Source: an uncultured Spirochaetaceae bacterium | Lineage (GTDB): Bacteria; Spirochaetota; Spirochaetia; Sphaerochaetales; Sphaerochaetaceae | Assembly: GCA_944389025.1 (NCBI GenBank) | Contig: CALXKU010000002.1 | Location: 1-64,000 of the forward strand | Length of the DNA: 64,000 bases | Reading direction: 5' to 3' | Part shown: positions 1 to 64,000 of the stretch, in pieces | Position numbering within the stretch: position 1 is the first letter of the stretch | Layout of the letters: every line of letters begins with the position of its first letter | Program-made: the position numbers and the translations under genes | The notes under the pieces: generated by a model | Database searches by the model: none | What the model saw: only the letters and a program-made list of their open reading frames with translations | What the model was told of the DNA's origin: nothing

Positions 1-246
1 TATGGATTCCTGACGCTATGATTAAGGTATAATTTAAAGAACTAAGAGTATTCTTATATGTCTAATGAATTCCGGGTCTCATCCATTTGAAAAGATAGAT
101 AGGCCAATAAACTAAATCCTTTAGTCATAAAAGATAAAAATAGGACTTAGATAATACAGATAATACATATACCAGATTTAAAGGTTTTCAGCTGGTAGGA
201 ATTTGGCAGGAAAAATCTGAAATAATAGTGATAACTGACATAAAAC
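1..246. other. AT-rich intergenic stretch with no supported gene
   Basis: About 250 bases precede the guaA terminator. The stretch is AT-rich. It has a TATAAT hexamer at 28-33 in plus orientation, but no convincing -35 box and no open frame of useful length. A gene further left may enter it, but nothing can be assigned. Confidence 0.4.
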
Positions 247-290
247 AGAAAATCGTCATAATACAAGTCATTGTATTACAACGATTTTCT
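247..290 (-). terminator. intrinsic terminator of guaA
   Basis: A perfect 10-bp inverted repeat (247-256 with 281-290) encloses a second 7-bp inverted repeat (260-266 with 271-277). Read on the minus strand, the outer arm ends in a T-rich tract just after the guaA stop. The fold could also act in the plus direction. Confidence 0.6.
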
Positions 291-309
291 TATTATAGAC
301 AAATTGGAA

Positions 310-1863
310 TCACTCCCACTCTATCGTTCCTGGTGGTTTACTCGTAATATCATAGAGTACTCTGTTGACTCCTTTGACTTCGTTACAGATGCGGGATGCA
401 CATCTCTGCATCACATCGTACGGCATTCTGTACCAGTCAGCAGTCATTGCATCCTCGCTTGTTACCGCACGGAGCGTACATACCTCACGATATGTTCTCT
501 CATCCCCCTGCACACCTACACTCTTTACAGGCAGAAGATCTGCAAGGGCCTGCCATATCTTGTCATATAATCCTGCTTTCCTTATCTCTTCTATAAAGAT
601 TGCATCCATGTCACGAAGCGTATCGAGTCTCTCTTTTGTAACCTCTCCGATACATCTTACCCCGAGACCTGGGCCGGGGAATGGGTGACGTTTGACAAGC
701 TCATCCGGGAGCCCAAGTTCCTTTCCTAGAGCCCTGACCTCATCCTTGAATAGCTCTTTAAGCGGCTCAAGAAGCTGCCATTTGAGGTCTTCAGGAAGGC
801 CTCCTACGTTATGGTGGCTCTTAATTGTGCTAGAAGGTCCTCCGAACGCGCTTCTGGATTCAATCACATCTGGGTACAGCGTTCCTTGGGCAAGGAAAGA
901 TATCTCCCCGCATTTTCTTGCCTCTGAATAGAAAGTATCGACAAAGAGTTTTCCTATTATCTTTCTCTTCGCCTCGGGCTCTGTCACCCCTTTCAATGCA
1001 TCAAGAAAGTCTTTCTCGGCATCTGCGTAATGAAGATTCATATTGAAATTCTTTCCAAAGAGATCAAGGACATTTTCAGCCTCGTTCTTTCTGAGCATTC
1101 CGTTGTTTACAAAGACACATACGAGCTGATCTCCTATTGCCTTATGTATGAGCACTGCGGCAACGGATGAGTCAACCCCTCCTGAAAGCCCGCAGAGAAC
1201 CCTTCTGTCTCCTACGGTCTTCCTTATATCCTCAATAGCATCATTAATGAAAGATCCCATGTTCCAGTCTGCCTTGCAGGAGCAGATATCGAGGACGAAG
1301 TTTCTTATCATCCGCGTTCCATCAAGCGAATGCACGACCTCAGGATGGAACTGAACGCCATAGAATCTCCTCGCCGAATCTTCAACTACCGTATAAGGGC
1401 AGTTAGGAGTATTTGCAACCAGGGTGAACCCAGGTGCCATCTTTTCAACAGAGTCGCCGTGGCTCATCCATACCTGACTGTTCTGAGGAACTCCTTTTAA
1501 AAGTGCAGATGCCTTCTCTATGTTGATATTAGCAAGTCCGTATTCCTTCTTCTCCGGACAATCGACAGAGCCTCCGAGCATCAGCGACATTACCTGCAGT
1601 CCGTAACATATTCCAAGTATTGGTACGCCAAGAGAAAAAATCTTTTCATCCGGACGTGGAGAGCCCGGAGTTTTAACAGACGCAGGACCGCCAGAAAAGA
1701 TTATGCCCTTCACGTTCATCTTTTTTATCTCGTCGGCAGGTGTATTGAATGGAACGATCTGCGAGTATACCCCGCACTCCCTGACACGGCGGGCGATAAG
1801 CTGGCTGTACTGGGCTCCGAAATCAAGTACTACAACTGAATCATGATTAGCTAGTGCCACCAT
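310..1863 (-). CDS. guaA: GMP synthase (glutamine-hydrolysing)
   Basis: GuaA converts XMP to GMP using ATP and glutamine, the last step of guanine nucleotide synthesis, in the cytosol. The 517-residue product has the usual family length. The N-terminal class I amidotransferase domain has the nucleophile-elbow motif GICYG (Cys near residue 85) and a catalytic His in FHPE. The PP-loop motif SGGVDSS follows near residue 230, then the C-terminal dimerisation domain ending in KPPGTIEWE. An in-frame extension reaches 1911, but the ATG at 1863 is preferred because GGAGG lies directly upstream and family similarity begins there. It is transcribed alone, 84 nt behind the ABC transporter operon and its terminator. 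Confidence 0.97.
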   Translation of the reverse strand: MVALANHDSVVVLDFGAQYSQLIARRVRECGVYSQIVPFNTPADEIKKMNVKGIIFSGGPASVKTPGSPRPDEKIFSLGVPILGICYGLQVMSLMLGGSVDCPEKKEYGLANINIEKASALLKGVPQNSQVWMSHGDSVEKMAPGFTLVANTPNCPYTVVEDSARRFYGVQFHPEVVHSLDGTRMIRNFVLDICSCKADWNMGSFINDAIEDIRKTVGDRRVLCGLSGGVDSSVAAVLIHKAIGDQLVCVFVNNGMLRKNEAENVLDLFGKNFNMNLHYADAEKDFLDALKGVTEPEAKRKIIGKLFVDTFYSEARKCGEISFLAQGTLYPDVIESRSAFGGPSSTIKSHHNVGGLPEDLKWQLLEPLKELFKDEVRALGKELGLPDELVKRHPFPGPGLGVRCIGEVTKERLDTLRDMDAIFIEEIRKAGLYDKIWQALADLLPVKSVGVQGDERTYREVCTLRAVTSEDAMTADWYRMPYDVMQRCASRICNEVKGVNRVLYDITSKPPGTIEWE

Positions 1864-1907
1864 CTTCCTCCAAATTTTCTGATAATCAACTATACAGATT
1901 TTATGGG

Positions 1908-1945
1908 ACAAAAAGAAGTCCCCTCAGCCAAGCCAAGGGGATTGA
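1908..1945 (-). terminator. terminator of the metal-type ABC operon
   Basis: On the minus strand a stem TCCCCT/AGGGGA (1936-1941 with 1919-1924) is followed by a CTTCTTTTTG tail, just past the stop codon of the ATPase gene and before guaA. Confidence 0.6.
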
Positions 1946-1947
1946 TC

Positions 1948-3048
1948 TTATTCTTCGGAGACCCCGAGAAGACGTACCCTTCCAGGATCGAAATCAACAG
2001 AGACCTCCTGTCCCTCCTCATAGACCTTCTTAACCTTCGGGTCATCAATCTCAACAAGGACCTCTCCGAAATCGGTCTCAAGGAAAGTCTCAATGCTGTT
2101 GCCAAGATATACGTTCAGCTTTACCTTGGCATCGAACTTGCCTTCACCCTTATCGACAAGGCGGAGGCTCTCAGGGCGAGCCATGATCACGGCATCATCG
2201 CCTGCCTTCACATCGGGTGCGGCACTATGAACATCAACTTCCCTTCCATCGAGAATGGTCTTGAACTTGCCATCATTTTCGCTTGTGACCTTGACTGGGA
2301 AGAATGCGGCCTTTCCTACGAATCCTGCTACAAAGCGCGAATTGGGTTCCTCGTATATCTCGCTGGGCTTTCCGATCTGGCGTACGAATCCGTCCTTCAT
2401 CACTATGACCCTGTCTGAAAGGCTCATAGCCTCTACCCTGTCATGTGTAACGTAGATCGCGGTTATCCCGAGACTCTTCTGAATCTTCTTGATCTCAACC
2501 CTCATCTGCTCTCTTAAAAGTGCATCGAGGTTCGAAAGCGGCTCATCGAACAGAAGAACCTGAGGGGCTACAATAAGGGTACGGGCGAGTGCAACCCTCT
2601 GCTGCTGTCCTCCTGAGAGTTTACTTGGAGCCCTGTCCCCATACCCCTCGAGGCCAAGGAGTTTCAGCATCTCTTCTACCCTTTCCTTGATCTCTTTCTC
2701 ATCAACCTTTCTAAGCCTCAGGCCATAGGCGACATTATCGAAAACCGTCATATGGGGAAATAGGCCATAGGACTGGAACATCGTAGCCGTATTCCTCTTG
2801 TTCGGAGGAAGCATCGTCACATCCTCGTTTCCGATATATATCTTTCCTTCACTCGGCAGTTCGAAACCGGCGACCATTCTAAGAGTTGTCGTCTTTCCGC
2901 AACCGGAAGGGCCTAAGAGTGTCACGAGCTCTCCCGGCTCGATGACGAAATTAGAATCGTTGACGGCGATTACATCCGCCTTTCCTTTTACGTTCTTGAA
3001 TCTTTTCGTAACGTGTTCCAGCGTTACTGCTACACTTTTGTTCTCCAT
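1948..3048 (-). CDS. ABC transporter ATP-binding protein, FbpC/PotA-like
   Basis: This cytoplasmic ATPase powers the transporter encoded just upstream (permease ends at 3053, binding protein at 5375). The 366-residue protein has Walker A GPSGCGKTT near residue 46, a Q-loop in the MFQSYGLFPHM region, the signature LSGGQQQR, Walker B LLFDEP and the switch His in VTHDR. A C-terminal regulatory OB-fold-like (TOBE) region of about 120 residues follows. Sequence style and gene order (binding protein, double permease, ATPase) match the iron(III)/2-aminoethylphosphonate/spermidine subclass. I cannot tell the substrate from sequence; iron is the likeliest. Only four bases separate it from the permease stop, and AGGTG provides the ribosome binding site. 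Confidence 0.9.
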   Translation of the reverse strand: MENKSVAVTLEHVTKRFKNVKGKADVIAVNDSNFVIEPGELVTLLGPSGCGKTTTLRMVAGFELPSEGKIYIGNEDVTMLPPNKRNTATMFQSYGLFPHMTVFDNVAYGLRLRKVDEKEIKERVEEMLKLLGLEGYGDRAPSKLSGGQQQRVALARTLIVAPQVLLFDEPLSNLDALLREQMRVEIKKIQKSLGITAIYVTHDRVEAMSLSDRVIVMKDGFVRQIGKPSEIYEEPNSRFVAGFVGKAAFFPVKVTSENDGKFKTILDGREVDVHSAAPDVKAGDDAVIMARPESLRLVDKGEGKFDAKVKLNVYLGNSIETFLETDFGEVLVEIDDPKVKKVYEEGQEVSVDFDPGRVRLLGVSEE

Positions 3049-3052
3049 ATCA

Positions 3053-5293
3053 TCACCTCGGGGATATCGTCTTTTGAGTCAGTTTGTCATCCTTTACAAG
3101 CGCATTCATCAGGAAGAAGACGCCAAGGACTATTACAATGAGCACAGTGGAAAGTACGCTCGCAAGAGAGAAACGCAGATTCTCACTGAAGTTGAAAATG
3201 AGTACTGTCAGGTGGTTCCAGCGTGCGCTGATGAGGAATATGATGGCACTTACCGCAGTCATCGAACGTACGAACGTATAACTCATGGAAGAGATGAACG
3301 CAGGCCGTACGAGAGGAAGGACTATCGTTCTGAAAACGGTCGTGACATCGGCGCCAAGATCAGAGGCGGCCTCCTCGATTGCGGGATCGATCTGGTGCAG
3401 TGCCGTGATACCATTCTCAACACCAACAGGAAGTTCTCTTATCACATAGTTGATGACTATGATCGCACCCGTTCCTACAAGAAGGATCGGCGGCTTGTTG
3501 AATGCCAATATGTACGCGATACCGATGAGAGTTCCAGGAATCGCATAAGGCGTCATTATGAGCATCTCAAGCAATCTCTTACCGGGGAACTTCTTTCTTA
3601 CGATGAGCATTGCGGCAACCATAGCAAGGATTCCCGCAATTGGAGTTGCAATTCCTGCAAGAAGAACCGTATCCCTGATGCTGGTCCAGCCACGGCTGAG
3701 AGCCTCACCCCAGTTATCGAGTGTGAAAGAGTAATCGATACCCCAGTTGCGGACGAAACATCCGGCAAAGATTGTAAGATAGAGGCAGAGGATGAATCCC
3801 ATTATCGCCCAGGCAAGTACGCTGAGTGTTCTTCTTACAGGTGTGTTTGTCAGCTCAGTAAGATTCGTATTCGGTTTTCCAGTAACCGTTACGAAGCTCT
3901 TCTTAGACACCCAGAAACGCTGAGCGAGGAATGCCGTGAGTGTCGGAAGCAGAAGCAGGAACGAGAGTGCGGAACCTGCTCCAAGGTTGTTTCTTCCCGT
4001 TACGATCATGTACGCCTCAGTGGAAAGAACACGGTAATCTCCGGAAAGGAGAAGAGGGTTCGCAAAATCAGCAAGGGAATTGGTGAATACGAGAAGCCAC
4101 GCGGAGAGTATGCCAGGCATTGCCAGGGGAAGCGTTATCGTCCTGAATGTCTGGAATCTCGTGGCACTGAGATCAAGGGCGACCTCCTCCACCGTCGAGT
4201 CTATCTGCTTGAGCACCCCGCTTATGGTCATGAAAGCAATCGGGAACATGCCTATCGTCTCAACTATGACAAGCCCTCCAAGACCATAGATCGAAGTGTT
4301 AAGGTGAAGCAGCTGCTTCGTTATAAGTCCATTGTTTCCAAAAAGGAGTATGATGGAAAGGGACAGTGAGAACGGAGGGGAGATCATAGGCATCGTAGCC
4401 AGCGTCGTCATCAGCCTCTTCTGTTTGAAACTTGTTCTCTCTATCAGGAAGGCAAAGAGGAAACCGACAAGGGTTGAACTCGTTGCCGTCAGTATTCCAA
4501 GCTTGAGAGATCCCCAGAGAGCCTGGAGATATGTCGGAGAAAGACATGCTTTCCATGTATCAAAGCTTATATGCCCGTTTACGATGAATGAAAGGCGGAC
4601 TGCCTCAAAGAGAGGATAGGCCACAAAGAGGGCAACTATGACAAACAGCGCCAAGACAAGGAATCCTGTCATCGGGTCACGGGTGAACATTATTATGAAA
4701 CTCACAATTATGAATGCAACAGATAGCATTATCAGAAGTGTCTTCAACAGGTTCTCAAACCCTGTCGCCGCTATCTCAGGAACAGCAATCATAATCGCAC
4801 CTGATGCCTGGTAGCCCGTCTCATCCACTATAGGAATGAAATACAGGATACTGTTCTCAGTACTTGAAACAGTATCATCAGGATCAAGGGAGTAATCCAC
4901 CTGGTAAGTGGTACTCATCCTCATTGGAACAAGGTAGTAACAGCTGTCAGTGGCTTCTATGAAAGCGGGTGTCGCCGCATTTGCATTGAACAGGTCAAGC
5001 AACGGCTGACTACCAAGAGAGGCAACGAAATTGAAGGTATCGAAATCGTACTTCAGATAAGCACTTCTTGCCCCCGGTATCATCTCGGATACGCTTTTAA
5101 GCCATGTGCTGAGCTCCTCATCACTCGCACCGTCCTCCGGATTCGTCTGAGCAAAAAGTTCTATCTCATTGAAATTCCGCTCTTCCACATATTCCTCAAA
5201 GCTTGAGGAAAGCTGACTGTAAATCCAGATGATGGCAGCAAGGAATATTATCACCAGAGCTAGGAACTGTATGATTCTTTTTTTCGTAAACAT
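3053..5293 (-). CDS. fused double ABC permease with N-terminal extracytoplasmic domain
   Basis: This integral membrane protein of 746 residues contains two permease units in one chain. Unit one covers about residues 211-470 with an EAA loop (EEVALDLSATRFQTFRTI). Unit two covers about 490-746 with EEAASDLGADVTTVFRTI. Such fused permeases are normal for FbpB-type iron(III) transporters, which usually have about 500-570 residues. The extra length is an N-terminal part: a hydrophobic segment at about 7-28, roughly 155 polar residues predicted outside the membrane, then another hydrophobic segment near 186-208. That topology resembles a sensor module and is not expected in this family. The ATG at 5293 has only a weak GGAAAT upstream. 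An attenuator lies between it and the binding-protein gene. Confidence 0.88.
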   Translation of the reverse strand: MFTKKRIIQFLALVIIFLAAIIWIYSQLSSSFEEYVEERNFNEIELFAQTNPEDGASDEELSTWLKSVSEMIPGARSAYLKYDFDTFNFVASLGSQPLLDLFNANAATPAFIEATDSCYYLVPMRMSTTYQVDYSLDPDDTVSSTENSILYFIPIVDETGYQASGAIMIAVPEIAATGFENLLKTLLIMLSVAFIIVSFIIMFTRDPMTGFLVLALFVIVALFVAYPLFEAVRLSFIVNGHISFDTWKACLSPTYLQALWGSLKLGILTATSSTLVGFLFAFLIERTSFKQKRLMTTLATMPMISPPFSLSLSIILLFGNNGLITKQLLHLNTSIYGLGGLVIVETIGMFPIAFMTISGVLKQIDSTVEEVALDLSATRFQTFRTITLPLAMPGILSAWLLVFTNSLADFANPLLLSGDYRVLSTEAYMIVTGRNNLGAGSALSFLLLLPTLTAFLAQRFWVSKKSFVTVTGKPNTNLTELTNTPVRRTLSVLAWAIMGFILCLYLTIFAGCFVRNWGIDYSFTLDNWGEALSRGWTSIRDTVLLAGIATPIAGILAMVAAMLIVRKKFPGKRLLEMLIMTPYAIPGTLIGIAYILAFNKPPILLVGTGAIIVINYVIRELPVGVENGITALHQIDPAIEEAASDLGADVTTVFRTIVLPLVRPAFISSMSYTFVRSMTAVSAIIFLISARWNHLTVLIFNFSENLRFSLASVLSTVLIVIVLGVFFLMNALVKDDKLTQKTISPR

Positions 5294-5324
5294 CTAATTT
5301 CCTTGTTGTCGTTTTACCTAAAAT

Positions 5325-5351
5325 AAGGCCTGCCCTTAAGGAACAGGCCTT
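5325..5351 (-). terminator. attenuator-like hairpin between binding protein and permease genes
   Basis: Perfect 8-bp inverted repeat AAGGCCTG/CAGGCCTT (5325-5332 with 5344-5351), followed on the minus strand by ATTTTAGG. The short T tract suggests partial termination, giving more binding protein than membrane components. Confidence 0.6.
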
Positions 5352-5374
5352 TCAGCATTAAAGTATTTTATCCC

Positions 5375-6385
5375 TTAATTTCCACGTTTGTTTCCAATCT
5401 CGTTTGTCCACCAGTCAAGGAGTCTTTCCTTGTTAGCGGCATCTCCATCCCATGCGAAATCCTGCTTTACAGTCTTGATTTCATCGATAGAGAGTGCATC
5501 CGGATGCTTTGCAGCACCTTCTGCTACGAGAACGACATACCACTGCGTGAAGATTTCCTGGGCATCAGGATCACTGATAATCCAGTCATAGAGTCTTCTT
5601 GCGTTGACTGCATCAGGACCACCCTTGACGAGGGACATTGAAGCCAGCTCATATCCCGTTCCTTCGCTTGGAGCTGTGATCTCGACATTAGCACCCTCAA
5701 CCTTGAGCTTTACCTGATCGTGAGCATATCCGATTGCGATTGGAATCTCACCTGTTGCTACACTCTTACCAGGAGCGGAACCGCTTCTTGTGTACTGGTC
5801 GATATTAGCATCAAGTCTCTTCATGTAGTCCATCATCGCATCCTCATCCTCATTGAAGATGTAGCGGATTGTAGTGATTACGTTGTAGGCAGTACCGGAT
5901 GAGTTAGGGTTAGCCATACGGATATATCCCTTGTACTCAGGCTTTGTAAGATCTTCCCATGAGTGTGGGACTTCAAGTCCGAGCTCAGCTGCCCTGTCAA
6001 GGTTCGTAACGAACGTAAGAGGTCCTACGTAAAGTCCGATCCAGTAATTATCAGGATCTTTGAACTCTGCGGGAGTCTTTGCACTGTATCGTGAAATATA
6101 TGGTGTCGTAAGTCCCTTGCTCTTTGCCGTTATATGGTCAAGGCCTACTCCACCTACCCAGATAGACGCCTGAGGATTTGCGCTCTCAGCTTCAAGACGA
6201 GCTACGCACTCACCACCTGAAAGACGTACGAAATTCACATGAATCCCAGTCTCTTCCTCAAAGCGTGCGAAAAGTGCCGCTGCCAGAGGCTCTTCAAGCG
6301 TGGTATACGCGTTTACGCTTCCCGTTGCCGCGAAGACCAATGATGCAGAAAGGAGCACCATCAGCAGAACTAAAAGTTTCTTCAT
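5375..6385 (-). CDS. ABC transporter substrate-binding protein, AfuA/FutA-like
   Basis: This is the secreted or membrane-tethered receptor of the adjacent transporter. A 19-residue signal peptide (MKKLLVLL... ending VFA) is followed by a family-1/6-type binding fold beginning with a VNAYTTLEEPLAAAL segment, typical of iron(III)/phosphonate receptors. No lipobox cysteine is present, so it should be soluble in the periplasm. Total length is 336 residues, normal for the family. The start at 6385 is supported by AGGAGA six bases upstream and by a promoter with TTGCAT and TAAAAT further up. It is first in the three-gene operon. Iron is the probable cargo, but polyamine, phosphonate or another metal complex is possible. 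Confidence 0.88.
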   Translation of the reverse strand: MKKLLVLLMVLLSASLVFAATGSVNAYTTLEEPLAAALFARFEEETGIHVNFVRLSGGECVARLEAESANPQASIWVGGVGLDHITAKSKGLTTPYISRYSAKTPAEFKDPDNYWIGLYVGPLTFVTNLDRAAELGLEVPHSWEDLTKPEYKGYIRMANPNSSGTAYNVITTIRYIFNEDEDAMMDYMKRLDANIDQYTRSGSAPGKSVATGEIPIAIGYAHDQVKLKVEGANVEITAPSEGTGYELASMSLVKGGPDAVNARRLYDWIISDPDAQEIFTQWYVVLVAEGAAKHPDALSIDEIKTVKQDFAWDGDAANKERLLDWWTNEIGNKRGN

Positions 6386-6418
6386 TATTCTTCTCCTTTT
6401 GTAAACTTTTCTTCAAAT

Positions 6419-6446
6419 ATTTTACCCTCATATCTGGTTAATGCAA
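6419..6446 (-). promoter_or_regulatory. promoter of the metal-type ABC operon
   Basis: On the minus strand TTGCAT (6446-6441) and TAAAAT (6424-6419) are separated by 16 nt, 33 nt upstream of the binding-protein start codon. I found no convincing Fur box. Confidence 0.45.
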
Positions 6447-6544
6447 AGAAGTTTTTATGGGAAAATGACACAGAATCCGGCAGACAGTCTTCAAAGCACC
6501 CCCTATGCAAAACGTTTTTTTTGAGATATATTCTTGAAAAGAAC

Positions 6545-6616
6545 GCAGCAGTCATATAGTGGTTATTATCCGAGCTTCCCAAGCTCGTGATGGGGGTTCG
6601 ATTCCCCTCTGCTGCT
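6545..6616 (+). tRNA. tRNA-Gly (anticodon CCC)
   Basis: Full cloverleaf: acceptor GCAGCAG/CTGCTGC with discriminator T, anticodon stem CGAGC/GCTCG with loop TTCCCAA (anticodon CCC), and T-arm with a standard TTCGATT loop. CCA is not encoded. A possible TATATT -10 box lies at 6527-6532. Confidence 0.95.
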
Positions 6617-6619
6617 CTA

Positions 6620-6650
6620 AAGAGGCACCTTGAAGGTGTCTTTTCTTTTC
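6620..6650 (+). terminator. terminator of tRNA-Gly
   Basis: Hairpin AGGCACCT/AGGTGTCT (one G-T pair) at 6623-6641, followed by TTTTCTTTT. Confidence 0.7.
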
Positions 6651-6911
6651 TCAAACGGTTTCAACAATCATCTCACACAGGACTGGTACTTGACGGGATA
6701 TAATCCGTTCCTATATATTTTTAAGTATCTTTTTACCGCACAGAGATCAGTGCAAGGAATAAAACAGAAAGTGGACGAAGGCCCTGGTAGTAATACCAAA
6801 ATATGCGATTCTGACGTACCTTATCACTTGCGTAGGTTCGTCAACGCGAAACTCCTCCTCTGATTCCTGACTCTAGGACAGGACAAAAACTAAGAATACA
6901 GAGGAGATAAT
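6651..6911 (+). other. 260-nt leader/intergenic region upstream of the CorC-like gene
   Basis: No gene is supported here. A TATAAT hexamer sits near 6698 within a small imperfect inverted repeat. The only other clear signal is the AGAGGAG ribosome binding site before the start at 6912. A long 5' leader is possible if the TATAAT is the promoter. Confidence 0.35.
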
Positions 6912-8285
6912 ATGGAAACGGTTGTATCAATACCTAGACAGATACTAATACAGGCAATACTCATACTTTTAAATGCTTTTTTCGCATCTGCGGAGATTGC
7001 TGTAATTTCACTTAATCACAATAAACTGAAGAAGCAGGCAGAGGAAGGGGACAAGAAATCCGTGATTCTTCTTAAGATGGTCGAGAATCCATCAAACTTC
7101 CTCTCCACGATCCAGATCGGAATAACCCTCGCAGGATTCCTCGGTTCCGCTCTTGCCGCCGACACTCTTGCCGAGGAGCTTACAAAGGTGTTCATCTCAT
7201 GGGGTGCGACCATCCCTTATAACACTCTCAACACGATCTCGGTCTTCATAATCACGATCATCATATCGTTCTTCACTCTCATCTTCGGAGAGCTTGTTCC
7301 AAAGCGTATAGCACAGCAGAAGGCCGATATGGTAGCACGTTTCTGCTGCGGAGTGCTGAATGTGCTTGCAAAGATCATGCGCCCAGTCATCTGGCTTCTC
7401 TCATTCTGCACGAACACCGTTCTCAGGATTTTCCGTTTCAAAGCAAACGCTGAGGAGGAAACTGCAACAGAGGAGGATATCCGCCTGATGGTTGATGCCA
7501 GCGGCGAGTCGGGTTCTATCGAAGAGGATGAAAAGGAATGGATCCAGAATGTGTTCGATCTTAATGACACCCTAGTCTCGGAGATCATGACCCGCGCCAG
7601 CGACATATGGGCTGTACAGATCGGTATGAACAATGCCGAGATCCTGTCACTTATCAAGGAGAGCGGACGCTCAAGATTCCCTGTCTATGATGAGGACCTC
7701 AATGATATCAAGGGCATACTCAATGTAAGGGATTTCTTACTCTCCCTAACTGATGACAAGGTGAAGAAGGTCTCCGACCTCATGCGTCCTGCATACTTCG
7801 TACCTGACACGATAAGAGCCGACAAGCTTTTTTCAGACATGCAGAGCAAGAAGCAGCACATCGCAATCTGTGTTGATGAGTATGGACAGACAAGCGGGCT
7901 CATATCTCTTGAGGACCTTCTCGAAGAGGTCGTGGGCAACATCTATGACGAGTTCGACGAGCAGGAAGAGGAAGAGCTTGTAAAAGTTGACGATAACCTC
8001 TGGAAGGTATCGGGAACCCTTCCTGTCGAGGATCTGGAGGAAGCTCTGGACATGGACCTTCCGAATGAGGAGCTTGATTTCGATACGGTAGGCGGCATGA
8101 TATTCTCCTGCCTGAATGAGATTCCCAAAGACGGGACGGAGCTTGATGTGGAGGTTTTCGGACTAAAGATCCATGTCACGAAGATTGAAGACAAGAGAAT
8201 TGTTGAAGCTTATATCAGCAAGCTTGATCCTGAAGAGATAAAGAAAGAGGAAGAAAACAAGGAAAAAGAGAAGAAGGAAGACTGA
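6912..8285 (+). CDS. CorC/HlyC-family transmembrane CBS protein (DUF21)
   Basis: This inner-membrane protein belongs to the family linked to magnesium/cobalt efflux (CorC, CNNM relatives). It has 457 residues. An N-terminal DUF21 domain (about 1-180) with four hydrophobic segments contains the characteristic FGELVPKRIAQQ motif. Two cytoplasmic CBS repeats (about 205-330) follow, including IMTRASDIWAVQ and the DEYGQTSGLISLEDLLEE segment. A CorC_HlyC transporter-associated domain comes next, and a very acidic/lysine-rich tail (EEIKKEEENKEKEKKED) ends the protein. The ribosome binding site AGAGGAG is seven bases from the ATG. It stands alone and converges with the TetR gene, only three bases from its stop. 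Older hemolysin annotations of this family are not well founded; ion transport is the better reading. Confidence 0.92.
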   Translation: METVVSIPRQILIQAILILLNAFFASAEIAVISLNHNKLKKQAEEGDKKSVILLKMVENPSNFLSTIQIGITLAGFLGSALAADTLAEELTKVFISWGATIPYNTLNTISVFIITIIISFFTLIFGELVPKRIAQQKADMVARFCCGVLNVLAKIMRPVIWLLSFCTNTVLRIFRFKANAEEETATEEDIRLMVDASGESGSIEEDEKEWIQNVFDLNDTLVSEIMTRASDIWAVQIGMNNAEILSLIKESGRSRFPVYDEDLNDIKGILNVRDFLLSLTDDKVKKVSDLMRPAYFVPDTIRADKLFSDMQSKKQHIAICVDEYGQTSGLISLEDLLEEVVGNIYDEFDEQEEEELVKVDDNLWKVSGTLPVEDLEEALDMDLPNEELDFDTVGGMIFSCLNEIPKDGTELDVEVFGLKIHVTKIEDKRIVEAYISKLDPEEIKKEEENKEKEKKED

Positions 8286-8288
8286 TTC

Positions 8289-8873
8289 CTACTCAACAAG
8301 CTGAAGCACTAGCCCTCGGATAAGAGTCCTGAGGGCTTTTTCAAAATCCCTTATCTCCTCATCGTGAAGCATAAGATAGAATATTGAATTGAATGCCGAA
8401 CGGAAGGATGCTATATCGCTCTCATCGTCAATAGAGAAATAATCGAGGATTCTTCTTATATACTCCCCTCTTGAGATCTCAAACCTCTTCCTCTCTTCAT
8501 CATCGAGGTTCCGCATCACCATGTTAAGCTGATTGTCATCAAGAAACCTGTAAAGCCCGCTTTCATAGAACGAGATTGCCATCTCGAAAAATACCGTCGT
8601 GAGGCTTGTGACAATATGGTTCTCATCAAGCTCCTCAAGCATGCTAAGATATTTCTCCTCTTCAAGCGAGGTGAACGAGGTCAATGTATCAAGGAAAAGA
8701 CTCTCCTTGCTGGCATAAAAAAGGTAGAACGTCCCTTTGGGGATATTCACCATTCTGACAAGCTCATCCACCGTTGTATGTCTGACACCGTATTTCCTGA
8801 GGCATGTTGAAGCCGCCTTTCGGAGTTCCTCCCTTATTCTTTCCTTTTCAAGCGATGAGTATATTTTTGGCAT
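8289..8873 (-). CDS. TetR/AcrR-family transcriptional regulator
   Basis: A 194-residue repressor-type protein. The N-terminal helix-turn-helix (about residues 25-50, TTVDELVRMVNIPKGTFYLFYASKESLF) is a textbook TetR DNA-binding domain. The C-terminal ligand domain has no recognisable ligand class. The gene is divergent from the sugar ABC ATPase at 9030. Its own promoter (TTGAAA, 18 nt, TATAAT) is covered by a perfect inverted repeat, so autoregulation is likely. The start at 8873 follows GAGGG. Confidence 0.9.
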   Translation of the reverse strand: MPKIYSSLEKERIREELRKAASTCLRKYGVRHTTVDELVRMVNIPKGTFYLFYASKESLFLDTLTSFTSLEEEKYLSMLEELDENHIVTSLTTVFFEMAISFYESGLYRFLDDNQLNMVMRNLDDEERKRFEISRGEYIRRILDYFSIDDESDIASFRSAFNSIFYLMLHDEEIRDFEKALRTLIRGLVLQLVE

Positions 8874-8885
8874 TTTCCCTCTTTT

Positions 8886-8911
8886 TTGACTAAAATTAAT
8901 TATATAGTCAA
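8886..8911. promoter_or_regulatory. candidate TetR operator over the tetR promoter
   Basis: TTGACTA at 8886-8892 and TAGTCAA at 8905-8911 form a perfect inverted repeat around a 12-nt AT-rich centre. It overlaps the minus-strand promoter: -35 TTGAAA at 8928-8923, 18-nt spacer, -10 TATAAT at 8904-8899. The arrangement fits autorepression by the adjacent TetR protein. Confidence 0.55.
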
Positions 8912-8971
8912 CAAAAGGGTAATTTCAATATTTTTTTGTTAAAAAATCACTTTTTAAAACAACTTTTTTAT

Positions 8972-9001
8972 TTGACGGGAGGGAAAAACAGGGCATAGAC
9001 T
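8972..9001 (+). promoter_or_regulatory. promoter of the UgpC/MsmK-type ATPase gene
   Basis: TTGACG (8972-8977), 18-nt spacer, TAGACT (8996-9001), 28 nt before the start codon. The ribosome binding site AAGGAGA follows. Confidence 0.5.
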
Positions 9002-9029
9002 AAATGCATAAGCAAATAAGGAGAGACAA

Positions 9030-10124
9030 ATGAGTGCAGTTGTATTGAAAAATATCTGCAAGATCTATGATGGCGGTGTTAAGGCTGTAGACAACGTTAA
9101 TATCGACATTGAAGATCAGGAATTCGTCGTTCTCGTAGGACCTTCAGGATGCGGAAAGTCAACAACTCTCAGAATGGTTGCCGGACTTGAGGACATCTCC
9201 TCTGGAGAGCTCTACATCGATGGAAAGCTCATGAACGACGTTCCACCAAAGGATAGGGATATCGCGATGGTATTCCAGAACTACGCCCTCTATCCTCACA
9301 TGACCGTATACGATAACATGGCATTCGGTCTTAAGATCCGCAAGTTCCCTAAGGAAGAGATCGACCAGCGCGTTAGGGAAGCTGCTAAGATTCTCGACAT
9401 CGAGATGCTTCTTGACAGAAAGCCAAAGGCACTTTCCGGTGGACAGAGGCAGCGTGTTGCAGTTGGAAGAGCTATCGTTCGCCAGCCAAAGGTATTCCTT
9501 TTCGACGAGCCGCTTTCCAACCTCGATGCTAAGCTCCGTGTTCAGATGAGAGCTGAGATTTCAGCACTTCACCACAGACTTAAGGCAACAATGATCTATG
9601 TTACTCACGACCAGGTAGAAGCTCTTACCATGGCTGATAAGATCGTTGTTATGAAGCTTGGAGTTATCCAGCAGATTGGCGGACCACTCGAACTCTATAA
9701 CGAGCCAGATAACAAGTTCGTTGCAGGCTTCATCGGTTCACCACCCATGAACTTCATCAACATGGCAGTAAAGAAGGAAGCTGATGGAACATACGTAGAG
9801 GAAGGAACATTCCGCCTCAAGGTAACAGATGCTCAGGCTGCATTCCTCAAGCCATATGAAGGAAAGGAAATCACATTCGGTATCAGACCGGAAGATGTTG
9901 AGTTCTCTCATACCGCTGTTGACGGAAAGACAATCGACGGTGCTGTAAACGTTGTTGAGCCACTTGGATCCGAGACTCAGGTTCACGTAGCAACAAGCAA
10001 GGCAAACGTTGTCGGTAAGATTGATCCTTCCATCACACCGAAGGTAGGAGAAAAGGTATCTCTCGTTGTCGATATGGAGAAGGCAAGGTTCTTCGACGCA
10101 GAGACAGAGATGAGAATCCGCTAA
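9030..10124 (+). CDS. CUT1-type sugar ABC transporter ATPase (UgpC/MsmK/MalK-like)
   Basis: This cytoplasmic ATPase belongs to the class that energises carbohydrate importers and is often shared by several sugar transporters. The 364-residue protein has Walker A GPSGCGKST near residue 39, LSGGQRQRVAVGRA signature, Walker B VFLFDEP, D-loop SNLDAKLR, switch His in THDQVEA, and a C-terminal TOBE/regulatory region (about 240-364). No permease or binding protein is nearby, which fits a shared multi-task ATPase. The gene has its own promoter and a strong terminator. Its codon choice looks more biased (many GTT, GGA, AAG) than its neighbours, suggesting high expression. Confidence 0.93.
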   Translation: MSAVVLKNICKIYDGGVKAVDNVNIDIEDQEFVVLVGPSGCGKSTTLRMVAGLEDISSGELYIDGKLMNDVPPKDRDIAMVFQNYALYPHMTVYDNMAFGLKIRKFPKEEIDQRVREAAKILDIEMLLDRKPKALSGGQRQRVAVGRAIVRQPKVFLFDEPLSNLDAKLRVQMRAEISALHHRLKATMIYVTHDQVEALTMADKIVVMKLGVIQQIGGPLELYNEPDNKFVAGFIGSPPMNFINMAVKKEADGTYVEEGTFRLKVTDAQAAFLKPYEGKEITFGIRPEDVEFSHTAVDGKTIDGAVNVVEPLGSETQVHVATSKANVVGKIDPSITPKVGEKVSLVVDMEKARFFDAETEMRIR

Positions 10125-10145
10125 AAACAATAAAACATCCATTGG

Positions 10146-10178
10146 AACGGATAGGAGACGTCCTATCCGTTTTTCTTT
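10146..10178 (+). terminator. terminator of the sugar ABC ATPase gene
   Basis: Perfect 11-bp stem AACGGATAGGA/TCCTATCCGTT (10146-10156, 10161-10171) with a 4-nt loop and a TTTTCTTT tail. Confidence 0.85.
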
Positions 10179-10184
10179 AAAAAT

Positions 10185-10215
10185 AGAAAAAGGCACGGCA
10201 GAACATGCTGTGCCT
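10185..10215 (-). terminator. terminator of the aspartate kinase gene
   Basis: Minus-strand hairpin AGGCACAGCA/TGCCGTGCCT (10215-10206, 10200-10191; one mismatch) followed by TTTTTC. Confidence 0.75.
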
Positions 10216-10235
10216 CATATCTTAATAAGTCATAT

Positions 10236-11540
10236 TCAGCGGAAAAGAGCATCATACACGACGCTTACAGCCCGGCTCTTATCCTCATCCCTGATTCCAA
10301 AGGAATAAGAGACATCGCTGGCTCCGAAGTTTAAGAAGCTCACTGGAACAGAGGACTGCTCAAGGGCCTTCGCCGCCTTTATGTATGAGCCATCTTCAAG
10401 AACGGAGGAACCGACTATGCCAAGTATCGCATGGCCGTGGTCAACGCTGACCTCATCCAGTTCGAACTCGCTCTTAAGACGCTCGCACATAGCATCCAGA
10501 ATACCCTCCGAAGCCATCCTGGAATCATAGAACCATACGATTGAATCGATTCCGAACAGGGAGTATGACGGACGAATTCCGAAAATATGGAGCATGGTAA
10601 GAAGAGCATGCCTCATACCACTCTTCTTGAAAAGCATGAGTTTCCTTATCTTGATCCTGGAGAGTCCTCCCCTTGCAGATACCCCTGCGAGCTTCTTCTG
10701 CTCCACATCTGCCGTAATGAGGGTTCCCGCATCATCCGGCCTGTTCGTATTGCGGATATTTATAGGTATGCCGTATTTGACAACAGGGGCAATCGCCTCC
10801 TCATGGAAGACTGATGCACCGTAATCTGAAAGCTCCCTGACCTCGGCATAGCTTATCCTGTCTATCGTCCTTGCATCCTCGACGATTCTCGGGTCCGCGC
10901 TTAAAAAGCCTGAGACATCCGTCCAGTTCTCGTAGAGCTCCGCATTTACAGCCCTTGCGACAACGCTTCCCGTGATATCGGATCCGCCACGTGTGAATGT
11001 CTTTATTATGCCATCCTCAGAAGCACCGTAAAAACCGGGAAAGACAAAGCCCTTCTTCTTGGAGTTATCATGAATCATGCGGATCTTATCGTAGCTGAAA
11101 GGATTCACAGTCCCATCAGAATTGATAATCACGCAATCTGCCGTATCGACAAACTCGAAATCCAAATACTGGCTTATGAGGAATGCGGAAAGATACTCTC
11201 CCCTGCTTGCCGCGTAGTCGGCTCCGCGCCCGGCATCAATCAGCTGCCTTATCTCCTCAAGCTGGGCACTAAGCATCTTCTTCTCTATTTTCAGCTCATC
11301 GGCGATAGAAAGATAACGCTCCTGTATGGCGGAGAATATGCCCTTGCAACTCTCCCCCTTCTGAACCATCTCGTTGCACTTATAAAGGAGATCGGTAATC
11401 TTCTCATCTTCCTTACTCCTCTTTCCTGGAGCGGAAACAATGACCACACTGCGTCTGGCATCCGCATCGAGTATAGCCTTGACCTTCTTAATCTGCGATG
11501 CGTCAGCTACGCTTGAGCCTCCGAATTTGCATACAATCAT
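10236..11540 (-). CDS. lysC: aspartate kinase
   Basis: Phosphorylates aspartate, the first step to lysine, threonine, methionine and the diaminopimelate branch. The 434-residue protein starts with the KFGGSSVAD nucleotide-binding motif. It contains the FTRGGSDITGS catalytic loop near residue 185 and the DPRIVEDARTIDRISYAE segment. Two ACT-like regulatory units follow after about residue 290, so feedback control by an end-product amino acid is expected. Family length is normal. The gene is monocistronic. The upstream region holds TTGTCA, an 18-nt spacer and TACAAT on the minus strand (11591-11562). No lysine riboswitch is visible in the short leader. Confidence 0.9.
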   Translation of the reverse strand: MIVCKFGGSSVADASQIKKVKAILDADARRSVVIVSAPGKRSKEDEKITDLLYKCNEMVQKGESCKGIFSAIQERYLSIADELKIEKKMLSAQLEEIRQLIDAGRGADYAASRGEYLSAFLISQYLDFEFVDTADCVIINSDGTVNPFSYDKIRMIHDNSKKKGFVFPGFYGASEDGIIKTFTRGGSDITGSVVARAVNAELYENWTDVSGFLSADPRIVEDARTIDRISYAEVRELSDYGASVFHEEAIAPVVKYGIPINIRNTNRPDDAGTLITADVEQKKLAGVSARGGLSRIKIRKLMLFKKSGMRHALLTMLHIFGIRPSYSLFGIDSIVWFYDSRMASEGILDAMCERLKSEFELDEVSVDHGHAILGIVGSSVLEDGSYIKAAKALEQSSVPVSFLNFGASDVSYSFGIRDEDKSRAVSVVYDALFR

Positions 11541-11561
11541 TCTTCATTCCTCTTCGGCTTG

Positions 11562-11591
11562 ATTGTATTTAATTTTCCTCTTTTTTGACAA
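11562..11591 (-). promoter_or_regulatory. promoter of the aspartate kinase gene
   Basis: Minus-strand TTGTCA (11591-11586), 18-nt spacer and TACAAT (11567-11562), about 20 nt before the start codon. Confidence 0.4.
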
Positions 11592-11630
11592 CCCTTATGG
11601 TATTTAACGACAGACTAAACAATTATTATA

Positions 11631-11659
11631 TTGACAAAATCCTAATCCTTGGTTAAAAG
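11631..11659 (+). promoter_or_regulatory. promoter of the MATE transporter gene
   Basis: Perfect TTGACA (11631-11636), 17-nt spacer, TAAAAG (11654-11659), ten nt before the first ATG at 11669. Transcription would begin almost at that ATG. Confidence 0.5.
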
Positions 11660-11668
11660 CATTCTGTT

Positions 11669-13030
11669 ATGTCTGAAATGGAAGAAATAAAAATCAAAGG
11701 TAATATCATGGGGCATGAGACGATAGGAAAGCTTATCATGAAGATAAGTCTGCCTATCATGATCAGCATGCTTGTCCAAGCCCTCTACAACATTGTAGAC
11801 AGTATTTTCGTATCATGGCTCAGCGAGGAGGCCCTCGCAGCCGTAACACTTGCCTACCCTCTTCAGAATCTGATGATCGCTTTCTCAGTTGGAACTGCGG
11901 TAGGTGTCAACAGCCTGCTTAGCAGAAGGCTTGGAGAAGAAAAAGAGGAAGAAGCTGATAAGGCTGGGCGCAACGGAGTTTTCCTGGCTTTCGCAACATG
12001 GGTTGGTTTCGCACTATTCGCATTCCTTTTTGCCAGACCGTTCCTTGCCGCATTCACCGATGATGCTGAGCTGCTTTCAATGTCACTCGTATACGCGAGA
12101 ATCTGTCTTATCGCATCAGGTGGTATCTTCATAGAAGTAACATGCGAGAGAATAATGCAGGCAACCGGAGATTCGGTCCATCCGATGATCACGCAGACAG
12201 TCGGAGCGATTGCAAACATCATACTCGATCCGATCTTCATTTTCACTTTCAACATGGGTGTCGCAGGTGCAGCCATAGCAACGGTTATCGGGCAGGTAAT
12301 CGCAGCAATTCTCGCCATATATTTCATCATCAGAAAGAAACACATCAACCTGAATATGAGAGGTTTCCGTCCCGAGGGAAGAATCATCAAGGAAATCTAC
12401 GCGGTCGGAGTTCCTACGATCATCACTAACAGTATCTCAACGGTAATGGTAAGTGCCCTTAACGGCATCTTGATAGCTTTCAGCACAACAGCAGTATCTG
12501 TTTTCGGTGTATACTTCAAGCTTCAGAGCTTCGTTTTCATGCCGGTCTTCGGTCTTTCAGCAGGTATGATACCTATCATAGGATTCAACTATGGAGCTAA
12601 GAACAGGCACAGGATAACGGAAACTGTAAAGAAAGGTGCGATGATATCATTTGCCATCATGTTCACCGGTTTCCTCATCTTCCAGTTCTGTCCGCGCCTG
12701 CTTCTCGAGATGTTCAACTCATCTGCAGAGATGGACGCACTCGGTATTCCTGCCCTGAGAATAATCTCCTTCTGCTTCCTTCCTGCAAGCATATCGATCG
12801 CACTTGGTGCAGCTTATCAGGGAACGGGTGTAGGACTGTACTCGATGATCACTTCCATACTGCGTCAGCTTGGAGTGCTTATTCCGGCAGCATTCATCAT
12901 GAGCCGTATCTGGGGAATCGAAGGAGCCTGGTGGGCATTCGCCGTAGCGGATATCGTCGGTCTTGCACTCTCCATAGTCTTCTATCTGGACATATACAGG
13001 AAGAAGATCGTGGTTCTGAAAAAGAATTAG
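11669..13030 (+). CDS. MATE-family efflux transporter
   Basis: This inner-membrane multidrug/toxin exporter (Na+ or H+ antiport) has 453 residues and about 12 hydrophobic segments. Typical MATE sequence at the start (IGKLIMKISLPIMISMLVQ, then ALYNIVDSIFVSWLSEEALA) is mirrored in the second half, with the paired FGLSAGMIPIIGFNYGAKN motif. The start is uncertain. The ATG at 11669 has no ribosome binding site but lies where the mRNA should begin; the ATG at 11708 has AAAGG seven bases upstream and is closer to the usual family N-terminus. The substrate cannot be predicted. Confidence 0.9.
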   Translation: MSEMEEIKIKGNIMGHETIGKLIMKISLPIMISMLVQALYNIVDSIFVSWLSEEALAAVTLAYPLQNLMIAFSVGTAVGVNSLLSRRLGEEKEEEADKAGRNGVFLAFATWVGFALFAFLFARPFLAAFTDDAELLSMSLVYARICLIASGGIFIEVTCERIMQATGDSVHPMITQTVGAIANIILDPIFIFTFNMGVAGAAIATVIGQVIAAILAIYFIIRKKHINLNMRGFRPEGRIIKEIYAVGVPTIITNSISTVMVSALNGILIAFSTTAVSVFGVYFKLQSFVFMPVFGLSAGMIPIIGFNYGAKNRHRITETVKKGAMISFAIMFTGFLIFQFCPRLLLEMFNSSAEMDALGIPALRIISFCFLPASISIALGAAYQGTGVGLYSMITSILRQLGVLIPAAFIMSRIWGIEGAWWAFAVADIVGLALSIVFYLDIYRKKIVVLKKN

Positions 13031-13041
13031 AAATACTTTGC

Positions 13042-13070
13042 TTTACGGCAAGAAAAGTCCCTCCTATAAT
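13042..13070 (+). promoter_or_regulatory. promoter of the outer-membrane-like protein gene
   Basis: TTTACG (13042-13047), 17-nt spacer, TATAAT (13065-13070). Confidence 0.55.
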
Positions 13071-13099
13071 TTAAGCATGGATAACAGGAGGGATTTTTC

Positions 13100-13774
13100 T
13101 TGAAAAGAACTTTAGCTCTGCTGATCACACTGCTCGCTCTTCTCTCTTGCTTGTATTCAAGAGGCTACATTGGGTTCTCGGTCTCACCTTATTTCGATGG
13201 TGGCTCCGTATCATGGTTGAACAATATGAACTCCAGTGATGATGCACTCACATTCAAGGCGGACCATTTCGAATTCGGAACTGAGATCAACATCGATTTT
13301 GGACTATACAAGGATTGGGGAAAGCACTCCTTCGGAGGAGAGGCAGGGCTTGGAATTGCACTTCCAATCATAAACAGGAACGGCGTGGATGATTATCCAC
13401 TCTACACATACGCATTCACCCCGTATCTGGCAGCCTCTTACGCATACGCACCTAGAGAAGACATCCGCATATCTTTCTCGCTCGGCTTAGGTTCCTCCCT
13501 TGGAAAGCTTGATGAGAAGACTGACGATGGCCTGAGGCTAGAAGGGCACACATACGACCTGGAATATTTCTCAAACCTTTCAGTGATGTATTCATTCTCT
13601 CACGAATGGGCCTTGCGCGGAGGTATCTCGGCAACGTTCACAACGTTAATTCTGCCGGAGGATTTCAAGAAATTCGTATATGACGAGAATGGGAACAAGA
13701 TCGATGAAGACTACTCTGCGTTAGCCGTGATATACAGCATAGAGCCTTACATCGGCATCGCATACACATTCTGA
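13100..13774 (+). CDS. small outer-membrane beta-barrel-like protein
   Basis: I do not recognise a named family. The 224-residue product has a signal peptide ([17 protein letters not shown]...). After that come alternating polar/aromatic stretches with glycine-rich turns such as [22 protein letters not shown] and LRGGISATF. The chain ends in AYTF, an aromatic C-terminal residue as in barrel proteins inserted by BamA. An eight-to-ten-strand barrel is likely. LLSC at 14-17 could be a lipobox, but the barrel reading is preferred. It starts at TTG (13100), seven bases after GGAGGG, and has its own TATAAT promoter. Confidence 0.7.
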
Positions 13775-13836
13775 ATCCAATCTCATGCCGTTCAACCCGT
13801 AATCTGCTATATTGTATATGGCGAGGTAGAAAAACA

Positions 13837-14580
13837 ATGTCGAGAATTGATATTCGCAATCTTACGAAAGATTATGTAAATAGCCAAGGAGAGATCGTAC
13901 ACGCCGTCAAAAACGCCTCCCTCACGGTAAATGACGGTGAGGTCGTAGTGATCATAGGTCCTTCAGGAAGTGGCAAATCCACCCTTTTAAGGGCCGTCAA
14001 CCGTCTTGAAAGCGTTACAAGTGGCCATATACTCATCGATGGCATGGATGTCACGGATCCGAAGACCGACATACGACGAATTCGTGAAGAGGTTGGCATG
14101 GTCTTTCAATCATTCAATCTGTTTCCACATCTTAGCGTGCTTGAGAACATAACAATTGCACCGAGAAAAGTGCTGAGGATGGGGAAAAAAGAAGCAGATG
14201 AACTCGCAATCAGTCTTTTAAAGCGTGTAGGACTTGAAGATAAGGCACATGCCCATCCGAACACTCTTTCAGGAGGACAGCAGCAGAGGGTAGCTATTGC
14301 ACGCTCGCTTGCGATGAGACCTAAAGCGATGCTCTTCGATGAGCCGACTAGTGCGCTCGATCCTGAGATGATAAAGGAAGTCCTTGATGTCATGCTCGAT
14401 TTAGCAGAAGAAGGAATGACGATGCTGCTTGTGACGCATGAGATGGGATTCGCACGTGCAGCTGCGGATAAGGTCGTCTTCATGGATGAGGGGGAGATCA
14501 TCGAGACAGGCAGACCAGAAGAGATCTTTTCTAATCCTAAGAATGAGAGAACAAGGAGTTTTCTCAATCATATACTCTGA
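13837..14580 (+). CDS. polar amino acid ABC transporter ATPase (GlnQ-like), orphan
   Basis: A 247-residue ATPase of the glutamine/histidine/arginine importer class, acting in the cytosol with a membrane permease. Walker A is GPSGSGKST near residue 39, followed by [17 protein letters not shown], signature [14 protein letters not shown], Walker [15 protein letters not shown] and [10 protein letters not shown], all diagnostic. No binding protein or permease lies next to it, so it must work with partners encoded elsewhere. An extended -10 (TGC then TATATT at 13808-13813) and GAGGT ribosome binding site precede the ATG. Confidence 0.9.
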
Positions 14581-14590
14581 TAATTCTTAC

Positions 14591-14693
14591 AAAAAAATTG
14601 TGGCACGAGATCTAATGGCTTACAAAGGAGTCCTCGTACCACAATCAAGCTTAACCAAAGGAACTGAAAAGAGGGAGATATATGTTTGATTAA
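14591..14693 (-). ncRNA. candidate small RNA with anti-Shine-Dalgarno loops
   Basis: On the minus strand a TATAAT box (14705-14700) is followed by about 100 nt that can form two stem-loops. The first pairs AGCTTAA with TTAAGCT across a loop containing CTCCCTCTTTTC. The second pairs a 12-bp stem (14644-14633 with 14609-14598) around a 23-nt loop containing ACTCCTTTGT, and is followed by seven Ts. The single imperfect pair in the stem is a G-U only on the minus-strand RNA, favouring this orientation. CUCCC and CUCCU loops resemble RNAs that mask ribosome binding sites. A TTGCCA lies 20 nt upstream of the -10, a poor spacing. The second hairpin may instead simply be a back-up terminator. Confidence 0.4.
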
Positions 14694-14786
14694 GCTAACA
14701 TTATAGTAACTTAATATAAGCCCTTTGGCAACCCCCTATTCTCAAATTTTTATATTTATATATTTTCTTTTACAAAATAAATTAAA

Positions 14787-14820
14787 TAATTCCCACATGA
14801 ATAATGTCATATGGGAATTA
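14787..14820 (-). terminator. terminator of the alcohol dehydrogenase operon
   Basis: A 14-bp stem (14787-14800 with 14807-14820) with a 6-nt loop. The one non-Watson-Crick position pairs as U-G on the minus-strand RNA. A T-rich tail (ATTTAATTTATTTTG) follows on the minus strand. Confidence 0.75.
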
Positions 14821-14853
14821 CTCAAAAAGAAATATTGTTAGTTCTACATAACT

Positions 14854-16041
14854 CTAGAACGCCTTTTCAAGAATCTTAAGGATGTCATCCTTATCCGCAG
14901 AACGTGGATTCACTATAAGCGCCCCGTCATTCATGGCACGGATTGCAATCTGCTCGAAATCACTTCTTCTGACCCCACGTTCGCTTAGATTGGTCGCAAT
15001 AGGTGCTGCTGCCTTTATCCTTGAAATGAAATTTTCAACCACTTCAACAGCTTTTTCTGCCCTCCTCGTCTTCTCAGTTGAGGCATATGTTTCAGCATCT
15101 GAAAGATATAGAAGTAAATCCGCATAATCATCATCGGCAAAGCCAAGGTTGTAACGCATGCATACAGGGAGAAGAATGGTCATCGCCTCTCCATGGGCAA
15201 CGGAGCATACCCCTCCAACGCTATGTCCAATCGCATGCACTATACCGACCATGCTGTTAGAGAATGCCGCACCAGCGATATAAGATGCGATAGCCATGGA
15301 TATGCGGGCTTTCTTATCCTTGGGTTTTCTTATCGCCTCTTCAAGATTTTCAACAATGAGCTTTATTGCTGAAAGCGCATAGCACTGGCTTATCGGGTTC
15401 TTCTGGAGACAGGAATAAGCCTCAATCGCATGAGTAAGCGCATCAAGTCCTGTTAAAGCCGTTATTCTGGCAGGCATTGATTCAAGCGCCCTGACATCCA
15501 GAACCGCGATATCAGGAAGGAGGAATGATGAGATGAATTCAAGCTTAACTTTCCTCTCCCCGTCCTTGATTACCGCAACCCCGGTCGCCTCACTTCCCGT
15601 TCCGCTTGTCGTGGGGATAGCAGTAAAAGGAACGCTCTGTCCCCGGCCCAGCATCTCAGAACCGACGTAGTTCATTATGTCCCTTCCGCCCTGGCTTATA
15701 AGCATCTTGAGCCCTTTGGCCGTGTCTATGACGGAACCGCCACCGATTGCGATTATCCCGTCCGCGTTATTCTCCCTGTAGATTGCGGAAATCTCATTCA
15801 CCTTCTCAATGGAGCTGTCAAGCGGAATATCGGTATACACTGCGGAAGGCTTCATTCCCCCCTTTGAAAGCGCCTGAATCAGGACAGAGACAGTACCGAT
15901 CTTCTCAAGTGTTGAATCGGAGAGAATCATCGGACGTGATGAGCCAAGGAGCCTCATCTCTGAAGGAATGTTCTCAAGCGCATACTCTCCGGCAAGAAGT
16001 TTTGCCGAATTCACGAATTCGAAATATGGAGGCACAAACAT
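14854..16041 (-). CDS. iron-containing alcohol dehydrogenase
   Basis: An NAD(P)-dependent group III alcohol/aldehyde oxidoreductase, cytosolic, 395 residues. It has the nucleotide-binding GGGSVIDTAKG motif near residue 100, the TTSGTGSEAT segment, and metal-binding residues in GLDALTHAIEAY and in HAIGHSVGGVCSVAHGEA. Family length is normal. It starts three bases after the stop of the SCP2-like gene and is the last gene of the minus-strand module with the radical SAM gene. This context suggests a long-chain or lipid-derived alcohol/aldehyde substrate rather than ethanol, but that is inference. Confidence 0.9.
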   Translation of the reverse strand: MFVPPYFEFVNSAKLLAGEYALENIPSEMRLLGSSRPMILSDSTLEKIGTVSVLIQALSKGGMKPSAVYTDIPLDSSIEKVNEISAIYRENNADGIIAIGGGSVIDTAKGLKMLISQGGRDIMNYVGSEMLGRGQSVPFTAIPTTSGTGSEATGVAVIKDGERKVKLEFISSFLLPDIAVLDVRALESMPARITALTGLDALTHAIEAYSCLQKNPISQCYALSAIKLIVENLEEAIRKPKDKKARISMAIASYIAGAAFSNSMVGIVHAIGHSVGGVCSVAHGEAMTILLPVCMRYNLGFADDDYADLLLYLSDAETYASTEKTRRAEKAVEVVENFISRIKAAAPIATNLSERGVRRSDFEQIAIRAMNDGALIVNPRSADKDDILKILEKAF

Positions 16042-16044
16042 CTT

Positions 16045-16521
16045 TTAAAACCCCAGAAGCACCATTCTGTAAACGCTTATGGTGCTCCTCTCCTTCATTG
16101 GTACGCTTCTGAGAATACGGCGTGTCATGATGCGCGGGAAAAGATATGCTTCGGCGATATCTATTATCCTGACAAGCGTCATCGTATCTCCGATGTCCCC
16201 CTTGACGGAAATTCTGTGCTCGGCATAAGCCCTGCTTATCCCCATCATGCCTGTAAAGACCAGGAATGCGGAATCGATGCTCTTGAACCTGAGTTCAAGA
16301 TCCTCTCCCTCCACCTCGCTAATCATGACGAGCTTTCCTCTCTCCTTGCGCATGATAACACCCTCTCCCTGCTCAGAAAGCGTTATCCTTATCGTGAATC
16401 CTTCTCTGAACGAACCGAACTCATGCCTGATACGGCTATCTTTGTATGCAAGTACTTTGAGCGCCCTGTAAAGCACGCGGAGTATGAGCTTGCATGTAAT
16501 TGTCTTGATATAAGTTTTCAT
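16045..16521 (-). CDS. SCP2-like lipid-binding domain protein
   Basis: A small basic 158-residue protein. The middle and end (GEDLELRFKSIDSAFLVFTG, then ISVKGDIGDTMTLVRI) resemble sterol-carrier-protein-2-type lipid-binding domains, with a strand-rich core and a hydrophobic pocket. I could not verify this by search. No signal peptide or clear membrane helix is seen, although the N-terminal 30 residues are helical and amphipathic. It lies between the radical SAM gene (73 nt upstream) and the alcohol dehydrogenase gene (3 nt downstream), consistent with presenting a lipid substrate. The ribosome binding site is weak, so a slightly later start is possible. Confidence 0.65.
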   Translation of the reverse strand: MKTYIKTITCKLILRVLYRALKVLAYKDSRIRHEFGSFREGFTIRITLSEQGEGVIMRKERGKLVMISEVEGEDLELRFKSIDSAFLVFTGMMGISRAYAEHRISVKGDIGDTMTLVRIIDIAEAYLFPRIMTRRILRSVPMKERSTISVYRMVLLGF

Positions 16522-16594
16522 GATTTCTTTTATTACGCATTTAGCAATTTATGTCAATAATGACACAAATATAGATTATGTAATTAAAAGAAAT

Positions 16595-17929
16595 TCATAT
16601 CTTTCTCCTTTCCCTCCAGAGCTCATCCGCTACTACAGCCCATGCTGATGCCTTCTCGCGGCACTTCTCACACAATTCATCCACATCCTCCCTGTGTTCA
16701 AGATCGGTTGAGACAGCTCCACTTTCTTTCACGACTTCTGCAAGTTTTCCGTAATTATCTAACAGTGGGCATGGCATCAGGTGGTTCACATTATATGGCT
16801 GGTGGGTCCTGTATGAGGCAAAAAGAGGTGACTGCAGAGCCTTGATAAGGCTTTTCTCCCTTATGTTGCTGTCCGAATAGTGGATGAAGGCGCATGGCTC
16901 GATATCACCATTCGCATTGATATGCAGATAGTATTTTCCTCCAGCGACACAACCGTTGACGTACTCACCATCATTCCAGAAATCTATCGTAAAAATCGGC
17001 TTGGTCTTTCTGAATGCCCGTACTTTCTCATACATCATCCTTCTCTGCTCGGCTGAGACCATCAGATGCGTAGGAGAGCCGACCCCTACAGGCATATAAG
17101 TGAAAAGCCAGCAGAACTTGGCTCCCATATCAACCATCCAGTCAAAGTATTCCTCGCTGCCTATTACGCTCACATTCTGACTCGTGTAGCAACATGAGAG
17201 GCCGAAAGGTAACTTATGGGAACGCAGGATTCCCATCGCCCTCTCAACCCTCTTATATGTTCCCTCCCCACGCCTTACATCAGTAGCTTCTTCAAAGCCC
17301 TCGACACTGATTGCAGGAATGAAATTTCTCACTCTGAGCATGTTTGAGGCGAATTCCTCGTCTATCAGGGTACCATTGGTGAATGCGAGGAACACGCAGT
17401 CATCATGCTTCTCACAAAGCCTCAGTATGTCACACTTCCTGACTAAAGGCTCTCCTCCGGAAAACAGGAACATCCTCATCCCAAGCTCCTTTGCCTGAGA
17501 GATTATGCCATCAAGTTCCTCGAATGTCAGATTCAGACAGTTTCCGTACTCGGCAGCCCAACACCCGGTACAATGCAGATTGCATGCGCTCGTAGGATCC
17601 ATGAGCACCGTCCATGGGATATTGCATCCGTATTTTTCCACAAGCTTATCATGCTCGCTTCTCCAGAGATAGAAGGCATTGACGATGAAATTGGTGAACA
17701 GTGTCTTTCTCACCTCAGTATCGATATCACTGTAAAGGCTGCTTAATAGCCTGTTCCAGTTGTTATCCTTATCCCTTAGCACCTTCTTCACGACATCAAA
17801 CTGCACCGTCTCAGGTGCCACCTTTTCAATGAGTCCCATGAGCCGGGGAATATTGACCTCCGGATCCTTCTCCAAATAAGACAGGGCTGTTCTAAGTCCC
17901 GCTGCAGTCGTAAAAGTCTTTAAATTCAT
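16595..17929 (-). CDS. radical SAM protein with SPASM-like C-terminus
   Basis: A 444-residue S-adenosylmethionine radical enzyme. An N-terminal helical region of about 100 residues precedes the cluster-binding CX3CX2C (Cys116, Cys120, Cys123) within TSACNLHCTGCWAAEYG. The FSGGEP motif near residue 155 contacts SAM. The C-terminal half has more cysteines (GYVNGC, GDIEPC, LMPCPLLDNYG, CEKC), suggesting an auxiliary iron-sulfur cluster. The substrate is unknown. The neighbours (SCP2-like carrier, iron alcohol dehydrogenase, TetR regulator) point to a lipid or hydrophobic metabolite. The ATG has no ribosome binding site. TATATT sits six bases upstream with TTCCAT 17 nt before it, so the mRNA is probably leaderless. 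Confidence 0.88.
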   Translation of the reverse strand: MNLKTFTTAAGLRTALSYLEKDPEVNIPRLMGLIEKVAPETVQFDVVKKVLRDKDNNWNRLLSSLYSDIDTEVRKTLFTNFIVNAFYLWRSEHDKLVEKYGCNIPWTVLMDPTSACNLHCTGCWAAEYGNCLNLTFEELDGIISQAKELGMRMFLFSGGEPLVRKCDILRLCEKHDDCVFLAFTNGTLIDEEFASNMLRVRNFIPAISVEGFEEATDVRRGEGTYKRVERAMGILRSHKLPFGLSCCYTSQNVSVIGSEEYFDWMVDMGAKFCWLFTYMPVGVGSPTHLMVSAEQRRMMYEKVRAFRKTKPIFTIDFWNDGEYVNGCVAGGKYYLHINANGDIEPCAFIHYSDSNIREKSLIKALQSPLFASYRTHQPYNVNHLMPCPLLDNYGKLAEVVKESGAVSTDLEHREDVDELCEKCREKASAWAVVADELWRERRKI

Positions 17930-17994
17930 GAACTCAATATACGAACTGATTATGAAGAATGGAAAAAGAAAAGAATTTTTTTAGACACAAATCA

Positions 17995-18567
17995 TCAACG
18001 TGTATAATTTTTCTCCATGCGTGCATAGGAGACGACAGCATCCAAGCTCCTTTCAAGGAAGATAATCGTCTTTGAAACCATTGCCTCATCAAGACTGTCA
18101 CCATACTCTATCCAATTATAGAAATACCCCGAAAGGATATTGAATACGAAAGAACCTATCGCCTCCGCGTTTTCCGTACTAATCTCAGAATCTCTTACCT
18201 TGCACTTTGTAATGGCATCGGAAAGCGGGGTCAGTATTATCCTCGCATAATGCTGGAAAGTCTTGCTGTCTATGGAACAATAAGCATTGATAAGGACCTT
18301 CCTTCTTTTCTTAATCCTGAGAATCAGAAATGTCAGACACTGGCTCAAAGAGAAATCTCCCGCCTCGCACTCTTTCAGGAATCTTCCGGTCTCACGTTCT
18401 ATCGACCAGCTGAACAGATCATACACGTTTCTGAAATGATAATAGAAAGTCTGCCTGTTGACTCCAGCCCTATCCGCTATATCCTGAATCGTAATTTCCG
18501 AAAATGGTTTCTTCCTCATCAGATCCTCAAGAGCCATGGACAATGCTATCTTCGTGAAATCAGTCAT
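17995..18567 (-). CDS. TetR/AcrR-family regulator of the radical SAM module
   Basis: A 190-residue repressor-type protein. The N-terminal helix-turn-helix (ITIQDIADRAGVNRQTFYYHF, about residues 24-44) is followed by the DLFSWSIE segment seen in DhaS-like TetR proteins. The C-terminal domain is helical without a recognised ligand motif. It is the first gene of the minus-strand cluster, 65 nt from the radical SAM gene, and probably controls it. AGAGGGG supports the start. The promoter has TTGATT, 18 nt and TGTAAT (18614-18585). Confidence 0.88.
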   Translation of the reverse strand: MTDFTKIALSMALEDLMRKKPFSEITIQDIADRAGVNRQTFYYHFRNVYDLFSWSIERETGRFLKECEAGDFSLSQCLTFLILRIKKRRKVLINAYCSIDSKTFQHYARIILTPLSDAITKCKVRDSEISTENAEAIGSFVFNILSGYFYNWIEYGDSLDEAMVSKTIIFLERSLDAVVSYARMEKNYTR

Positions 18568-18584
18568 GTTCCCCTCTTTACTCC

Positions 18585-18614
18585 ATTACAATGCATCAGA
18601 AATAATCTAATCAA
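18585..18614 (-). promoter_or_regulatory. promoter of the second TetR gene
   Basis: Minus-strand TTGATT (18614-18609), 18-nt spacer, TGTAAT (18590-18585), just upstream of the ribosome binding site. Confidence 0.45.
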
Positions 18615-18757
18615 TAATTCGAGAAAAGGGAAACTGGAGAGCGGCCAGATGCTGACACGCCCTCCATGCTGCTTCTTTTCTATCCTTTAACTGCTGAAAG
18701 TACGATTTTGTTCATCATTAAATCTAAAATCTTTAAAAAAAATCTCAAAAAAGCTAA

Positions 18758-18775
18758 ATTCATATCGATATGAAT
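18758..18775. promoter_or_regulatory. 18-bp perfect palindrome over the aroA start codon
   Basis: ATTCATATCGATATGAAT is fully self-complementary and contains the aroA ATG at 18770. It lies in the gap between the divergent TetR gene and aroA. It could be an operator, or it could be chance in AT-rich sequence. Confidence 0.35.
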
Positions 18776-20020
18776 GAAAATGCAACTATCTGGATCCCTG
18801 GCTCGAAGAGTCAGACCATAAGAGCCCTTCTGATAGCCTCTTTCTCCAGGGGTAAGAGCACCATCATAAATCCGCTGATCTCATCGGATACTCTTTCAAC
18901 AGCCAACGCCCTTAAAACTCTGGGGGTAAAAATCGATTATGATGAGGGAAAAAAGCTTTTCCGAGTGGATGCTGAGAATATTGGAAAAGGATTTGACAAG
19001 GTAACACTGGACCTTGGAAACAGCGGAACGGGGACCTACCTTCTCCTTGGCCTCGCAGCATCCCTTGAAAAAGAGATAACAATCACGGGGGATGAGAGCC
19101 TCTCAAGCCGTCCCATAGCCCCCCTTGCAAAGGCATACGAGGATTTAGGGGCAGAGGTCAGCACCAATGATGGCTTTCTACCGGTAACAATAAAAGGGCC
19201 GCTAAAGGGGGGAAGGACTGAGATAGAGTGCAGGACAAGCCAGTACCTCTCAAGCCTTCTTCTCGCTTCCGTCCTTTGCTCTGCGGACGTTGAGATAACC
19301 TGTCCCCTTCTTTATGAGAAACCGTACGTGGCCATAACCCTTTCCTGGCTCGACAGACAGGGAATAAGCTATGAAATAAGCGATGATTACCTTCATAGCA
19401 GAGTAAAAGGCGGGCAGGCATTCCAGGCAGGGCAATTCACCGTCTCAGGAGACTATTCCTCCGCATCGTTCTTCTTCGCGCTTGCCGCAGCATCTGGAAA
19501 GAGCGTTACGGTGCTTGGCCTCGACAGATATGATAGTCAAGGAGATAAAAGAGTCCTTGATGTGCTTCAAGCCATGGGATGCTCTGTAGTCTGGGTGGAA
19601 AACGGCGTGATGGTAAAAGGTCCTGAGCATCTTAAGGGTGGCACGTTCGATATCAACGACATACCGGATGCGCTTCCAATCCTTGCCGCAATCTCAACAC
19701 TTGCAGAGAGTGACGTACGCCTTACGAATGTTCCTCAGGCGAGAATAAAGGAAACGGACAGGATCCGGGTGATGCATGATGAGCTCACAAAGCTGGGAGC
19801 AAAAGTGACGGAAGAGGATGATGGACTCATAATACACTCCGGTTCCAAACTCCACGGAGGAAAGGTCTCAGGACATAAGGATCATAGGATAATTATGGCC
19901 CTTTCAATACTGGGTGTCCTAATAGATGGCATAGAGATCGATGATACAAAACACGCATCTGTCACTTTCCCGACATTTTTCACACTTCTTAACGAAGTAA
20001 GAGAGGAGACAGGCATATGA
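18770..20020 (+). CDS. aroA: 3-phosphoshikimate 1-carboxyvinyltransferase (EPSP synthase)
   Basis: Joins PEP to shikimate-3-phosphate in aromatic amino acid synthesis. The 416-residue, two-domain protein has the IPGSKSQTIRAL start, SSRPIAPL, the SQYLSSLLLAS segment, KETDRIRVMHDELTKLG and GHKDHRIIMALS, all expected. One position differs. In the usual GNSGT-x-x-R motif, the Arg that contacts PEP (Arg124 in E. coli) aligns with Tyr90 here (GNSGTGTYLLLG). No ribosome binding site is visible; TAAATT lies nine bases upstream, so a leaderless start is possible. It overlaps the next gene by four bases (ATGA). Confidence 0.93.
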   Translation: MNENATIWIPGSKSQTIRALLIASFSRGKSTIINPLISSDTLSTANALKTLGVKIDYDEGKKLFRVDAENIGKGFDKVTLDLGNSGTGTYLLLGLAASLEKEITITGDESLSSRPIAPLAKAYEDLGAEVSTNDGFLPVTIKGPLKGGRTEIECRTSQYLSSLLLASVLCSADVEITCPLLYEKPYVAITLSWLDRQGISYEISDDYLHSRVKGGQAFQAGQFTVSGDYSSASFFFALAAASGKSVTVLGLDRYDSQGDKRVLDVLQAMGCSVVWVENGVMVKGPEHLKGGTFDINDIPDALPILAAISTLAESDVRLTNVPQARIKETDRIRVMHDELTKLGAKVTEEDDGLIIHSGSKLHGGKVSGHKDHRIIMALSILGVLIDGIEIDDTKHASVTFPTFFTLLNEVREETGI

Positions 20021-20463
20021 AACGCTGCATAGTATATGAAGGAGAGACGGCAAAAGAGCTTGCAGGATCCCTCTTTCCATCAGATTCCAAGATCGATGCA
20101 AGGAGCAACGAAGTAATAGATCAGGAGGCGGATGTACTTGGCTTCTTGATTCCAGCAAGAAAAGGTGCTCTTCCCAGCATGATGGTCCGATATATTGAAA
20201 ATACGCTTCGAGAGAGGGACAATACTGGTCTTGGGTACATCTTCGCCATCATAATCCCAGAAGGAAAGAAAGGGCTCTGGACCGAAGACCGTATCAGCAT
20301 GCTTCTCGCATCATCCGGTTGCGTTCTTTCATACTGGAGTGAGTATGATGAGAAAAAGAAAGAGGAAATTCTTACCGACATTGCAGAAGAGAAATTCAGG
20401 ATTGCAGGACATGGCCCTGTTTTCCGCATATTCGGAAGGAAGATAAGCACTTATCAGGAATAG
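20017..20463 (+). CDS. hypothetical flavodoxin-like protein
   Basis: A 148-residue cytosolic protein I cannot name. The segment GFLIPARKGALPSMMVRYIENTL resembles the flavodoxin-fold half of EFR1-type flavodoxin/ferredoxin proteins (loop plus helix after the fourth strand). However, the N-terminal phosphate-binding loop is poor and there are no ferredoxin cysteines. A flavin-binding or purely structural Rossmann-like fold is possible. It overlaps aroA by four bases and precedes patB by nine, so it is translationally coupled in a three-gene operon. Confidence 0.6.
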   Translation: MKRCIVYEGETAKELAGSLFPSDSKIDARSNEVIDQEADVLGFLIPARKGALPSMMVRYIENTLRERDNTGLGYIFAIIIPEGKKGLWTEDRISMLLASSGCVLSYWSEYDEKKKEEILTDIAEEKFRIAGHGPVFRIFGRKISTYQE

Positions 20464-20472
20464 GGAGGAGAT

Positions 20473-21699
20473 ATGGAATTTGATTTCGACAATCCTGTCA
20501 ACCGTAAAGGTACTGACAGCATAAAATGGAATGAGGATGTCATAGAATCCATCTGTTCAAACAGGAAAGCGGATGCTTTCTGGGTTGCAGACATGGATTT
20601 CAAGACCGAAGAGCATATAAAGCTGAGTGCGCAAAGAGAGGCTGAGCTTGGAATATTCGGCTATCCGCTTGAAGCTCCTGTAACGGGCATCTTCGCGCAG
20701 TGGGCAAAGAAAAGGCATGACTGGGAAATCGATGAGAGCAAGACAACATTCGTAAACGGCCTTCTTCATGGTGTAGCACTTGCAGTGGACATGTTCTCTA
20801 AAGAAGGAGATGGGATTCTTATCCCAAGCCCCACATACCGTCCTTTCATGGAAATCTCGGCAGACAGCAAGAGGGTCATGGTGGACATGCCGCTTAAAAA
20901 AGAGCAAGACGGGAAATTCAGTCTGGACAGGAACCTCTTTCTTGAGAAACTTTCCCAAGCAAAACTTGTCCTCTTCTGCTCACCGCACAACCCCTCGGGT
21001 CTTGTATTCTCTCTTGAAGATCTGAGATTCGTCCTTAGCGAGGCAAAAAAGCAGGAAAAGCTCGTCATCTCCGATGAAATCCATGCGGATCTCTCCCACC
21101 CTTCCTCAACCCATATCCCAATGGGTAAGGCAAATGAAGGAATCGGGGCTGATGTGATAACCTTCATGGCACCATCAAAGACGTTCAACCTTGCGGGAGA
21201 GCATGCAGGTTTTGCCGTCTTCTCGAACGAAGAAATGTTTGGCGAATTCACACTAAGACAGAGGGCTCTGCGCCTTACCACCCCCGGCTATACGATCAAG
21301 CAACTTATGAGTGCGGCATATCTTGAGGGATATGAATACAACCAAGCGCTCTGCTTATACCTCGAGAATACGGTAAAGGCGATGAGAAAATACCTTGAAA
21401 AGGAGTGCCCGGAGCTTAAGCTTGCGAACTCCGAGGCATCATTCGTCACATTCCTGGACTGCTCTGAGGTCTATAATAAGATAGAGAAGAAGGTACTCTC
21501 TGAGCCGGAGAAATACAGGATTGCAAAAGGTGGAGGAATACTCTCACCGTTCTTCGGAGTCGAGGCGGCCATCTGCATGAATGATGGCACATGGTTCGGC
21601 CCTTCTTACAAGGAGTATGTGAGACTTAATTACGGAACTTCAAGGGCATTCACAATGAACGCTCTTGAGCGCATTGTTAAAGCTGTTAAAGTTCTATGA
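20473..21699 (+). CDS. patB: PatB/MalY-type PLP-dependent C-S lyase/aminotransferase
   Basis: A fold-type I pyridoxal-phosphate enzyme of 408 residues, similar to cystathionine beta-lyases of the PatB/MalY class. These cleave cystathionine or cysteine conjugates to release thiols. Diagnostic parts: N-terminal FDNPVNRKGTDSIKWN, the ADMDFKTEEHI segment, the SPHNPSG motif that orients PLP, SDEIHADL (Asp on the pyridine nitrogen) and the Schiff-base lysine in APSKTFNLAGEH. Aminotransferase activity is possible too. AGGGAGGAG precedes the ATG. The gene runs 14 bp into the convergent addA. Confidence 0.9.
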   Translation: MEFDFDNPVNRKGTDSIKWNEDVIESICSNRKADAFWVADMDFKTEEHIKLSAQREAELGIFGYPLEAPVTGIFAQWAKKRHDWEIDESKTTFVNGLLHGVALAVDMFSKEGDGILIPSPTYRPFMEISADSKRVMVDMPLKKEQDGKFSLDRNLFLEKLSQAKLVLFCSPHNPSGLVFSLEDLRFVLSEAKKQEKLVISDEIHADLSHPSSTHIPMGKANEGIGADVITFMAPSKTFNLAGEHAGFAVFSNEEMFGEFTLRQRALRLTTPGYTIKQLMSAAYLEGYEYNQALCLYLENTVKAMRKYLEKECPELKLANSEASFVTFLDCSEVYNKIEKKVLSEPEKYRIAKGGGILSPFFGVEAAICMNDGTWFGPSYKEYVRLNYGTSRAFTMNALERIVKAVKVL

Positions 21700-24600
21700 C
21701 CTTCCCTTCCGAGTCCCAGAAGGGGCCACTTTCCATGCTACGGAGATATAGCAGTACTCCGTAGCATTTTTTTCCAAGCATCCCCTCTCCAGCCTTTATG
21801 TATGCACAGATCTGTCCCTTGTGGAAATCTGGATTCATCTCCCTGTCACTCTTATAATCAACCACCAGGTTATAATCATTTCCGAGGACGAGAAGATCTA
21901 TCGAGCCCTCTGCCACTTTGCCCTCATAAGGCATATAGAATCTCTCCTCAGAAAGGGTTTCATTTCCAAGCACATGCTTTTTATAGAAATCCGATAAAAG
22001 GAATCTTTCCAATACATTGCGAGCCTCATCGTTAATCTTCCTCTCCCCCTCTTCTCCCAGGTTCTCATTCTCATAGTAAGGAGCACTTATTTTATTAAAA
22101 TGGGCTTCCAGAGCCGAGTGCAGAAGAGTGCCGAAATCCGAATAAAGAGAGTGTTTTGCCAGAAGCTCATCTACACCATTTCCAAAGTCGGGTAGCTTTC
22201 TGTAATTCCCTGTATCATAATAATTTTCATCATTATCATGAGCTAAGTCCTTGACCCCTGCCTTATCATCTTTGTAAGTCCCCCTTACTACACTCTCCTT
22301 GGTGTAGAAAGCATCAAAGGTATTCGCACTTTCCCACTTGCTATCAATCTGACTTTCAGAAAGCCTTCTGAAAGTCCTGATATTAACCCTCTCATCCTCT
22401 CGGGCAGGCATATCATAAAGAGAGGCAAGCGAACCCTTTCGTATCTTATCGCCCGATGCTATTACCACCAGATGGCTCTCAGCCCTTGTAAGAGCCACAT
22501 ATAAGAGCCTCTTCGCTTCAGCTTCAAGCCTCCTTCTTTCAAAGTCATAAAAGAGTTTCGATATGCCTTTCTCCCTGCTCTGATCAAGGGCAAGGAAGCC
22601 TGGATAACGGCTATGAATCAGACGCGAGTAATCGCCCCCCTTAGGCTTTGAGTTAGCACCAGCTAGAATGACAATCGGGAATTCAAGTCCTTTCGACTTA
22701 TGTATGTTCATAAGCTTTATCCCACCCATCCTTATCCGGAGAAGATCGACATCGAGTCTGTCCGGCTTATCAAGGTGTGCTTTAAGGTATGAGAGGAAAT
22801 CGAATATGTTTTCCGCCCTCCGTGCAATCTCCCAGAGATACTCGTAATGCTCCTTGTATGATGAGAGGCTCATCTTCGACTCGATATAGCTGCTGTATCC
22901 GCTCTCATAATAAAGCCGGTCTATTATTTTTTCTGCACTCAGTCGCCCCATGTCCGCTCTGAGAGAGAGATAGAAAGACCTGAGCCTTTTCATTCTTTCA
23001 AGCTCCGCCTCAGTGAAAGCGGAAGAAGAATGCGAAAACGGCTCACCTATGAGCTCCTCGGATGAGAATGCATCACGGATGGACATTATCGCCTCATCGC
23101 CGAGTCTAATGAACGGTGATCTAAGAATAGCAAGATAGCTCTTCTTATCAGAGGGGAAAACAAGAAGCGAAAGAAACGAGGCAATATCTGCCGAAAGCGC
23201 TTCAACGGTTATAGAATTGCTCTGTATGACCGTATATGGAATTCCTTCCCTTCGGAACACCTTCTCAAGCGGCATCTGACTCTTTGATGTGCGATATAGG
23301 ATTGCTATATCATCGTACGAAGCCTTTCTCTTTCCGCTATCAGATGGAATGGCAAAAGCATCATCCTGAACAATCTCCATGACAAGTGTGGCAATATACT
23401 CAGCTTCATTCTCCGCCTCTGCTAGAAGCTCATCATCACTGTCATCGCCCTCCTCAATCTCATCAACCATCTCCTCGGAGAGTGCATAAGTCACACTTGC
23501 AGATACCCCAAAGGATGGCTCACGGGATAGCACCCCATCAAAATCGGCCTCAAAGCATGAGAGGTCACGGCCTGCGGAAGAAGAGAAGAAATCCTCCTGT
23601 ATCCTCTCGTAGGGGCTTATCTCTTCTCTACGCATGACGTGCGGGAACACCCTGTTGAAGTGATCGATCAAGGCAGGCTCAGAACGGTAATTCGTCCTCA
23701 TGCTCAGATGTTTCCCCCCTATGGATACGATCTCATTCTTGAGATTGTTAAAAACGGAAACATCGGCATTCCTGAACGCGTATATGCTCTGCTTGTCGTC
23801 CCCTACGAAAAAAAGCTTCGTGTTATCGAGATCCTCAGCCTTCGGCACCCCCGTTCCCGAAACACATTCTTTCTCGCTTAATATGTATAACAGGTCCTTC
23901 TGAGCTGATGAGTTATCCTGGAACTCATCTATCATGATATAACGGAATTTGCGCTTATAATACGCTCTCACCAAAGAGTTGTCTGAAAGTATCCTCAAAG
24001 CAAGTGCTGAGACATCGGAGAACGTGAGAACACCCATTCTTCTCTTTTCGCTGCTGAGCAACGCGATGAAAGCGGAGAATGCCCTCATATACCTCTGATC
24101 CAAAGCAAGATTCTCCTTTATCGAGATCAAGAGGGGAAGCAAGGGCCTCCACTTCTCATTTATGACAGCCTTTATATCGGAATAGATTTTAGCTCTGGCC
24201 TGATTCAGATTGAATCGCGGAAGCTTTTCATATTCCCTTGAAGCAAGGTAATCCCTGATACGATATATTGCCTCCACCCCATCCTTTTTAAAGAATATGG
24301 AATCTTCCATGGCAGATGTCTTATATGATTCGATTTCATCAAGAACAGAGAATGCATAATCTAGATATATTTTTTCAATCCTATTTAGGAATGATATAAA
24401 TATATTACTTTCTGTTTCTGGATCAAATTCCGTGAGAATTGTTACATTTGAGCTGACAGGAAGGAAGAGATCCGAATAGATTGAATCGGGATTGAAAATG
24501 CGAGAAAGCGGAAGCATGACCTCCTTCTCACTCTCATAAAGTGTGGAGACCGCCTTTTTTATCAGCCTCTCCTCCCCGTCCTGGTCGAGGATATCGAAAT

Positions 24601-24979
24601 CACGGGAGATCCCATAGCGTGCACTATCCGTTCTGGCAATTTCGTTTGAAAACGAATCAAGCGTCGATATGCTGGCGGAAGAGAATGAGGCAAGAGCTTC
24701 CTTGACAGGACCTTCATCTTCGGAAACGGATTTTAAAAGAGAATAAATCCTCTCATACATCTCGGAAGCCGCCTTCTTCGTGAATGTCAGCGTGAGAATC
24801 TCATCAACCTTCGCCTTCTCCTCCATTATCAGACGAAGGAAACGGCATGACAGAACCGTGGTCTTTCCGCTACCTGCCCCCGCAGAGACGACGGTCGCCA
24901 CGTCGCTCTCAACAGCGGCAAGCTGCTCAGCTGAAAGCTTTCGCTTTGAAACGGCTAGAAAATCGCTAAATGTTCTCAT
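21686..24979 (-). CDS. addA: AddA-like helicase/nuclease subunit
   Basis: The helicase-nuclease subunit of an AddAB-type double-strand-break resection machine feeding RecA. 1097 residues from the ATG at 24979. UvrD-type motifs: Walker A SAGAGSGKTT (about 32-41), LTFTKKAASEM, DEFQDNS, GDDKQSIYAFRNAD, SMRTNYRSEP, MNIHKSKGLEFP and YVALTRAES. The C-terminal PD-(D/E)XK nuclease has GTLLHSALEAH and LVVDYKSDRE. An in-frame extension goes to 25030, but 24979 gives an ATGA overlap with the addB stop and GGAGG eleven bases upstream. The far 3' end carries the terminator of the opposing patB operon. Confidence 0.9.
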   Translation of the reverse strand: MRTFSDFLAVSKRKLSAEQLAAVESDVATVVSAGAGSGKTTVLSCRFLRLIMEEKAKVDEILTLTFTKKAASEMYERIYSLLKSVSEDEGPVKEALASFSSASISTLDSFSNEIARTDSARYGISRDFDILDQDGEERLIKKAVSTLYESEKEVMLPLSRIFNPDSIYSDLFLPVSSNVTILTEFDPETESNIFISFLNRIEKIYLDYAFSVLDEIESYKTSAMEDSIFFKKDGVEAIYRIRDYLASREYEKLPRFNLNQARAKIYSDIKAVINEKWRPLLPLLISIKENLALDQRYMRAFSAFIALLSSEKRRMGVLTFSDVSALALRILSDNSLVRAYYKRKFRYIMIDEFQDNSSAQKDLLYILSEKECVSGTGVPKAEDLDNTKLFFVGDDKQSIYAFRNADVSVFNNLKNEIVSIGGKHLSMRTNYRSEPALIDHFNRVFPHVMRREEISPYERIQEDFFSSSAGRDLSCFEADFDGVLSREPSFGVSASVTYALSEEMVDEIEEGDDSDDELLAEAENEAEYIATLVMEIVQDDAFAIPSDSGKRKASYDDIAILYRTSKSQMPLEKVFRREGIPYTVIQSNSITVEALSADIASFLSLLVFPSDKKSYLAILRSPFIRLGDEAIMSIRDAFSSEELIGEPFSHSSSAFTEAELERMKRLRSFYLSLRADMGRLSAEKIIDRLYYESGYSSYIESKMSLSSYKEHYEYLWEIARRAENIFDFLSYLKAHLDKPDRLDVDLLRIRMGGIKLMNIHKSKGLEFPIVILAGANSKPKGGDYSRLIHSRYPGFLALDQSREKGISKLFYDFERRRLEAEAKRLLYVALTRAESHLVVIASGDKIRKGSLASLYDMPAREDERVNIRTFRRLSESQIDSKWESANTFDAFYTKESVVRGTYKDDKAGVKDLAHDNDENYYDTGNYRKLPDFGNGVDELLAKHSLYSDFGTLLHSALEAHFNKISAPYYENENLGEEGERKINDEARNVLERFLLSDFYKKHVLGNETLSEERFYMPYEGKVAEGSIDLLVLGNDYNLVVDYKSDREMNPDFHKGQICAYIKAGEGMLGKKCYGVLLYLRSMESGPFWDSEGKVIEL
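21735..21773 (+). terminator. terminator of the aroA-patB operon, inside the addA coding region
   Basis: Perfect 11-bp stem ATGCTACGGAG/CTCCGTAGCAT (21735-21745, 21757-21767), 11-nt loop, then a T run to 21773. It lies 36 nt past the patB stop within the last codons of the opposing addA gene. Confidence 0.85.
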
Positions 24980-27498
24980 CGTACGAAATACCTCCTGCGG
25001 CATATCCCCCTTGCCTGACAGTTCTGACACTTTGCAGCACTGTTAACTCCGTGAAAATCACCACCGGCAATCGAATCCGCAACTGCTGAGACAAGAGTCT
25101 CAAGCTCGTCCTCTTCCATGAATTTCACAGGACGCTTCACTTTACCATCCTTTATTGTGGCATAGCTTGCCTGAGTGACAGTCTTACCTTTATCCTTTTC
25201 ATAAAGCATTCTGTATATATCGAACTGAACGCTGTCTTTCGGGACATATGAGGTTTTGAAATCTATCATCTCGACGCTCTCTCCATGATTTATAACGCAA
25301 TCAAGAAAACCGACAAAAGCGAGGCCTGCAATCTCACCTTTCACATCTTCCTCGAGACAGAACGATGTACCCTTTTCAAGGAGTGTGCTTATAAGGAGAA
25401 TCAGGCTATCCCTGTATTTGGAATATACATAATCTCTCATCTCATCTGAAAGTGCGATAACATCACTGCTCAGACCTCTTACGTCCAAATTCCGGTCAAG
25501 GCTTTTCCTCTTCTGCCATAGATCCAGGACAAGGTTGAGATACTTATCTACCATTTCCTCGACATCCCCACCCCCTTTCTTGAAATAAAGCTCAATCACC
25601 TTATGCAGTCTGGAACCTATCTCTAAAGCCGGATATGAATCTATCTCATAGGATCGAGAATCGGAGATTCTGAATATGCTATCAGAGGCATACAGGAACG
25701 GACAACGGGAATACTTATCAATCTGAGAGGACGAGAACATATGCCTGCTCTTGTCATATTCAGGCCAAGTAACACGCAACGATCCCGCCATATCTTCTGA
25801 ATCATGCTTCACGCTAAGAGAGCCATCAATCGAATTAAGATGCCCCAACTTCTGCAAGGGATAAAGATCATAATCAATTGATTTCTCTTTCAATATAATA
25901 TGCTCGTCTGTATATGAATCGGGAAGGAACTCTGCCTTCAAAACATTCTCAAACAATGTCAAAGGAAGCGTATAGCCATTATACGTCGATGTTGAGGAAC
26001 TGAAGCGCGCATCATCCGAGAGTGCTAAATACGAGGCCAAAAGATTCTCTGTTATATCGGTCTCACTTCTTTCCTTCACCAGCTCATAATCCGAAAGATA
26101 GGAGCTTCCCCTCTTGATTTTTCTTGCCTCGTCCTCATTGAGCGTAATCACGAAATGATGAGGGACATATACCCCGGTTGCCTCCGAAAGCGGATAGATC
26201 CTGACTCCGTCTTTACCACCCTGCGGCACATAGATGACGGACTCAGCATATCTAAGGAAAAGTGAAAAGAGGGGCACTTGTCCATTGAGGAGACCAAGAC
26301 GCCTGAATTCCTGTACCTTTTCAGAGAATGCCATAAGCAATCTCATAAGAAATGAAAGTACTCTTTCATCCTCTTCATCATCTTCAAACTGCCTAGGGGC
26401 AAGCAGTTTCTCAAAGAGGCTTTTAACCTGGTTTATGAGGTAAGCAGGATCTGATGTACTGGAGATGCCATCAACATAATGGGAAAGATCATGATAGATG
26501 CCTCCCTTATCGGCATACCTGTACCTGTCAGCCTTATCGCGGCGTGAGATTCCCATAGAGATCGCATTGAGAATGAAACGCTCCGCATTCCCCCTGTCTC
26601 GCAAAGGGAATGAAGCATTCAAAAGAAGTTTCTTAAGGCTCTCGATATCATATGATGAGGAGTGAATCTCATCGATTAAAGAAAAAATTTGGCCAGCAGG
26701 ATATGAGAGAGGGCTCTTTCCCAACATGAATGAGAGAGGGATATCAAGAAGGTACGACTCACGCTCGAAATACGGACGAAGCCTCTCATAACCTGCAGTG
26801 CTGATTGCAATCTCATCCAGTCCCACACCGCTTTTCACAAGCTCCTTTATCTGGAGAAAGACATTGCGGATCTCCTGCTTCTCGTTCTCATAGAGTGTAA
26901 GAGAGCCAAGGTGAGAACAATCTACATCAAGAGTCAGTATGTTCCTTTTATCCTTTATACGCATCAAAAGCGTAGTCATCTCAATCGAGGAAGATGGCAT
27001 TACCAAGATATAAGGTTCACAGAGACTGTTGTCCAGAGAGGAAATGAAAGAAGGCTCATAATATCCAGCTTCTCTCAGAAAACTGTCATATTCCGCCTTA
27101 AGAAAGGCAACATCCTTCTCAAGACCGGCATTGAGAGCCTCCTCATCCTCAAGGCCTGGCAATGCTGATGCTATGTAATATACCATGCGATCAAGTATTT
27201 CAGGATGACTCCTATCGGGAATGAAATAGCTAAGCTTTTCCGAATGGCTATCAATCAAATGTCTTGAGAATAGCAACCTAGTAAGGCTGTCAACAGGACG
27301 AAGAACTCCATCCCTTGCAAAAAGTATGGCAAGAAAGCGGTCGAAAGCCATCACGGAAGAGAAAGAGACAGGTTTTCCCCTGTTTTGCACATAGCTATGC
27401 ATGAGAGATCTCGCCGCCTGCTCTGTCGGAAGAACAAGCTTCTTTTTCTCATCAATCAGATCAAAGAGTTTCTCATAGAATCGGACCATACTATTCAT
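24976..27498 (-). CDS. addB: AddB-like PD-(D/E)XK nuclease subunit
   Basis: Partner of AddA in break resection. About 840 residues. The N-terminal region (LVLPTEQAARSLMHSYV) sits where AddB of Bacillus has a Walker A, but lacks the GxxxxGKT motif, so this is the non-ATPase RexB-like form. The C-terminal nuclease has SRCPFLYAS, EIGSRLHKVIEL and VEMIDFKTSYVP. Three terminal cysteines (CQNCQARGIC) plus the earlier one form the iron-sulfur cluster typical of AddB nucleases. The start is uncertain. ATGs at 27498 and 27489 and a GTG at 27534 are possible, none with a good ribosome binding site. Confidence 0.85.
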   Translation of the reverse strand: MNSMVRFYEKLFDLIDEKKKLVLPTEQAARSLMHSYVQNRGKPVSFSSVMAFDRFLAILFARDGVLRPVDSLTRLLFSRHLIDSHSEKLSYFIPDRSHPEILDRMVYYIASALPGLEDEEALNAGLEKDVAFLKAEYDSFLREAGYYEPSFISSLDNSLCEPYILVMPSSSIEMTTLLMRIKDKRNILTLDVDCSHLGSLTLYENEKQEIRNVFLQIKELVKSGVGLDEIAISTAGYERLRPYFERESYLLDIPLSFMLGKSPLSYPAGQIFSLIDEIHSSSYDIESLKKLLLNASFPLRDRGNAERFILNAISMGISRRDKADRYRYADKGGIYHDLSHYVDGISSTSDPAYLINQVKSLFEKLLAPRQFEDDEEDERVLSFLMRLLMAFSEKVQEFRRLGLLNGQVPLFSLFLRYAESVIYVPQGGKDGVRIYPLSEATGVYVPHHFVITLNEDEARKIKRGSSYLSDYELVKERSETDITENLLASYLALSDDARFSSSTSTYNGYTLPLTLFENVLKAEFLPDSYTDEHIILKEKSIDYDLYPLQKLGHLNSIDGSLSVKHDSEDMAGSLRVTWPEYDKSRHMFSSSQIDKYSRCPFLYASDSIFRISDSRSYEIDSYPALEIGSRLHKVIELYFKKGGGDVEEMVDKYLNLVLDLWQKRKSLDRNLDVRGLSSDVIALSDEMRDYVYSKYRDSLILLISTLLEKGTSFCLEEDVKGEIAGLAFVGFLDCVINHGESVEMIDFKTSYVPKDSVQFDIYRMLYEKDKGKTVTQASYATIKDGKVKRPVKFMEEDELETLVSAVADSIAGGDFHGVNSAAKCQNCQARGICRRRYFVR

Positions 27499-27559
27499 AT
27501 AGCACAAAACTGGCTTTACTTCCTTAAAAAACACCTTTGTGTAAGTTTTTCAGTTTTAA

Positions 27560-27577
27560 TGCTATTCTATAAAATCA
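27560..27577 (+). promoter_or_regulatory. extended -10 promoter adjoining the CPBP start codon
   Basis: TGC followed by TATTCT (27563-27568), eight bases before the ATG at 27577. No Shine-Dalgarno sequence is present. Confidence 0.5.
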
Positions 27578-28395
27578 TGGAAAGAGTAAAAAACGCGTAC
27601 TATCCAGTTCTTCTGATTATCACGTTCATGATGGCGCTACTCGTGCTCCCTGTCATGCTCTTGCTCTTATTCCCGGATGCAGAAGGCAATCTGCTATACC
27701 TGAGAATGATGGCGAGTTACCCTGTCACGCTTGCCATTCTTTCCCAAACGATGAGGAAGATGAGAGGGGAGAGAATATCGGATCTTACAGGTAAAATAGA
27801 GCCTAGGCTTTTCATCATTATCACAATATTCATATTCGCAATTTCATCCCTCCGATCGATTATCGATGGCAAGGTGCAGCCAAGCGGGGGAAACGCAGCC
27901 AACATCTTAATCTCTTTAATAATAAGTCTTCTATTCATACCTGCGCAGTGCCTTATCGAGGAGCTGATATTCCGCATCATCCCCCAGAAAATCGCCCTAA
28001 GAAATTCTTTTAACAGCACAACTCTTGAGAAAGTAGCTGTAACGGCGATATCATCGGCAGTATTTTCATTCCTTCATCTTGGAAACAGCGAAGCTCTCTT
28101 GATGGGTAGCCACTGGGCGTCATTCATCTATTTTTTCCTCTCAGGGGCGTTTCTTTTCACTCTGACATTCATAGAGAAGGGCTACACATCCGCAATAGCC
28201 TATCATACGGCAAACAATCTCTTTATTGCGGTGGTAATAAACATAAAGGATGCGGCGACCATACCATCCTACCCATTTTTCTTCTCAGAACGTAACCTGG
28301 CCCCGGCTGAGACGATTACTTCTTTAGTATTAACCATGCTGATGGTGTCAGCCATAGTCATGGCATATAAGAAAAGGCAATTAAGGAGAGCATGA
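27577..28395 (+). CDS. CPBP-family intramembrane metalloprotease
   Basis: A 272-residue polytopic membrane protein of the CAAX-protease/bacteriocin-processing (Abi) family. Eight or so hydrophobic helices carry the three motif groups: EELIFR, FSFLHLG and HTANN, the expected metal/catalytic residues. Targets in bacteria are mostly unknown. The open frame extends upstream to 27385, but the ATG at 27577 is chosen because the upstream part lies over addB, is not family-like, and an extended -10 box lies eight bases before this ATG. It overlaps the nuclease gene by four bases. Confidence 0.88.
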   Translation: MERVKNAYYPVLLIITFMMALLVLPVMLLLLFPDAEGNLLYLRMMASYPVTLAILSQTMRKMRGERISDLTGKIEPRLFIIITIFIFAISSLRSIIDGKVQPSGGNAANILISLIISLLFIPAQCLIEELIFRIIPQKIALRNSFNSTTLEKVAVTAISSAVFSFLHLGNSEALLMGSHWASFIYFFLSGAFLFTLTFIEKGYTSAIAYHTANNLFIAVVINIKDAATIPSYPFFFSERNLAPAETITSLVLTMLMVSAIVMAYKKRQLRRA

Positions 28396-29393
28396 TGGCA
28401 AAAAAGACGGGAAAGAAAAAAAAGCGGATCCTGAGAAAAATCATAATATTGCTTCTGATCGTAGTCTTCCTGTTCCTGGTAATGTGTTTCGTCACCAGAG
28501 GTGCAGAAGGAAACGGGATAACGGCAGAGGCTGGTATTGAGAATCTTGAACTGCCAGAGCCGATTGATGGGGAGCAGATAATCAGGCACACCGGTTACAC
28601 ACTCTCATACAATGAGCAAGCAGAACAGCCAAGTTATGTCGCATACGAGCTGACACGTGCTGAAGTGCTTAATCAGAACGTTGAAAGGGATGATGATTTC
28701 CGTGCTGACCCGATGGTAAAAACAGGCTCTGCAGAGCTGAATGATTACCGCGGATCCGGATATGACAGGGGACATATGGCACCTGCGGCCGATTTCAGAT
28801 GGTCAGCAGAAGCGATGAGCGATACGTTCTATCTATCCAACATGAGTCCGCAATACCCGTCATTCAATCGCGGCATATGGGCGGATCTGGAGGCGGCAGT
28901 CAGGGTGATGGCATATGAGAATGAGAGCATATATGTAGTCACAGGACCGGTCCTGACGGATGGACCTTATGAGACCATAGGTGAAAACGAGGTCGCCATT
29001 CCCAAAGAATACTACAAAGTAATACTCGACTACACTGAACCGGATATCAAAGCTATCGGATTCCTGCTTCCGAACGAAGGATCTTCAAAGAGTCTTGAAA
29101 GCTTTGCAACTACCGTAAACGAGGTCGAGGAACGCACAGGAATCGATTTCTATCCATCACTTCCGGATGAGCAGGAAGAACTCATAGAGGGCACTCTGGA
29201 TCTATCCCGCTGGTCATTCAGGACAAGCCTACCAGAGGGGGCATATGATGAGGATGTGGAGGAGATAACGTATGTCTCAGACCCAAAAGACAGGATAATC
29301 GAGGAAATCTATTCCATCTTCAATGAAATCAAGAGCCTTGTATTCGAATACACGGGAACAGAAGAGATTGCAAGGAAAATCGGACTACTATGA
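28392..29393 (+). CDS. membrane-anchored DNA/RNA non-specific endonuclease
   Basis: A NUC1/NucA-type (beta-beta-alpha metal) nuclease of 333 residues. A lysine-rich start (KKTGKKKKRILRK) and one hydrophobic segment (about 18-37) form an uncleaved signal anchor, so the catalytic domain is outside the inner membrane. The active-site motif DRGHMAPAADF near residue 120 supplies the catalytic His, and LSNMSPQYPSFNRGIWADLE supplies the metal-ligand Asn. It likely degrades extracellular nucleic acids for nutrition or biofilm turnover. The next ATG, at 28395, is equally possible. It is coupled to the CPBP protease gene. Confidence 0.88.
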   Translation: MMAKKTGKKKKRILRKIIILLLIVVFLFLVMCFVTRGAEGNGITAEAGIENLELPEPIDGEQIIRHTGYTLSYNEQAEQPSYVAYELTRAEVLNQNVERDDDFRADPMVKTGSAELNDYRGSGYDRGHMAPAADFRWSAEAMSDTFYLSNMSPQYPSFNRGIWADLEAAVRVMAYENESIYVVTGPVLTDGPYETIGENEVAIPKEYYKVILDYTEPDIKAIGFLLPNEGSSKSLESFATTVNEVEERTGIDFYPSLPDEQEELIEGTLDLSRWSFRTSLPEGAYDEDVEEITYVSDPKDRIIEEIYSIFNEIKSLVFEYTGTEEIARKIGLL

Positions 29394-29402
29394 AAAAGAA
29401 AA

Positions 29403-29434
29403 GCCTCAGGAGCATGCTCTCTGAGGTCTTTTTA
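29403..29434 (+). terminator. terminator of the CPBP-nuclease operon
   Basis: Stem CCTCAGGAGC/GCTCTCTGAGG followed by TCTTTTTATT, between the nuclease stop and the opposing tRNA-Leu. Confidence 0.7.
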
Positions 29435-29519
29435 TTGCCCAAGACAAGACTCGAACTTGCACAGCCTTGCAGCCATTAATACCTGAAACTAACGCGTCTA
29501 CCATTCCGCCACTTGGGCA
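29435..29519 (-). tRNA. tRNA-Leu (anticodon CAG)
   Basis: 85-nt class II tRNA: acceptor TGCCCAA/TTGGGCA, D-arm GTGGCGGAATGGTAGACGC, anticodon loop TTCAGGT (CAG), long variable arm, T-loop TTCGAGT. CCA is not encoded. Confidence 0.94.
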
Positions 29520-29601
29520 AATCAAGATGTTACCCGTATAGCTTACAACAAATTTCAACTCCGTGTAAAGTTTCTTACGGTAAAAAAGAGCTCTCTTCTC
29601 C

Positions 29602-29630
29602 TTGCCAATGAAACAAAGAAAGGGTACTTT
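29602..29630 (+). promoter_or_regulatory. promoter of the ymdB-lpt-rpoN operon
   Basis: TTGCCA (29602-29607), 17-nt spacer, TACTTT (29625-29630), seven bases before the ATG at 29638. Confidence 0.55.
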
Positions 29631-29637
29631 ATTCTGT

Positions 29638-30450
29638 ATGATAAACGTGCTTTTTCTAGGTGAGATAGTCGGTAGAGCGGGCATTCAGGCCCTTAAGAAC
29701 GGACTTGCCGCCATTAAAGAGAGATATGAGGTGGACTACACCATAATAAATGCCGAAGGAATGACGAATGGTTATGGAATCGGCAAGATGCACTCACTTC
29801 AGCTAGGTAAGCTCGGGATAGACCTCTCAACCGGAGGGGAAAAGCTTTTCTATAAGATAGACATGGTGGAACACATAAAGAAGGCATCTTACATGCTCAG
29901 ACCTTATAACATGCCACCGGACTGTCCCGGACGTGGATACAGGATTGTTACTATCAAAGAGAGGAAATTCCTTATTGCAAATCTAATAGGTAATGCGGAT
30001 TTCTCAAGACTGAGTGCACAGAACGCGTTTTTAAGTGCGGAAAATCTCAGGAAAAAAGCTGAGGAGGAAGGCGCCGTTCTAATCATATACTTCCATGCGG
30101 CAACAACCGCTGAGAAGAATACCATGCTATGCTTTCTGGATGGAAAGGCCGCTGTTGTCGCAGGAACACATACGAAAGTACTCACAGCTGATGCGCGGGT
30201 AACGGCAAACGGAACAGCGTACATAACGGACACAGGAAGGGTCGGCTCTGCAATGAGTGTCGGAGGATTCGAGCCTGAAACTGAGATCAAAAAGATGAAG
30301 GGGGCAATCCCGATCAGAAGCAGGGAAGCCTGGCTAGACGGAAGAATAGAGGGCCTTCTCGTCAGGATTGATGAAAAGAGCGGGAAAGCCGTAGAGGCAG
30401 TCACACTAAACGAACCCGTAAAGATAAGCAGACCGGAGGAAAAAGCTTGA
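29638..30450 (+). CDS. YmdB-family (TIGR00282) phosphoesterase homologue with altered metal site
   Basis: Family members are cytosolic metallophosphodiesterases; Bacillus YmdB cleaves cyclic nucleotides and affects biofilm. This 270-residue protein keeps the family frame: FLGEIVGRAG, RPYNMPPDCPGRGY, FHAATTAEK and GTHTKVLTAD. Of the seven usual metal ligands, only Glu40, His153 and His178 remain. Asp8 aligns with Glu9, Asn40 with Gly41, Asn67 with Gly67 and His177 with Lys180. Catalysis is therefore doubtful or different. It is the first gene of the operon leading to lptCAB and rpoN. The start at 29638 is leaderless-like; a longer in-frame reading to 29602 is rejected because it spans the -35 box. 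Confidence 0.82.
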   Translation: MINVLFLGEIVGRAGIQALKNGLAAIKERYEVDYTIINAEGMTNGYGIGKMHSLQLGKLGIDLSTGGEKLFYKIDMVEHIKKASYMLRPYNMPPDCPGRGYRIVTIKERKFLIANLIGNADFSRLSAQNAFLSAENLRKKAEEEGAVLIIYFHAATTAEKNTMLCFLDGKAAVVAGTHTKVLTADARVTANGTAYITDTGRVGSAMSVGGFEPETEIKKMKGAIPIRSREAWLDGRIEGLLVRIDEKSGKAVEAVTLNEPVKISRPEEKA

Positions 30451-30842
30451 AAAAAGAGGTTACCGTACTGGAAAAAGGAGACGGAAAGATATATGTCGGA
30501 TGTGACAGAAACCAGTGCGAAGGGTGCAAGGGCAGTGTTTTCTGCCAAAGAAAAGATACTAAGATAGAAATCAAGGATGATGGCTCCACGCCCGTTGAAA
30601 TCGGAGAGAGGGTGGTGCTTGATCTTCCAAGTGGAAAAACTGTCTTTTCCGTATTCATGTCATTGGGATTTCCTCTCCTCATGTTCCCCCTTTTCTATTT
30701 TCTTGGAACACTGCTTACAGGAAGCGAGGTTAAGCTGTTTTTCATAGGTATCGCCGGAGTCGCCATCGGTTTTGCGATATCGGCCCTCTTCTTCCATTTC
30801 AGGAAAGGAGAATATGAGCCAAAGCTCATAGGAAAAAGTTGA
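30447..30842 (+). CDS. RseC/MucC-like SoxR-reducing-system protein
   Basis: A 131-residue inner-membrane protein. The N-terminal cysteine set C-x4-C-x2-C-x5-C (CDRNQCEGCKGSVFC) is typical of RseC-type proteins that accompany Rnf complexes or redox sensing. Two hydrophobic segments follow (about 67-87 and 92-113). Function here is unknown. It starts at TTG with GGAGGA six bases upstream, in a TTGA overlap with the ymdB-like stop, and ends in another TTGA overlap with lptC. Confidence 0.8.
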   Translation: MKKEVTVLEKGDGKIYVGCDRNQCEGCKGSVFCQRKDTKIEIKDDGSTPVEIGERVVLDLPSGKTVFSVFMSLGFPLLMFPLFYFLGTLLTGSEVKLFFIGIAGVAIGFAISALFFHFRKGEYEPKLIGKS

Positions 30843-31369
30843 GAAAAAATCTTATTTTACTTTTGATGTCACTAACGCTTATCATCTCATGTTCCGTCTC
30901 CCAGCCAAAGGGTGAAGAGTCATCTGAAACCAGGCTGGCCGACATGGTGCTTACAGACGGAAGATTCACACTATACCAGAAAGATGAGAGGCCTATAGTG
31001 TTCACAGCATCAAGAGCTTCATTCTACGCTGCGGATAATAGTGCAGAGATAGATGAGATTGCATTCTCACAACGTGACGAGGACGGTGAGCTGACCCTCG
31101 AGGGAAGTGCCGATTACGGAGAGCTGAATACGGAAGATAAAAGGCTGATGCTTAAAGGTAACGTGAGACTGGAGAGCATGGAAAACGGCATGCTTATAAT
31201 CTCTGAAGGCCCGCTGTTCTTCGATGCGGAAAGCCAGGAGATCGAGACCGAAGCACCATCTTTCGTATCAAGCAGCGACGGAGAGTTTTCCAGCTCTGGT
31301 TTCTATGGTAATCTCTTGAATGAGGAGTATTCCTTCTCGTCTTTAAACTCCGGGAGGATCCTGATTTGA
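30839..31369 (+). CDS. lptC: LptC-like lipopolysaccharide export lipoprotein
   Basis: 176 residues. The N-terminal signal has a lipobox (LIISC, Cys18), so the protein is probably lipid-anchored in place of the single helix of enterobacterial LptC. The rest is beta-jellyroll-like with repeats such as RASFYAADNSAEIDEI and KGNVRLESMENGMLI. LptC sits on the LptB2FG exporter and hands LPS to LptA. Assignment rests on fold-like pattern and on position directly before lptA and lptB. TTG start overlapping the previous stop. Confidence 0.78.
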   Translation: MRKNLILLLMSLTLIISCSVSQPKGEESSETRLADMVLTDGRFTLYQKDERPIVFTASRASFYAADNSAEIDEIAFSQRDEDGELTLEGSADYGELNTEDKRLMLKGNVRLESMENGMLIISEGPLFFDAESQEIETEAPSFVSSSDGEFSSSGFYGNLLNEEYSFSSLNSGRILI

Positions 31370-31989
31370 AAAAGGTACTGGCAGCAATCATCCTTTGCTC
31401 TGCATTCATCTTTTCCATTAATGCGGATGAGATAACATTCTCCGCGGCTGAGAGCCAGGTAAGGCTGAAAGACGGGATGGAGAGCGTTGTTCTTGCAGGA
31501 GAGGCCTGTGTCGAGACAGGATCCATCACGATAAGGGCCGATGAGATAAATCTTTCCGGAAAGGATTGGGGCATAATAGAATGCACCGGTAGCGTAAGCA
31601 TAGTCGATTCGGAGAGAAATCTCTCGATAATCACAAGCCTCCTCTGGTATGACAGGATTAATGAAAGACTGCTTATCGCATCTTATTTCGAGATCGAAGA
31701 CAGGGAAAACGGAATGAGCGCATCAGCAAATCATCTGGAATATGACATGGCAGAGGAAAGGCTCAAACTGAAAGCCCAAGTCCGATTCAGCAAGATAAAC
31801 GGTGATGATGTGATAACGGGAAAGAGCGAGTCGTTCACATATGACAGGGAGAACGAACTCATCACACTACAGGGCAGATGCAGCGTAATCTACAAAGGTG
31901 ACAGCTACGAGGCGGAGCAGATAACGCTCGACATGGAAAATGACAGCATAAGCCTTAGTTCCGCGATAAGGGGGACCATAAATGGCTGA
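31366..31989 (+). CDS. lptA: LptA-like periplasmic LPS transport protein
   Basis: 207 residues with a cleavable signal (MKKVLAAIILCSAFIFSINA). After it come repeating OstA/LptA beta-strand units: ITIRADEINLSGKDWGII, MSASANHLEYDMAEERLKL, GKSESFTYDRENELITLQG. LptA polymers form the bridge carrying lipopolysaccharide across the periplasm. It starts at TTG, eight bases after GGGAGGA, in a TTGA overlap with lptC, and overlaps lptB by eight bases. Its presence implies a lipopolysaccharide-like glycolipid in the outer membrane. Confidence 0.85.
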   Translation: MKKVLAAIILCSAFIFSINADEITFSAAESQVRLKDGMESVVLAGEACVETGSITIRADEINLSGKDWGIIECTGSVSIVDSERNLSIITSLLWYDRINERLLIASYFEIEDRENGMSASANHLEYDMAEERLKLKAQVRFSKINGDDVITGKSESFTYDRENELITLQGRCSVIYKGDSYEAEQITLDMENDSISLSSAIRGTING

Positions 31990-32707
31990 CAGGCTCGAGT
32001 GCATAGCTCTTTCCAAGTACTATGGGAAGAAACATGTCGTGAAGGACGTCACGTTCTCCATGGAAAGCGGGGAGATCACGGGACTCCTTGGCCCAAACGG
32101 CGCAGGAAAGACCACATCCTTCTACATGATAGTCGGCTTCATAAAGGCAAACGGGGGAAAGATTCTTCTCAGCGGAGAGGATATCACACACCTTGCGATG
32201 CATGAGCGCAGCAGGAAGGGGCTTGCATACCTTCCACAGGAGGCAAGCATATTTCGAAAACTCACTGTGGAAGACAACATCCGCCTGATACTCGAGGCTC
32301 AGAAAATAAGCAAAGAGGAAAGAAAGAGAAGGCTTGAGGATCTTCTCTACCGTTTCGGTATCGAGCGGGTGAGAAAACAGTATGGATATACCCTGTCGGG
32401 CGGAGAGAGGAGAAGGACCGAGATAGCAAGAGCACTGGCAACCAGTCCCAAGTTCCTGTTGCTGGATGAGCCCTTCGCAGGAATCGATCCGAAAGCCGTG
32501 TATGAGATAAAACAGATTATCAGGCAACTCTCTTCGGACGGTATAGGGATCCTGCTGACCGACCATAATGTAAGAGACACCCTCGAGATAACACATAGTG
32601 CGCACATAATTTCAGACGGTTCAATAATAGTCTCGGGAACACGCGAGGAACTTATCGGTAACGAGATGGCAAGAGAAATCTATTTCGGAACGACCTTCGA
32701 GGATTGA
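31982..32707 (+). CDS. lptB: LPS export ABC ATPase LptB
   Basis: Cytosolic ATPase that drives lipopolysaccharide extraction with LptF/LptG, which are not in this window. 241 residues, standard length. Walker A GPNGAGKTTSFYMIVG, Q-loop LPQEASIFRKLTVEDN, signature LSGGERRRTEIARAL, Walker B LLLDEPFAGIDP and switch TDHNVRDTLEI are all characteristic of LptB rather than other ABC ATPases. Three bases separate it from rpoN. Confidence 0.96.
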   Translation: MADRLECIALSKYYGKKHVVKDVTFSMESGEITGLLGPNGAGKTTSFYMIVGFIKANGGKILLSGEDITHLAMHERSRKGLAYLPQEASIFRKLTVEDNIRLILEAQKISKEERKRRLEDLLYRFGIERVRKQYGYTLSGGERRRTEIARALATSPKFLLLDEPFAGIDPKAVYEIKQIIRQLSSDGIGILLTDHNVRDTLEITHSAHIISDGSIIVSGTREELIGNEMAREIYFGTTFED

Positions 32708-32710
32708 AGC

Positions 32711-34057
32711 ATGGACAATACCCTCTCCCTCACGCTCAAACAGCAGCTTAAGCTTTCACAGATGCAGATACAGAAACTGGAAATGCTTGGCCTGAGCTAC
32801 GATGAGCTTGAAGCTGCGATAAGAAAAGAAGAAGAGAGCAATCCGTTTCTCGATGTGAAAGCTGGAAGATATTCCGCAGAGAGCACATGGAGGCCGATCG
32901 ACTCATCGCTGGACTATCTTTCAAACTCTGATGAGGATGAGAAAGCAGGCTGGATGGAACGTGCCATCAGCAGCAAGGAAAGCCTCTATGACCATCTGAG
33001 AATGCAGATAGAAACACTGAAACTTAGCGAAAAAGAGAGGCAGGCAGCACTGATTATTGCCTCCTCCCTAGACGGGAAGGGATTCCTCCCCACCTCGCTT
33101 GACAACATACTCCCAAGTGGGTTCGACGATGTGAAGGAAAGTGCTCTCAAAGCAGTGCAGTCGCTCGATCCTGCAGGAGTCGGGGCATCTGATTACAGGG
33201 AAAGCCTCAAAATACAGTTAAAAGGTCTTGGCCTTCAGAAAGAGGATGAGAGACACATTTCTGAGATGATAGACAACCTCGATCTGATAAAAGGTGGAAG
33301 GACTGATATCATATCAAAGAAACTTGGAATAGATGAGGAGGAGGCCACACTTCTTATAGATGTACTGAAAACACTGACGCCTTATCCCGGAGAGAAGTAC
33401 AACACGGACTACGAGAGCTACATACACCCCGATATCGCAATCAGGAAGAACACATCAGGAGAACTCGAAATCATCGATTATGGTGATAACCTTCCAGACG
33501 TATCACTGAATGCGGAATATGTGAATCTGGAAGATGAGATGAGAAAGGACAGGAAGAAGAACAGGGAAGCAATCTCGTTTTTAAAAACCAACAGGGACAA
33601 GGCGGAAGCAATAATAGATTCGATAAAGCTGAGAACGACAAACCTTCATAAGATTGCAATCTATCTGGTGAACAAGCAGAGAGAATTCTTCGACAAGGGG
33701 ATAAGCCACCTTCTTCCTGACTCGCAGCAGAACATGGCATCATATCTCGATCTCAGCGCATCAACGGTATCAAGGTTATGTGCGAAAAAGTACATAGAGA
33801 CCGACTGGGGAACATTCCCCATAAGCTTCTTCTTCTCATCCACCCGCGGTTTTTTAAAGGATGATAAGGAAGAGGCCAGCAAGAACGCAATAAAAGCCCG
33901 GATAAAAGAACTCCTGGAGAACTGGGAAGGAGCAAAGGCCCCTTCGGACCAGAAAATCTCCGATGCACTTGCAAAAGAGGGTATAAAGGTGGCAAGACGG
34001 ACGGTAGCGAAATACCGTGCGGAGCTTGCCATCGAATCCTCATACAACAGGAACTAA
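32711..34057 (+). CDS. rpoN: RNA polymerase sigma-54 factor
   Basis: Directs RNA polymerase to -24/-12 promoters with enhancer-binding AAA+ activators. 448 residues. The Gln/Leu-rich N-terminal region I (LSLTLKQQLKLSQMQIQKLEML), a core-binding middle region, a helix-turn-helix (MASYLDLSASTVSRLCAKKY) and the C-terminal RpoN box ARRTVAKYR are all present. The lptB-rpoN order is common in bacteria. No enhancer-binding activator is encoded in this window. The stop codon overlaps the stop of the convergent LUD gene. Confidence 0.96.
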   Translation: MDNTLSLTLKQQLKLSQMQIQKLEMLGLSYDELEAAIRKEEESNPFLDVKAGRYSAESTWRPIDSSLDYLSNSDEDEKAGWMERAISSKESLYDHLRMQIETLKLSEKERQAALIIASSLDGKGFLPTSLDNILPSGFDDVKESALKAVQSLDPAGVGASDYRESLKIQLKGLGLQKEDERHISEMIDNLDLIKGGRTDIISKKLGIDEEEATLLIDVLKTLTPYPGEKYNTDYESYIHPDIAIRKNTSGELEIIDYGDNLPDVSLNAEYVNLEDEMRKDRKKNREAISFLKTNRDKAEAIIDSIKLRTTNLHKIAIYLVNKQREFFDKGISHLLPDSQQNMASYLDLSASTVSRLCAKKYIETDWGTFPISFFFSSTRGFLKDDKEEASKNAIKARIKELLENWEGAKAPSDQKISDALAKEGIKVARRTVAKYRAELAIESSYNRN

Positions 34058-34704
34058 TACCCGCAGCTCTCATCCACGAGGATGACGGTGATCCTGTCTC
34101 TCGCCGTTTGACGGGACATTATCACGCTGTCGCTGCAGATCGTGTTCTTACAGCCCCTGACCCCGGCATTGAAGAAATCATCTTCACTGAATGCAGAAAC
34201 TATGCATTTCCCATTCTTTGCGCAGTGCGTGTCCTTATTAAGCCTCTTCGCGTTCATCGGGCAAGCAACGCTCTTACACCTTTTAAACGCCTCTTTTATA
34301 TTCCCGACAATCTTGTCCGTAGATGCAACGAGATAGACATGACGAGGCCCGTATATGACGGCTGCGACCCTGTTGCCACGCCCATCAATCAGCACGAGCT
34401 CGCCGTTCTCGGTTATGGCGTTCGCACTCGCAAGGTAGTTATCCACGCTGAAGCTCTTATGAAAGACCTCCTCAACATCAACACCTTCGGCATAGCGGTC
34501 ATAGAATGTGTAGCTCCCGTTTCTAAGCAGTTCCAGCACTCCGCACTCGGAAAGCGTTACGGAGCCACCTACAGAACAGCTACTACCCTTTTCCATCACC
34601 TTCTCAAGATATGGCCTGACTTCATCTTTCCTTTCAAAATATTCAGTAAGAAAACCGTTCGCCCTTAGAGCTTTCATGGTCTTTTCGATTATTTCCTTTC
34701 TCAT
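34054..34704 (-). CDS. LUD-domain protein (LutC/YkgG-like)
   Basis: A cytosolic protein of 216 residues from the ATG at 34704 (GGGAGG five bases upstream; a longer reading to 34734 is less likely). The domain SSCSVGGSVTLSECGVLELL, FHKSFSVDNYLASANAITENGELVLIDGRGNR and YGPRHVYLV is typical of LUD family members, some of which act in lactate utilisation. The C-terminal part has extra cysteines (CKSVACP, HCAKNGKC, GCKNTIC) not needed for the LUD fold, suggesting a metal or redox role. No lutA/lutB partners are near. Convergent with rpoN, sharing CTAA at the stops. Confidence 0.82.
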   Translation of the reverse strand: MRKEIIEKTMKALRANGFLTEYFERKDEVRPYLEKVMEKGSSCSVGGSVTLSECGVLELLRNGSYTFYDRYAEGVDVEEVFHKSFSVDNYLASANAITENGELVLIDGRGNRVAAVIYGPRHVYLVASTDKIVGNIKEAFKRCKSVACPMNAKRLNKDTHCAKNGKCIVSAFSEDDFFNAGVRGCKNTICSDSVIMSRQTARDRITVILVDESCGY

Positions 34705-34795
34705 AACAGCCTCCCTTGAAAACCATTCTAGCACGTTTTTCCCATCTTATTGAAAATAGACTAAAGGAGAAGAACTTAAATATTTTTTCTTTTTT

Positions 34796-34822
34796 CTACC
34801 ATTATGACATTCCTCATGGTAG
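34796..34822. promoter_or_regulatory. inverted repeat upstream of hpf
   Basis: CTACCAT (34796-34802) and ATGGTAG (34816-34822) form a perfect 7-bp inverted repeat with a 13-nt spacer, 45 nt upstream of the hpf start. TATACT at 34837-34842 may be the -10 box. Candidate operator for growth-phase control; no binding protein is known. Confidence 0.35.
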
Positions 34823-34865
34823 ACTGAAATCATAGATATACTTCGCAATAAAAGGAGGAGCGTGT

Positions 34866-35162
34866 ATGAATCTAACAGTTAGAGGAATCAACTACGTGCC
34901 AAGCGAGGAAACAAAGGATTTCATCGACAAGAAGCTAAAAAAACTCGCATTTGCCGATGAATATCTGCACGATCTGGAGATTGCAATCAAAAGGGAGACA
35001 AAAGGCATAGGTTACCACATCGATGCGATTCTGCATTTCACATGGAAGAAAGAGAAAATAGTAAGCCAGGACTGCTATGAGCTTTATGAAGGAATAGAAC
35101 TCATCGCGGATAAGATACAGGCGGCAGCCAAGAAAGAGAAGGAGAAAACGATGGGACTATGA
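34866..35162 (+). CDS. hpf: ribosome hibernation promoting factor (short HPF/YfiA type)
   Basis: 98 residues. Binds the 30S decoding centre in stationary phase. The protein has the beta-alpha-beta-beta-beta-alpha pattern of the family: MNLTVRGINYVPSEETKDFIDKK, IAIKRE, YHIDAILHFTWKKE, then a C-terminal helix with KIQAAAKKEKEK. There is no long C-terminal dimerisation domain, so it is the short form. AAAGGAGG precedes the ATG. It lies between rpoN and hprK, as in many bacteria, but ends at its own terminator. Confidence 0.93.
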   Translation: MNLTVRGINYVPSEETKDFIDKKLKKLAFADEYLHDLEIAIKRETKGIGYHIDAILHFTWKKEKIVSQDCYELYEGIELIADKIQAAAKKEKEKTMGL

Positions 35163-35180
35163 GGCCATCACTCTTCTACC

Positions 35181-35209
35181 GGGTCGGGTAAGCCGACCCT
35201 ATTTTTTTT
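35181..35209 (+). terminator. terminator of hpf
   Basis: Perfect 7-bp stem GGGTCGG/CCGACCC (35181-35187, 35193-35199) with loop GTAAG and tail TATTTTTTTT. Confidence 0.9.
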
Positions 35210-35249
35210 CTCTCTGTTCACATACTCATGTTCCCCACTCCTTTAATTA

Positions 35250-35265
35250 TGCTATACTCTCAACA
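35250..35265 (+). promoter_or_regulatory. extended -10 promoter at the hprK start codon
   Basis: TGC then TATACT (35253-35258), six bases before the ATG at 35265. No ribosome binding site; leaderless transcript expected. Confidence 0.55.
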
Positions 35266-36272
35266 TGAGTGAATTCACAGTCCTCGACCTATTGGATCTT
35301 GATCTGAAAGAGCACAACCACCTGCAGCTTAAATGCCTTGCAGGCAGAAGCGGCCTCTCTCGTGCCATAACCACCGACAAGATCAGCCGGCCAGGCCTTG
35401 CTCTTGCTGGCTATTTCGTTGATTTCGCTGGAGAAAGCATCCAGCTTTTCGGCAGAGGGGAGCAATCCTATCTGACGCTGCTTGAGAAGAACAACGACTG
35501 GCAGAACATCGAGAAGCTTTTCAGCTACAACCTGCCATGCGTCATATTCATCGGAGGTACAAAGCCATCCGAGCACTTCATAGATATCGCGGAAAAGAAT
35601 GCGACAGCTGTTCTGACTACCCCGCTTGAGTCCGCCGTATTCTCCAGAAGGGCATACCAGATGCTTGATGAGGTCTTTGCCGAGACAGAGACCATACACG
35701 GGGTTCTCGTAGAAGTATTCGGAATCGGCATACTGATCACAGGGGAAAGCGGAATCGGAAAAAGCGAGGCGGCACTGGAACTCATAGAGAGGGGACACCG
35801 CCTCATAAGCGATGACACGGTAAAACTGAGAAGGCTCTCGGATAACTACCTGATAGGAAGCGGAGAGAATCCGATGCTCGCTCATCACATGGAAATCAGA
35901 GGGCTTGGAATAATAAATCTTCACAACCTTTTCGGTGTCGGTGCGATAAGGGAGAAGAAACAGGTACAGCTTCTCGTTCACCTTGAAAGGTGGGATGAGA
36001 AGAAGAATTATGACAGGCTTGGCGGACAGGAAAGCGAGACGATAATGGGTATAAGCCTTCCGAAAATCACCCTCCCCGTCTCACTAGGAAGGAATGTTGC
36101 GTCCCTCATTGAGATGGCAGCGAGGAATGAGAGGCTGAGAAAGCTTGGATATTACTCCTCAAAGGAGTTCGACCAGTCCGTACTCAAATGGCTCGAAAGC
36201 CAGGCTGCAAGAAAACTCTACTATAACACGGACGCACTCAAGGAGGGGGATTATGACGACAAGAGATCTTGA
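35265..36272 (+). CDS. hprK: HPr kinase/phosphorylase
   Basis: Phosphorylates HPr on Ser46 in response to metabolic state, and can reverse it. 335 residues. N-terminal DRTGG-like domain (about 1-130), then the kinase with P-loop GESGIGKSEAALEL near residue 155, ISDDTVKL, and the signature region MEIRGLGIINLHNLFGVGAI. It forms an operon with ptsH (20-nt overlap), a LexA-like gene and holA. Sugar-specific PTS enzymes are not seen here. In other spirochaetes HPr and HprK are thought to be mainly regulatory. Confidence 0.96.
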   Translation: MSEFTVLDLLDLDLKEHNHLQLKCLAGRSGLSRAITTDKISRPGLALAGYFVDFAGESIQLFGRGEQSYLTLLEKNNDWQNIEKLFSYNLPCVIFIGGTKPSEHFIDIAEKNATAVLTTPLESAVFSRRAYQMLDEVFAETETIHGVLVEVFGIGILITGESGIGKSEAALELIERGHRLISDDTVKLRRLSDNYLIGSGENPMLAHHMEIRGLGIINLHNLFGVGAIREKKQVQLLVHLERWDEKKNYDRLGGQESETIMGISLPKITLPVSLGRNVASLIEMAARNERLRKLGYYSSKEFDQSVLKWLESQAARKLYYNTDALKEGDYDDKRS

Positions 36273-36513
36273 AGTACTGACACGGGCCGGAATCCATGCC
36301 CGCCCCGCTTCCATGATAGCAGAGACGGCCAACAGGTATGAAAGCAAAATAGAGATCGAGAAAGAGAACATGAGGATAAACGCGAAGAGCATTATGGGAA
36401 TCATAACGCTTGGGGCGACATACAGGACAAAGCTGCACCTCATATGCGAAGGAAGCGATGAGGAGGAGGCGGCAGAGGCCATGGAGAATCTCTTCAGAAA
36501 CAGGTTTGAGTGA
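36253..36513 (+). CDS. ptsH: phosphocarrier protein HPr
   Basis: 86-residue cytosolic phosphocarrier/regulator. His15 lies in AGIHARPAS (target of enzyme I) and Ser46 in INAKSIMGI (target of HprK); both regulatory sites are present. The open frame extends far upstream, but the ATG at 36253 follows AGGAGGGGG and matches family length. It overlaps the end of hprK by 20 nt and the start of the LexA-like gene. Confidence 0.96.
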   Translation: MTTRDLEVLTRAGIHARPASMIAETANRYESKIEIEKENMRINAKSIMGIITLGATYRTKLHLICEGSDEEEAAEAMENLFRNRFE

Positions 36514-37082
36514 TGAGGAATCTGACAGAAAAACAGAAAGAGATTTATACCTACATCATAGATAATTTCGTCGGCACATCCCGCTTTCCAACACTTACAG
36601 AGATTGCCCGTACCTTCTCTTTCGGCAGAAGAGCCGCGTATGACGCTGTGGCCTCCATCATAAGCAAGGGCTATCTCGCAAAATCTCCAGACGGGTCACT
36701 TATGCTGTCAGAGGAAGAGAGGAAGAACCTCATAAACAGAGCCATCCCCTCATCGGATGGGGAGGGACAAAGCTATTTCAGTCTGAGAGATACGGATAAC
36801 GGATCCTACTTCACACTTCAAGTATTCTCAGATGAGATGAGAAACATAGGGTTAATGAAAGGAGATCTGGCCCTCTTTTTAAAGACGGAGAGTGCAAAGA
36901 GCGGGGATATCGTACTGGCCTCGGTCTCTGACGGGGATGGCATGATGATCCGCCGTCTCTTCATTCGTCCAGACGGACTATTTGACCTCGTACCAGAAAA
37001 TGATAGCATGGGAAGAACGACGGCACGATGCGTCATAATACATGCACGCCTCGTAATGAGTACAAGGAGATACAGTGAATAG
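36513..37082 (+). CDS. LexA-like protein lacking the Ser/Lys catalytic dyad
   Basis: 189 residues, close to LexA length. The N-terminal winged helix (about 4-66: LTEKQKEIYTYIIDNFVG, PTLTEIARTFSFGRRAAYDA) is LexA-type. The C-terminal half aligns well with the LexA S24 domain (LQVFSDEMRNIGLMKGDLAL, FDLVPENDSMG). However, the nucleophile Ser119 of E. coli aligns with Glu108 and Lys156 aligns with Arg147. No Ala-Gly cleavage site is visible in the hinge (about 72-90). It should bind DNA but not self-cleave, so it is unlikely to be a standard SOS repressor. Start ATG at 36513 (GTG at 36510 possible). Fourth position in an operon with hprK and ptsH upstream and holA downstream. Confidence 0.85.
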   Translation: MRNLTEKQKEIYTYIIDNFVGTSRFPTLTEIARTFSFGRRAAYDAVASIISKGYLAKSPDGSLMLSEEERKNLINRAIPSSDGEGQSYFSLRDTDNGSYFTLQVFSDEMRNIGLMKGDLALFLKTESAKSGDIVLASVSDGDGMMIRRLFIRPDGLFDLVPENDSMGRTTARCVIIHARLVMSTRRYSE

Positions 37083-38121
37083 GATATACCTGCTTCTGGG
37101 CCCTGAAGAAGGGGATAAGAAGGATAAGCTTGAAGAGATAAGAAGGGCTATTTTCGCCTTTGCGCCCGATACGGAGGAAGAGAGCTATTATGCGGGAGAC
37201 GACTCCGCATCCCAGATTCTCCAGACCCTCCGCCAACCTTCCCTGTTCTCTTCCACCCGTCTCATCACGATAAACCATCTTGAGCTGGTAAAGAAGGACT
37301 CACCTCTGATAAAAGGCCTCAAAGAATATGTGAAGGATGCGGAGGAAGATGTCTTTCTAATAATGATATCAAGCGAGAGCACCTCGTTTTTCACCGTAGC
37401 GGAAGAGAAGAATCTTGAAAAGAGCATCTTCTACGAGGAATTCGAAAGGGATAAGATCAACTGGATCCGTACCACGTTCAAAAAGCAGTCGTTCTCTGTT
37501 ACCGAAGATGCAATAGAGGAAATACTCTCATCGGTTGAGAACAACAAGGCGGAGATGAGAGCGCTGATCGAACTTTTATGCTCGTATTACAGGAACAGGG
37601 ATGAGAACAAGAAAGTAATCGATGGCGATGATGTGGCCACCGTAATCACAAGGGAGAAGGGTGAGAACGGATACACCCTTTTCAAGGCGGTTGCAAAAAG
37701 GGACCTTGAAGAAGCCCTCATGATAATCAAGTCAATCGCACTAAACGATCCATCACGCCTAATATCCACCCTTTCCACACTTACGGTTGAATTCAAGACA
37801 ACGGAGAATGCGATTGCTCTCAAGGAGAGAGGATTAAGCGAGAAGGAGATCCAGAAAGAAGCCAAGGGAATAGCCACCTCATTCCAGACAAAAGGTTTCA
37901 ATTTCAGAAGGAAAGAGGGGATTTACCTCTGTATGAGGAACTATACGAAAGAGGATATAAAGCGAATCATAATCTACCTTGTAAATGCAGACACAGAGCT
38001 AAAGAAGGCGGGAAGTGATGCGGAGGACCTCTTTGAAGACCTCCTCTACAACATAATAGTGAATTCCGCCCGTGAAAGGAAAGAAGATATCTTCTCCCGT
38101 TTAGAAGTTAAGCTTGTGTAA
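37075..38121 (+). CDS. holA: DNA polymerase III delta subunit
   Basis: Clamp-loader subunit that opens the beta sliding clamp. 348 residues, normal. The N-terminal segment RIYLLLGPEEGDKKDKLEEI and LRQPSLFSSTRLITI, plus DPSRLISTLSTL and the RKEGIYLCMRNYTKEDIKRIIIYLVNADTELKKAG tail pattern match HolA, which is otherwise divergent. GTG start at 37075 after AAGGAGA, overlapping the LexA-like gene by eight bases. Its 3' end overlaps convergent uvrC by 21 bp. Confidence 0.87.
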   Translation: MNRIYLLLGPEEGDKKDKLEEIRRAIFAFAPDTEEESYYAGDDSASQILQTLRQPSLFSSTRLITINHLELVKKDSPLIKGLKEYVKDAEEDVFLIMISSESTSFFTVAEEKNLEKSIFYEEFERDKINWIRTTFKKQSFSVTEDAIEEILSSVENNKAEMRALIELLCSYYRNRDENKKVIDGDDVATVITREKGENGYTLFKAVAKRDLEEALMIIKSIALNDPSRLISTLSTLTVEFKTTENAIALKERGLSEKEIQKEAKGIATSFQTKGFNFRRKEGIYLCMRNYTKEDIKRIIIYLVNADTELKKAGSDAEDLFEDLLYNIIVNSARERKEDIFSRLEVKLV

Positions 38122-39879
38122 TATCCTTCGCGCGACCTCAAGGGGGATAGCTGCCCCCTTGCTAAGCTCCTCAGGGGAGAGTGAGAGAATCCTTTCGACA
38201 GAGCCATAGGTTTTCATGACCTTCTCACTTCTCTTTTTTCCCATCCCTTCGATTGACTCAAGCAGAGAGAATGATGCCTCCTTGCTTCTCATCCTCTGGT
38301 TGAATGAGGTTGCGAACCTGTGGCACTCATCCCTTACCGCGATAAGAACTCTGAGCCCCTCATCCGAATGCGGCAGCCTTATCGTCTCACCATCGCGTGG
38401 CGGTACAAGCTCCTCATGCTCCTTGGCCAGCCCTATTACGGGAATCTTCTCCTCTATTCCAAGGGCCTCCAGAATCTCTACAACGGCATTCACCTGCCCT
38501 TTTCCACCATCTATCATGAGAAGATCCGGCAGTTCGGCACCCTCTGCAAGCAGGCGGGAATACCTCCGGCTGACAGCCTCTCTCATCGATTCGAAATCAT
38601 CGATCTTCCCTTCCAGGCTCTTTATGGAGAAATGACGGTATTCGCTCCTTGACGGGTTTCCATCCCTGAAAACGATAAGGGATGCAACCGTGTACTTACC
38701 GCTCAGCTGTGCAATATCGAAACCTTCGATATGTCGTGGAAGTCTGCTCAGCCCCAAATGTTCCTGAAGGGTCTTGAGAGCGTCCGTGTTATCGGTCTCC
38801 TTAAGTCTCTTCTCTATGTCCCTTGTCGCATTCTCGTCCGCGAGACGCAATATCCTGTAATGCTTACCATCGCGAGGCAACATCACTTTCACAGCATGAG
38901 AGTAGTTTTCATTAAAGAATTTCTCAATCAGAGACGCATCTATCTCATGTGAGACATATATCTCGCGTGGAAGGTTCTCCCCATCCGAATAATACTGGAC
39001 AATGAAGGAAAAAAGGGTCTCGGTCTCGTCCCCAAGGCTCTCAGAGCGGTACAGTGCCTTACCAATGAGACTGCCAGCCCTGAACTGCATTATAGAGATC
39101 GTCGTCAGATAGCTTCTCATCTCTATTGCTACATAGTCCCTGCTCTCCTGGTCCTCCCAGTCCTGTACCATCTGATTAGTCTGAACCCCTTTCAAAGCCT
39201 CAAGGATGTCCCGCTTTTTTGCAGCACTCTCAAAGTCCAGCCGTTTTGATGCTTCATACATCTCCTTCTCAACCTCTTTTATAAGGGATGTGTCATCTCC
39301 TGAGAGGAAAGCCTCGCATGATTTTATATACTTTGCGTACTCCTCCTTGCTTATCTTGTTGATACAGGGGGCACTGCAACGCCCTATATGGTAATAAAGG
39401 CATGCCTCCTTCTTTTTCGAAAGAGGTCCTGAGCAGAGCCTGAGAGGAAAAGATTTCTCAACCAGGCTCAGGTACGTGTTAAGCTCTCCCGGTTTCGCAT
39501 ATGGTCCGAAATACTTTGAGCCATCCCTGATTATCCTGCGCGTCTTATATATGCGAGGGAAATCCTCATTCGTGATTTTTATCACAGGATAGCTCTTACC
39601 GTCCTTAAGCAGTATGTTGTAATGAGGAGTGTATTTCTTTATGAGGTTGTTCTCCAGAATCAGTGCCTCATACTCGTTCCCCGTTATTATGTAATCTATA
39701 TGGTCAATCTTCTCAACAAGACACGTCGTCTTGAGATCCCGGTTTGGGAGAAAGTACGAGGTTACCCTGCGCTTAAGGTTCTTCGCCTTACCAACATAGA
39801 TGACCTCATCATTCATGTCCTTCATCAGATAGCATCCGGGATTCTCTGGAAGGGATCGTGCCTGATCTCTGGCGCTCAT
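38101..39879 (-). CDS. uvrC: excinuclease ABC subunit UvrC
   Basis: Makes both incisions in nucleotide excision repair with UvrA and UvrB. 592 residues. N-terminal GIY-YIG domain (PGCYLMKDMNDEVIYVGKAKN), a cysteine set in CLYYHIGRCSAPC, the UvrBC motif near residue 200 (RLDFESAAKKRDILEAL), an RNase H-like nuclease domain (DLLMIDGGKGQVNAV) and the C-terminal helix-hairpin-helix pair (SIEGMGKKRSEKVMKTYG). A TTG at 39915 is in frame, but the ATG at 39879 is preferred. TTGCCA, 17 nt and TATCTT lie seven bases upstream, so the message looks leaderless. Confidence 0.96.
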   Translation of the reverse strand: MSARDQARSLPENPGCYLMKDMNDEVIYVGKAKNLKRRVTSYFLPNRDLKTTCLVEKIDHIDYIITGNEYEALILENNLIKKYTPHYNILLKDGKSYPVIKITNEDFPRIYKTRRIIRDGSKYFGPYAKPGELNTYLSLVEKSFPLRLCSGPLSKKKEACLYYHIGRCSAPCINKISKEEYAKYIKSCEAFLSGDDTSLIKEVEKEMYEASKRLDFESAAKKRDILEALKGVQTNQMVQDWEDQESRDYVAIEMRSYLTTISIMQFRAGSLIGKALYRSESLGDETETLFSFIVQYYSDGENLPREIYVSHEIDASLIEKFFNENYSHAVKVMLPRDGKHYRILRLADENATRDIEKRLKETDNTDALKTLQEHLGLSRLPRHIEGFDIAQLSGKYTVASLIVFRDGNPSRSEYRHFSIKSLEGKIDDFESMREAVSRRYSRLLAEGAELPDLLMIDGGKGQVNAVVEILEALGIEEKIPVIGLAKEHEELVPPRDGETIRLPHSDEGLRVLIAVRDECHRFATSFNQRMRSKEASFSLLESIEGMGKKRSEKVMKTYGSVERILSLSPEELSKGAAIPLEVARRILHKLNF

Positions 39880-39886
39880 AGCAAAT

Positions 39887-39927
39887 AAGATATATGGACG
39901 AAATAAATTTGGCAATATAGAATTGCC
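39887..39927. promoter_or_regulatory. divergent uvrC / SPL-like promoter region with inverted repeat
   Basis: Only 51 bp separate the two starts. For uvrC (minus): TTGCCA (39915-39910), 17 nt, TATCTT (39892-39887). For the SPL-like gene (plus): TATAGA at 39916-39921. The perfect inverted repeat GGCAAT-N5-ATTGCC (39911-39927) overlaps both elements and could co-regulate the pair. Confidence 0.5.
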
Positions 39928-39930
39928 TTG

Positions 39931-41166
39931 ATGAATGCGAAAGAAAGCCTACTAAACAGTTTGACAGAAGAAATGAGAGCAGAGACGCTATCGCTTGCAT
40001 CCATGTTCTCCCTTACAGAGCAGATGGAACTGGAACTGGTGAAGAATCAGGCGGACCTGATGCTCTTTGACATGCCATCCCTGGCAGATCTGATAAACCT
40101 CAATGAGATACTTATTCTAGATAACGGACAGAGAAGGAACGCGTTCTTATCGATGATGAGAAAGACGATGATGGAGATTGAGAAAAGCGAGATAGATTAC
40201 TCGTCTTTTCCAACTTACAGAGCAGAACGTGGTGCAATATCCGTCATAGATGATGATAGCCAGCTTGGCTTCGGACGCTGCCCCTGCCCGATAGACGGAG
40301 AGAAGACCAGGTGTTGCAAGCTTACAACCCTTGATGTTATAACCCAGTGCGCATTCTCATGCTCGTACTGCTCCGTGCAGGCATTCTATGACAGGATGAG
40401 GATAAAGGCCGTCTCCAATCTGAGAGAAAAACTTGATGCACTTGATATAGATGATAGCGTATGGCATATAGGAACCGGACAGGCCTCCGATTCCCTCTTT
40501 CTTGGCGACGACCATGGTACCCTGTCGGACCTCGCATATTTTTCAGAGAAGCATCCAAACATCATGATCGAACTAAAGAGCAAGGCCTACAGGACTGACG
40601 TTTTCAAAAGGAAATATCCGCGAAACATGGTATTCACCTGGTCTCTTAACGCACCAACCGTCATAGAAAAGGAGGAACGGGGAACGGCAAGTCTCATAAA
40701 AAGGCTTGAATGCGCAGCTGCTGCCAGGGATAACGGATCCCTTGTCGGCTTCCATATCCACCCGATGGTGCATTTCAAAGGATGGGAGGACGAGTATTCA
40801 GCTCTCGCGAGGGAGATAGAGAAAAGATTCTCTCCCGGCGATATCCTTATGATAAGTTCAGGAACCCTCATTTTCACAAAGGAGAATCTCCGCTTCATAA
40901 GGGAAAAGGGGGTGAAGACAAGAGTTCTGCAGATGGAGAAAACCCTCACCGCGGGGAAATACTCATACCCATTTGAAATAAGAAAAGAGATGTTCTCACA
41001 CCTCTTCTCTTCGTTCAGCAAGGATTTCATAAGCCAAATCTTCACATATCTCTGTCTTGAGGATCCTGCCCTCTGGCTCCCTGTCCTTGGAAGAGAATAC
41101 TCCTCAGACAAGCAGTTCGAGAGCGATATGAGAAGAAGTTATTTCGAGAAAATTAATTCAGTTTAG
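39931..41166 (+). CDS. spore photoproduct lyase-like radical SAM protein
   Basis: 411 residues. The radical SAM cluster motif is CX3CX2C (Cys140, Cys144, Cys147; QCAFSCSYC). Following segments WHIGTGQASDSLFLGD, IELKSKAY, FTWSLNAP and GFHIHPMVHFKGWEDEY are typical of the SplB family, which reverses a UV-induced thymine dimer in spores. This organism is not expected to sporulate, so the substrate is unclear; DNA repair is suggested by the divergent uvrC. An additional cysteine group (CPCP...RCC, residues 117-129) precedes the motif. The start ATG at 39931 is preferred over the adjacent TTG. It ends 14 bp inside thyX. Confidence 0.8.
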   Translation: MNAKESLLNSLTEEMRAETLSLASMFSLTEQMELELVKNQADLMLFDMPSLADLINLNEILILDNGQRRNAFLSMMRKTMMEIEKSEIDYSSFPTYRAERGAISVIDDDSQLGFGRCPCPIDGEKTRCCKLTTLDVITQCAFSCSYCSVQAFYDRMRIKAVSNLREKLDALDIDDSVWHIGTGQASDSLFLGDDHGTLSDLAYFSEKHPNIMIELKSKAYRTDVFKRKYPRNMVFTWSLNAPTVIEKEERGTASLIKRLECAAAARDNGSLVGFHIHPMVHFKGWEDEYSALAREIEKRFSPGDILMISSGTLIFTKENLRFIREKGVKTRVLQMEKTLTAGKYSYPFEIRKEMFSHLFSSFSKDFISQIFTYLCLEDPALWLPVLGREYSSDKQFESDMRRSYFEKINSV

Positions 41167-41971
41167 AGAGGAAAATCTCCTTCTCACGACCATAGAGTGG
41201 ATTCTCCTCCCCTGCGATGATCTTCCTCACAGCCTCTTTCTCACTACCTGAGAGTGATACCCCGTTAAGCTTATGATTCTCAAAAGCCTCGGCTGCTATC
41301 GGACATACGATCTTCACCATCTCGAAAATACGTTTAGCATACTCCCTTATCTCGTACTGCGCATGGGCATCCAACCTGAGGGCAAGGAAATGGAAGAGGT
41401 TATGGAGATCCATCTGCCAGTAGAACTCAGTGTAAAGGGAGAGAGGAAGGTCTATTCTTGAAATCTCCCTTGCAATCCCCATATCGAGGAGCTCATGATA
41501 GGTTTCGAATATCGCCTTATGCTCCGCCTCGAGCATTTCCTGTACTTTTACCGCCGTCTTATAATCCACAGGCTCATTTTTCCTTCCCTGCTTGTTATCC
41601 TCGCTCTGGAGCGCGATATGGTCCGTATCAGGTATGTAGCACTCGTCCTTCATAACCGAATAACGTCCAGATATCTCATTCATCCTACCCGTCCTGTGCC
41701 TGACCCACTGACGAGCCACGAAAATAGGCATTTTCAAATGAAAAGTGAATACCACCTGCTCGAAAGGAGAAGTGTGGTCGTTGCGCAGAAGGTAGTTTAT
41801 AAGTCCTTTATCCTGCCTGTATGTCTTAGTCCCTTCCCCATAGCTCACACGTGCGCTCTGTACGATTCTATCATCACTTCCCATGTAATCTATAAGACGG
41901 ACAAACCCGTGATCCAGCACAGGGAATTCCTTGTCCAGCAATCTCTCTGCCTCAGGAACAACTGAATGCAT
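41153..41971 (-). CDS. thyX: flavin-dependent thymidylate synthase
   Basis: Makes dTMP from dUMP with FAD and methylenetetrahydrofolate. 272 residues. The diagnostic RHR-x7-S motif is present as RHRTGRMNEIS, followed by GRYS. SARVSYGEGTKT and HTSPFEQVVFTFHLKMPIFVARQW also fit. Last gene of a malQ-rsmE-thyX run with a 9-nt gap to rsmE. GGAGGAAG provides the ribosome binding site. ThyX instead of ThyA is usual in many spirochaetes. Confidence 0.96.
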   Translation of the reverse strand: MHSVVPEAERLLDKEFPVLDHGFVRLIDYMGSDDRIVQSARVSYGEGTKTYRQDKGLINYLLRNDHTSPFEQVVFTFHLKMPIFVARQWVRHRTGRMNEISGRYSVMKDECYIPDTDHIALQSEDNKQGRKNEPVDYKTAVKVQEMLEAEHKAIFETYHELLDMGIAREISRIDLPLSLYTEFYWQMDLHNLFHFLALRLDAHAQYEIREYAKRIFEMVKIVCPIAAEAFENHKLNGVSLSGSEKEAVRKIIAGEENPLYGREKEIFLSKLN

Positions 41972-41980
41972 CTCTTCCTC

Positions 41981-42685
41981 CTAAATCAAATTCATCGCAG
42001 AAAGCGTCATGGCGATCGTAGCCACGGCAGCTGTCTCCGTTCTTAATATCCTATTGCCAATTCTAGTCGGAGTAAAGCCGTTAGAGAGCATTAATTCCCG
42101 CTCCCTGTCACTCCAGCCTCTCTCCGGACCGACTGCGACCGTGACGCTTCCAGTAAGGTACATCTGAGAAAGCCTCTCCTTTCCGACAACATTATCAAGA
42201 AGTAGTGAGGAATCGCTGTCCACAGCCTTAACCGCCTCATCGACAGATGAGAAGAACTCAACGGGGGGAATTCCCGTAAAGCCCGACTGCATCGCACCAT
42301 CAAGGAGTATCTTCCTGTACTCCCCCTTGGTATAGAGGCCCGCATCCGAATAGCTCTTCTCCCCCAGATCGCTTATAAGAAGCATTATCCTCCCTACCCC
42401 AAGACTTACCGCTTCCCTCAGTATCCTCCTCATGGATATCGGGCGTACCTCGGCAAGCATCAGTGTAAGCGGAAAGAGGGGCACAGCATCACGAGTCTTC
42501 CTGCTTTCAATGGCTATGCCATCATCGGTTATGGAGACTATCGTACTCTCAAACTCCTCACCATTGATGATTCCTGAGCGGAAAGAGTCCCCTTTTTTAA
42601 GACGGAGGATGTGCGTAATATGCTTCGCCCTCTCATCCGAGAGTGGCAGGAGAGTGGGCATCGCATCGAAAAGTATGATGTTCAA
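41981..42685 (-). CDS. rsmE: 16S rRNA (uracil1498-N3)-methyltransferase
   Basis: A SPOUT-fold methyltransferase of 234 residues that modifies U1498 in the small ribosomal subunit. Key segments: RAKHITHILRLKKGD at the N-terminal PUA-like domain, AVSLGVGRIMLLISD, VAVGPERGWSDRE (the SAM-binding knot region) and RILRTETAAVATIAM at the C-terminus. Its TTG start immediately follows the malQ stop, with GGAAGG six bases upstream inside malQ, so the two are coupled. Confidence 0.93.
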   Translation of the reverse strand: MNIILFDAMPTLLPLSDERAKHITHILRLKKGDSFRSGIINGEEFESTIVSITDDGIAIESRKTRDAVPLFPLTLMLAEVRPISMRRILREAVSLGVGRIMLLISDLGEKSYSDAGLYTKGEYRKILLDGAMQSGFTGIPPVEFFSSVDEAVKAVDSDSSLLLDNVVGKERLSQMYLTGSVTVAVGPERGWSDRERELMLSNGFTPTRIGNRILRTETAAVATIAMTLSAMNLI

Positions 42686-44200
42686 TCAGCACCTTCCATA
42701 GAGCTTTGTCAGGTAGTGAATCCTCGACCAGTTTGGACTTGAGATCTCACCTTTCCTCATCTTCCAAGACCAGTTTGAAGAACCGCAGGTGCTCGGAGTG
42801 TTCATTCTGGCCTCTTCGCCCAGCATTAAAAGATCCTGCATCGGGATTATGGCATATTTCGCATTGCTCATCATCGCATGTCTTATCATCTGCCATACCG
42901 CCTGATCGTCCGGACATTCGAAATACCTTCTCACGAGATCCTTATCCCCATCGCTTAAGCTCTGATACCAGCCAACGGAGGTGTTATTATCGTGAGTTCC
43001 CGTATAGACGACCGAATTGCGTCCGATGTTATGAGGAAGATACGCGTTATCGGCATCGAACTCGCCATCCTCATTCCTTGAGAAGGCGAACTGGAGAATC
43101 TTCATTCCAGGAAGGGAGAAACTGTCGCGAAGTTCCACCACATCCTCTGTTATTACCCCGAGGTCCTCAGCTATTATCGGGAGCTTGCTTCCAAGGGCTT
43201 CTCTTACTGCACTAAGCAGCTCCTTTCCCGGGCTCTTCACCCATTTGCCGTTTATGGCAGTCTCCTCTCCGCTAGGAACCTCCCAGCATGCGGATAGACC
43301 TCTGAAATGGTCGATTCTTATGATATCGCAAAGTCTGAGGGTCTCCCTGATCCTGGAAATCCACCAGGCAAAACCGGTCTTCTCATGCTCACTCCAGCGA
43401 TAAAGCGGATTGCCCCAGAGCTGCCCGGTTGAGCTGAAAGCATCTGGTGGAACTCCACTTGACACCTCCTGATTCCCGTCCTCATCTATCTTTAAAAGAT
43501 TGCGGTTCGTCCATGCATCGACACTGTCAGGAGCAACAAAGATGGGGATATCCCCTATTATCCTGATATCCCGCTCATTAGCATACTCCTTGAGCGAGAG
43601 CCACTGTTTGCGGAAGAAATACTGCAGAGCCTTCCAGATCTCGATCTCCGCAGCATTCTCCAATCTCTCCCTCTCAAGTGCGGAGGGCACCCTGTTCTTA
43701 AGGTCCAGCGGCCATGAGGAGAACCACCTTGAATCGTTGAACTTATCGCAAAGCACCTGATAGAGAGCATAATCGGAAAGCCACCACTTCTCACTTTCCA
43801 GAAACTTCTGATAGCCTTCATCCTTAGCCGCCCCTTTCAGAAACGCTTTGGCCGCCTTCCTCAGAAGTGGAAACTTGAGCTTACGGACCGCACCGTAATC
43901 GACCCTGTCCGAATCGATATCAGAATCGGAAATCATGATATCCTCAAGCTCCAGATACCCTTCAAGATAAAGTGCCTTGAGATCTATCAGAAGCTCATTG
44001 CCCGCAAAAGTGCTGCGGGAGGCGTAAGGGCTGTCCCCATAACCCGTAGGACCGAGTGGAAGAACCTGCCATAACCTGATCTTATTCTCATAAGCGATAT
44101 CGATGAAAGCATGCGCCTCATCACCTAAGTCTCCAACCCCGTATGGGGAGTAAAAGCTCGTCGGGTGGATAAGTATACCCATGTATCTGTCTTTGCTCAT
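42686..44200 (-). CDS. malQ: 4-alpha-glucanotransferase (amylomaltase)
   Basis: GH77 enzyme that disproportionates maltodextrins in glycogen/maltose metabolism. 504 residues, typical. The start MGILIHPTSFYSPYGVGDLG, WQVLPLGPTGYGDSPY, IRIDHFRGL (catalytic Asp nucleophile), PIIAEDLG (acid/base Glu) and GTHDNNTSVGW are canonical. The ATG at 44200 has no ribosome binding site. TTCCAT, 17 nt and TATACT end six bases upstream, so the mRNA is probably leaderless. First gene of malQ-rsmE-thyX. Confidence 0.95.
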   Translation of the reverse strand: MSKDRYMGILIHPTSFYSPYGVGDLGDEAHAFIDIAYENKIRLWQVLPLGPTGYGDSPYASRSTFAGNELLIDLKALYLEGYLELEDIMISDSDIDSDRVDYGAVRKLKFPLLRKAAKAFLKGAAKDEGYQKFLESEKWWLSDYALYQVLCDKFNDSRWFSSWPLDLKNRVPSALERERLENAAEIEIWKALQYFFRKQWLSLKEYANERDIRIIGDIPIFVAPDSVDAWTNRNLLKIDEDGNQEVSSGVPPDAFSSTGQLWGNPLYRWSEHEKTGFAWWISRIRETLRLCDIIRIDHFRGLSACWEVPSGEETAINGKWVKSPGKELLSAVREALGSKLPIIAEDLGVITEDVVELRDSFSLPGMKILQFAFSRNEDGEFDADNAYLPHNIGRNSVVYTGTHDNNTSVGWYQSLSDGDKDLVRRYFECPDDQAVWQMIRHAMMSNAKYAIIPMQDLLMLGEEARMNTPSTCGSSNWSWKMRKGEISSPNWSRIHYLTKLYGRC

Positions 44201-44206
44201 ATGCTA

Positions 44207-44235
44207 AGTATAAAATCTCAAAAGGAAAAATGGAA
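44207..44235 (-). promoter_or_regulatory. malQ promoter adjoining the start codon
   Basis: Minus-strand TTCCAT (44235-44230), 17-nt spacer, TATACT (44212-44207), six bases before the ATG. Confidence 0.5.
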
Positions 44236-44281
44236 GAATCACGGACCGTTAAAAAAGTGTTATCCAAAAAGGGGTAAGTTA

Positions 44282-44300
44282 TGGTACAATTAATTCACAA
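44282..44300 (+). promoter_or_regulatory. extended -10 promoter at the carD start
   Basis: TGG then TACAAT (44285-44290), nine bases before the ATG at 44300, with no Shine-Dalgarno sequence. Confidence 0.45.
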
Positions 44301-44815
44301 TGGGAGATGTGAAAAAAGGTTTTTCCATAGGCGAGAAGGTCGTCTATCCTACTCATGGAGTGGGTATCATAAGTGACATAACGGAAAAAGTCCTCAATGG
44401 GGAGAGCGTGGAATATTATGTAATCAGCGTCCCCTCTCTCGATATGAACATACTCCTGCCAACTGCTAACGCTGAGCAGCTGGGACTGAGAAGACTTTCT
44501 GGGAAGGAAGATACAAAAAAAGCAATCCGGAGCCTCTCTGAGCGAAAAGAGCTTCATGGTTCTGACTGGAAGCAGCGGCAGCAGGCCCAGATGAACATGC
44601 TCAAAACTGGAACGATAGGTAACGTGGCTGCTGTCGTCAACATTCTATATAACAGGCAGAAGGTAAGGGATCTTCCAATCCAGGAAAGGAGACTTTTCGA
44701 AACCGCGCTCACCCATCTTGTCGATGAGTGCTCTTATGTGCTAGGAATCGATTCAGAGAGTGCTAAGAGAACCATCTTCAGCCATCTTGAGAGGCTTAAA
44801 AGCTCCATAGTCTGA
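44300..44815 (+). CDS. carD: CarD-family transcription regulator
   Basis: 171 residues. Binds the RNA polymerase beta subunit and stabilises open promoter complexes. The N-terminal Tudor-like RNAP-interaction domain (FSIGEKVVYPTHGVGIISDI, YYVISVPSLDMNILLP) is followed by a helical DNA-binding domain (VVNILYNRQKVRDLPIQERRLFETALTHLVDE). It is first in a carD-ispD-ispF operon, an order widely conserved. It has no ribosome binding site and likely a leaderless mRNA. Confidence 0.95.
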   Translation: MGDVKKGFSIGEKVVYPTHGVGIISDITEKVLNGESVEYYVISVPSLDMNILLPTANAEQLGLRRLSGKEDTKKAIRSLSERKELHGSDWKQRQQAQMNMLKTGTIGNVAAVVNILYNRQKVRDLPIQERRLFETALTHLVDECSYVLGIDSESAKRTIFSHLERLKSSIV

Positions 44816-44831
44816 AATTCAGGAGAAATAC

Positions 44832-45632
44832 ATGAACAACTTCCCCTCTTTCGCGGCAATCATAACAGCCGCAGGGAAATCAGAACGTTTCAATAAGAAT
44901 CACGAACTAAACGTAAAGAAGGAATACCTTAAAATAGATGGACATACCGTCCTGTACAGGGCTTCAGAGCCGTTTTTCGAAATCCCGGGACTCAGCGCAG
45001 TATGCGTGACATGTCCTGAAGGCTCGGAGGATGAGACCATAATCGCCCTTGAAGATCTCGTGAACATAAACACGATTCCCTTCCTCATAATAGAGGGAGG
45101 AAGCACGAGAAAGGAAAGCGTTAATAAGGCCCTTAACGCCCTTAAAAATTTTGAAAACTCAATCGAATACGTCGCAATACACGACGGAGCACGCCCGTTC
45201 ATCACCCCGGATCTGATAATAAGCACCCTTGCCGCAGCAACGGTTGCAGGAGCGGCCGTCCCCGCAATAAGGATAAACGACAGCGTAAAGAGACTCGGAA
45301 GCGATGGATTCATCAGCGAGAGCGTGGACCGCTCGGGGCTCGTAAGGGTGCAGACTCCGCAGATTTTCCGTTACCGCGATATTCTTGAAGCACATAACTC
45401 ATCTTTAAATAATGATGCGACCGATGATATAGAAATCTATCTTGAGAAAGGCTTTAAATGCATGCCCGTGCAAGGAAGTGAGAAGAACAGGAAAATCACA
45501 TATTTCAGCGATATCGAGGATGCTGAAAAGCAGGCTGAGGAATATGTCAGAGAAAGGGAGGAAGGCAGGAAGAGTGCAAAGGCCTCAAGAAGGATGAGAG
45601 AGCTCCTTTACAAGGCGGGAGATGAGCAATGA
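44832..45632 (+). CDS. ispD: 2-C-methyl-D-erythritol 4-phosphate cytidylyltransferase
   Basis: Third step of the MEP isoprenoid pathway (CTP plus MEP to CDP-ME). 266 residues. N-terminal nucleotide-binding AAIITAAGKSERF, the NVKKEYLKIDG substrate loop, EGGSTRKESVNKAL, VAIHDGARPF and VQTPQIFRY are all characteristic. A charged C-terminal tail of about 30 residues exceeds the family minimum. AGGAGA precedes the ATG; the stop overlaps ispF by four bases. Confidence 0.95.
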   Translation: MNNFPSFAAIITAAGKSERFNKNHELNVKKEYLKIDGHTVLYRASEPFFEIPGLSAVCVTCPEGSEDETIIALEDLVNINTIPFLIIEGGSTRKESVNKALNALKNFENSIEYVAIHDGARPFITPDLIISTLAAATVAGAAVPAIRINDSVKRLGSDGFISESVDRSGLVRVQTPQIFRYRDILEAHNSSLNNDATDDIEIYLEKGFKCMPVQGSEKNRKITYFSDIEDAEKQAEEYVREREEGRKSAKASRRMRELLYKAGDEQ

Positions 45633-46093
45633 GAATCGGATTCGGCTACGACAATCACAGACTCAAAGAAGGACGGAAGCTCATGCTCGGTGGCATTGAG
45701 ATCCCATCTCCTGCAGGAGAAGATGCGCATAGCGATGGTGATGTACTGATCCATGCGATAATAGACGCACTTCTCGGTGCCACCGCCAATGGGGACATAG
45801 GAAGGCATTTCCCACCAAGCGATGATAAGTACAAGGACATCTCCTCCACCCTCCTTCTAAAGGAGACAATGAAGATCACAAAAGCGGAAATAATCAATCT
45901 TGATACTACTATAATCCTTGAGAAAGTGAGACTGAAAGATCATATAGAGGCAATAAGAGAGAGCCTCTCCCTCTTACTCAATGTGGAGCTTTCGAGAATA
46001 TCGGTAAAAGCGAAGAGCCATGAGAAGATGGATGCCACAGGCCGGGGAGAGGCAATCGAGGCTTATGCCGTCGCTCTGCTTGCAAACGATTAA
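45629..46093 (+). CDS. ispF: 2-C-methyl-D-erythritol 2,4-cyclodiphosphate synthase
   Basis: Fifth step of the MEP pathway, forming the cyclodiphosphate with release of CMP. 154 residues, standard. Metal-binding Asp8 and His10 in GFGYDNHRL, and the HSDGDVLIHAIIDALLGA segment with His of the third ligand; DIGRHFPPSD and KAKSHEKMDATGRGEAIEAYAVALL complete the family. ATGA-type overlap with ispD. Confidence 0.96.
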   Translation: MRIGFGYDNHRLKEGRKLMLGGIEIPSPAGEDAHSDGDVLIHAIIDALLGATANGDIGRHFPPSDDKYKDISSTLLLKETMKITKAEIINLDTTIILEKVRLKDHIEAIRESLSLLLNVELSRISVKAKSHEKMDATGRGEAIEAYAVALLAND

Positions 46094-46099
46094 TCACAC

Positions 46100-46128
46100 T
46101 TTACAAAAGCTCACATTTTCTCTATAAA
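46100..46128 (+). promoter_or_regulatory. tRNA-Val promoter
   Basis: TTTACA (46100-46105), 17-nt spacer, TATAAA (46123-46128), ten bases before the mature tRNA. Confidence 0.6.
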
Positions 46129-46138
46129 GTAAAGAAGC

Positions 46139-46210
46139 GGACATGTAGCTCAGCGGGAGAGCACTTCCTTCACACGGAAGGGGCGGTGGGTCCGACCCCC
46201 ACCATGTCCA
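46139..46210 (+). tRNA. tRNA-Val (anticodon CAC) with C55
   Basis: Cloverleaf: acceptor GGACATG/CATGTCC, discriminator A, D-arm GCTC/GAGC, anticodon loop TTCACAC (CAC), T-stem GTGGG/CCCAC. The T-loop reads TCCGACC, so position 55 is C, where nearly all elongator tRNAs have U (pseudouridine). CCA is not encoded. Confidence 0.92.
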
Positions 46211-46282
46211 TATCATCTTTTTTTTCCAAAGCAATACTGATTAATCTTACAGCCTCATCCGATATCTGATAGTAGAAATTCT

Positions 46283-46313
46283 TTGACTTACCCCCCCCCC
46301 AATAATCTATTAT
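46283..46313 (+). promoter_or_regulatory. lipoprotein promoter with poly-C tract in the spacer
   Basis: TTGACT (46283-46288) and TATTAT (46308-46313) enclose a spacer that contains ten consecutive C residues (46291-46300). The current spacer is 19 nt, two more than the optimum, so strand slippage by one or two Cs would change promoter strength. Inferred phase-variable promoter. Confidence 0.6.
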
Positions 46314-46327
46314 TGAGCTAAAGGGAC

Positions 46328-47731
46328 ATGAAAACTATGAAAAAATTATCCACACTTCTAGCCGTATCTTTTCTTCTGATTGCCATATTCACATCCTGTG
46401 AATCAGGTATCCCAAAAGATTATGTCATGCCAGTATTCACGAAAGCCATGAGCTCGTCAAACTCAAGAGGGCTTATGGAGATGCCAACATGGGATGAAAA
46501 TGAATGGAGATCTACAGGAGTAATGCAATCTCTTCCCGTAATGATCGGACTTGAGGAAGTGAAGAAGAATAATTTCGGAGAGGTTATAGAGGATGCGGAA
46601 AGGCAAGGTGTATTTAAAGTCCTTGGATTCGACTTACTTGCAGATACAAAAGCATGGAGAGAGAATGATGATGGCTTTTATGTAAAATACGATATCCTTT
46701 ACGATGGCAACAGCATAGGTTTCGTCCAGTATTATTACAACTCTGCTGAGAAAACCTTTTCCTATAGACAAATGGTTCTATGCACATTACGATTCGGGCA
46801 GGAAGATATACAGGAACATACAGCGGATATACAGACATCACTGCTTTCCCTTGAATACATGGATATTCCGGTACGTAACCTCAATCAGCTAGGAAGATTC
46901 TCTTTCGGGCAACTCGATGAAGACGGTGCTCCGGAAAGAAATGCCTTCGCAGACAGAATCTCCTTTAATGATGACGGTACATTTAAATTCGTAAGGACTT
47001 ACATTTCAGGAACAAGCAACAAGAAGCTCTTTTCATCCATATTCCGCCCTGATATGACATATGGAACAGAAGATTTTAACAATGATGATATCACAAAGGC
47101 CATAAACGAACTCGGGAACAGCAACAACAATGGAATAATCGACAAAATAAGCGAGGCGGAAGATGCGACTTTGGGATTCATCTATAGCATAATTGGAGAG
47201 TTTTACGCAAATGCGAACGGTATAAAAAATGGCGACAGCGGAACTCTCGGTTTCTCTTCTTACGCCTCTTATAAAGATTTCAAAGCGGCCACACTGGATG
47301 ATGTTGACATACGGGGAGGCCATGAACCGATAAGGAAAAACAGCAACTCGTATGATGGTATGGCAATGAATCCGGTAGCATATAGCTGGAGCGATGGAAT
47401 TGCCGCATCTGCGACGATTTTAAACGAACTGTATGGTAGTGGCAGCACTCAGGGAGTTTTCCTTGATATCACATTAGAGAACTTCGAAAAGACAGGCTTT
47501 AATGATTTTTACAGAATCAATGCATCAACGGATGAAGAGCTTAGAAAGGAATTAATCAGAGAACATCTCACAGCCTGCGGTCTTGGCAATGAGAATTTCA
47601 TAGCTAACTTCACGTACGCCGCGCTGGACGAGGAATATGGAAGAGCAACATACTGGCCATATGGAATAACAACGGAGAATCCGGAATCTTTTAAAGAGCA
47701 TTTTGAAAATCCGCCAAAGCAAAACAACTAG
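46328..47731 (+). CDS. putative phase-variable lipoprotein of unknown function
   Basis: 467 residues. A signal peptide ends in a spirochaete-type lipobox (IFTSC, Cys24), so it should be lipid-anchored, plausibly on the cell surface. The body is acidic and rich in Asn, Asp, Tyr and Phe, with segments such as MPTWDENEWRSTG, FGFDLLADTKAW-like strands and many short hydrophilic loops. I recognise no family or enzymatic motif. Start: the ATG at 46328 has AAGGG only two bases upstream; the ATG at 46337 is an alternative. The gene is monocistronic between tRNA-Val and a bidirectional terminator. Confidence 0.75.
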   Translation: MKTMKKLSTLLAVSFLLIAIFTSCESGIPKDYVMPVFTKAMSSSNSRGLMEMPTWDENEWRSTGVMQSLPVMIGLEEVKKNNFGEVIEDAERQGVFKVLGFDLLADTKAWRENDDGFYVKYDILYDGNSIGFVQYYYNSAEKTFSYRQMVLCTLRFGQEDIQEHTADIQTSLLSLEYMDIPVRNLNQLGRFSFGQLDEDGAPERNAFADRISFNDDGTFKFVRTYISGTSNKKLFSSIFRPDMTYGTEDFNNDDITKAINELGNSNNNGIIDKISEAEDATLGFIYSIIGEFYANANGIKNGDSGTLGFSSYASYKDFKAATLDDVDIRGGHEPIRKNSNSYDGMAMNPVAYSWSDGIAASATILNELYGSGSTQGVFLDITLENFEKTGFNDFYRINASTDEELRKELIREHLTACGLGNENFIANFTYAALDEEYGRATYWPYGITTENPESFKEHFENPPKQNN

Positions 47732-47737
47732 ACGGGA

Positions 47738-47766
47738 AAAAGCGGTGAGCATCTCCTCGCCGCTTT
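47738..47766. terminator. bidirectional terminator between lipoprotein and ABC operon
   Basis: Stem AAGCGGTGAG/CTCGCCGCTT (one G-T pair) with T-rich sequence on both sides, between two convergent genes. Confidence 0.75.
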
Positions 47767-47772
47767 CCATTT

Positions 47773-48522
47773 TCACTCGAAACTCTTAACAAATTCCTGT
47801 GTTCTCCTGTTCTGTGGATGCTCAAACAGAGATATCGGATCACCCTCTTCGACTATGTATCCACCTTCCATGAAGATCGCATGGTCCGATATTCCTTTTG
47901 CGAAGTTCATCTCGTGAGTTACGACAACCATCGTCATCTTCTCCTCTGCAAGAGAGCGGATTACATTTAAAATCTCTCTTGTAAGCTCAGGATCCAGTGC
48001 GCTTGTAGGCTCATCAAAGAAGAGAATCTCGGGATCCAGTGCAAGGGCTCGTGCAATCGACACCCTCTGCATCTGACCTCCAGAGAGCTCACACGGATAG
48101 CTCTTCGCCTTATCTGCAAGGCTCATCCTCTTCAGCAGGGCATAAGCCTTCTCCTCAGCCTCTTCCTTGCTCCTTTTTAAAACCGCACGCTGAGCCTCCG
48201 TTATGTTTCTCAGGACCGAAAAATGCGGGAAAAGATTGAATGACTGAAAGACAAGGCCAGTGAATAATCCAATCCTTTTCTGAACCTCGGTCTTTGAATA
48301 CACCCCGTCTTTAAAGAGGTATTCCCCTTTTATCTCAAGGCTTCCCCCATCGGCCTTCTCAAGCTGTGTTATGATTCTCAAGAGCGTGCTCTTACCACTT
48401 CCCGAAGGACCTATTATAGAGAGTACGTTCCCTCGCTCAAGAGAGAATGAGATATCGTGAAGCACCTCCAGAGTCCCGAAGGATTTGCTTATGTTTTCCG
48501 CTTTTATCATAAGGTTTCCCAT
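47773..48522 (-). CDS. polar amino acid ABC transporter ATPase (GlnQ-like)
   Basis: 249 residues. ATPase of the adjacent importer. Walker [63 protein letters not shown] and VVTHEMNFAKG are the polar-amino-acid class motifs. The ATG at 48522 is chosen (AGGTG five bases upstream); an upstream in-frame reading to 48555 overlaps the permease. Last gene of the binding protein-permease-ATPase operon. Confidence 0.93.
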   Translation of the reverse strand: MGNLMIKAENISKSFGTLEVLHDISFSLERGNVLSIIGPSGSGKSTLLRIITQLEKADGGSLEIKGEYLFKDGVYSKTEVQKRIGLFTGLVFQSFNLFPHFSVLRNITEAQRAVLKRSKEEAEEKAYALLKRMSLADKAKSYPCELSGGQMQRVSIARALALDPEILFFDEPTSALDPELTREILNVIRSLAEEKMTMVVVTHEMNFAKGISDHAIFMEGGYIVEEGDPISLFEHPQNRRTQEFVKSFE

Positions 48523-48526
48523 GCTA

Positions 48527-49162
48527 TCACCTGTAGTAACTGAGTTTTTTCTCAAAGAAGTCGAAAAGCTTGGACACGATATAGTTCATGACGAAATAGA
48601 ACACTCCCGCAACGAAGATCGGCATCGTTGAGAACATCCTGCTTGCGGCATTCTGCGCGACCCTAAAGAGTTCGGACACGCCGATTGTCTGAGCAAGCGC
48701 CGTATCCTTGACAAGTGTCACCACCTCGTTACCTAATGATGGGAGTATTCTCTTTATGACCTGTGGGAGAACTATATAGAAGAACGTATGCGTCTTTGAA
48801 AAGCCCAGCACCTTACTCGCTTCATACTGCCCCTTCTCTATGGACTGGAGGCCGGAACGGTATATCTCCGCAAAATATGCGCTGTAGTTCAGAACGAACG
48901 CCACGATAACAGCTGTGAACCTGTCATAGGATACCCCGACGACATAGTATGGGGCAAAGTATACGAATATGAGTTGCAGGATAAGAGGTGTCCCCCTCAT
49001 TATCTGGATGTAAAGATTCACAATTCCTCTGAGAAGGAAATTCCTGCTCATTCTACCTTTGGCTACGACAAAGCCCAAAGGAAGGGAAAATAACAAAGTA
49101 AGAAAAAATACTTGAAGGCTCGTAACCGTGCCTTCAAGCATCTGCATTATGAGATTCTGCAT
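48527..49162 (-). CDS. polar amino acid ABC transporter permease
   Basis: 211-residue inner-membrane protein with about five helices and the HisM/GlnP-type EAA loop (QYEASKVLGFSKTHTFFYIVLPQVIKRILPSLGNEVV). The MRGTPLILQLIFVYF segment is also typical. As only one permease is encoded, it likely works as a homodimer. Three bases separate it from the binding-protein stop. Confidence 0.93.
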   Translation of the reverse strand: MQNLIMQMLEGTVTSLQVFFLTLLFSLPLGFVVAKGRMSRNFLLRGIVNLYIQIMRGTPLILQLIFVYFAPYYVVGVSYDRFTAVIVAFVLNYSAYFAEIYRSGLQSIEKGQYEASKVLGFSKTHTFFYIVLPQVIKRILPSLGNEVVTLVKDTALAQTIGVSELFRVAQNAASRMFSTMPIFVAGVFYFVMNYIVSKLFDFFEKKLSYYR

Positions 49163-49165
49163 AAA

Positions 49166-49975
49166 TTATTTTCCAACTACTGTGATATCAGCACCGAACC
49201 ACTTTGTTGCAATCTCGGCAAGAGTTCCATCCGCAGCCATCGCGTTGAGCTCATTCTGAACCGCATCTCGCAGAGCCACATCGCCCTTTCTGAAACCGAT
49301 GGCATACTCCTCTTTGACAAGGGTTTCATCGAGAATTCTGAAATCGCTTCCACTCCTCTTGATATTATCATTAGCAACAAGAAGATCCATTACTACGGCA
49401 TCGCAGCCTCCGATCTCAAGATCCATGAGCGCTGTGAGATTCTCTTTGAATTCAATTACCTCCCCTATCGTGTCCACGAATCCCGGAGTATCGTTTATAG
49501 CATCCTGAGCACTGCTTCCAGCCTGAACACCGATTGTAGCCCCCTCAAGATCCGAAATACCCTCGGCTGGGGAATCACCTCTTACCACGATAACCTGAGC
49601 GTTATCGACATATGGATCGGAGAACAGCATCTGCTCCTTTCTCTCGTCCGTCACGGTAAAACCGTTCCAGATGCAGTCGATATTACCTGTTGCGAGCTCC
49701 TGCTCTTTTGCATTCCAGTCAATCGGTTGAGCGACAAGCTCAACACCGAGACGGGCACAGACCTCCCTGGCAGTATCGATATCAAAACCTACGATCTCCC
49801 CATTATCATCCCTGTATCCCATCGGCGGGAAGGAATCATCCAGACCAAGAATGAAAGTTCCCCTTTCAAGAACATCATTAAGTGAGTTGTCAACACCGTC
49901 ATCCTTCGCCCCCTGTGCAGAGAGAGCTGTAATGGCGAGAATGGCTATTACTAACAGAGATAATACTTTCCTCAT
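49166..49975 (-). CDS. polar amino acid ABC transporter substrate-binding protein
   Basis: 269 residues, first gene of its operon. Signal peptide (MRKVLSLLVIAILAITALSA), then a family-3 solute-binding fold: LDDSFPPMGYRDDNGEIVGFDIDTAREV, IWNGFTVTDERKEQMLFSDPY, IGVQAGSSAQDAI. Substrate-contacting Arg in TDERK region and Asp near the C-terminal lobe suggest an amino acid ligand; which one is not clear. Start at 49975 has AGGAGG six bases upstream. Expected in the periplasm, possibly tethered, though no lipobox is visible. Confidence 0.92.
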   Translation of the reverse strand: MRKVLSLLVIAILAITALSAQGAKDDGVDNSLNDVLERGTFILGLDDSFPPMGYRDDNGEIVGFDIDTAREVCARLGVELVAQPIDWNAKEQELATGNIDCIWNGFTVTDERKEQMLFSDPYVDNAQVIVVRGDSPAEGISDLEGATIGVQAGSSAQDAINDTPGFVDTIGEVIEFKENLTALMDLEIGGCDAVVMDLLVANDNIKRSGSDFRILDETLVKEEYAIGFRKGDVALRDAVQNELNAMAADGTLAEIATKWFGADITVVGK

Positions 49976-50059
49976 GCCTTTCCTCCTAAGATAAAAAGAA
50001 GTATAGCCTAAAAGAGAATGCATATTAAAGTGTATCTTTATGCATTATGTGCATATTTT

Positions 50060-50077
50060 TGCTATAATTTTTGATTA
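50060..50077 (+). promoter_or_regulatory. extended -10 promoter at the AlkD-like start
   Basis: TGC then consensus TATAAT (50063-50068), eight bases before the ATG at 50077. Three TGCAT-type repeats (50019-50024, 50041-50046, 50050-50055) lie just upstream in the divergent gap. Confidence 0.55.
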
Positions 50078-50691
50078 TGGATACTAAAACACTCTACGAT
50101 AAGCACACGATGAAGAATATCAAGGCTTTCCAGGAAAAGCTGATTCCAAACCTCGACTACCCTATTTACGGCATTCAGGTTCCCATTCTCAGAAAAATAG
50201 CAAAGGAGATTGACGATATCGATTTTGAAATCAGGTATCACGAGGATGTGCTGCTACGTGGGTTCGTAATTGCAGGAAAGAAGATAGGCGTTGAGGAGAA
50301 ACTTTCCTTACTCAACACCCAACTTCCGCTTCTCTCCACATGGGATGAGACAGACACCCTCGCCTCTTCTCTGAAATTCGGAAAAAAGGAGATTGAGAGG
50401 GCATACTCGTATTTCAGTGCTCTGCTTGATGATGAGAGGATATACGTACGCCGTATCGCAGTAGTTTGGATAATGAGCAACAGAACAAAAGTCTCCACCC
50501 CTCTTGATGCCCAGCTTGAAAGCATAGCAAAGGTAAAGAATGATGACTATTACATTGCCATGGCCCTCGCATGGGCGCTATCATCATATTACATCACGGA
50601 CAAGGAGCTTACGAAGCCTTACATAGAGAAGTCCGATGAAGTCGTTAAGAAGATGACGGCTCAGAAAATCAGGGATTCAAGGAGATGCTGA
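50077..50691 (+). CDS. AlkD-like DNA alkylation repair protein
   Basis: 204-residue all-helical HEAT-repeat protein of the AlkC/AlkD glycosylase superfamily. YGIQVPILRKIAKEI, LLRGFVIA, STWDETDTLASSL (Trp89/Asp90 near the AlkD substrate site), YVRRIAVVWIM and DDYYIAMALAWALSSYYI match the family. Short members like this may be non-catalytic or act on unusual lesions. ATG at 50077 rather than the TTG at 50071 because the -10 box is eight bases away. Followed three bases later by the pectinesterase gene. Confidence 0.82.
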   Translation: MDTKTLYDKHTMKNIKAFQEKLIPNLDYPIYGIQVPILRKIAKEIDDIDFEIRYHEDVLLRGFVIAGKKIGVEEKLSLLNTQLPLLSTWDETDTLASSLKFGKKEIERAYSYFSALLDDERIYVRRIAVVWIMSNRTKVSTPLDAQLESIAKVKNDDYYIAMALAWALSSYYITDKELTKPYIEKSDEVVKKMTAQKIRDSRRC

Positions 50692-50693
50692 AG

Positions 50694-51590
50694 ATGCTTA
50701 CTCTTACTGTTGGAAAAAACGGAGAAGACTACTACACGATACAGGAGGCTATAAACGCCGTACCGTATGAAGAGAAGGCAAGGATAATAATAAGTGAAGG
50801 GCTTTACGAGGAGAAGATATTCTCCGACAAGTCTGATATCAGTCTGGAGGGCAAGGGGAAGGTCGTAATACGCTGGAGCGACTTTGCAAAGGAGATGATG
50901 CCTGACGGCCTCAAGAGGGGTACTTTCAGAAGCTATAGCGCTTTCTTCTCCGGGAAGAAGCTTTATTTAGAGAATCTCAGAATTGAGAACACTGCGGGCA
51001 AAGGTGCAGATGTCGGACAGGCTCTTGCGCTATACCTTGATGTTGATGATGCCCGTCTTAAAGATGTGGAGCTTTACGGCCATCAGGATACCCTCTTTCT
51101 TGCACCCCTTCCTGAGAAAGAGAGGGAAAAGAGAGGTTTTTACGGTCCGCGCTGTTTCTCAAAGAGAAAGCTTAACCGCGTCATCTATGAAGGTGGCGAG
51201 ATATCTGGGGGTGTTGATTTCATTTTCGGTGGAGCCGATGCAATCTTCCACTCCGTCAGGATCATATCGAACGAACCGGGATACGTTTCAGCTCCAAGCG
51301 GATTCAGAAAGGATACGGGTTTCGTGTTCCACGGCTGCGTTTTCGTAAATGGCGGAGTTGAGAAAGAAAGCGTATATCTCATGAGACCATGGAGGAAGGA
51401 AGGAAAGAGCGCCTTCATAAACTGCACCTACTCCGATCATATCAACAGCAAGGGATTCATAGCATGGACAGGGCTTGAGAGCGAAAAGGAAAGCGCCTCC
51501 TTCAAAGCCGACACGTCCCGCTTCGGAGAGGAATATCTTATGTGCGACGCTGAGAGAGAAGCTCTTCTGAAGCGCTTTCAGGAAAACTGA
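50694..51590 (+). CDS. pectinesterase, apparently cytoplasmic
   Basis: CE8-type pectin methylesterase of about 298 residues: a right-handed beta-helix that removes methyl esters from galacturonan. Motifs present: DYYTIQEAINAVP at the N-terminus, GQALALYLDVDDA, YGHQDTLFL (catalytic Gln-Asp), GGVDFIFGGADAIF (second catalytic Asp) and YLMRPWR (Arg). There is no signal peptide, so it would act on imported oligogalacturonides. The ATG at 50694 has AAGGAG nine bases upstream; the ATG at 50685 is too close to it. Coupled to the AlkD-like gene, an odd pairing. Confidence 0.9.
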   Translation: MLTLTVGKNGEDYYTIQEAINAVPYEEKARIIISEGLYEEKIFSDKSDISLEGKGKVVIRWSDFAKEMMPDGLKRGTFRSYSAFFSGKKLYLENLRIENTAGKGADVGQALALYLDVDDARLKDVELYGHQDTLFLAPLPEKEREKRGFYGPRCFSKRKLNRVIYEGGEISGGVDFIFGGADAIFHSVRIISNEPGYVSAPSGFRKDTGFVFHGCVFVNGGVEKESVYLMRPWRKEGKSAFINCTYSDHINSKGFIAWTGLESEKESASFKADTSRFGEEYLMCDAEREALLKRFQEN

Positions 51591-51609
51591 CAAGATGAGT
51601 ACAATAACC

Positions 51610-51639
51610 TTGACTTAATGTTTCTATTAATAGTATCCT
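51610..51639 (+). promoter_or_regulatory. trpB promoter
   Basis: TTGACT (51610-51615), 18-nt spacer, TATCCT (51634-51639), then AAAGGAGG. No trp leader peptide or T-box seen. Confidence 0.5.
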
Positions 51640-51657
51640 AGATAAAAGGAGGATGAT

Positions 51658-52950
51658 GTGACCAATCTTATCAACAGGGAAATCGATACGGAGAACATGC
51701 CGGATAAAAAAGGATATTTCGGAGAATACGGGGGCTCATTCGTCCCAGAGGCGCTGCAACGCGTAATGGATGAGGTAGCGGCGGCCTATGAGGAGATCTC
51801 TCAGGATCCGAGCTTCTTAGCAGAGCTCAGGGAGCTTAACGAGACATACACTGGACGTCCAAGTCCCGTATACCATGCCAAGCGCCTTACGGCAGCCGTC
51901 GGAGGAGCTGACATATACCTTAAGAGAGAGGATCTCAACCACACCGGAGCCCATAAGATAAACCATGCGCTGGGAGAGGTTCTGCTAGCGAAGAGAATGG
52001 GTAAGAAGAAGGTCATAGCCGAAACCGGAGCGGGGCAGCACGGGGTTGCACTTGCAACCGCGGCAGCACTCCTTGGCCTTGATTGTGACATATACATGGG
52101 TGCTGTCGATGTAAGAAAAGAGGCTCCGAACGTATCCAGAATGAAGATTCTTGGAGCGCGTGTAATTCCCGTTACCAGCGGAACTGCCACACTTAAGGAT
52201 GCGGTGGATGCTGCTTTCAAAGCATATCTGAATGATCCTGTCACACAGATCTACTGCATAGGAAGCGTGGTAGGCCCGCATCCATTCCCGGAGATGGTAA
52301 GGGACTTCCAGTCGGTAATCGGAATTGAAGCCAGAGAGCAGATGCTCAGTATGAGTGGAAGACTGCCGGATGCAGTCATTGCCTGTGTCGGAGGGGGTAG
52401 CAACGCAATGGGAATCTTTTCCGCGTTCCTAGATGACAAGGATGTCGCAATCTACGGTGTAGAGCCTGCAGGAAAGGGACTCGATACCAACATGAACGCA
52501 GTCAGGATGGTCCGGGGCAAAAAGGGAGTGCTTCATGGCTTTAAGTGCTATTTCATCCAGGATGAGAAAGGGGAAGCACTACCCGTCTACTCAATTGCAA
52601 GCGGACTGGACTACCCAGGAATCGGACCACAGCACTGTTATCTGCACGACATTAAGAGAGTACGGTATGAAAGTGCGACTGACAGGGAAGCTGTCGAGGC
52701 CTTCTATGCGCTCTCAAGAATGGAGGGAATAATTCCCGCTCTTGAAAGCAGCCATGCTGTTGCCTACGCGGTAAAGCTTGCAAAAGAGATCGGGAAAGGG
52801 AAGAACATACTCGTAAACCTTTCTGGACGGGGAGATAAGGATATCGACTTTGTCATGGAGAGCTACCCGATAAGCGAGTACGAGCCGGAGGATGTCGTAA
52901 AAGACGGCTATGACGAGTTCCTCTCGCATATACAGAGCAAGGGGAATTAA
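51658..52950 (+). CDS. trpB: tryptophan synthase beta chain
   Basis: PLP enzyme joining indole and serine. 430 residues. Schiff-base Lys100 lies in [14 protein letters not shown]; also [18 protein letters not shown] (phosphate cup) and [11 protein letters not shown]. It starts at GTG (51658), five bases after AAAGGAGG. No trpA or other trp gene is adjacent, so it may salvage indole or pair with a distant alpha chain. The first 20 residues are extra compared with enteric TrpB. Its stop shares TTAA with the convergent recX stop. Confidence 0.95.
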
Positions 52951-53369
52951 TTCTTTCCCTGAGCCCTCCTTATTTCAGAAAGGGTATACCCCTTATTCAT
53001 AAGACTGCGGATTGCCCCATCTTCACCTTTTTTCAAGAGAAGGGCTCCGTAGTTTTTTTTCAATGCTTCAAAGTACTCAGGACTCTCTCCATATTCTTTC
53101 ACGCACGCATCGAGTGCCTCTTTCGCCACGCCCCTTTCCCTGAGCCTGAGGCTCATAAGACGCACACTCTCCCCGCCCTTTCTGATTCGGCTCCTAACAT
53201 ATGACTCGACATATCTTGCATCATCAATTGCACCCTCCTCCACTAGGCGCGATATGGCATCATCCACCTCTTCATCTCCATAGCCTCTTTTAAGAAGTTT
53301 CTCCCTTATTTCTTTCGCCGTATGCTCTCTGACCGCCAAGAGGGAAAGAGCCTTGTCATATGCTTTCAT
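52947..53369 (-). CDS. recX: regulatory protein RecX
   Basis: About 140 residues; modulates RecA filaments. Three-helix repeats: [52 protein letters not shown] and [20 protein letters not shown]. The start at 53369 is seven bases after TAACAT with an extended TGC, and TTGTTT lies 17 nt further up, so the mRNA looks leaderless. The ATG at 53378 is the alternative. recA is not in this window. Confidence 0.9.
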
Positions 53370-53376
53370 ATGACAC

Positions 53377-53405
53377 ATGTTAGCACACTAACAAAAAACA
53401 AACAA
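53377..53405 (-). promoter_or_regulatory. recX promoter with inverted repeat
   Basis: Minus-strand TTGTTT (53405-53400), 17 nt, TAACAT (53382-53377) with TGC before it. GTTAG-CACA-CTAAC (53379-53392) overlaps the -10 box and may be an operator. Confidence 0.4.
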
Positions 53406-53436
53406 AACCGTAGTATCATGATAACGGAGGGAAAAC

Positions 53437-54108
53437 ATGATAAGCCTGCTTGTTGTTGAGGATGATGAACTGCTTTTGAAAAGCATGACGGCTTTCCTTA
53501 CGAAACACGGATTTGAAGCGCATGGAGCCTTATCCGCTGCGAAAGCGTACGAGGAGATGGAAAGAAAGAACTTCGACCTCATAATCTCAGATATCATGAT
53601 GGATGGGGAGGATGGTTTCGAGTTCGCAACCGCCGTCAGGCAAATGGACAGGGAGAAGCCGATAATCTTCGTAACTGCAAGAAGCGATATCGAGAGCAAG
53701 GCCAAAGGCTTCGACCTCGGGATCGACGACTACATGACGAAACCGATTGATTTCGAGGAGCTCATACTCCGTATAAACGCCCTTTTAAGGAGAGCCAAGA
53801 TAGCAACTGAGAAGAAGCTGGTCATAGGATCGCTGGTCATGGACTCGGAAGAGATGACAGCTTATGTAAACGGTACGGAGGTCCCCCTCACCGTCAGGGA
53901 ATTCAACATTCTTTTCAAACTGCTCTCATTTCCCAAAAAGACATTTACACGGATGCAGCTGCTCAATGAGTTCTGGTCGCTCGACTCATCAACCGGTACA
54001 AGAAGCATTGACGTATACATAACAAAGATAAGGGAGAAATTCGCCACTTGCGATGACTTTGAAATCGTGACAGTACATGGCCTCGGATACAAGGCGGTAA
54101 TAAAATGA
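53437..54108 (+). CDS. OmpR-family response regulator
   Basis: 223 residues. Receiver domain (1-120) with acidic pocket EDDE, phospho-acceptor Asp52 in ISDIMMDG, Thr80 and Lys102 (MTKPID). A winged-helix DNA-binding domain follows (about 128-223) with VPLTVREFNILFKLL and RSIDVYITKIREKF...VHGLGYKAVI. It overlaps its kinase gene by four bases (ATGA). Divergent from recX. GGAGGG precedes the ATG. Target genes unknown. Confidence 0.95.
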   Translation: MISLLVVEDDELLLKSMTAFLTKHGFEAHGALSAAKAYEEMERKNFDLIISDIMMDGEDGFEFATAVRQMDREKPIIFVTARSDIESKAKGFDLGIDDYMTKPIDFEELILRINALLRRAKIATEKKLVIGSLVMDSEEMTAYVNGTEVPLTVREFNILFKLLSFPKKTFTRMQLLNEFWSLDSSTGTRSIDVYITKIREKFATCDDFEIVTVHGLGYKAVIK

Positions 54109-55175
54109 AAGGCTACAGGGACAGCATAATATCATTCAGAAGCTATCTTACGCTTTTCATCGCAATCATCATTGCCACCTCGGTCTCGACCACAATCGTA
54201 TACCAGCTGATAAAAAACATATTCGATGTGGATTTCGGAGCGGAGATCCTTCTGATCGTCTCACGTTATACTTTCTTCCTCTCTCTTACCATACTCGTCT
54301 GTTTCATCGTGATAAACGCGATTACCAAACGTTTTGTCGTCGATAAACCTCTCAAAAAGATCCTCAGGTCCACAGACCGTATCACTGCAGGTGATTTCTC
54401 AGTACGCATCACCGACGGTAATGAGGAACATATAAGGACGGAGTTCGACCTTATTGCCTACCGCCTGGATAAGATGGCAGAGGAGCTTGGGGACATGGAA
54501 GTGCTACAGGAAAACTTCATCTCAAACATCTCCCATGAGATGAAGACCCCGCTGGCAACACTTCAGAACTATGCAACGCTCATAGACAGTGAGGATGATG
54601 AGGAGAAAATCAGGGAATACGCCTCCGTCATAAGCATGACGACCAGGAAATTCTCAACGCTGATTACGAACATCCTAAGACTGAACAAGCTCGAGAACCA
54701 GACGATATTCCCAGAAAAAGCGAGATACAACCTCGCAGAGCAGATACGTGTGGCCCTACTCGACTCCGAGACTTTATGGAGCAGAAAGAACATTGAGATA
54801 GAATCCGATCTTCCAGACAGCCTTTTCATCTGTGCCGATGAGGAGCTGTTCGGCATCGTATGGAACAATCTGATTTCGAACGCCGTGAAATTCACCCCGG
54901 AAGGTGGAAAAATCTCGGTCTGGATAACCGAAGTGGATGAGGGGATAAAAGTCTGCATTAAAGATAGTGGAATCGGAATGAGCAGAGAAGAAAGGGAACA
55001 CATCTTCGATAAGTTCTATCAGGCGGACAGAAGCCATAAGGCGGAAGGAAACGGACTCGGGCTGGCTCTTGTAAAGAAAATAATGGATATAACGGGAGCG
55101 AAGATTGATGTTGAATCCGAAAAGGGAAAGGGCAGCACATTCTGCGTACTCTTTCCTCTAGAAGAATATTATTGA
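54105..55175 (+). CDS. sensor histidine kinase with minimal sensor region
   Basis: 356 residues. Two membrane helices (about 14-36 and 48-70) are joined by only some 11 residues, so there is no extracytoplasmic sensor domain. A HAMP linker (VDKPLKKILRSTDRITAGDFSVRI), HisKA H-box (NISHEMKTPLATLQ) and ATPase N, G1 and G2 boxes (NLISNAVKFTPEGG, VCIKDSGIGM, GNGLGLALVKKI) follow. It phosphorylates the regulator encoded upstream. It may sense the membrane itself or a partner, as in intramembrane-sensing kinases. Confidence 0.94.
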   Translation: MKGYRDSIISFRSYLTLFIAIIIATSVSTTIVYQLIKNIFDVDFGAEILLIVSRYTFFLSLTILVCFIVINAITKRFVVDKPLKKILRSTDRITAGDFSVRITDGNEEHIRTEFDLIAYRLDKMAEELGDMEVLQENFISNISHEMKTPLATLQNYATLIDSEDDEEKIREYASVISMTTRKFSTLITNILRLNKLENQTIFPEKARYNLAEQIRVALLDSETLWSRKNIEIESDLPDSLFICADEELFGIVWNNLISNAVKFTPEGGKISVWITEVDEGIKVCIKDSGIGMSREEREHIFDKFYQADRSHKAEGNGLGLALVKKIMDITGAKIDVESEKGKGSTFCVLFPLEEYY

Positions 55176-55180
55176 TAAAA

Positions 55181-55209
55181 GAAAACCGGCCATATAAGAC
55201 CGGTTTCGA
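55181..55209. terminator. terminator between kinase gene and rpsI
   Basis: AAACCGG/CCGGTTT stem (55183-55189, 55200-55206). On the minus strand it is followed by TCTTTTATC, serving rpsI; it may also stop the two-component operon. Confidence 0.7.
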
Positions 55210-55228
55210 AATCCTTTGATATATATAG

Positions 55229-55642
55229 TTATCTCTTTGAGAACTGGAAGCGCCTTCTTGCTCCGCGCTGGCCGTACTTCTTTCTTTCGACCATTCTTGG
55301 GTCTCTTGTCATAAGTCCGGCTGCATGAAGTGCTGGCCTGTAGTCCTCGTTCTCGTCTACGAGAGCTCTTGCTACACCATGTCTGCAAGCCTCTGCCTGT
55401 CCCTTGATACCGCCACCTACGACATTGATGAGAAGGTCATACTTTCCCTCAGTCTCTGTGACCTTGAAAGGCTGGCTTACGAGAGATGCGTTGAGCACAT
55501 CTACGAAATACTCGTCAACATTCTTTCCATTGACAGTAATCTTTCCGTTTCCCTCTCTGAGGTAAACTCTTGCTACTGCCGTCTTCCTTCTTCCAACCCC
55601 ATGTCCGAGGTTGACAGTGTTCTTAACTTCTTTCTTAGCCAT
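55229..55642 (-). CDS. rpsI: 30S ribosomal protein S9
   Basis: 137 residues. NLGHGVGRRKTAVARVYLREGNGKITVNG, the GGIKGQAEACRHGVARALV core and the basic C-terminus KYGQRGARRRFQFSKR that reaches the P site are canonical. GGAGG is six bases before the ATG at 55642. Second gene of the rplM-rpsI operon with an 11-nt gap. Confidence 0.98.
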   Translation of the reverse strand: MAKKEVKNTVNLGHGVGRRKTAVARVYLREGNGKITVNGKNVDEYFVDVLNASLVSQPFKVTETEGKYDLLINVVGGGIKGQAEACRHGVARALVDENEDYRPALHAAGLMTRDPRMVERKKYGQRGARRRFQFSKR

Positions 55643-55653
55643 CATCTACCTCC

Positions 55654-56082
55654 TTAGAGCTCTACTGCGATAGGCTTCTGAGCCATGTGCGGATGCTCAC
55701 TTCCTGCATAGATCTTCACGTTTGTGAAGAGCTTCCTTCCAAGCTTTCCGTGTGGAAGCATTCCCTTGATAGCATGCTCCATCGGGAATGTAGGCTTCCT
55801 CTTGAGGACATCACCGTACTTCTCTTCCCTGAATCCACCTGGATACATGGAGTGACGATAGTACATCTTGTCTTCCACCTTGTTTCCGGAAACCGTCGCC
55901 TTAGCAGCGTTGATGATGATGACGTAATCACCTAAGTCCTGGTGAGGAACGTATTCAGCCTTATTCTTTCCCCTGAGGATGTTAGCAGCAGCAACTGCGA
56001 CACGTCCGAGGTTCTTGCCTTCAGCATCGATGAGATACCATTTCTTCTCGACTGTCTGAGGCTTTATAAAAATAGTCTTCAT
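55654..56082 (-). CDS. rplM: 50S ribosomal protein L13
   Basis: 142 residues, standard. KWYLIDAEGKNLGRVAVAAANILRGKNK, DYVIIINAAKATVSGNK, YPGGFREE and HAIKGMLPHGKLGRKLF are characteristic. AAAGGG is nine bases before the ATG. The gene lies behind a leader of about 230 nt with several complementary segments, suggesting autoregulation or another RNA-level control. Confidence 0.98.
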   Translation of the reverse strand: MKTIFIKPQTVEKKWYLIDAEGKNLGRVAVAAANILRGKNKAEYVPHQDLGDYVIIINAAKATVSGNKVEDKMYYRHSMYPGGFREEKYGDVLKRKPTFPMEHAIKGMLPHGKLGRKLFTNVKIYAGSEHPHMAQKPIAVEL

Positions 56083-56321
56083 AATACAAAACCCTTTCAG
56101 TTAGCGTTAGCGCATATCTTACAGGACTCACCAGCTTAAAAGGACCAAGGGCTAACCGGTACGTTCTGTGGGAAGGCGAACGGACCGCTCTACATAGTCA
56201 TTGACACCCTTCAAGACTTCCTATAAGAGAATTGTCTGAGCGTGCGGTGACTTTAGGGATTTCACCGCTTTAGCCCGAACAGTTCTTTTATATGCTGACC
56301 GGCAAAGCCGACCAAAAATGC
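56083..56321 (-). promoter_or_regulatory. long structured leader of rplM-rpsI
   Basis: On the minus strand TTTACA (56351-56346), 18 nt and TATAAT (56327-56322) start a leader of about 230 nt. It contains a hairpin GGTCGGC/GCCGGTC at its start and a 7-bp hairpin GCGGTGA/TCACCGC. A long-range pairing GGGCTAA with TTAGCCC encloses about 130 nt in a multi-branched fold. I recognise no known riboswitch class. It may be a ribosomal-protein leader (L13-type) or carry a processed RNA. Confidence 0.55.
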
Positions 56322-56365
56322 ATTATAGTAGATAACCATCAGCTATGTAAATAGCTTGAAAGAAA

Positions 56366-58765
56366 TTATTGCTCTATTTTCTCGAGCTTCGAATACCCCT
56401 CCATGAGCTTTATCCGCTTTGATGAGGAAAAGAGGACTGAAAGCACCCTTTTGCCGTTGATTTCAGAAATGTCCTCCACAACCCCTTCCCCATAGGCAGG
56501 ACTTCTGACCTTGTCCCCTTTTTCAAAACCGGAAGTGGAAGCAGGCCTCAGCGCAGAGGATGAGAGGAGAGTTAAATCAGATGTGCCCTCATTGAGACGA
56601 ACCTTTCCAAGGGCCTCGAAATCTATGGTGAGAAGACGGTGCCCGACCTCCCCTTCCTTTATATCGAGAATCACACCTTTTCCATAAATAGGACTCTTGA
56701 CCTCATCGCGGAGTGAGAAAAGCGGTATCTCCTTCTTCTCTGGATTCTTCTTTACCGCCTTTATTTCTATCTTTGAAGCCCATGACGGTCTGTTTTCTAT
56801 GGCATCCCCTTCTTTTTTGTGACCGATCTTTGCCCCGATGAAGGAATAAGGGTTGTACGAGCTCTTATAGACTGCACCGCTATAAAGATCCTTCGGTATC
56901 TCATCAAGATATCTTGAAGGGTTCCTATAGTCCCTGCGTCCCCACATGAAACGGACTGCGGCATAAGAGAGATAGAGCTCCTTTCTCGCCCTTGTGACCG
57001 CGACGTAGAAAAGCCTCCTCTCCTCCTCAAGCCCTTTGGCACTCTGACTGCTGCGTGAGCCAGGAATCAGCTCATCCTCAAGGCCGGCAACGAAGACATA
57101 GTCAAATTCAAGACCTTTCGTATTATGCATCGTGATGAGGGTTACACCCTTCCTCTCGTCCTTACCGGTTCCTCCAGGCGTGGTATTGTCCAGCGTGATG
57201 TTCTCCAGATACGCCTCAAGCTGAGAGCGCCCGGAACCGTACTCATCAAGTGAGCCGATGAGCGCATTCAGGTTTTCACTCCTGCTCATTCTCACGCTCT
57301 CATCCTTCTCACTCTCGTAATACCCCTTGAGACCGAAATTATCCAAGGCCTCGGTAAGAAGTGCGCCTAGAGGAACTCCTGCATCCAGATCCTCACTGCT
57401 CTTCTCATATGCGGAGAGAAATGCCTCGGCACCCGCCTTAGCCTTGGCTTTGGCAGTAAGGGCGAAGGAAGCAAGTGCGGATATGACATCCACCGTGCTT
57501 CTTCCGCTGAGAATCTGATCCACGGTCTTCTCTCCAAGAGCACGTGATGGCTTATTTATGATTCTCCTGAAATTTATGTCATCCATCCTGTTTGAAAGGA
57601 TTCTCAGAATGGCGAGGGCATCCTTTACCTCCTCCCTCTCATAGAACTTCAGAGCTCCTACCACGCGGTACGGAATCCGGCTCTTAGTTAGAGCCTTCTC
57701 GAATTCCAGAGATTGTGCGTTCGTCCTGTATATGACAGCAGTGTTATCATAGTCATCGATATGGCGGATACGTGAGACGATGCTATCAGCCTCCGCGCTC
57801 GCATCCATGCTGGAAATAAGCTCCGGCTTCTTTCCATGATGTCCGTCAAAACTTATGATGTCCTTCTTATGCCGCTCCTTATTATTTTTTATTACCGATG
57901 CGGCGAGAGAGAGGATCTCGCTTGTAGAGCGGTAATTCTTCTCAAGCTTTATCTCCCGCACGTTTTTAAATGCCTTATTGAAAGAGAGGATGTTCTCTAT
58001 GTCCGCTCCTCTAAATGAGTAAATCGATTGGTCATCATCTCCTACCACACATAGCTGCGAGGTCTTAGAACTGACAAGGCTGAGAAGCTCGAACTGCATG
58101 CGGTTCGAATCCTGATACTCATCAACAAGTATGAGACGGAACCTCTTCTGATAGCGCATACGGATCTCATCATAGCGGTTAAATAGTATTACCGGCTTTA
58201 GTATAAGGTCCGAGAAATCGCAGTTGCCTGTGGCTCTGAGAGCCCTCTCATAATCCTGATAGTAAAGTCCAAGGTCATCGATATCCTTCGCAAAATACTC
58301 AAGCTTGCCAGAATCCGGGCCTATGCCGCGCTCCTTCGCCTGTGCTATAGCATTATAGATGTTTCTCACCTCCCTCTTCTCAATGTCGGGGAAAACAGAT
58401 GAGAGGAGTGAGACGGAATCAGTATCATCGTAAATCTGGAACCCGCTTGGAAGCCCCGCCTCTCGTGAATGACGTCTTAATACCCATGCACCGAACGCAT
58501 GGAATGTGCGTATCTCGAGAGAAGAGATATCATAACCGGAGAGCATCACGCGGAGCCTCTGCCGCATTTCCTCTGCAGCCTTGTTCGTGAATGTCACAGC
58601 AAGGATTTCCCAGGGCTTCAGAAAACCGGATTCTATGTAATAAGCAATCTTGCTCGTGATTGTACGCGTCTTACCACTACCAGCACATGCGAGAATAAGG
58701 AGGTTATGCTCCCTGTCGAGAACCGCCTCCCTCTGCGCCTCATTCAACTCATCCAGATAGCTCAT
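56366..58765 (-). CDS. pcrA: UvrD/PcrA-type DNA helicase with two C-terminal Tudor-like domains
   Basis: Superfamily 1A 3'-5' helicase for excision repair and removal of RecA or RNA polymerase. 799 residues. Motifs: NEAQREAV (Q), ACAGSGKTRTI (I), VTFTNKAAEEM (Ia), DEYQDSN (II), GDDDQSIYSFRGAD (III), KLEKNYRST (IV), MHNTKGLEFDYVFV (V), VTRARKELYL (VI). The C-terminus holds two similar modules (about 683-745 and 746-799): DEVKSPIYGKGVILDI and DKVRSPAYGEGVVEDI. These resemble the single RNAP-binding Tudor domain of PcrA. It overlaps rimO by four bases. Confidence 0.95.
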   Translation of the reverse strand: MSYLDELNEAQREAVLDREHNLLILACAGSGKTRTITSKIAYYIESGFLKPWEILAVTFTNKAAEEMRQRLRVMLSGYDISSLEIRTFHAFGAWVLRRHSREAGLPSGFQIYDDTDSVSLLSSVFPDIEKREVRNIYNAIAQAKERGIGPDSGKLEYFAKDIDDLGLYYQDYERALRATGNCDFSDLILKPVILFNRYDEIRMRYQKRFRLILVDEYQDSNRMQFELLSLVSSKTSQLCVVGDDDQSIYSFRGADIENILSFNKAFKNVREIKLEKNYRSTSEILSLAASVIKNNKERHKKDIISFDGHHGKKPELISSMDASAEADSIVSRIRHIDDYDNTAVIYRTNAQSLEFEKALTKSRIPYRVVGALKFYEREEVKDALAILRILSNRMDDINFRRIINKPSRALGEKTVDQILSGRSTVDVISALASFALTAKAKAKAGAEAFLSAYEKSSEDLDAGVPLGALLTEALDNFGLKGYYESEKDESVRMSRSENLNALIGSLDEYGSGRSQLEAYLENITLDNTTPGGTGKDERKGVTLITMHNTKGLEFDYVFVAGLEDELIPGSRSSQSAKGLEEERRLFYVAVTRARKELYLSYAAVRFMWGRRDYRNPSRYLDEIPKDLYSGAVYKSSYNPYSFIGAKIGHKKEGDAIENRPSWASKIEIKAVKKNPEKKEIPLFSLRDEVKSPIYGKGVILDIKEGEVGHRLLTIDFEALGKVRLNEGTSDLTLLSSSALRPASTSGFEKGDKVRSPAYGEGVVEDISEINGKRVLSVLFSSSKRIKLMEGYSKLEKIEQ

Positions 58766-60087
58766 AAGGCAACCGCATCCAGATCGAAGTCCATCGATTT
58801 CAGTATCCTGACGCTGACAACATCACCGGCTTTGAGCTCTCTTGAGGAAGAGATGACAGTCAGGCCATCGACATCCGGAGCCTGAGCATAGATTCTCCCG
58901 AAATAGAGCTCCTCCCCTTCTATCTTCTCCTCTATGATCGCCTTATATGTGTTTCCTACAAACCTTCTCATTCTATCACGGCTTATCTCATTCTGAAGCT
59001 CCATGAGCTCCTTCTGATAAGAAACGGCGAGCTTATGAGCCTTATCATGCTCCCTCTTTCCACGCATCCTGTAAGCCGGAGTGTCCTCCTCTCTCGAGTA
59101 TGTGAAAGATCCCATCCAGTCGAACCGGCCTTCCTCTATGAAGCGCTTCACTTCCGCAAAACTCTCATCGCACTCTCCAGGGAAACCGAGCATGATCGTA
59201 GTCCTTATCACGGCGTCGGGAAGAGTCTCACGTATCCTGTCAACAAGACCAAGATAAATTTCCCTGCTACCGGTCCTTCCCATTGCCCTTAGTATCCCAG
59301 GCCATGCGTGCTGTACTGGAATATCGAAATAAGGTAGAATCTTCTCTCTCTCCCTTACAAGAGGAAGAAGATCCATTGGAAACGTGTCGGGGTGGATGTA
59401 CAGCATTCTGAGAACAAAATCCCCATCCAGGGAGGATAGAGCATCCATCAGCTCGGTGAATCTGCTTTTACCATAAAGGTCGGTGCCATATGCTCCAAGG
59501 TCCTGCGCTATGACAGAAATCTCATACACCCCTTCGGCGATGAGCCTCTTAGCCTCGCTTACCACACGCTCAAACGGCCTGCTTCTGAGAGGCCCCCTTA
59601 TTATCGGAATCGCACAGTACGAGCAGCAATGATTGCACCCCTCGCTTATCTTGAGGTATGCCGTTGCTGCTCTTGAGAGAAGGATGCTCCTCTGATCACG
59701 CTCCGAATCAGGATCCGGATATTCGGGAACCTCAACAGGACGCTCATTGCTCTCCGTCTCTCTCAGAATCTCAGGGAAGAGAGAGAGATCATGGTTGCCG
59801 AAAATCGCATCCGCCTCCTCAAAATCCATTTCGCTGCCATACCTCTGAGCCAGACATCCAGATAATATGATCTTGGCCTTAGGGTGGTTTTCCCTCATTG
59901 AGAGCACGGTATCGATAGATTCCTTCTTGGCATCTTCAATGAAGGCACAGGTATTTACCACGATAACATCCGCCTCAGCCGGATCAGATGTCATCTCATA
60001 ACCGTTTTCAGAGGCATAAGTAAGAAGAATCTCACTATCCACCTGGTTCTTGGCACAGCCAAGGCTCTCAACATAAATCTTTCTCAT
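58762..60087 (-). CDS. rimO: ribosomal protein S12 methylthiotransferase RimO
   Basis: Radical SAM enzyme that methylthiolates Asp89 of S12. 441 residues. The N-terminal UPF0004 domain (ESLGCAKNQVDSE, NTCAFIEDAKKESID, SGCLAQRYG) supplies three cysteines, the radical SAM motif is CNHCCSYC, and the C-terminal TRAM domain ends with VRILKSMDFDLDAV. YLKISEGCNHCCSYCAIP and the SLGCAKN start distinguish RimO from MiaB. TTGCGT, 17 nt and TAATGT end seven bases before the ATG. Shares its transcript with pcrA. Confidence 0.95.
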   Translation of the reverse strand: MRKIYVESLGCAKNQVDSEILLTYASENGYEMTSDPAEADVIVVNTCAFIEDAKKESIDTVLSMRENHPKAKIILSGCLAQRYGSEMDFEEADAIFGNHDLSLFPEILRETESNERPVEVPEYPDPDSERDQRSILLSRAATAYLKISEGCNHCCSYCAIPIIRGPLRSRPFERVVSEAKRLIAEGVYEISVIAQDLGAYGTDLYGKSRFTELMDALSSLDGDFVLRMLYIHPDTFPMDLLPLVREREKILPYFDIPVQHAWPGILRAMGRTGSREIYLGLVDRIRETLPDAVIRTTIMLGFPGECDESFAEVKRFIEEGRFDWMGSFTYSREEDTPAYRMRGKREHDKAHKLAVSYQKELMELQNEISRDRMRRFVGNTYKAIIEEKIEGEELYFGRIYAQAPDVDGLTVISSSRELKAGDVVSVRILKSMDFDLDAVAL

Positions 60088-60191
60088 GTGTCCTACATTA
60101 TCTTTTTAACAGGATTTACGCAATTGAGAATTTCGCTTTCCCTTGTTCCACGAACGCTTTCCTTCTGTTACATTTCTCTTTGAGGAACCAA

Positions 60192-61190
60192 ATGGAAAAG
60201 GAAGAAGGAAGAGAGAGCGTACTGAGTGTGGAGAATCTCAAAGTCTCATTTCAGGACCATGACAAAAAGATCAATGTCGTCAAAGGTATCTCTTTTTCCA
60301 TAAGAAGCGGAGAGATCTTTTCCATCGTCGGGGAATCGGGATCGGGGAAAAGCACGACATGCTTGGCCATAATGGGCCTTCTGAGCAAGAGAAATGGTTG
60401 TCACAGAGAAGGAAACATCTTTTTCAAGGGAAGGAATCTCTGCAAAACAGAAGAGAAAGAGATGAGAAAAATCAGAGGAAAAGGTATTGCTCTCATCCTT
60501 CAGGATTCGCTCTCAGCTCTCAATCCGTTCTACAGGATATCGCACCAGATGATAGCGTCCATAAGAAAGCAGAGGCACCTAAGCCGTAAGGAGGCGAAAG
60601 CTGAGGCTGTCAGGCTTTTATCATCTCTCGGTATAAACGAAGCAGAAAAAAGGATTGATGACTATCCTTTCCAGTTCTCAGGAGGAATGAGACAGCGCGT
60701 TGCAATCGCTATGGCGATAGCCCAGAGTCCAGAGCTCATAATCGCAGATGAGATCACAAGCTCGCTTGATGCCTCCTCTGCCAATCTCATTCTCTCTATA
60801 TTGAAAGAAATAAATGAGAAGACAGGCACATCCATACTGCTTATCACCCATGATCTCAAAATGGCTGAAAAGTTCTCGGATCGTATTGCCGTGATGTATT
60901 CTGGCCACATAGTCGAATCGGCAGAAACCGAGTTCCTTTTCAGGCATCCATCACATCCTTACACAAGAGCCCTGATAAGAATCTCTGATAACCTCAGGGA
61001 TGAGAGAAGTGGACTTTTCACAACAATTGAAGGGGAAACAGGGCTAAGTGATAACCCTGCACTCTGCCCATTCCTCCCCCACTGTCCAGAAAAGGAGAGA
61101 ATCTGCTTTAAAAGCATGCCGGAGGGAAAATGGAGGGATGGTGGCTACGTATCATGCCACGTAGCTCAGGAGAAAGGCGATGAGAGATGA
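60192..61190 (+). CDS. oligopeptide/dipeptide ABC transporter ATPase (OppD/DppD-like)
   Basis: 332 residues from the ATG at 60192 (GAGGAA just upstream; a TTG twelve bases earlier is less likely). Walker A GESGSGKSTT, signature FSGGMRQRVAIAMA, Walker B LIIADEITSSLD and LLITHDLKMAE. The C-terminal oligopeptide-ABC domain holds cysteines (CPFLPHCPEKERIC...SCHV) that bind an iron-sulfur cluster in this family. Pairs with the OppF-like gene (11-nt overlap). Permeases and a binding protein are not adjacent. Confidence 0.9.
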   Translation: MEKEEGRESVLSVENLKVSFQDHDKKINVVKGISFSIRSGEIFSIVGESGSGKSTTCLAIMGLLSKRNGCHREGNIFFKGRNLCKTEEKEMRKIRGKGIALILQDSLSALNPFYRISHQMIASIRKQRHLSRKEAKAEAVRLLSSLGINEAEKRIDDYPFQFSGGMRQRVAIAMAIAQSPELIIADEITSSLDASSANLILSILKEINEKTGTSILLITHDLKMAEKFSDRIAVMYSGHIVESAETEFLFRHPSHPYTRALIRISDNLRDERSGLFTTIEGETGLSDNPALCPFLPHCPEKERICFKSMPEGKWRDGGYVSCHVAQEKGDER

Positions 61191-62115
61191 GATACTTCTA
61201 AGCATAAGTGACCTATGTAAGAGCTATCTGGACGCAGGCAGCAAAAAAGATGGCGTAATGGCACTTGATGGGATAACACTTGATGTAAGGCGCGGGGAGA
61301 CCCTTGCGATAATCGGGGAATCGGGGGCTGGGAAAAGTACGCTCTTAAGGCTCATGGCAGCTCTGGAGCGACCCGATTCTGGCAAAATCCTCTTTCAAGG
61401 CAAAGACCTATGCACCATGAGAAGGGAGGAGCTGAGGAGAGAGAGAAGAGAGTTCCAAATGATATTCCAGAACTCATCAGCATCCCTTGATCCGCTGATG
61501 AGTGTTGAGAGGATTATCAGGGAGCCTCTTGAAATCCATAATGAGGATGCAGAGGGAAAGCGTCTCAGCCGCAAGGCTATGAATGAAACCGCCTCAGCTC
61601 TCATGGCTAAGGTCGGCCTAAGTCCAGATATGAGAAAAAGGCGCCCAAAAGAGCTCTCAGGTGGGGAAAGACAGAGGGTTGCGATAGCACGTGCCATAGC
61701 CCTCGGTCCGAAACTGATTCTCGCCGACGAACCCCTCTCATCCCTTGATGTCCCGGTTCAGGCTCAGATACTCAATCTTCTTCTGACTTTAAAAAGGGAG
61801 ATGGACCTAACTTTGGTCATGATCACTCACAATCTGGGAATAATCAGGGCATTCGCATCCAGGGTGTTAGTGCTTTACAGGGGAAGAATGGTGGAACTCG
61901 TTTCCGCTGAGCGTTTTGGAGAGAATGCGCATCCGTATACCAGGAGCCTCATACTAGCGGATAATGCGACAATGGATGAGAGCGATTCCGACTGCAAGCC
62001 AGGCTGCCCTTTCGCATGTCACTGCCCCGGATGTGATGAGCGATGCAAGAGAGAGTGTCCTCCCTTTTCCGAAATCGAAAACGATCACATGGCATCATGC
62101 TGGCATATGATGTAA
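61180..62115 (+). CDS. oligopeptide/dipeptide ABC transporter ATPase (OppF/DppF-like)
   Basis: 311 residues. Walker A GESGAGKSTLL, IFQNSSASLDPLMSVERII (the DPLM segment typical of DppF/NikE), LSGGERQRVAIARA, LILADEPLSSLDVPVQAQI and MITHNLGIIRA. The C-terminal tail has a dense cysteine set (CKPGCPFACHCPGCDERCKREC), more than usual. Second ATPase of the heteromeric pair. AGGAG lies upstream in the oppD-like gene. Confidence 0.9.
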   Translation: MRDEILLSISDLCKSYLDAGSKKDGVMALDGITLDVRRGETLAIIGESGAGKSTLLRLMAALERPDSGKILFQGKDLCTMRREELRRERREFQMIFQNSSASLDPLMSVERIIREPLEIHNEDAEGKRLSRKAMNETASALMAKVGLSPDMRKRRPKELSGGERQRVAIARAIALGPKLILADEPLSSLDVPVQAQILNLLLTLKREMDLTLVMITHNLGIIRAFASRVLVLYRGRMVELVSAERFGENAHPYTRSLILADNATMDESDSDCKPGCPFACHCPGCDERCKRECPPFSEIENDHMASCWHMM

Positions 62116-62119
62116 GCTG

Positions 62120-62149
62120 TTCCATTCAAGGCAGAAAAAGAGCTATGAT
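62120..62149 (+). promoter_or_regulatory. promoter adjoining the SprT/DUF2786 start codon
   Basis: TTCCAT (62120-62125), 18 nt, TATGAT (62144-62149), six bases before the GTG at 62156. Confidence 0.45.
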
Positions 62150-62155
62150 TATCGG

Positions 62156-63187
62156 GTGGAAATAAGAACGGTCAGCAGACAATCAATTGCCGAGGCCCAA
62201 AGGCTAAAAAAGATAATCGATGATAAGGCGGCGGCTTTCAGCATAAAAAGCCCATTTCTGATCTTCGCCCCCACGGCCGAGGATGGAAGGCTCGGCTATT
62301 ATGACAGCCTGCAGAATATGATAGTACTCTCCGATGATTTCCTGAAAGAAAGTGATAAGGGCGATGAGGAGGCGACAGCGCTGCATGAATTAGCGCATAG
62401 CGTTGATTACGCACGACGTGGATACAGCACGCATGATTCCGTTTTCCGTGAGATATGCAGAGACTTAGGTGTCCCCGAAGGTTTCGACAAGGCGAAGGTA
62501 AAGCTCTATAAGCAGAGGAAAAACACTGCACTCAGACGCATAGATAAGCTCATAAGGCTTTCTGAAAGCCCATTTGAGAGTGAAAGCACCGAAGCACTGA
62601 AGAAGGCCCAGCGCCTGATGGCGGAGTATGCGGTAACCGATCAAGAGACAAGGGATGAGGAAGCCGTACTCTATACTCTTCCTCTTGCAGAGAAGAAGCG
62701 TTTCTTTTACTACGAAAAGGTGTTTGCTACCATCATAACAAAGCTATCTGGAGCGTTCATACTGAGGGAAAAAAAGAAGGAGAATACAGTGCTCTCAGCA
62801 TATGGAACCGTGGGTCAGGTGGAATTCGCATACGAGACATACATCTTTTTACAGGACGCGATGAATGAAGCATACAGAAATGCATCGAAAGCCTATCAGG
62901 GTGAGACTGAAAAGCTCTCATTCGCAGCAGGACTTGCATCTAGACTCCTTGAGAAAGTGGAAAGGGAGAGCGATATCGGCGTATCGAAAGCACTGATACT
63001 GAGCACAAAGAGCAACAGGGAAGCTTTTCTCAAGATTCACAGCGAGTTACGCATAAGGGGAAAGAGAAGCCTCTCAAGCTTCTCCAGCCGATCCTCCTTT
63101 GAAGCGGGAGAGAATGCGGCAATGGCCATAAGACTGCCCAAAGAGAAAGGAAGAATCAAGAAAATAGGACTGAAAGGCGGATGTTGA
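62156..63187 (+). CDS. SprT-like metalloprotease fused to DUF2786
   Basis: 343 residues. The N-terminal part has a zincin motif HELAH (77-81, in ATALHELAHSVDYARRGY) with a further His at 93 (STHDSVFREICRDLG), as in SprT-like proteases. Residues about 127-162 (ALRRIDKLIRLSESPFESES, then EALKKAQRLMAEYAV) match DUF2786. The remaining C-terminal region resembles the DUF7168-type partner domain often following DUF2786. The end is basic. Function is unknown; DNA-protein crosslink proteolysis is one idea. GTG start without ribosome binding site. Confidence 0.75.
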   Translation: MEIRTVSRQSIAEAQRLKKIIDDKAAAFSIKSPFLIFAPTAEDGRLGYYDSLQNMIVLSDDFLKESDKGDEEATALHELAHSVDYARRGYSTHDSVFREICRDLGVPEGFDKAKVKLYKQRKNTALRRIDKLIRLSESPFESESTEALKKAQRLMAEYAVTDQETRDEEAVLYTLPLAEKKRFFYYEKVFATIITKLSGAFILREKKKENTVLSAYGTVGQVEFAYETYIFLQDAMNEAYRNASKAYQGETEKLSFAAGLASRLLEKVERESDIGVSKALILSTKSNREAFLKIHSELRIRGKRSLSSFSSRSSFEAGENAAMAIRLPKEKGRIKKIGLKGGC

Positions 63188-63253
63188 GTTTTTCCATTAT
63201 TTTCATTGTTCTTCGTGGAAAATATGCGACAATTTAAGCTAGGAGGCGGCGAT

Positions 63254-64000
63254 ATGGACGAGAGAGCAAGAAGATTCATCAGTTCAAGGGATGAGAACAT
63301 CCTTCTTATTTACGGAATAAAGAAAAGTGGCAAGACAAGTTACATCAAGAATTCAATAAAAGGGCGTAAGGAGAAGGTCCTCTATTACGAATTCAAGAAT
63401 ACCAATGAGAGAGAGAATTTACTTCTTTTCCGTGAAAGGGTACATCTTCTGACAGGACTTGAGAGCAAAAGCGAGGATTTCGATCTCCTCTTCAAAGAGA
63501 TTTCAATGATGGAAAATCATCTGATAATAATACTTGAAAGCGCGGACCTCCTTTTCCGTTTCTCATCCGACATCGCATACCGCTGGGTTAAGGAGTGTGC
63601 AAAGCAGCATCGCATTGTCCTTACCACGGATGACTCCGCATTCTTCCAGCAAGCATCAAAGGATGATGCGTTTGTCACGATAGAGAAGACCACGGCAAAG
63701 TATTATGAGAGCTTTGACAGTCTGCATAGCCTCCCCCTCCAAAGACAGCTCATGTTCTATCTCGTCTTCGGCTCTTCGGAGTTCGCGGTCAATCTAATAG
63801 ATCCTGAAGAGTCGCTCAAGAGGAATGTGCGCAATCTTCTCATAACGCAAGAAAGCCCTATTACCGAGTACATAGAACATGAACTCTTCGAGAACCTTGG
63901 AAAGAAGAGTTACGCATTCCTGATCCTTTCCCTGCTTAAGGACAGGAGGATGAAGTATGGTGATCTTGTAGAACTCTCAGGACAGAAATACAACGGGCTA
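63254..64000 (+). CDS. ATPase of the archaeal-ATPase/DUF234 type (partial, runs off the window)
   Basis: The open frame continues to the window edge, 249 codons visible. Walker A is GIKKSGKT (about 21-28) and a Walker B-like HLIIILESAD segment follows. The later part (SLKRNVRNLLITQESPITEY, EHELFENLGKKSYAFLILSLL, RRMKYGDLVELSG) resembles the winged-helix region of DUF234-containing ATPases. Such proteins are common in anaerobes and of unclear role. AGGAGGCGG precedes the ATG at 63254. Confidence 0.75.
   Translation, partial: MDERARRFISSRDENILLIYGIKKSGKTSYIKNSIKGRKEKVLYYEFKNTNERENLLLFRERVHLLTGLESKSEDFDLLFKEISMMENHLIIILESADLLFRFSSDIAYRWVKECAKQHRIVLTTDDSAFFQQASKDDAFVTIEKTTAKYYESFDSLHSLPLQRQLMFYLVFGSSEFAVNLIDPEESLKRNVRNLLITQESPITEYIEHELFENLGKKSYAFLILSLLKDRRMKYGDLVELSGQKYNGL

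Follow-up and report, generated by a model that had tools for sequence, protein, structure and literature searches.

Homopolymeric tracts that act as translational switches occur in Campylobacter, Helicobacter and Neisseria. Among spirochaetes, the most familiar example of switching by poly-G/C promoters is that of Treponema pallidum, which causes syphilis. In this organism the OmpW-like gene tp0126 carries a poly-G tract between the -35 and -10 elements, for which a distance of 17 nt is optimal, and tprE/G/J/L are likewise preceded by poly-G promoters (PMC7864442). The length of the tprL run varies in vivo, with most runs having about 9 residues, and reporter activity is higher with 8 Gs than with 10 (PMC7864442). 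In Neisseria meningitidis, the poly-C tract of opc encompasses the -35 sequence (PMC7864442).

The DNA considered here, referred to as the window, is a stretch of 64,000 nt (64 kb) assigned to Candidatus Ornithospirochaeta. Relatives of the ispF encoded in the neighbourhood of the locus under study belong to Candidatus Ornithospirochaeta and other uncultured Spirochaetales and come from gut samples. Upstream of a gene for a predicted lipoprotein, the window contains a run of ten Cs that, with a probability of roughly 0.78, forms part of the spacer of a phase-variable (contingency) promoter; slippage of the run, its effect on expression and the surface exposure of the product are predictions for this locus. 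The elements involved are the following.

TTTACA 46100-46105, 17 nt, TATAAA 46123-46128, + strand: promoter-like pair of the tRNA-Val gene, taken as local 17-nt reference
46139-46210, + strand: tRNA-Val (CAC), upstream neighbour (ARAGORN)
46283-46288, + strand: -35 element TTGACT, 5/6 to TTGACA (direct reading)
46289-46307, + strand: spacer TA + ten Cs + AATAATC, 19 nt (counted)
46291-46300, + strand: homopolymer of ten Cs (C10) inside the 19-nt spacer, proposed slipped-strand switch
46308-46313, + strand: -10 element TATTAT, 5/6 to TATAAT
46321-46326, + strand: Shine-Dalgarno-like AAGGGA (sequence)
46337-47731, + strand: predicted lipoprotein of 464 aa, from the likelier start; alternative ATG at 46328 (46328-47731, 467 aa)

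Based on pair scoring, TTGACT-19-TATTAT is the top-scoring promoter pair between the tRNA-Val and the lipoprotein gene, with 10/12 matches; the pair was absent from the list produced by a local promoter scan restricted to spacers of 16-18 nt. The initial annotation had described TTGACT, a 19-nt spacer with ten Cs and TATTAT, and direct reading and counting agreed with it to the base. It had also placed the -10 element 14 nt before the ATG of a 467-residue open reading frame. Both figures are right when counted from the ATG at 46328, and the start itself has to be revised: AAGGGA lies 1 nt from this codon and 10 nt from the in-frame ATG at 46337 and, owing to the better distance, the latter (464 aa) is the likelier start.

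The C10 run is pure and its length is above the threshold of about 7 residues for slippage. Its end is separated by 27 nt from the earliest possible ATG, no listed ORF of at least 80 aa covers it and, being upstream of the start codon, it cannot shift the reading frame; a translational switch at the window locus was rejected on account of this position outside the frame. The run starts 2 nt past the end of TTGACT, leaving the -35 hexamer intact and outside it, and the -10 element lies beyond it, so that any change in its length alters the spacing of the boxes directly. In the mechanism proposed, slipped-strand mispairing at replication would add or drop Cs, and each C gained or lost would shift the -35/-10 distance by one base. 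Sigma-70-type recognition would be weak with ten Cs (19 nt), intermediate with nine and strong with eight (17 nt), and the population would then mix cells that make much and cells that make little of the exported, probably surface-facing lipoprotein.

Two other modes of promoter control can be weighed against this anatomy. Control of the Opc type, by which the C run would alter the presentation of the -35 region or of a regulator site and not the spacing, would be in line with a run that begins so close to the -35, a feature found again in C-oriented promoters elsewhere in the genus (TTGACTA-C9); it is judged highly improbable because the run leaves TTGACT untouched on one side and is followed by the -10 on the other, unlike the situation in opc (PMC7864442). 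The opc arrangement in the proper sense, with the run overlapping or replacing the -35, was discarded in view of the 2 nt that separate the run from TTGACT. The occurrence of both C- and G-oriented tract promoters in the genus might also suggest an invertible promoter (inverton) operating instead of slippage, and this explanation was rejected as scarcely credible, since no inverted repeats of length at least 10 were found within 45900-46700.

The N-terminus of the 464-aa protein, MKKLSTLLAVSFLLIAIFTSC, has the features of a typical lipoprotein signal peptide with the lipobox FTSC, which points to a product that is probably exported and perhaps faces the cell surface. Searches of Pfam and NCBIfam with the lipoprotein matched no family. 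Its AlphaFold model reached moderate confidence (pLDDT 63.5, pTM 0.73) and a structure search with this model against the PDB gave no match better than E 1; for these reasons no molecular function is claimed for the protein.

Taken by itself the C10 run is mildly unusual, and its existence alone is weak evidence. It is indeed the sole C run of such length in the window, as had been noted at the outset, since no other C or G run exceeds 6 residues. A C/G run of at least 10 arose in 7 of 300 simulated 64-kb windows (Markov models of orders 1-5). Pattern searches of the whole genome, a draft of 39 contigs, detected five C/G runs of at least 9, where about 7 are predicted from composition alone by our own arithmetic, meaning that the window genome is not enriched in the number of runs. 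Given that rarity is a weak criterion, the argument rests on position and comparison: what exceeds chance is the placement of the run between putative promoter boxes of a predicted lipoprotein gene together with the recurrence of this placement across the genus. The same counts (runs not above composition, 7/300 simulated windows) and the draft condition of the assembly would be compatible with a C10 that arose by chance near a gene start and has no function, or with an error in the metagenome-assembly consensus. This explanation is considered very unlikely; both boxes match at 5/6 and stand at the right distances with a lipoprotein gene directly after them, the layout is found again across the genus, where the reversed control of the G form gave no match, and an assembled length off by one or two bases would leave the switch in place.

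Relatives share the gene order malQ - carD-like - ispD - ispF - tRNA-Val - [lipoprotein] - amino-acid ABC transporter, the bracketed gene excepted. No gene is present between tRNA-Val and the transporter in L053 and L055. In the sister species represented by L054 the same site contains, in the same orientation, TTGACATGAATA-C9-ATTAACATTTATGCGTTAAGGGAGATG, a TTGACA-C9 promoter, and the gene found there encodes an unrelated exported protein, for which a match to DUF1207 was obtained at sub-threshold level only. With this site empty in L053 and L055 and occupied by a different gene in L054, the tRNA-Val site is evidently variable, and it again bears a poly-C promoter in a second species.

The comparison of related genomes, proposed in the initial annotation, spoke in its favour both through this poly-C promoter, found at the corresponding site of the sister species, and through homologues of the lipoprotein with tracts at other positions. 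A direct look-up of the lipoprotein among the genome contigs returned no relative; relatives emerged only from whole-genome searches, and a profile search, fragments included, detected homologues in 12 of 48 genomes of the genus, with identities of 22-54%. The tract is located in the promoter in G002 (G9-TATAAT) and G007 (TTGACA-18-TATCTT) and in the reading frame in G017, and G018 has a degenerate copy. The closest homologue, encoded in G068 (L241; 54% over 444 aa), contains eight Gs right after the lipobox, and its frame reads 463-464 aa with 7 or 10 Gs and 24 aa with 8 Gs; the family-search row for L241, whose coordinates are approximate, was left out. No tract of at least 7 residues was found beside the homologous genes of G064, G063, G013 and G015. 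That slippery runs were placed repeatedly and independently on a single family speaks for selection favouring variable expression of the lipoprotein.

C/G runs of at least 9 are present in 48/48 genomes of the genus, often 10-20 of them. From 120 stretches fetched around such runs, 137 tracts were sampled, and the consensus of their flanks, read on the G strand, consists of TTGACA at a distance of about 10-16 nt upstream, ACC abutting the run on that side, the G run, TANNNT immediately after it, a Shine-Dalgarno sequence and a start codon. A strict promoter test (TTG-type -35 and G run directly before TANNNT) was passed by 60 of the 137 sampled tracts of at least 9 residues vs 0.56% of random positions. 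Among ORFs of at least 150 aa, a lipobox was found in 48 of the 77 located just downstream of a tract vs 21 of the 206 other ORFs of the same stretches (Fisher p 4e-18). The pattern TTGAC-N8-ACC-G5+, which imposes no length bias above 5 Gs, occurred at 92 places among the matches listed, in 25/48 genomes, and at none in the reversed control. The lengths of the pure tracts (n=88) peak at 9 residues (7: 2 tracts; 8: 11; 9: 54; 10: 13; 11: 5; 12: 3); TANNNT follows directly in 82/88, and 4 of the 92 tracts are interrupted. Furthermore, near-identical promoters of the genus (one genome per species, outside the window locus) differ by 1-3 Gs, as exemplified by L116 with G11 vs L147 with G9 (95.8% identical over 312 nt) and L145 with G12 vs L148 with G9 (97.5% over 203 nt). 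The existence of poly-G/C lipoprotein promoters across the genus and their peaked and variable tract lengths support the phase-variable reading advanced in the initial annotation.

These data also bear on the possibility that the promoter is constitutive or factor-regulated and the length of the C run static or irrelevant, for example if an activator compensates for the 19-nt spacer. A spacer of 19 nt is the commonest among the assembled promoters of the genus (30 of the 60 promoter-type tracts; 54/88 with G9) and may simply be tolerated, and a CRP homologue also acts on the tpr promoters of T. pallidum (PMC7864442). Nevertheless, pure tracts of 7-12 residues with few interruptions and length differences between near-identical promoters fit instability better, and the in-frame tracts of the homologues make sense only as frame switching. 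A static promoter is for these reasons regarded as unlikely, and the phase-variable spacer continues to be preferred.

The window promoter, with C on the coding strand and the run adjoining the -35, represents an orientation that is rarer in the genus than the G-oriented one. TTGAC-N0-6-C9 was detected in 9 genomes of the genus, a count of TTGAC..C9 that is not above that of the reversed control, in which 15 matches come from one genome. The C form is therefore supported by gene context and not by number: a predicted lipoprotein lies downstream in 7 of the 10 distinct C-oriented places read, the window included. Several of the C-oriented promoters of other species have the -10 at 19-20 nt.

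Other tracts of the genus lie outside promoters. In L037, L044, L185, L186, L187, L241 and others, poly-G is found inside the lipoprotein signal-peptide region, in several cases assembled out of frame, and translational switching of lipoproteins thus seems to be common in the genus as well. In non-promoter tracts, TA follows the G run in 44/64, coding sequence included, and AC/ACC often precedes it, a pattern that promoter function does not explain. The end of an element (..CATTTCATGTCTACCTTCAGGGGGTTAGTTCAATAC) halts exactly at G9, after which the sequences diverge, at four sites (C3:67, C6:81 and C29:12444 of G061 and C36:10126 of G064, corresponding to L099, L104, L115 and L195) that adjoin the apparent start of a transposase OrfA, and it may be that an insertion sequence targets poly-G runs. 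Contig ends near tracts were considered as a sign of mixed lengths and dropped, since many coincide with repeated promoters or with the end of an insertion sequence.

In the taxonomic class as a whole, TTGAC-N5-16-G9-TA is present in 51/297 genomes and 18/112 genera, with almost no matches in the reversed control, and many of the G9 promoters in the stretches read from other genera again precede predicted lipoproteins. In G221 and G215, from another spirochaete genus (L247-L260), the spacer with G9 measures about 15-16 nt to TACAAT-like boxes, less than the 19 nt seen in Ornithospirochaeta, so that in these genomes the strong state would be reached by lengthening the run. Altogether, it is reasonably probable that the lipoproteins of Ornithospirochaeta and of some related spirochaete genera are subject to a contingency system that spans the lineage and is built on a promoter module of standard form (TTGACA, 6 to 10 nt that often end in ACC, G7-12, TANNNT). 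Each genome would then hold many independently slipping promoters, the same lipoprotein families would in the course of evolution pass from one type of control to another (promoter, signal-peptide or tract-free), and the window locus would be a C-oriented member of the system. No description of tracts of this kind in Ornithospirochaeta was found in the open-licence papers searched; the genus-wide lipoprotein set appears to be unreported in them, the mechanism itself being already known.

A search of the window genome for further poly-C or poly-G lipoprotein promoters, also suggested by the earlier reading, yielded at least three genes with upstream poly-G. On contig C20, a G9 precedes the gene of a lipoprotein of 986 aa that contains Big_2 and List_Bact repeats, and G8 runs after TTGACA precede two more lipoproteins at C3:1232 and C15:51634, the latter with a spacer of 18 to CATACT. 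On contig C8 (L010:4329-4338), a G10 at aa 61 of 411, within the first quarter of an ORF for a glycosyltransferase, is a possible translational switch. In two related phage-like regions, on contigs C4 and C33, a gene for a cytosine methyltransferase has a C-terminal frame break at G9/G10, and runs of eight Cs coincide with a frame break in the gene of a second methyltransferase.

L009:4150-4158 and 7318-7325: runs of 8-10 in methyltransferase genes (C4 and C33)
L012:510-519 and 1943-1950: runs of 8-10 in methyltransferase genes (C4 and C33)

Runs placed at frame breaks in two distinct DNA methyltransferase genes point to phase variation of phage methylation. The cytosine methyltransferase of C4 also holds an intein-like Hint domain. 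Lipoprotein, glycosyltransferase and methyltransferase genes, with which these runs are associated, are typical contingency-gene classes.

A standard layout in front of dozens of lipoproteins of uncultured gut spirochaetes suggests an old and general spirochaete strategy, with a role for switching beyond virulence, in gut life, where host immunity, phages or changes of niche may be involved. Since gut metagenome reads already exist, mixtures of tract lengths are open to direct, culture-free measurement.

Among systems studied by experiment, T. pallidum tp0126 comes closest. Together with tprE/G/J/L it shares with the window locus the spirochaete host, a promoter homopolymer of about 7-12 residues and an association, predicted in the case of the window, with genes of exported or outer-membrane proteins. 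The window differs from T. pallidum in that C is on the coding strand just after the -35, the product is a predicted lipoprotein without known family and the promoter is one predicted from sequence; Ornithospirochaeta, moreover, has many lipoprotein promoters of near-identical layout. Regarding the Neisseria genes Opc and PorA, which the initial annotation had cited as precedents for a variable spacer, porA holds as the best parallel, because the poly-C of opc overlaps the -35 region. N. meningitidis porA, in which changes of spacing set the level of transcription as is proposed for the window, resembles the latter in having a homopolymer between -35 and -10, and differs in belonging to another phylum, in its poly-G, in being a single porin gene and in having been tested experimentally, whereas the window locus has been read from its sequence. 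With opc the window has in common a coding-strand poly-C close to the -35 region; the opc run spans the -35, whereas that of the window is separate from an intact -35. Homopolymer switches of translation would depend on the same slippage process; such a switch operates in L241, the homologue nearest to the lipoprotein, and possibly in the glycosyltransferase and phage methyltransferase genes of the window genome; the tract of the window differs from them in lying upstream of the start codon.
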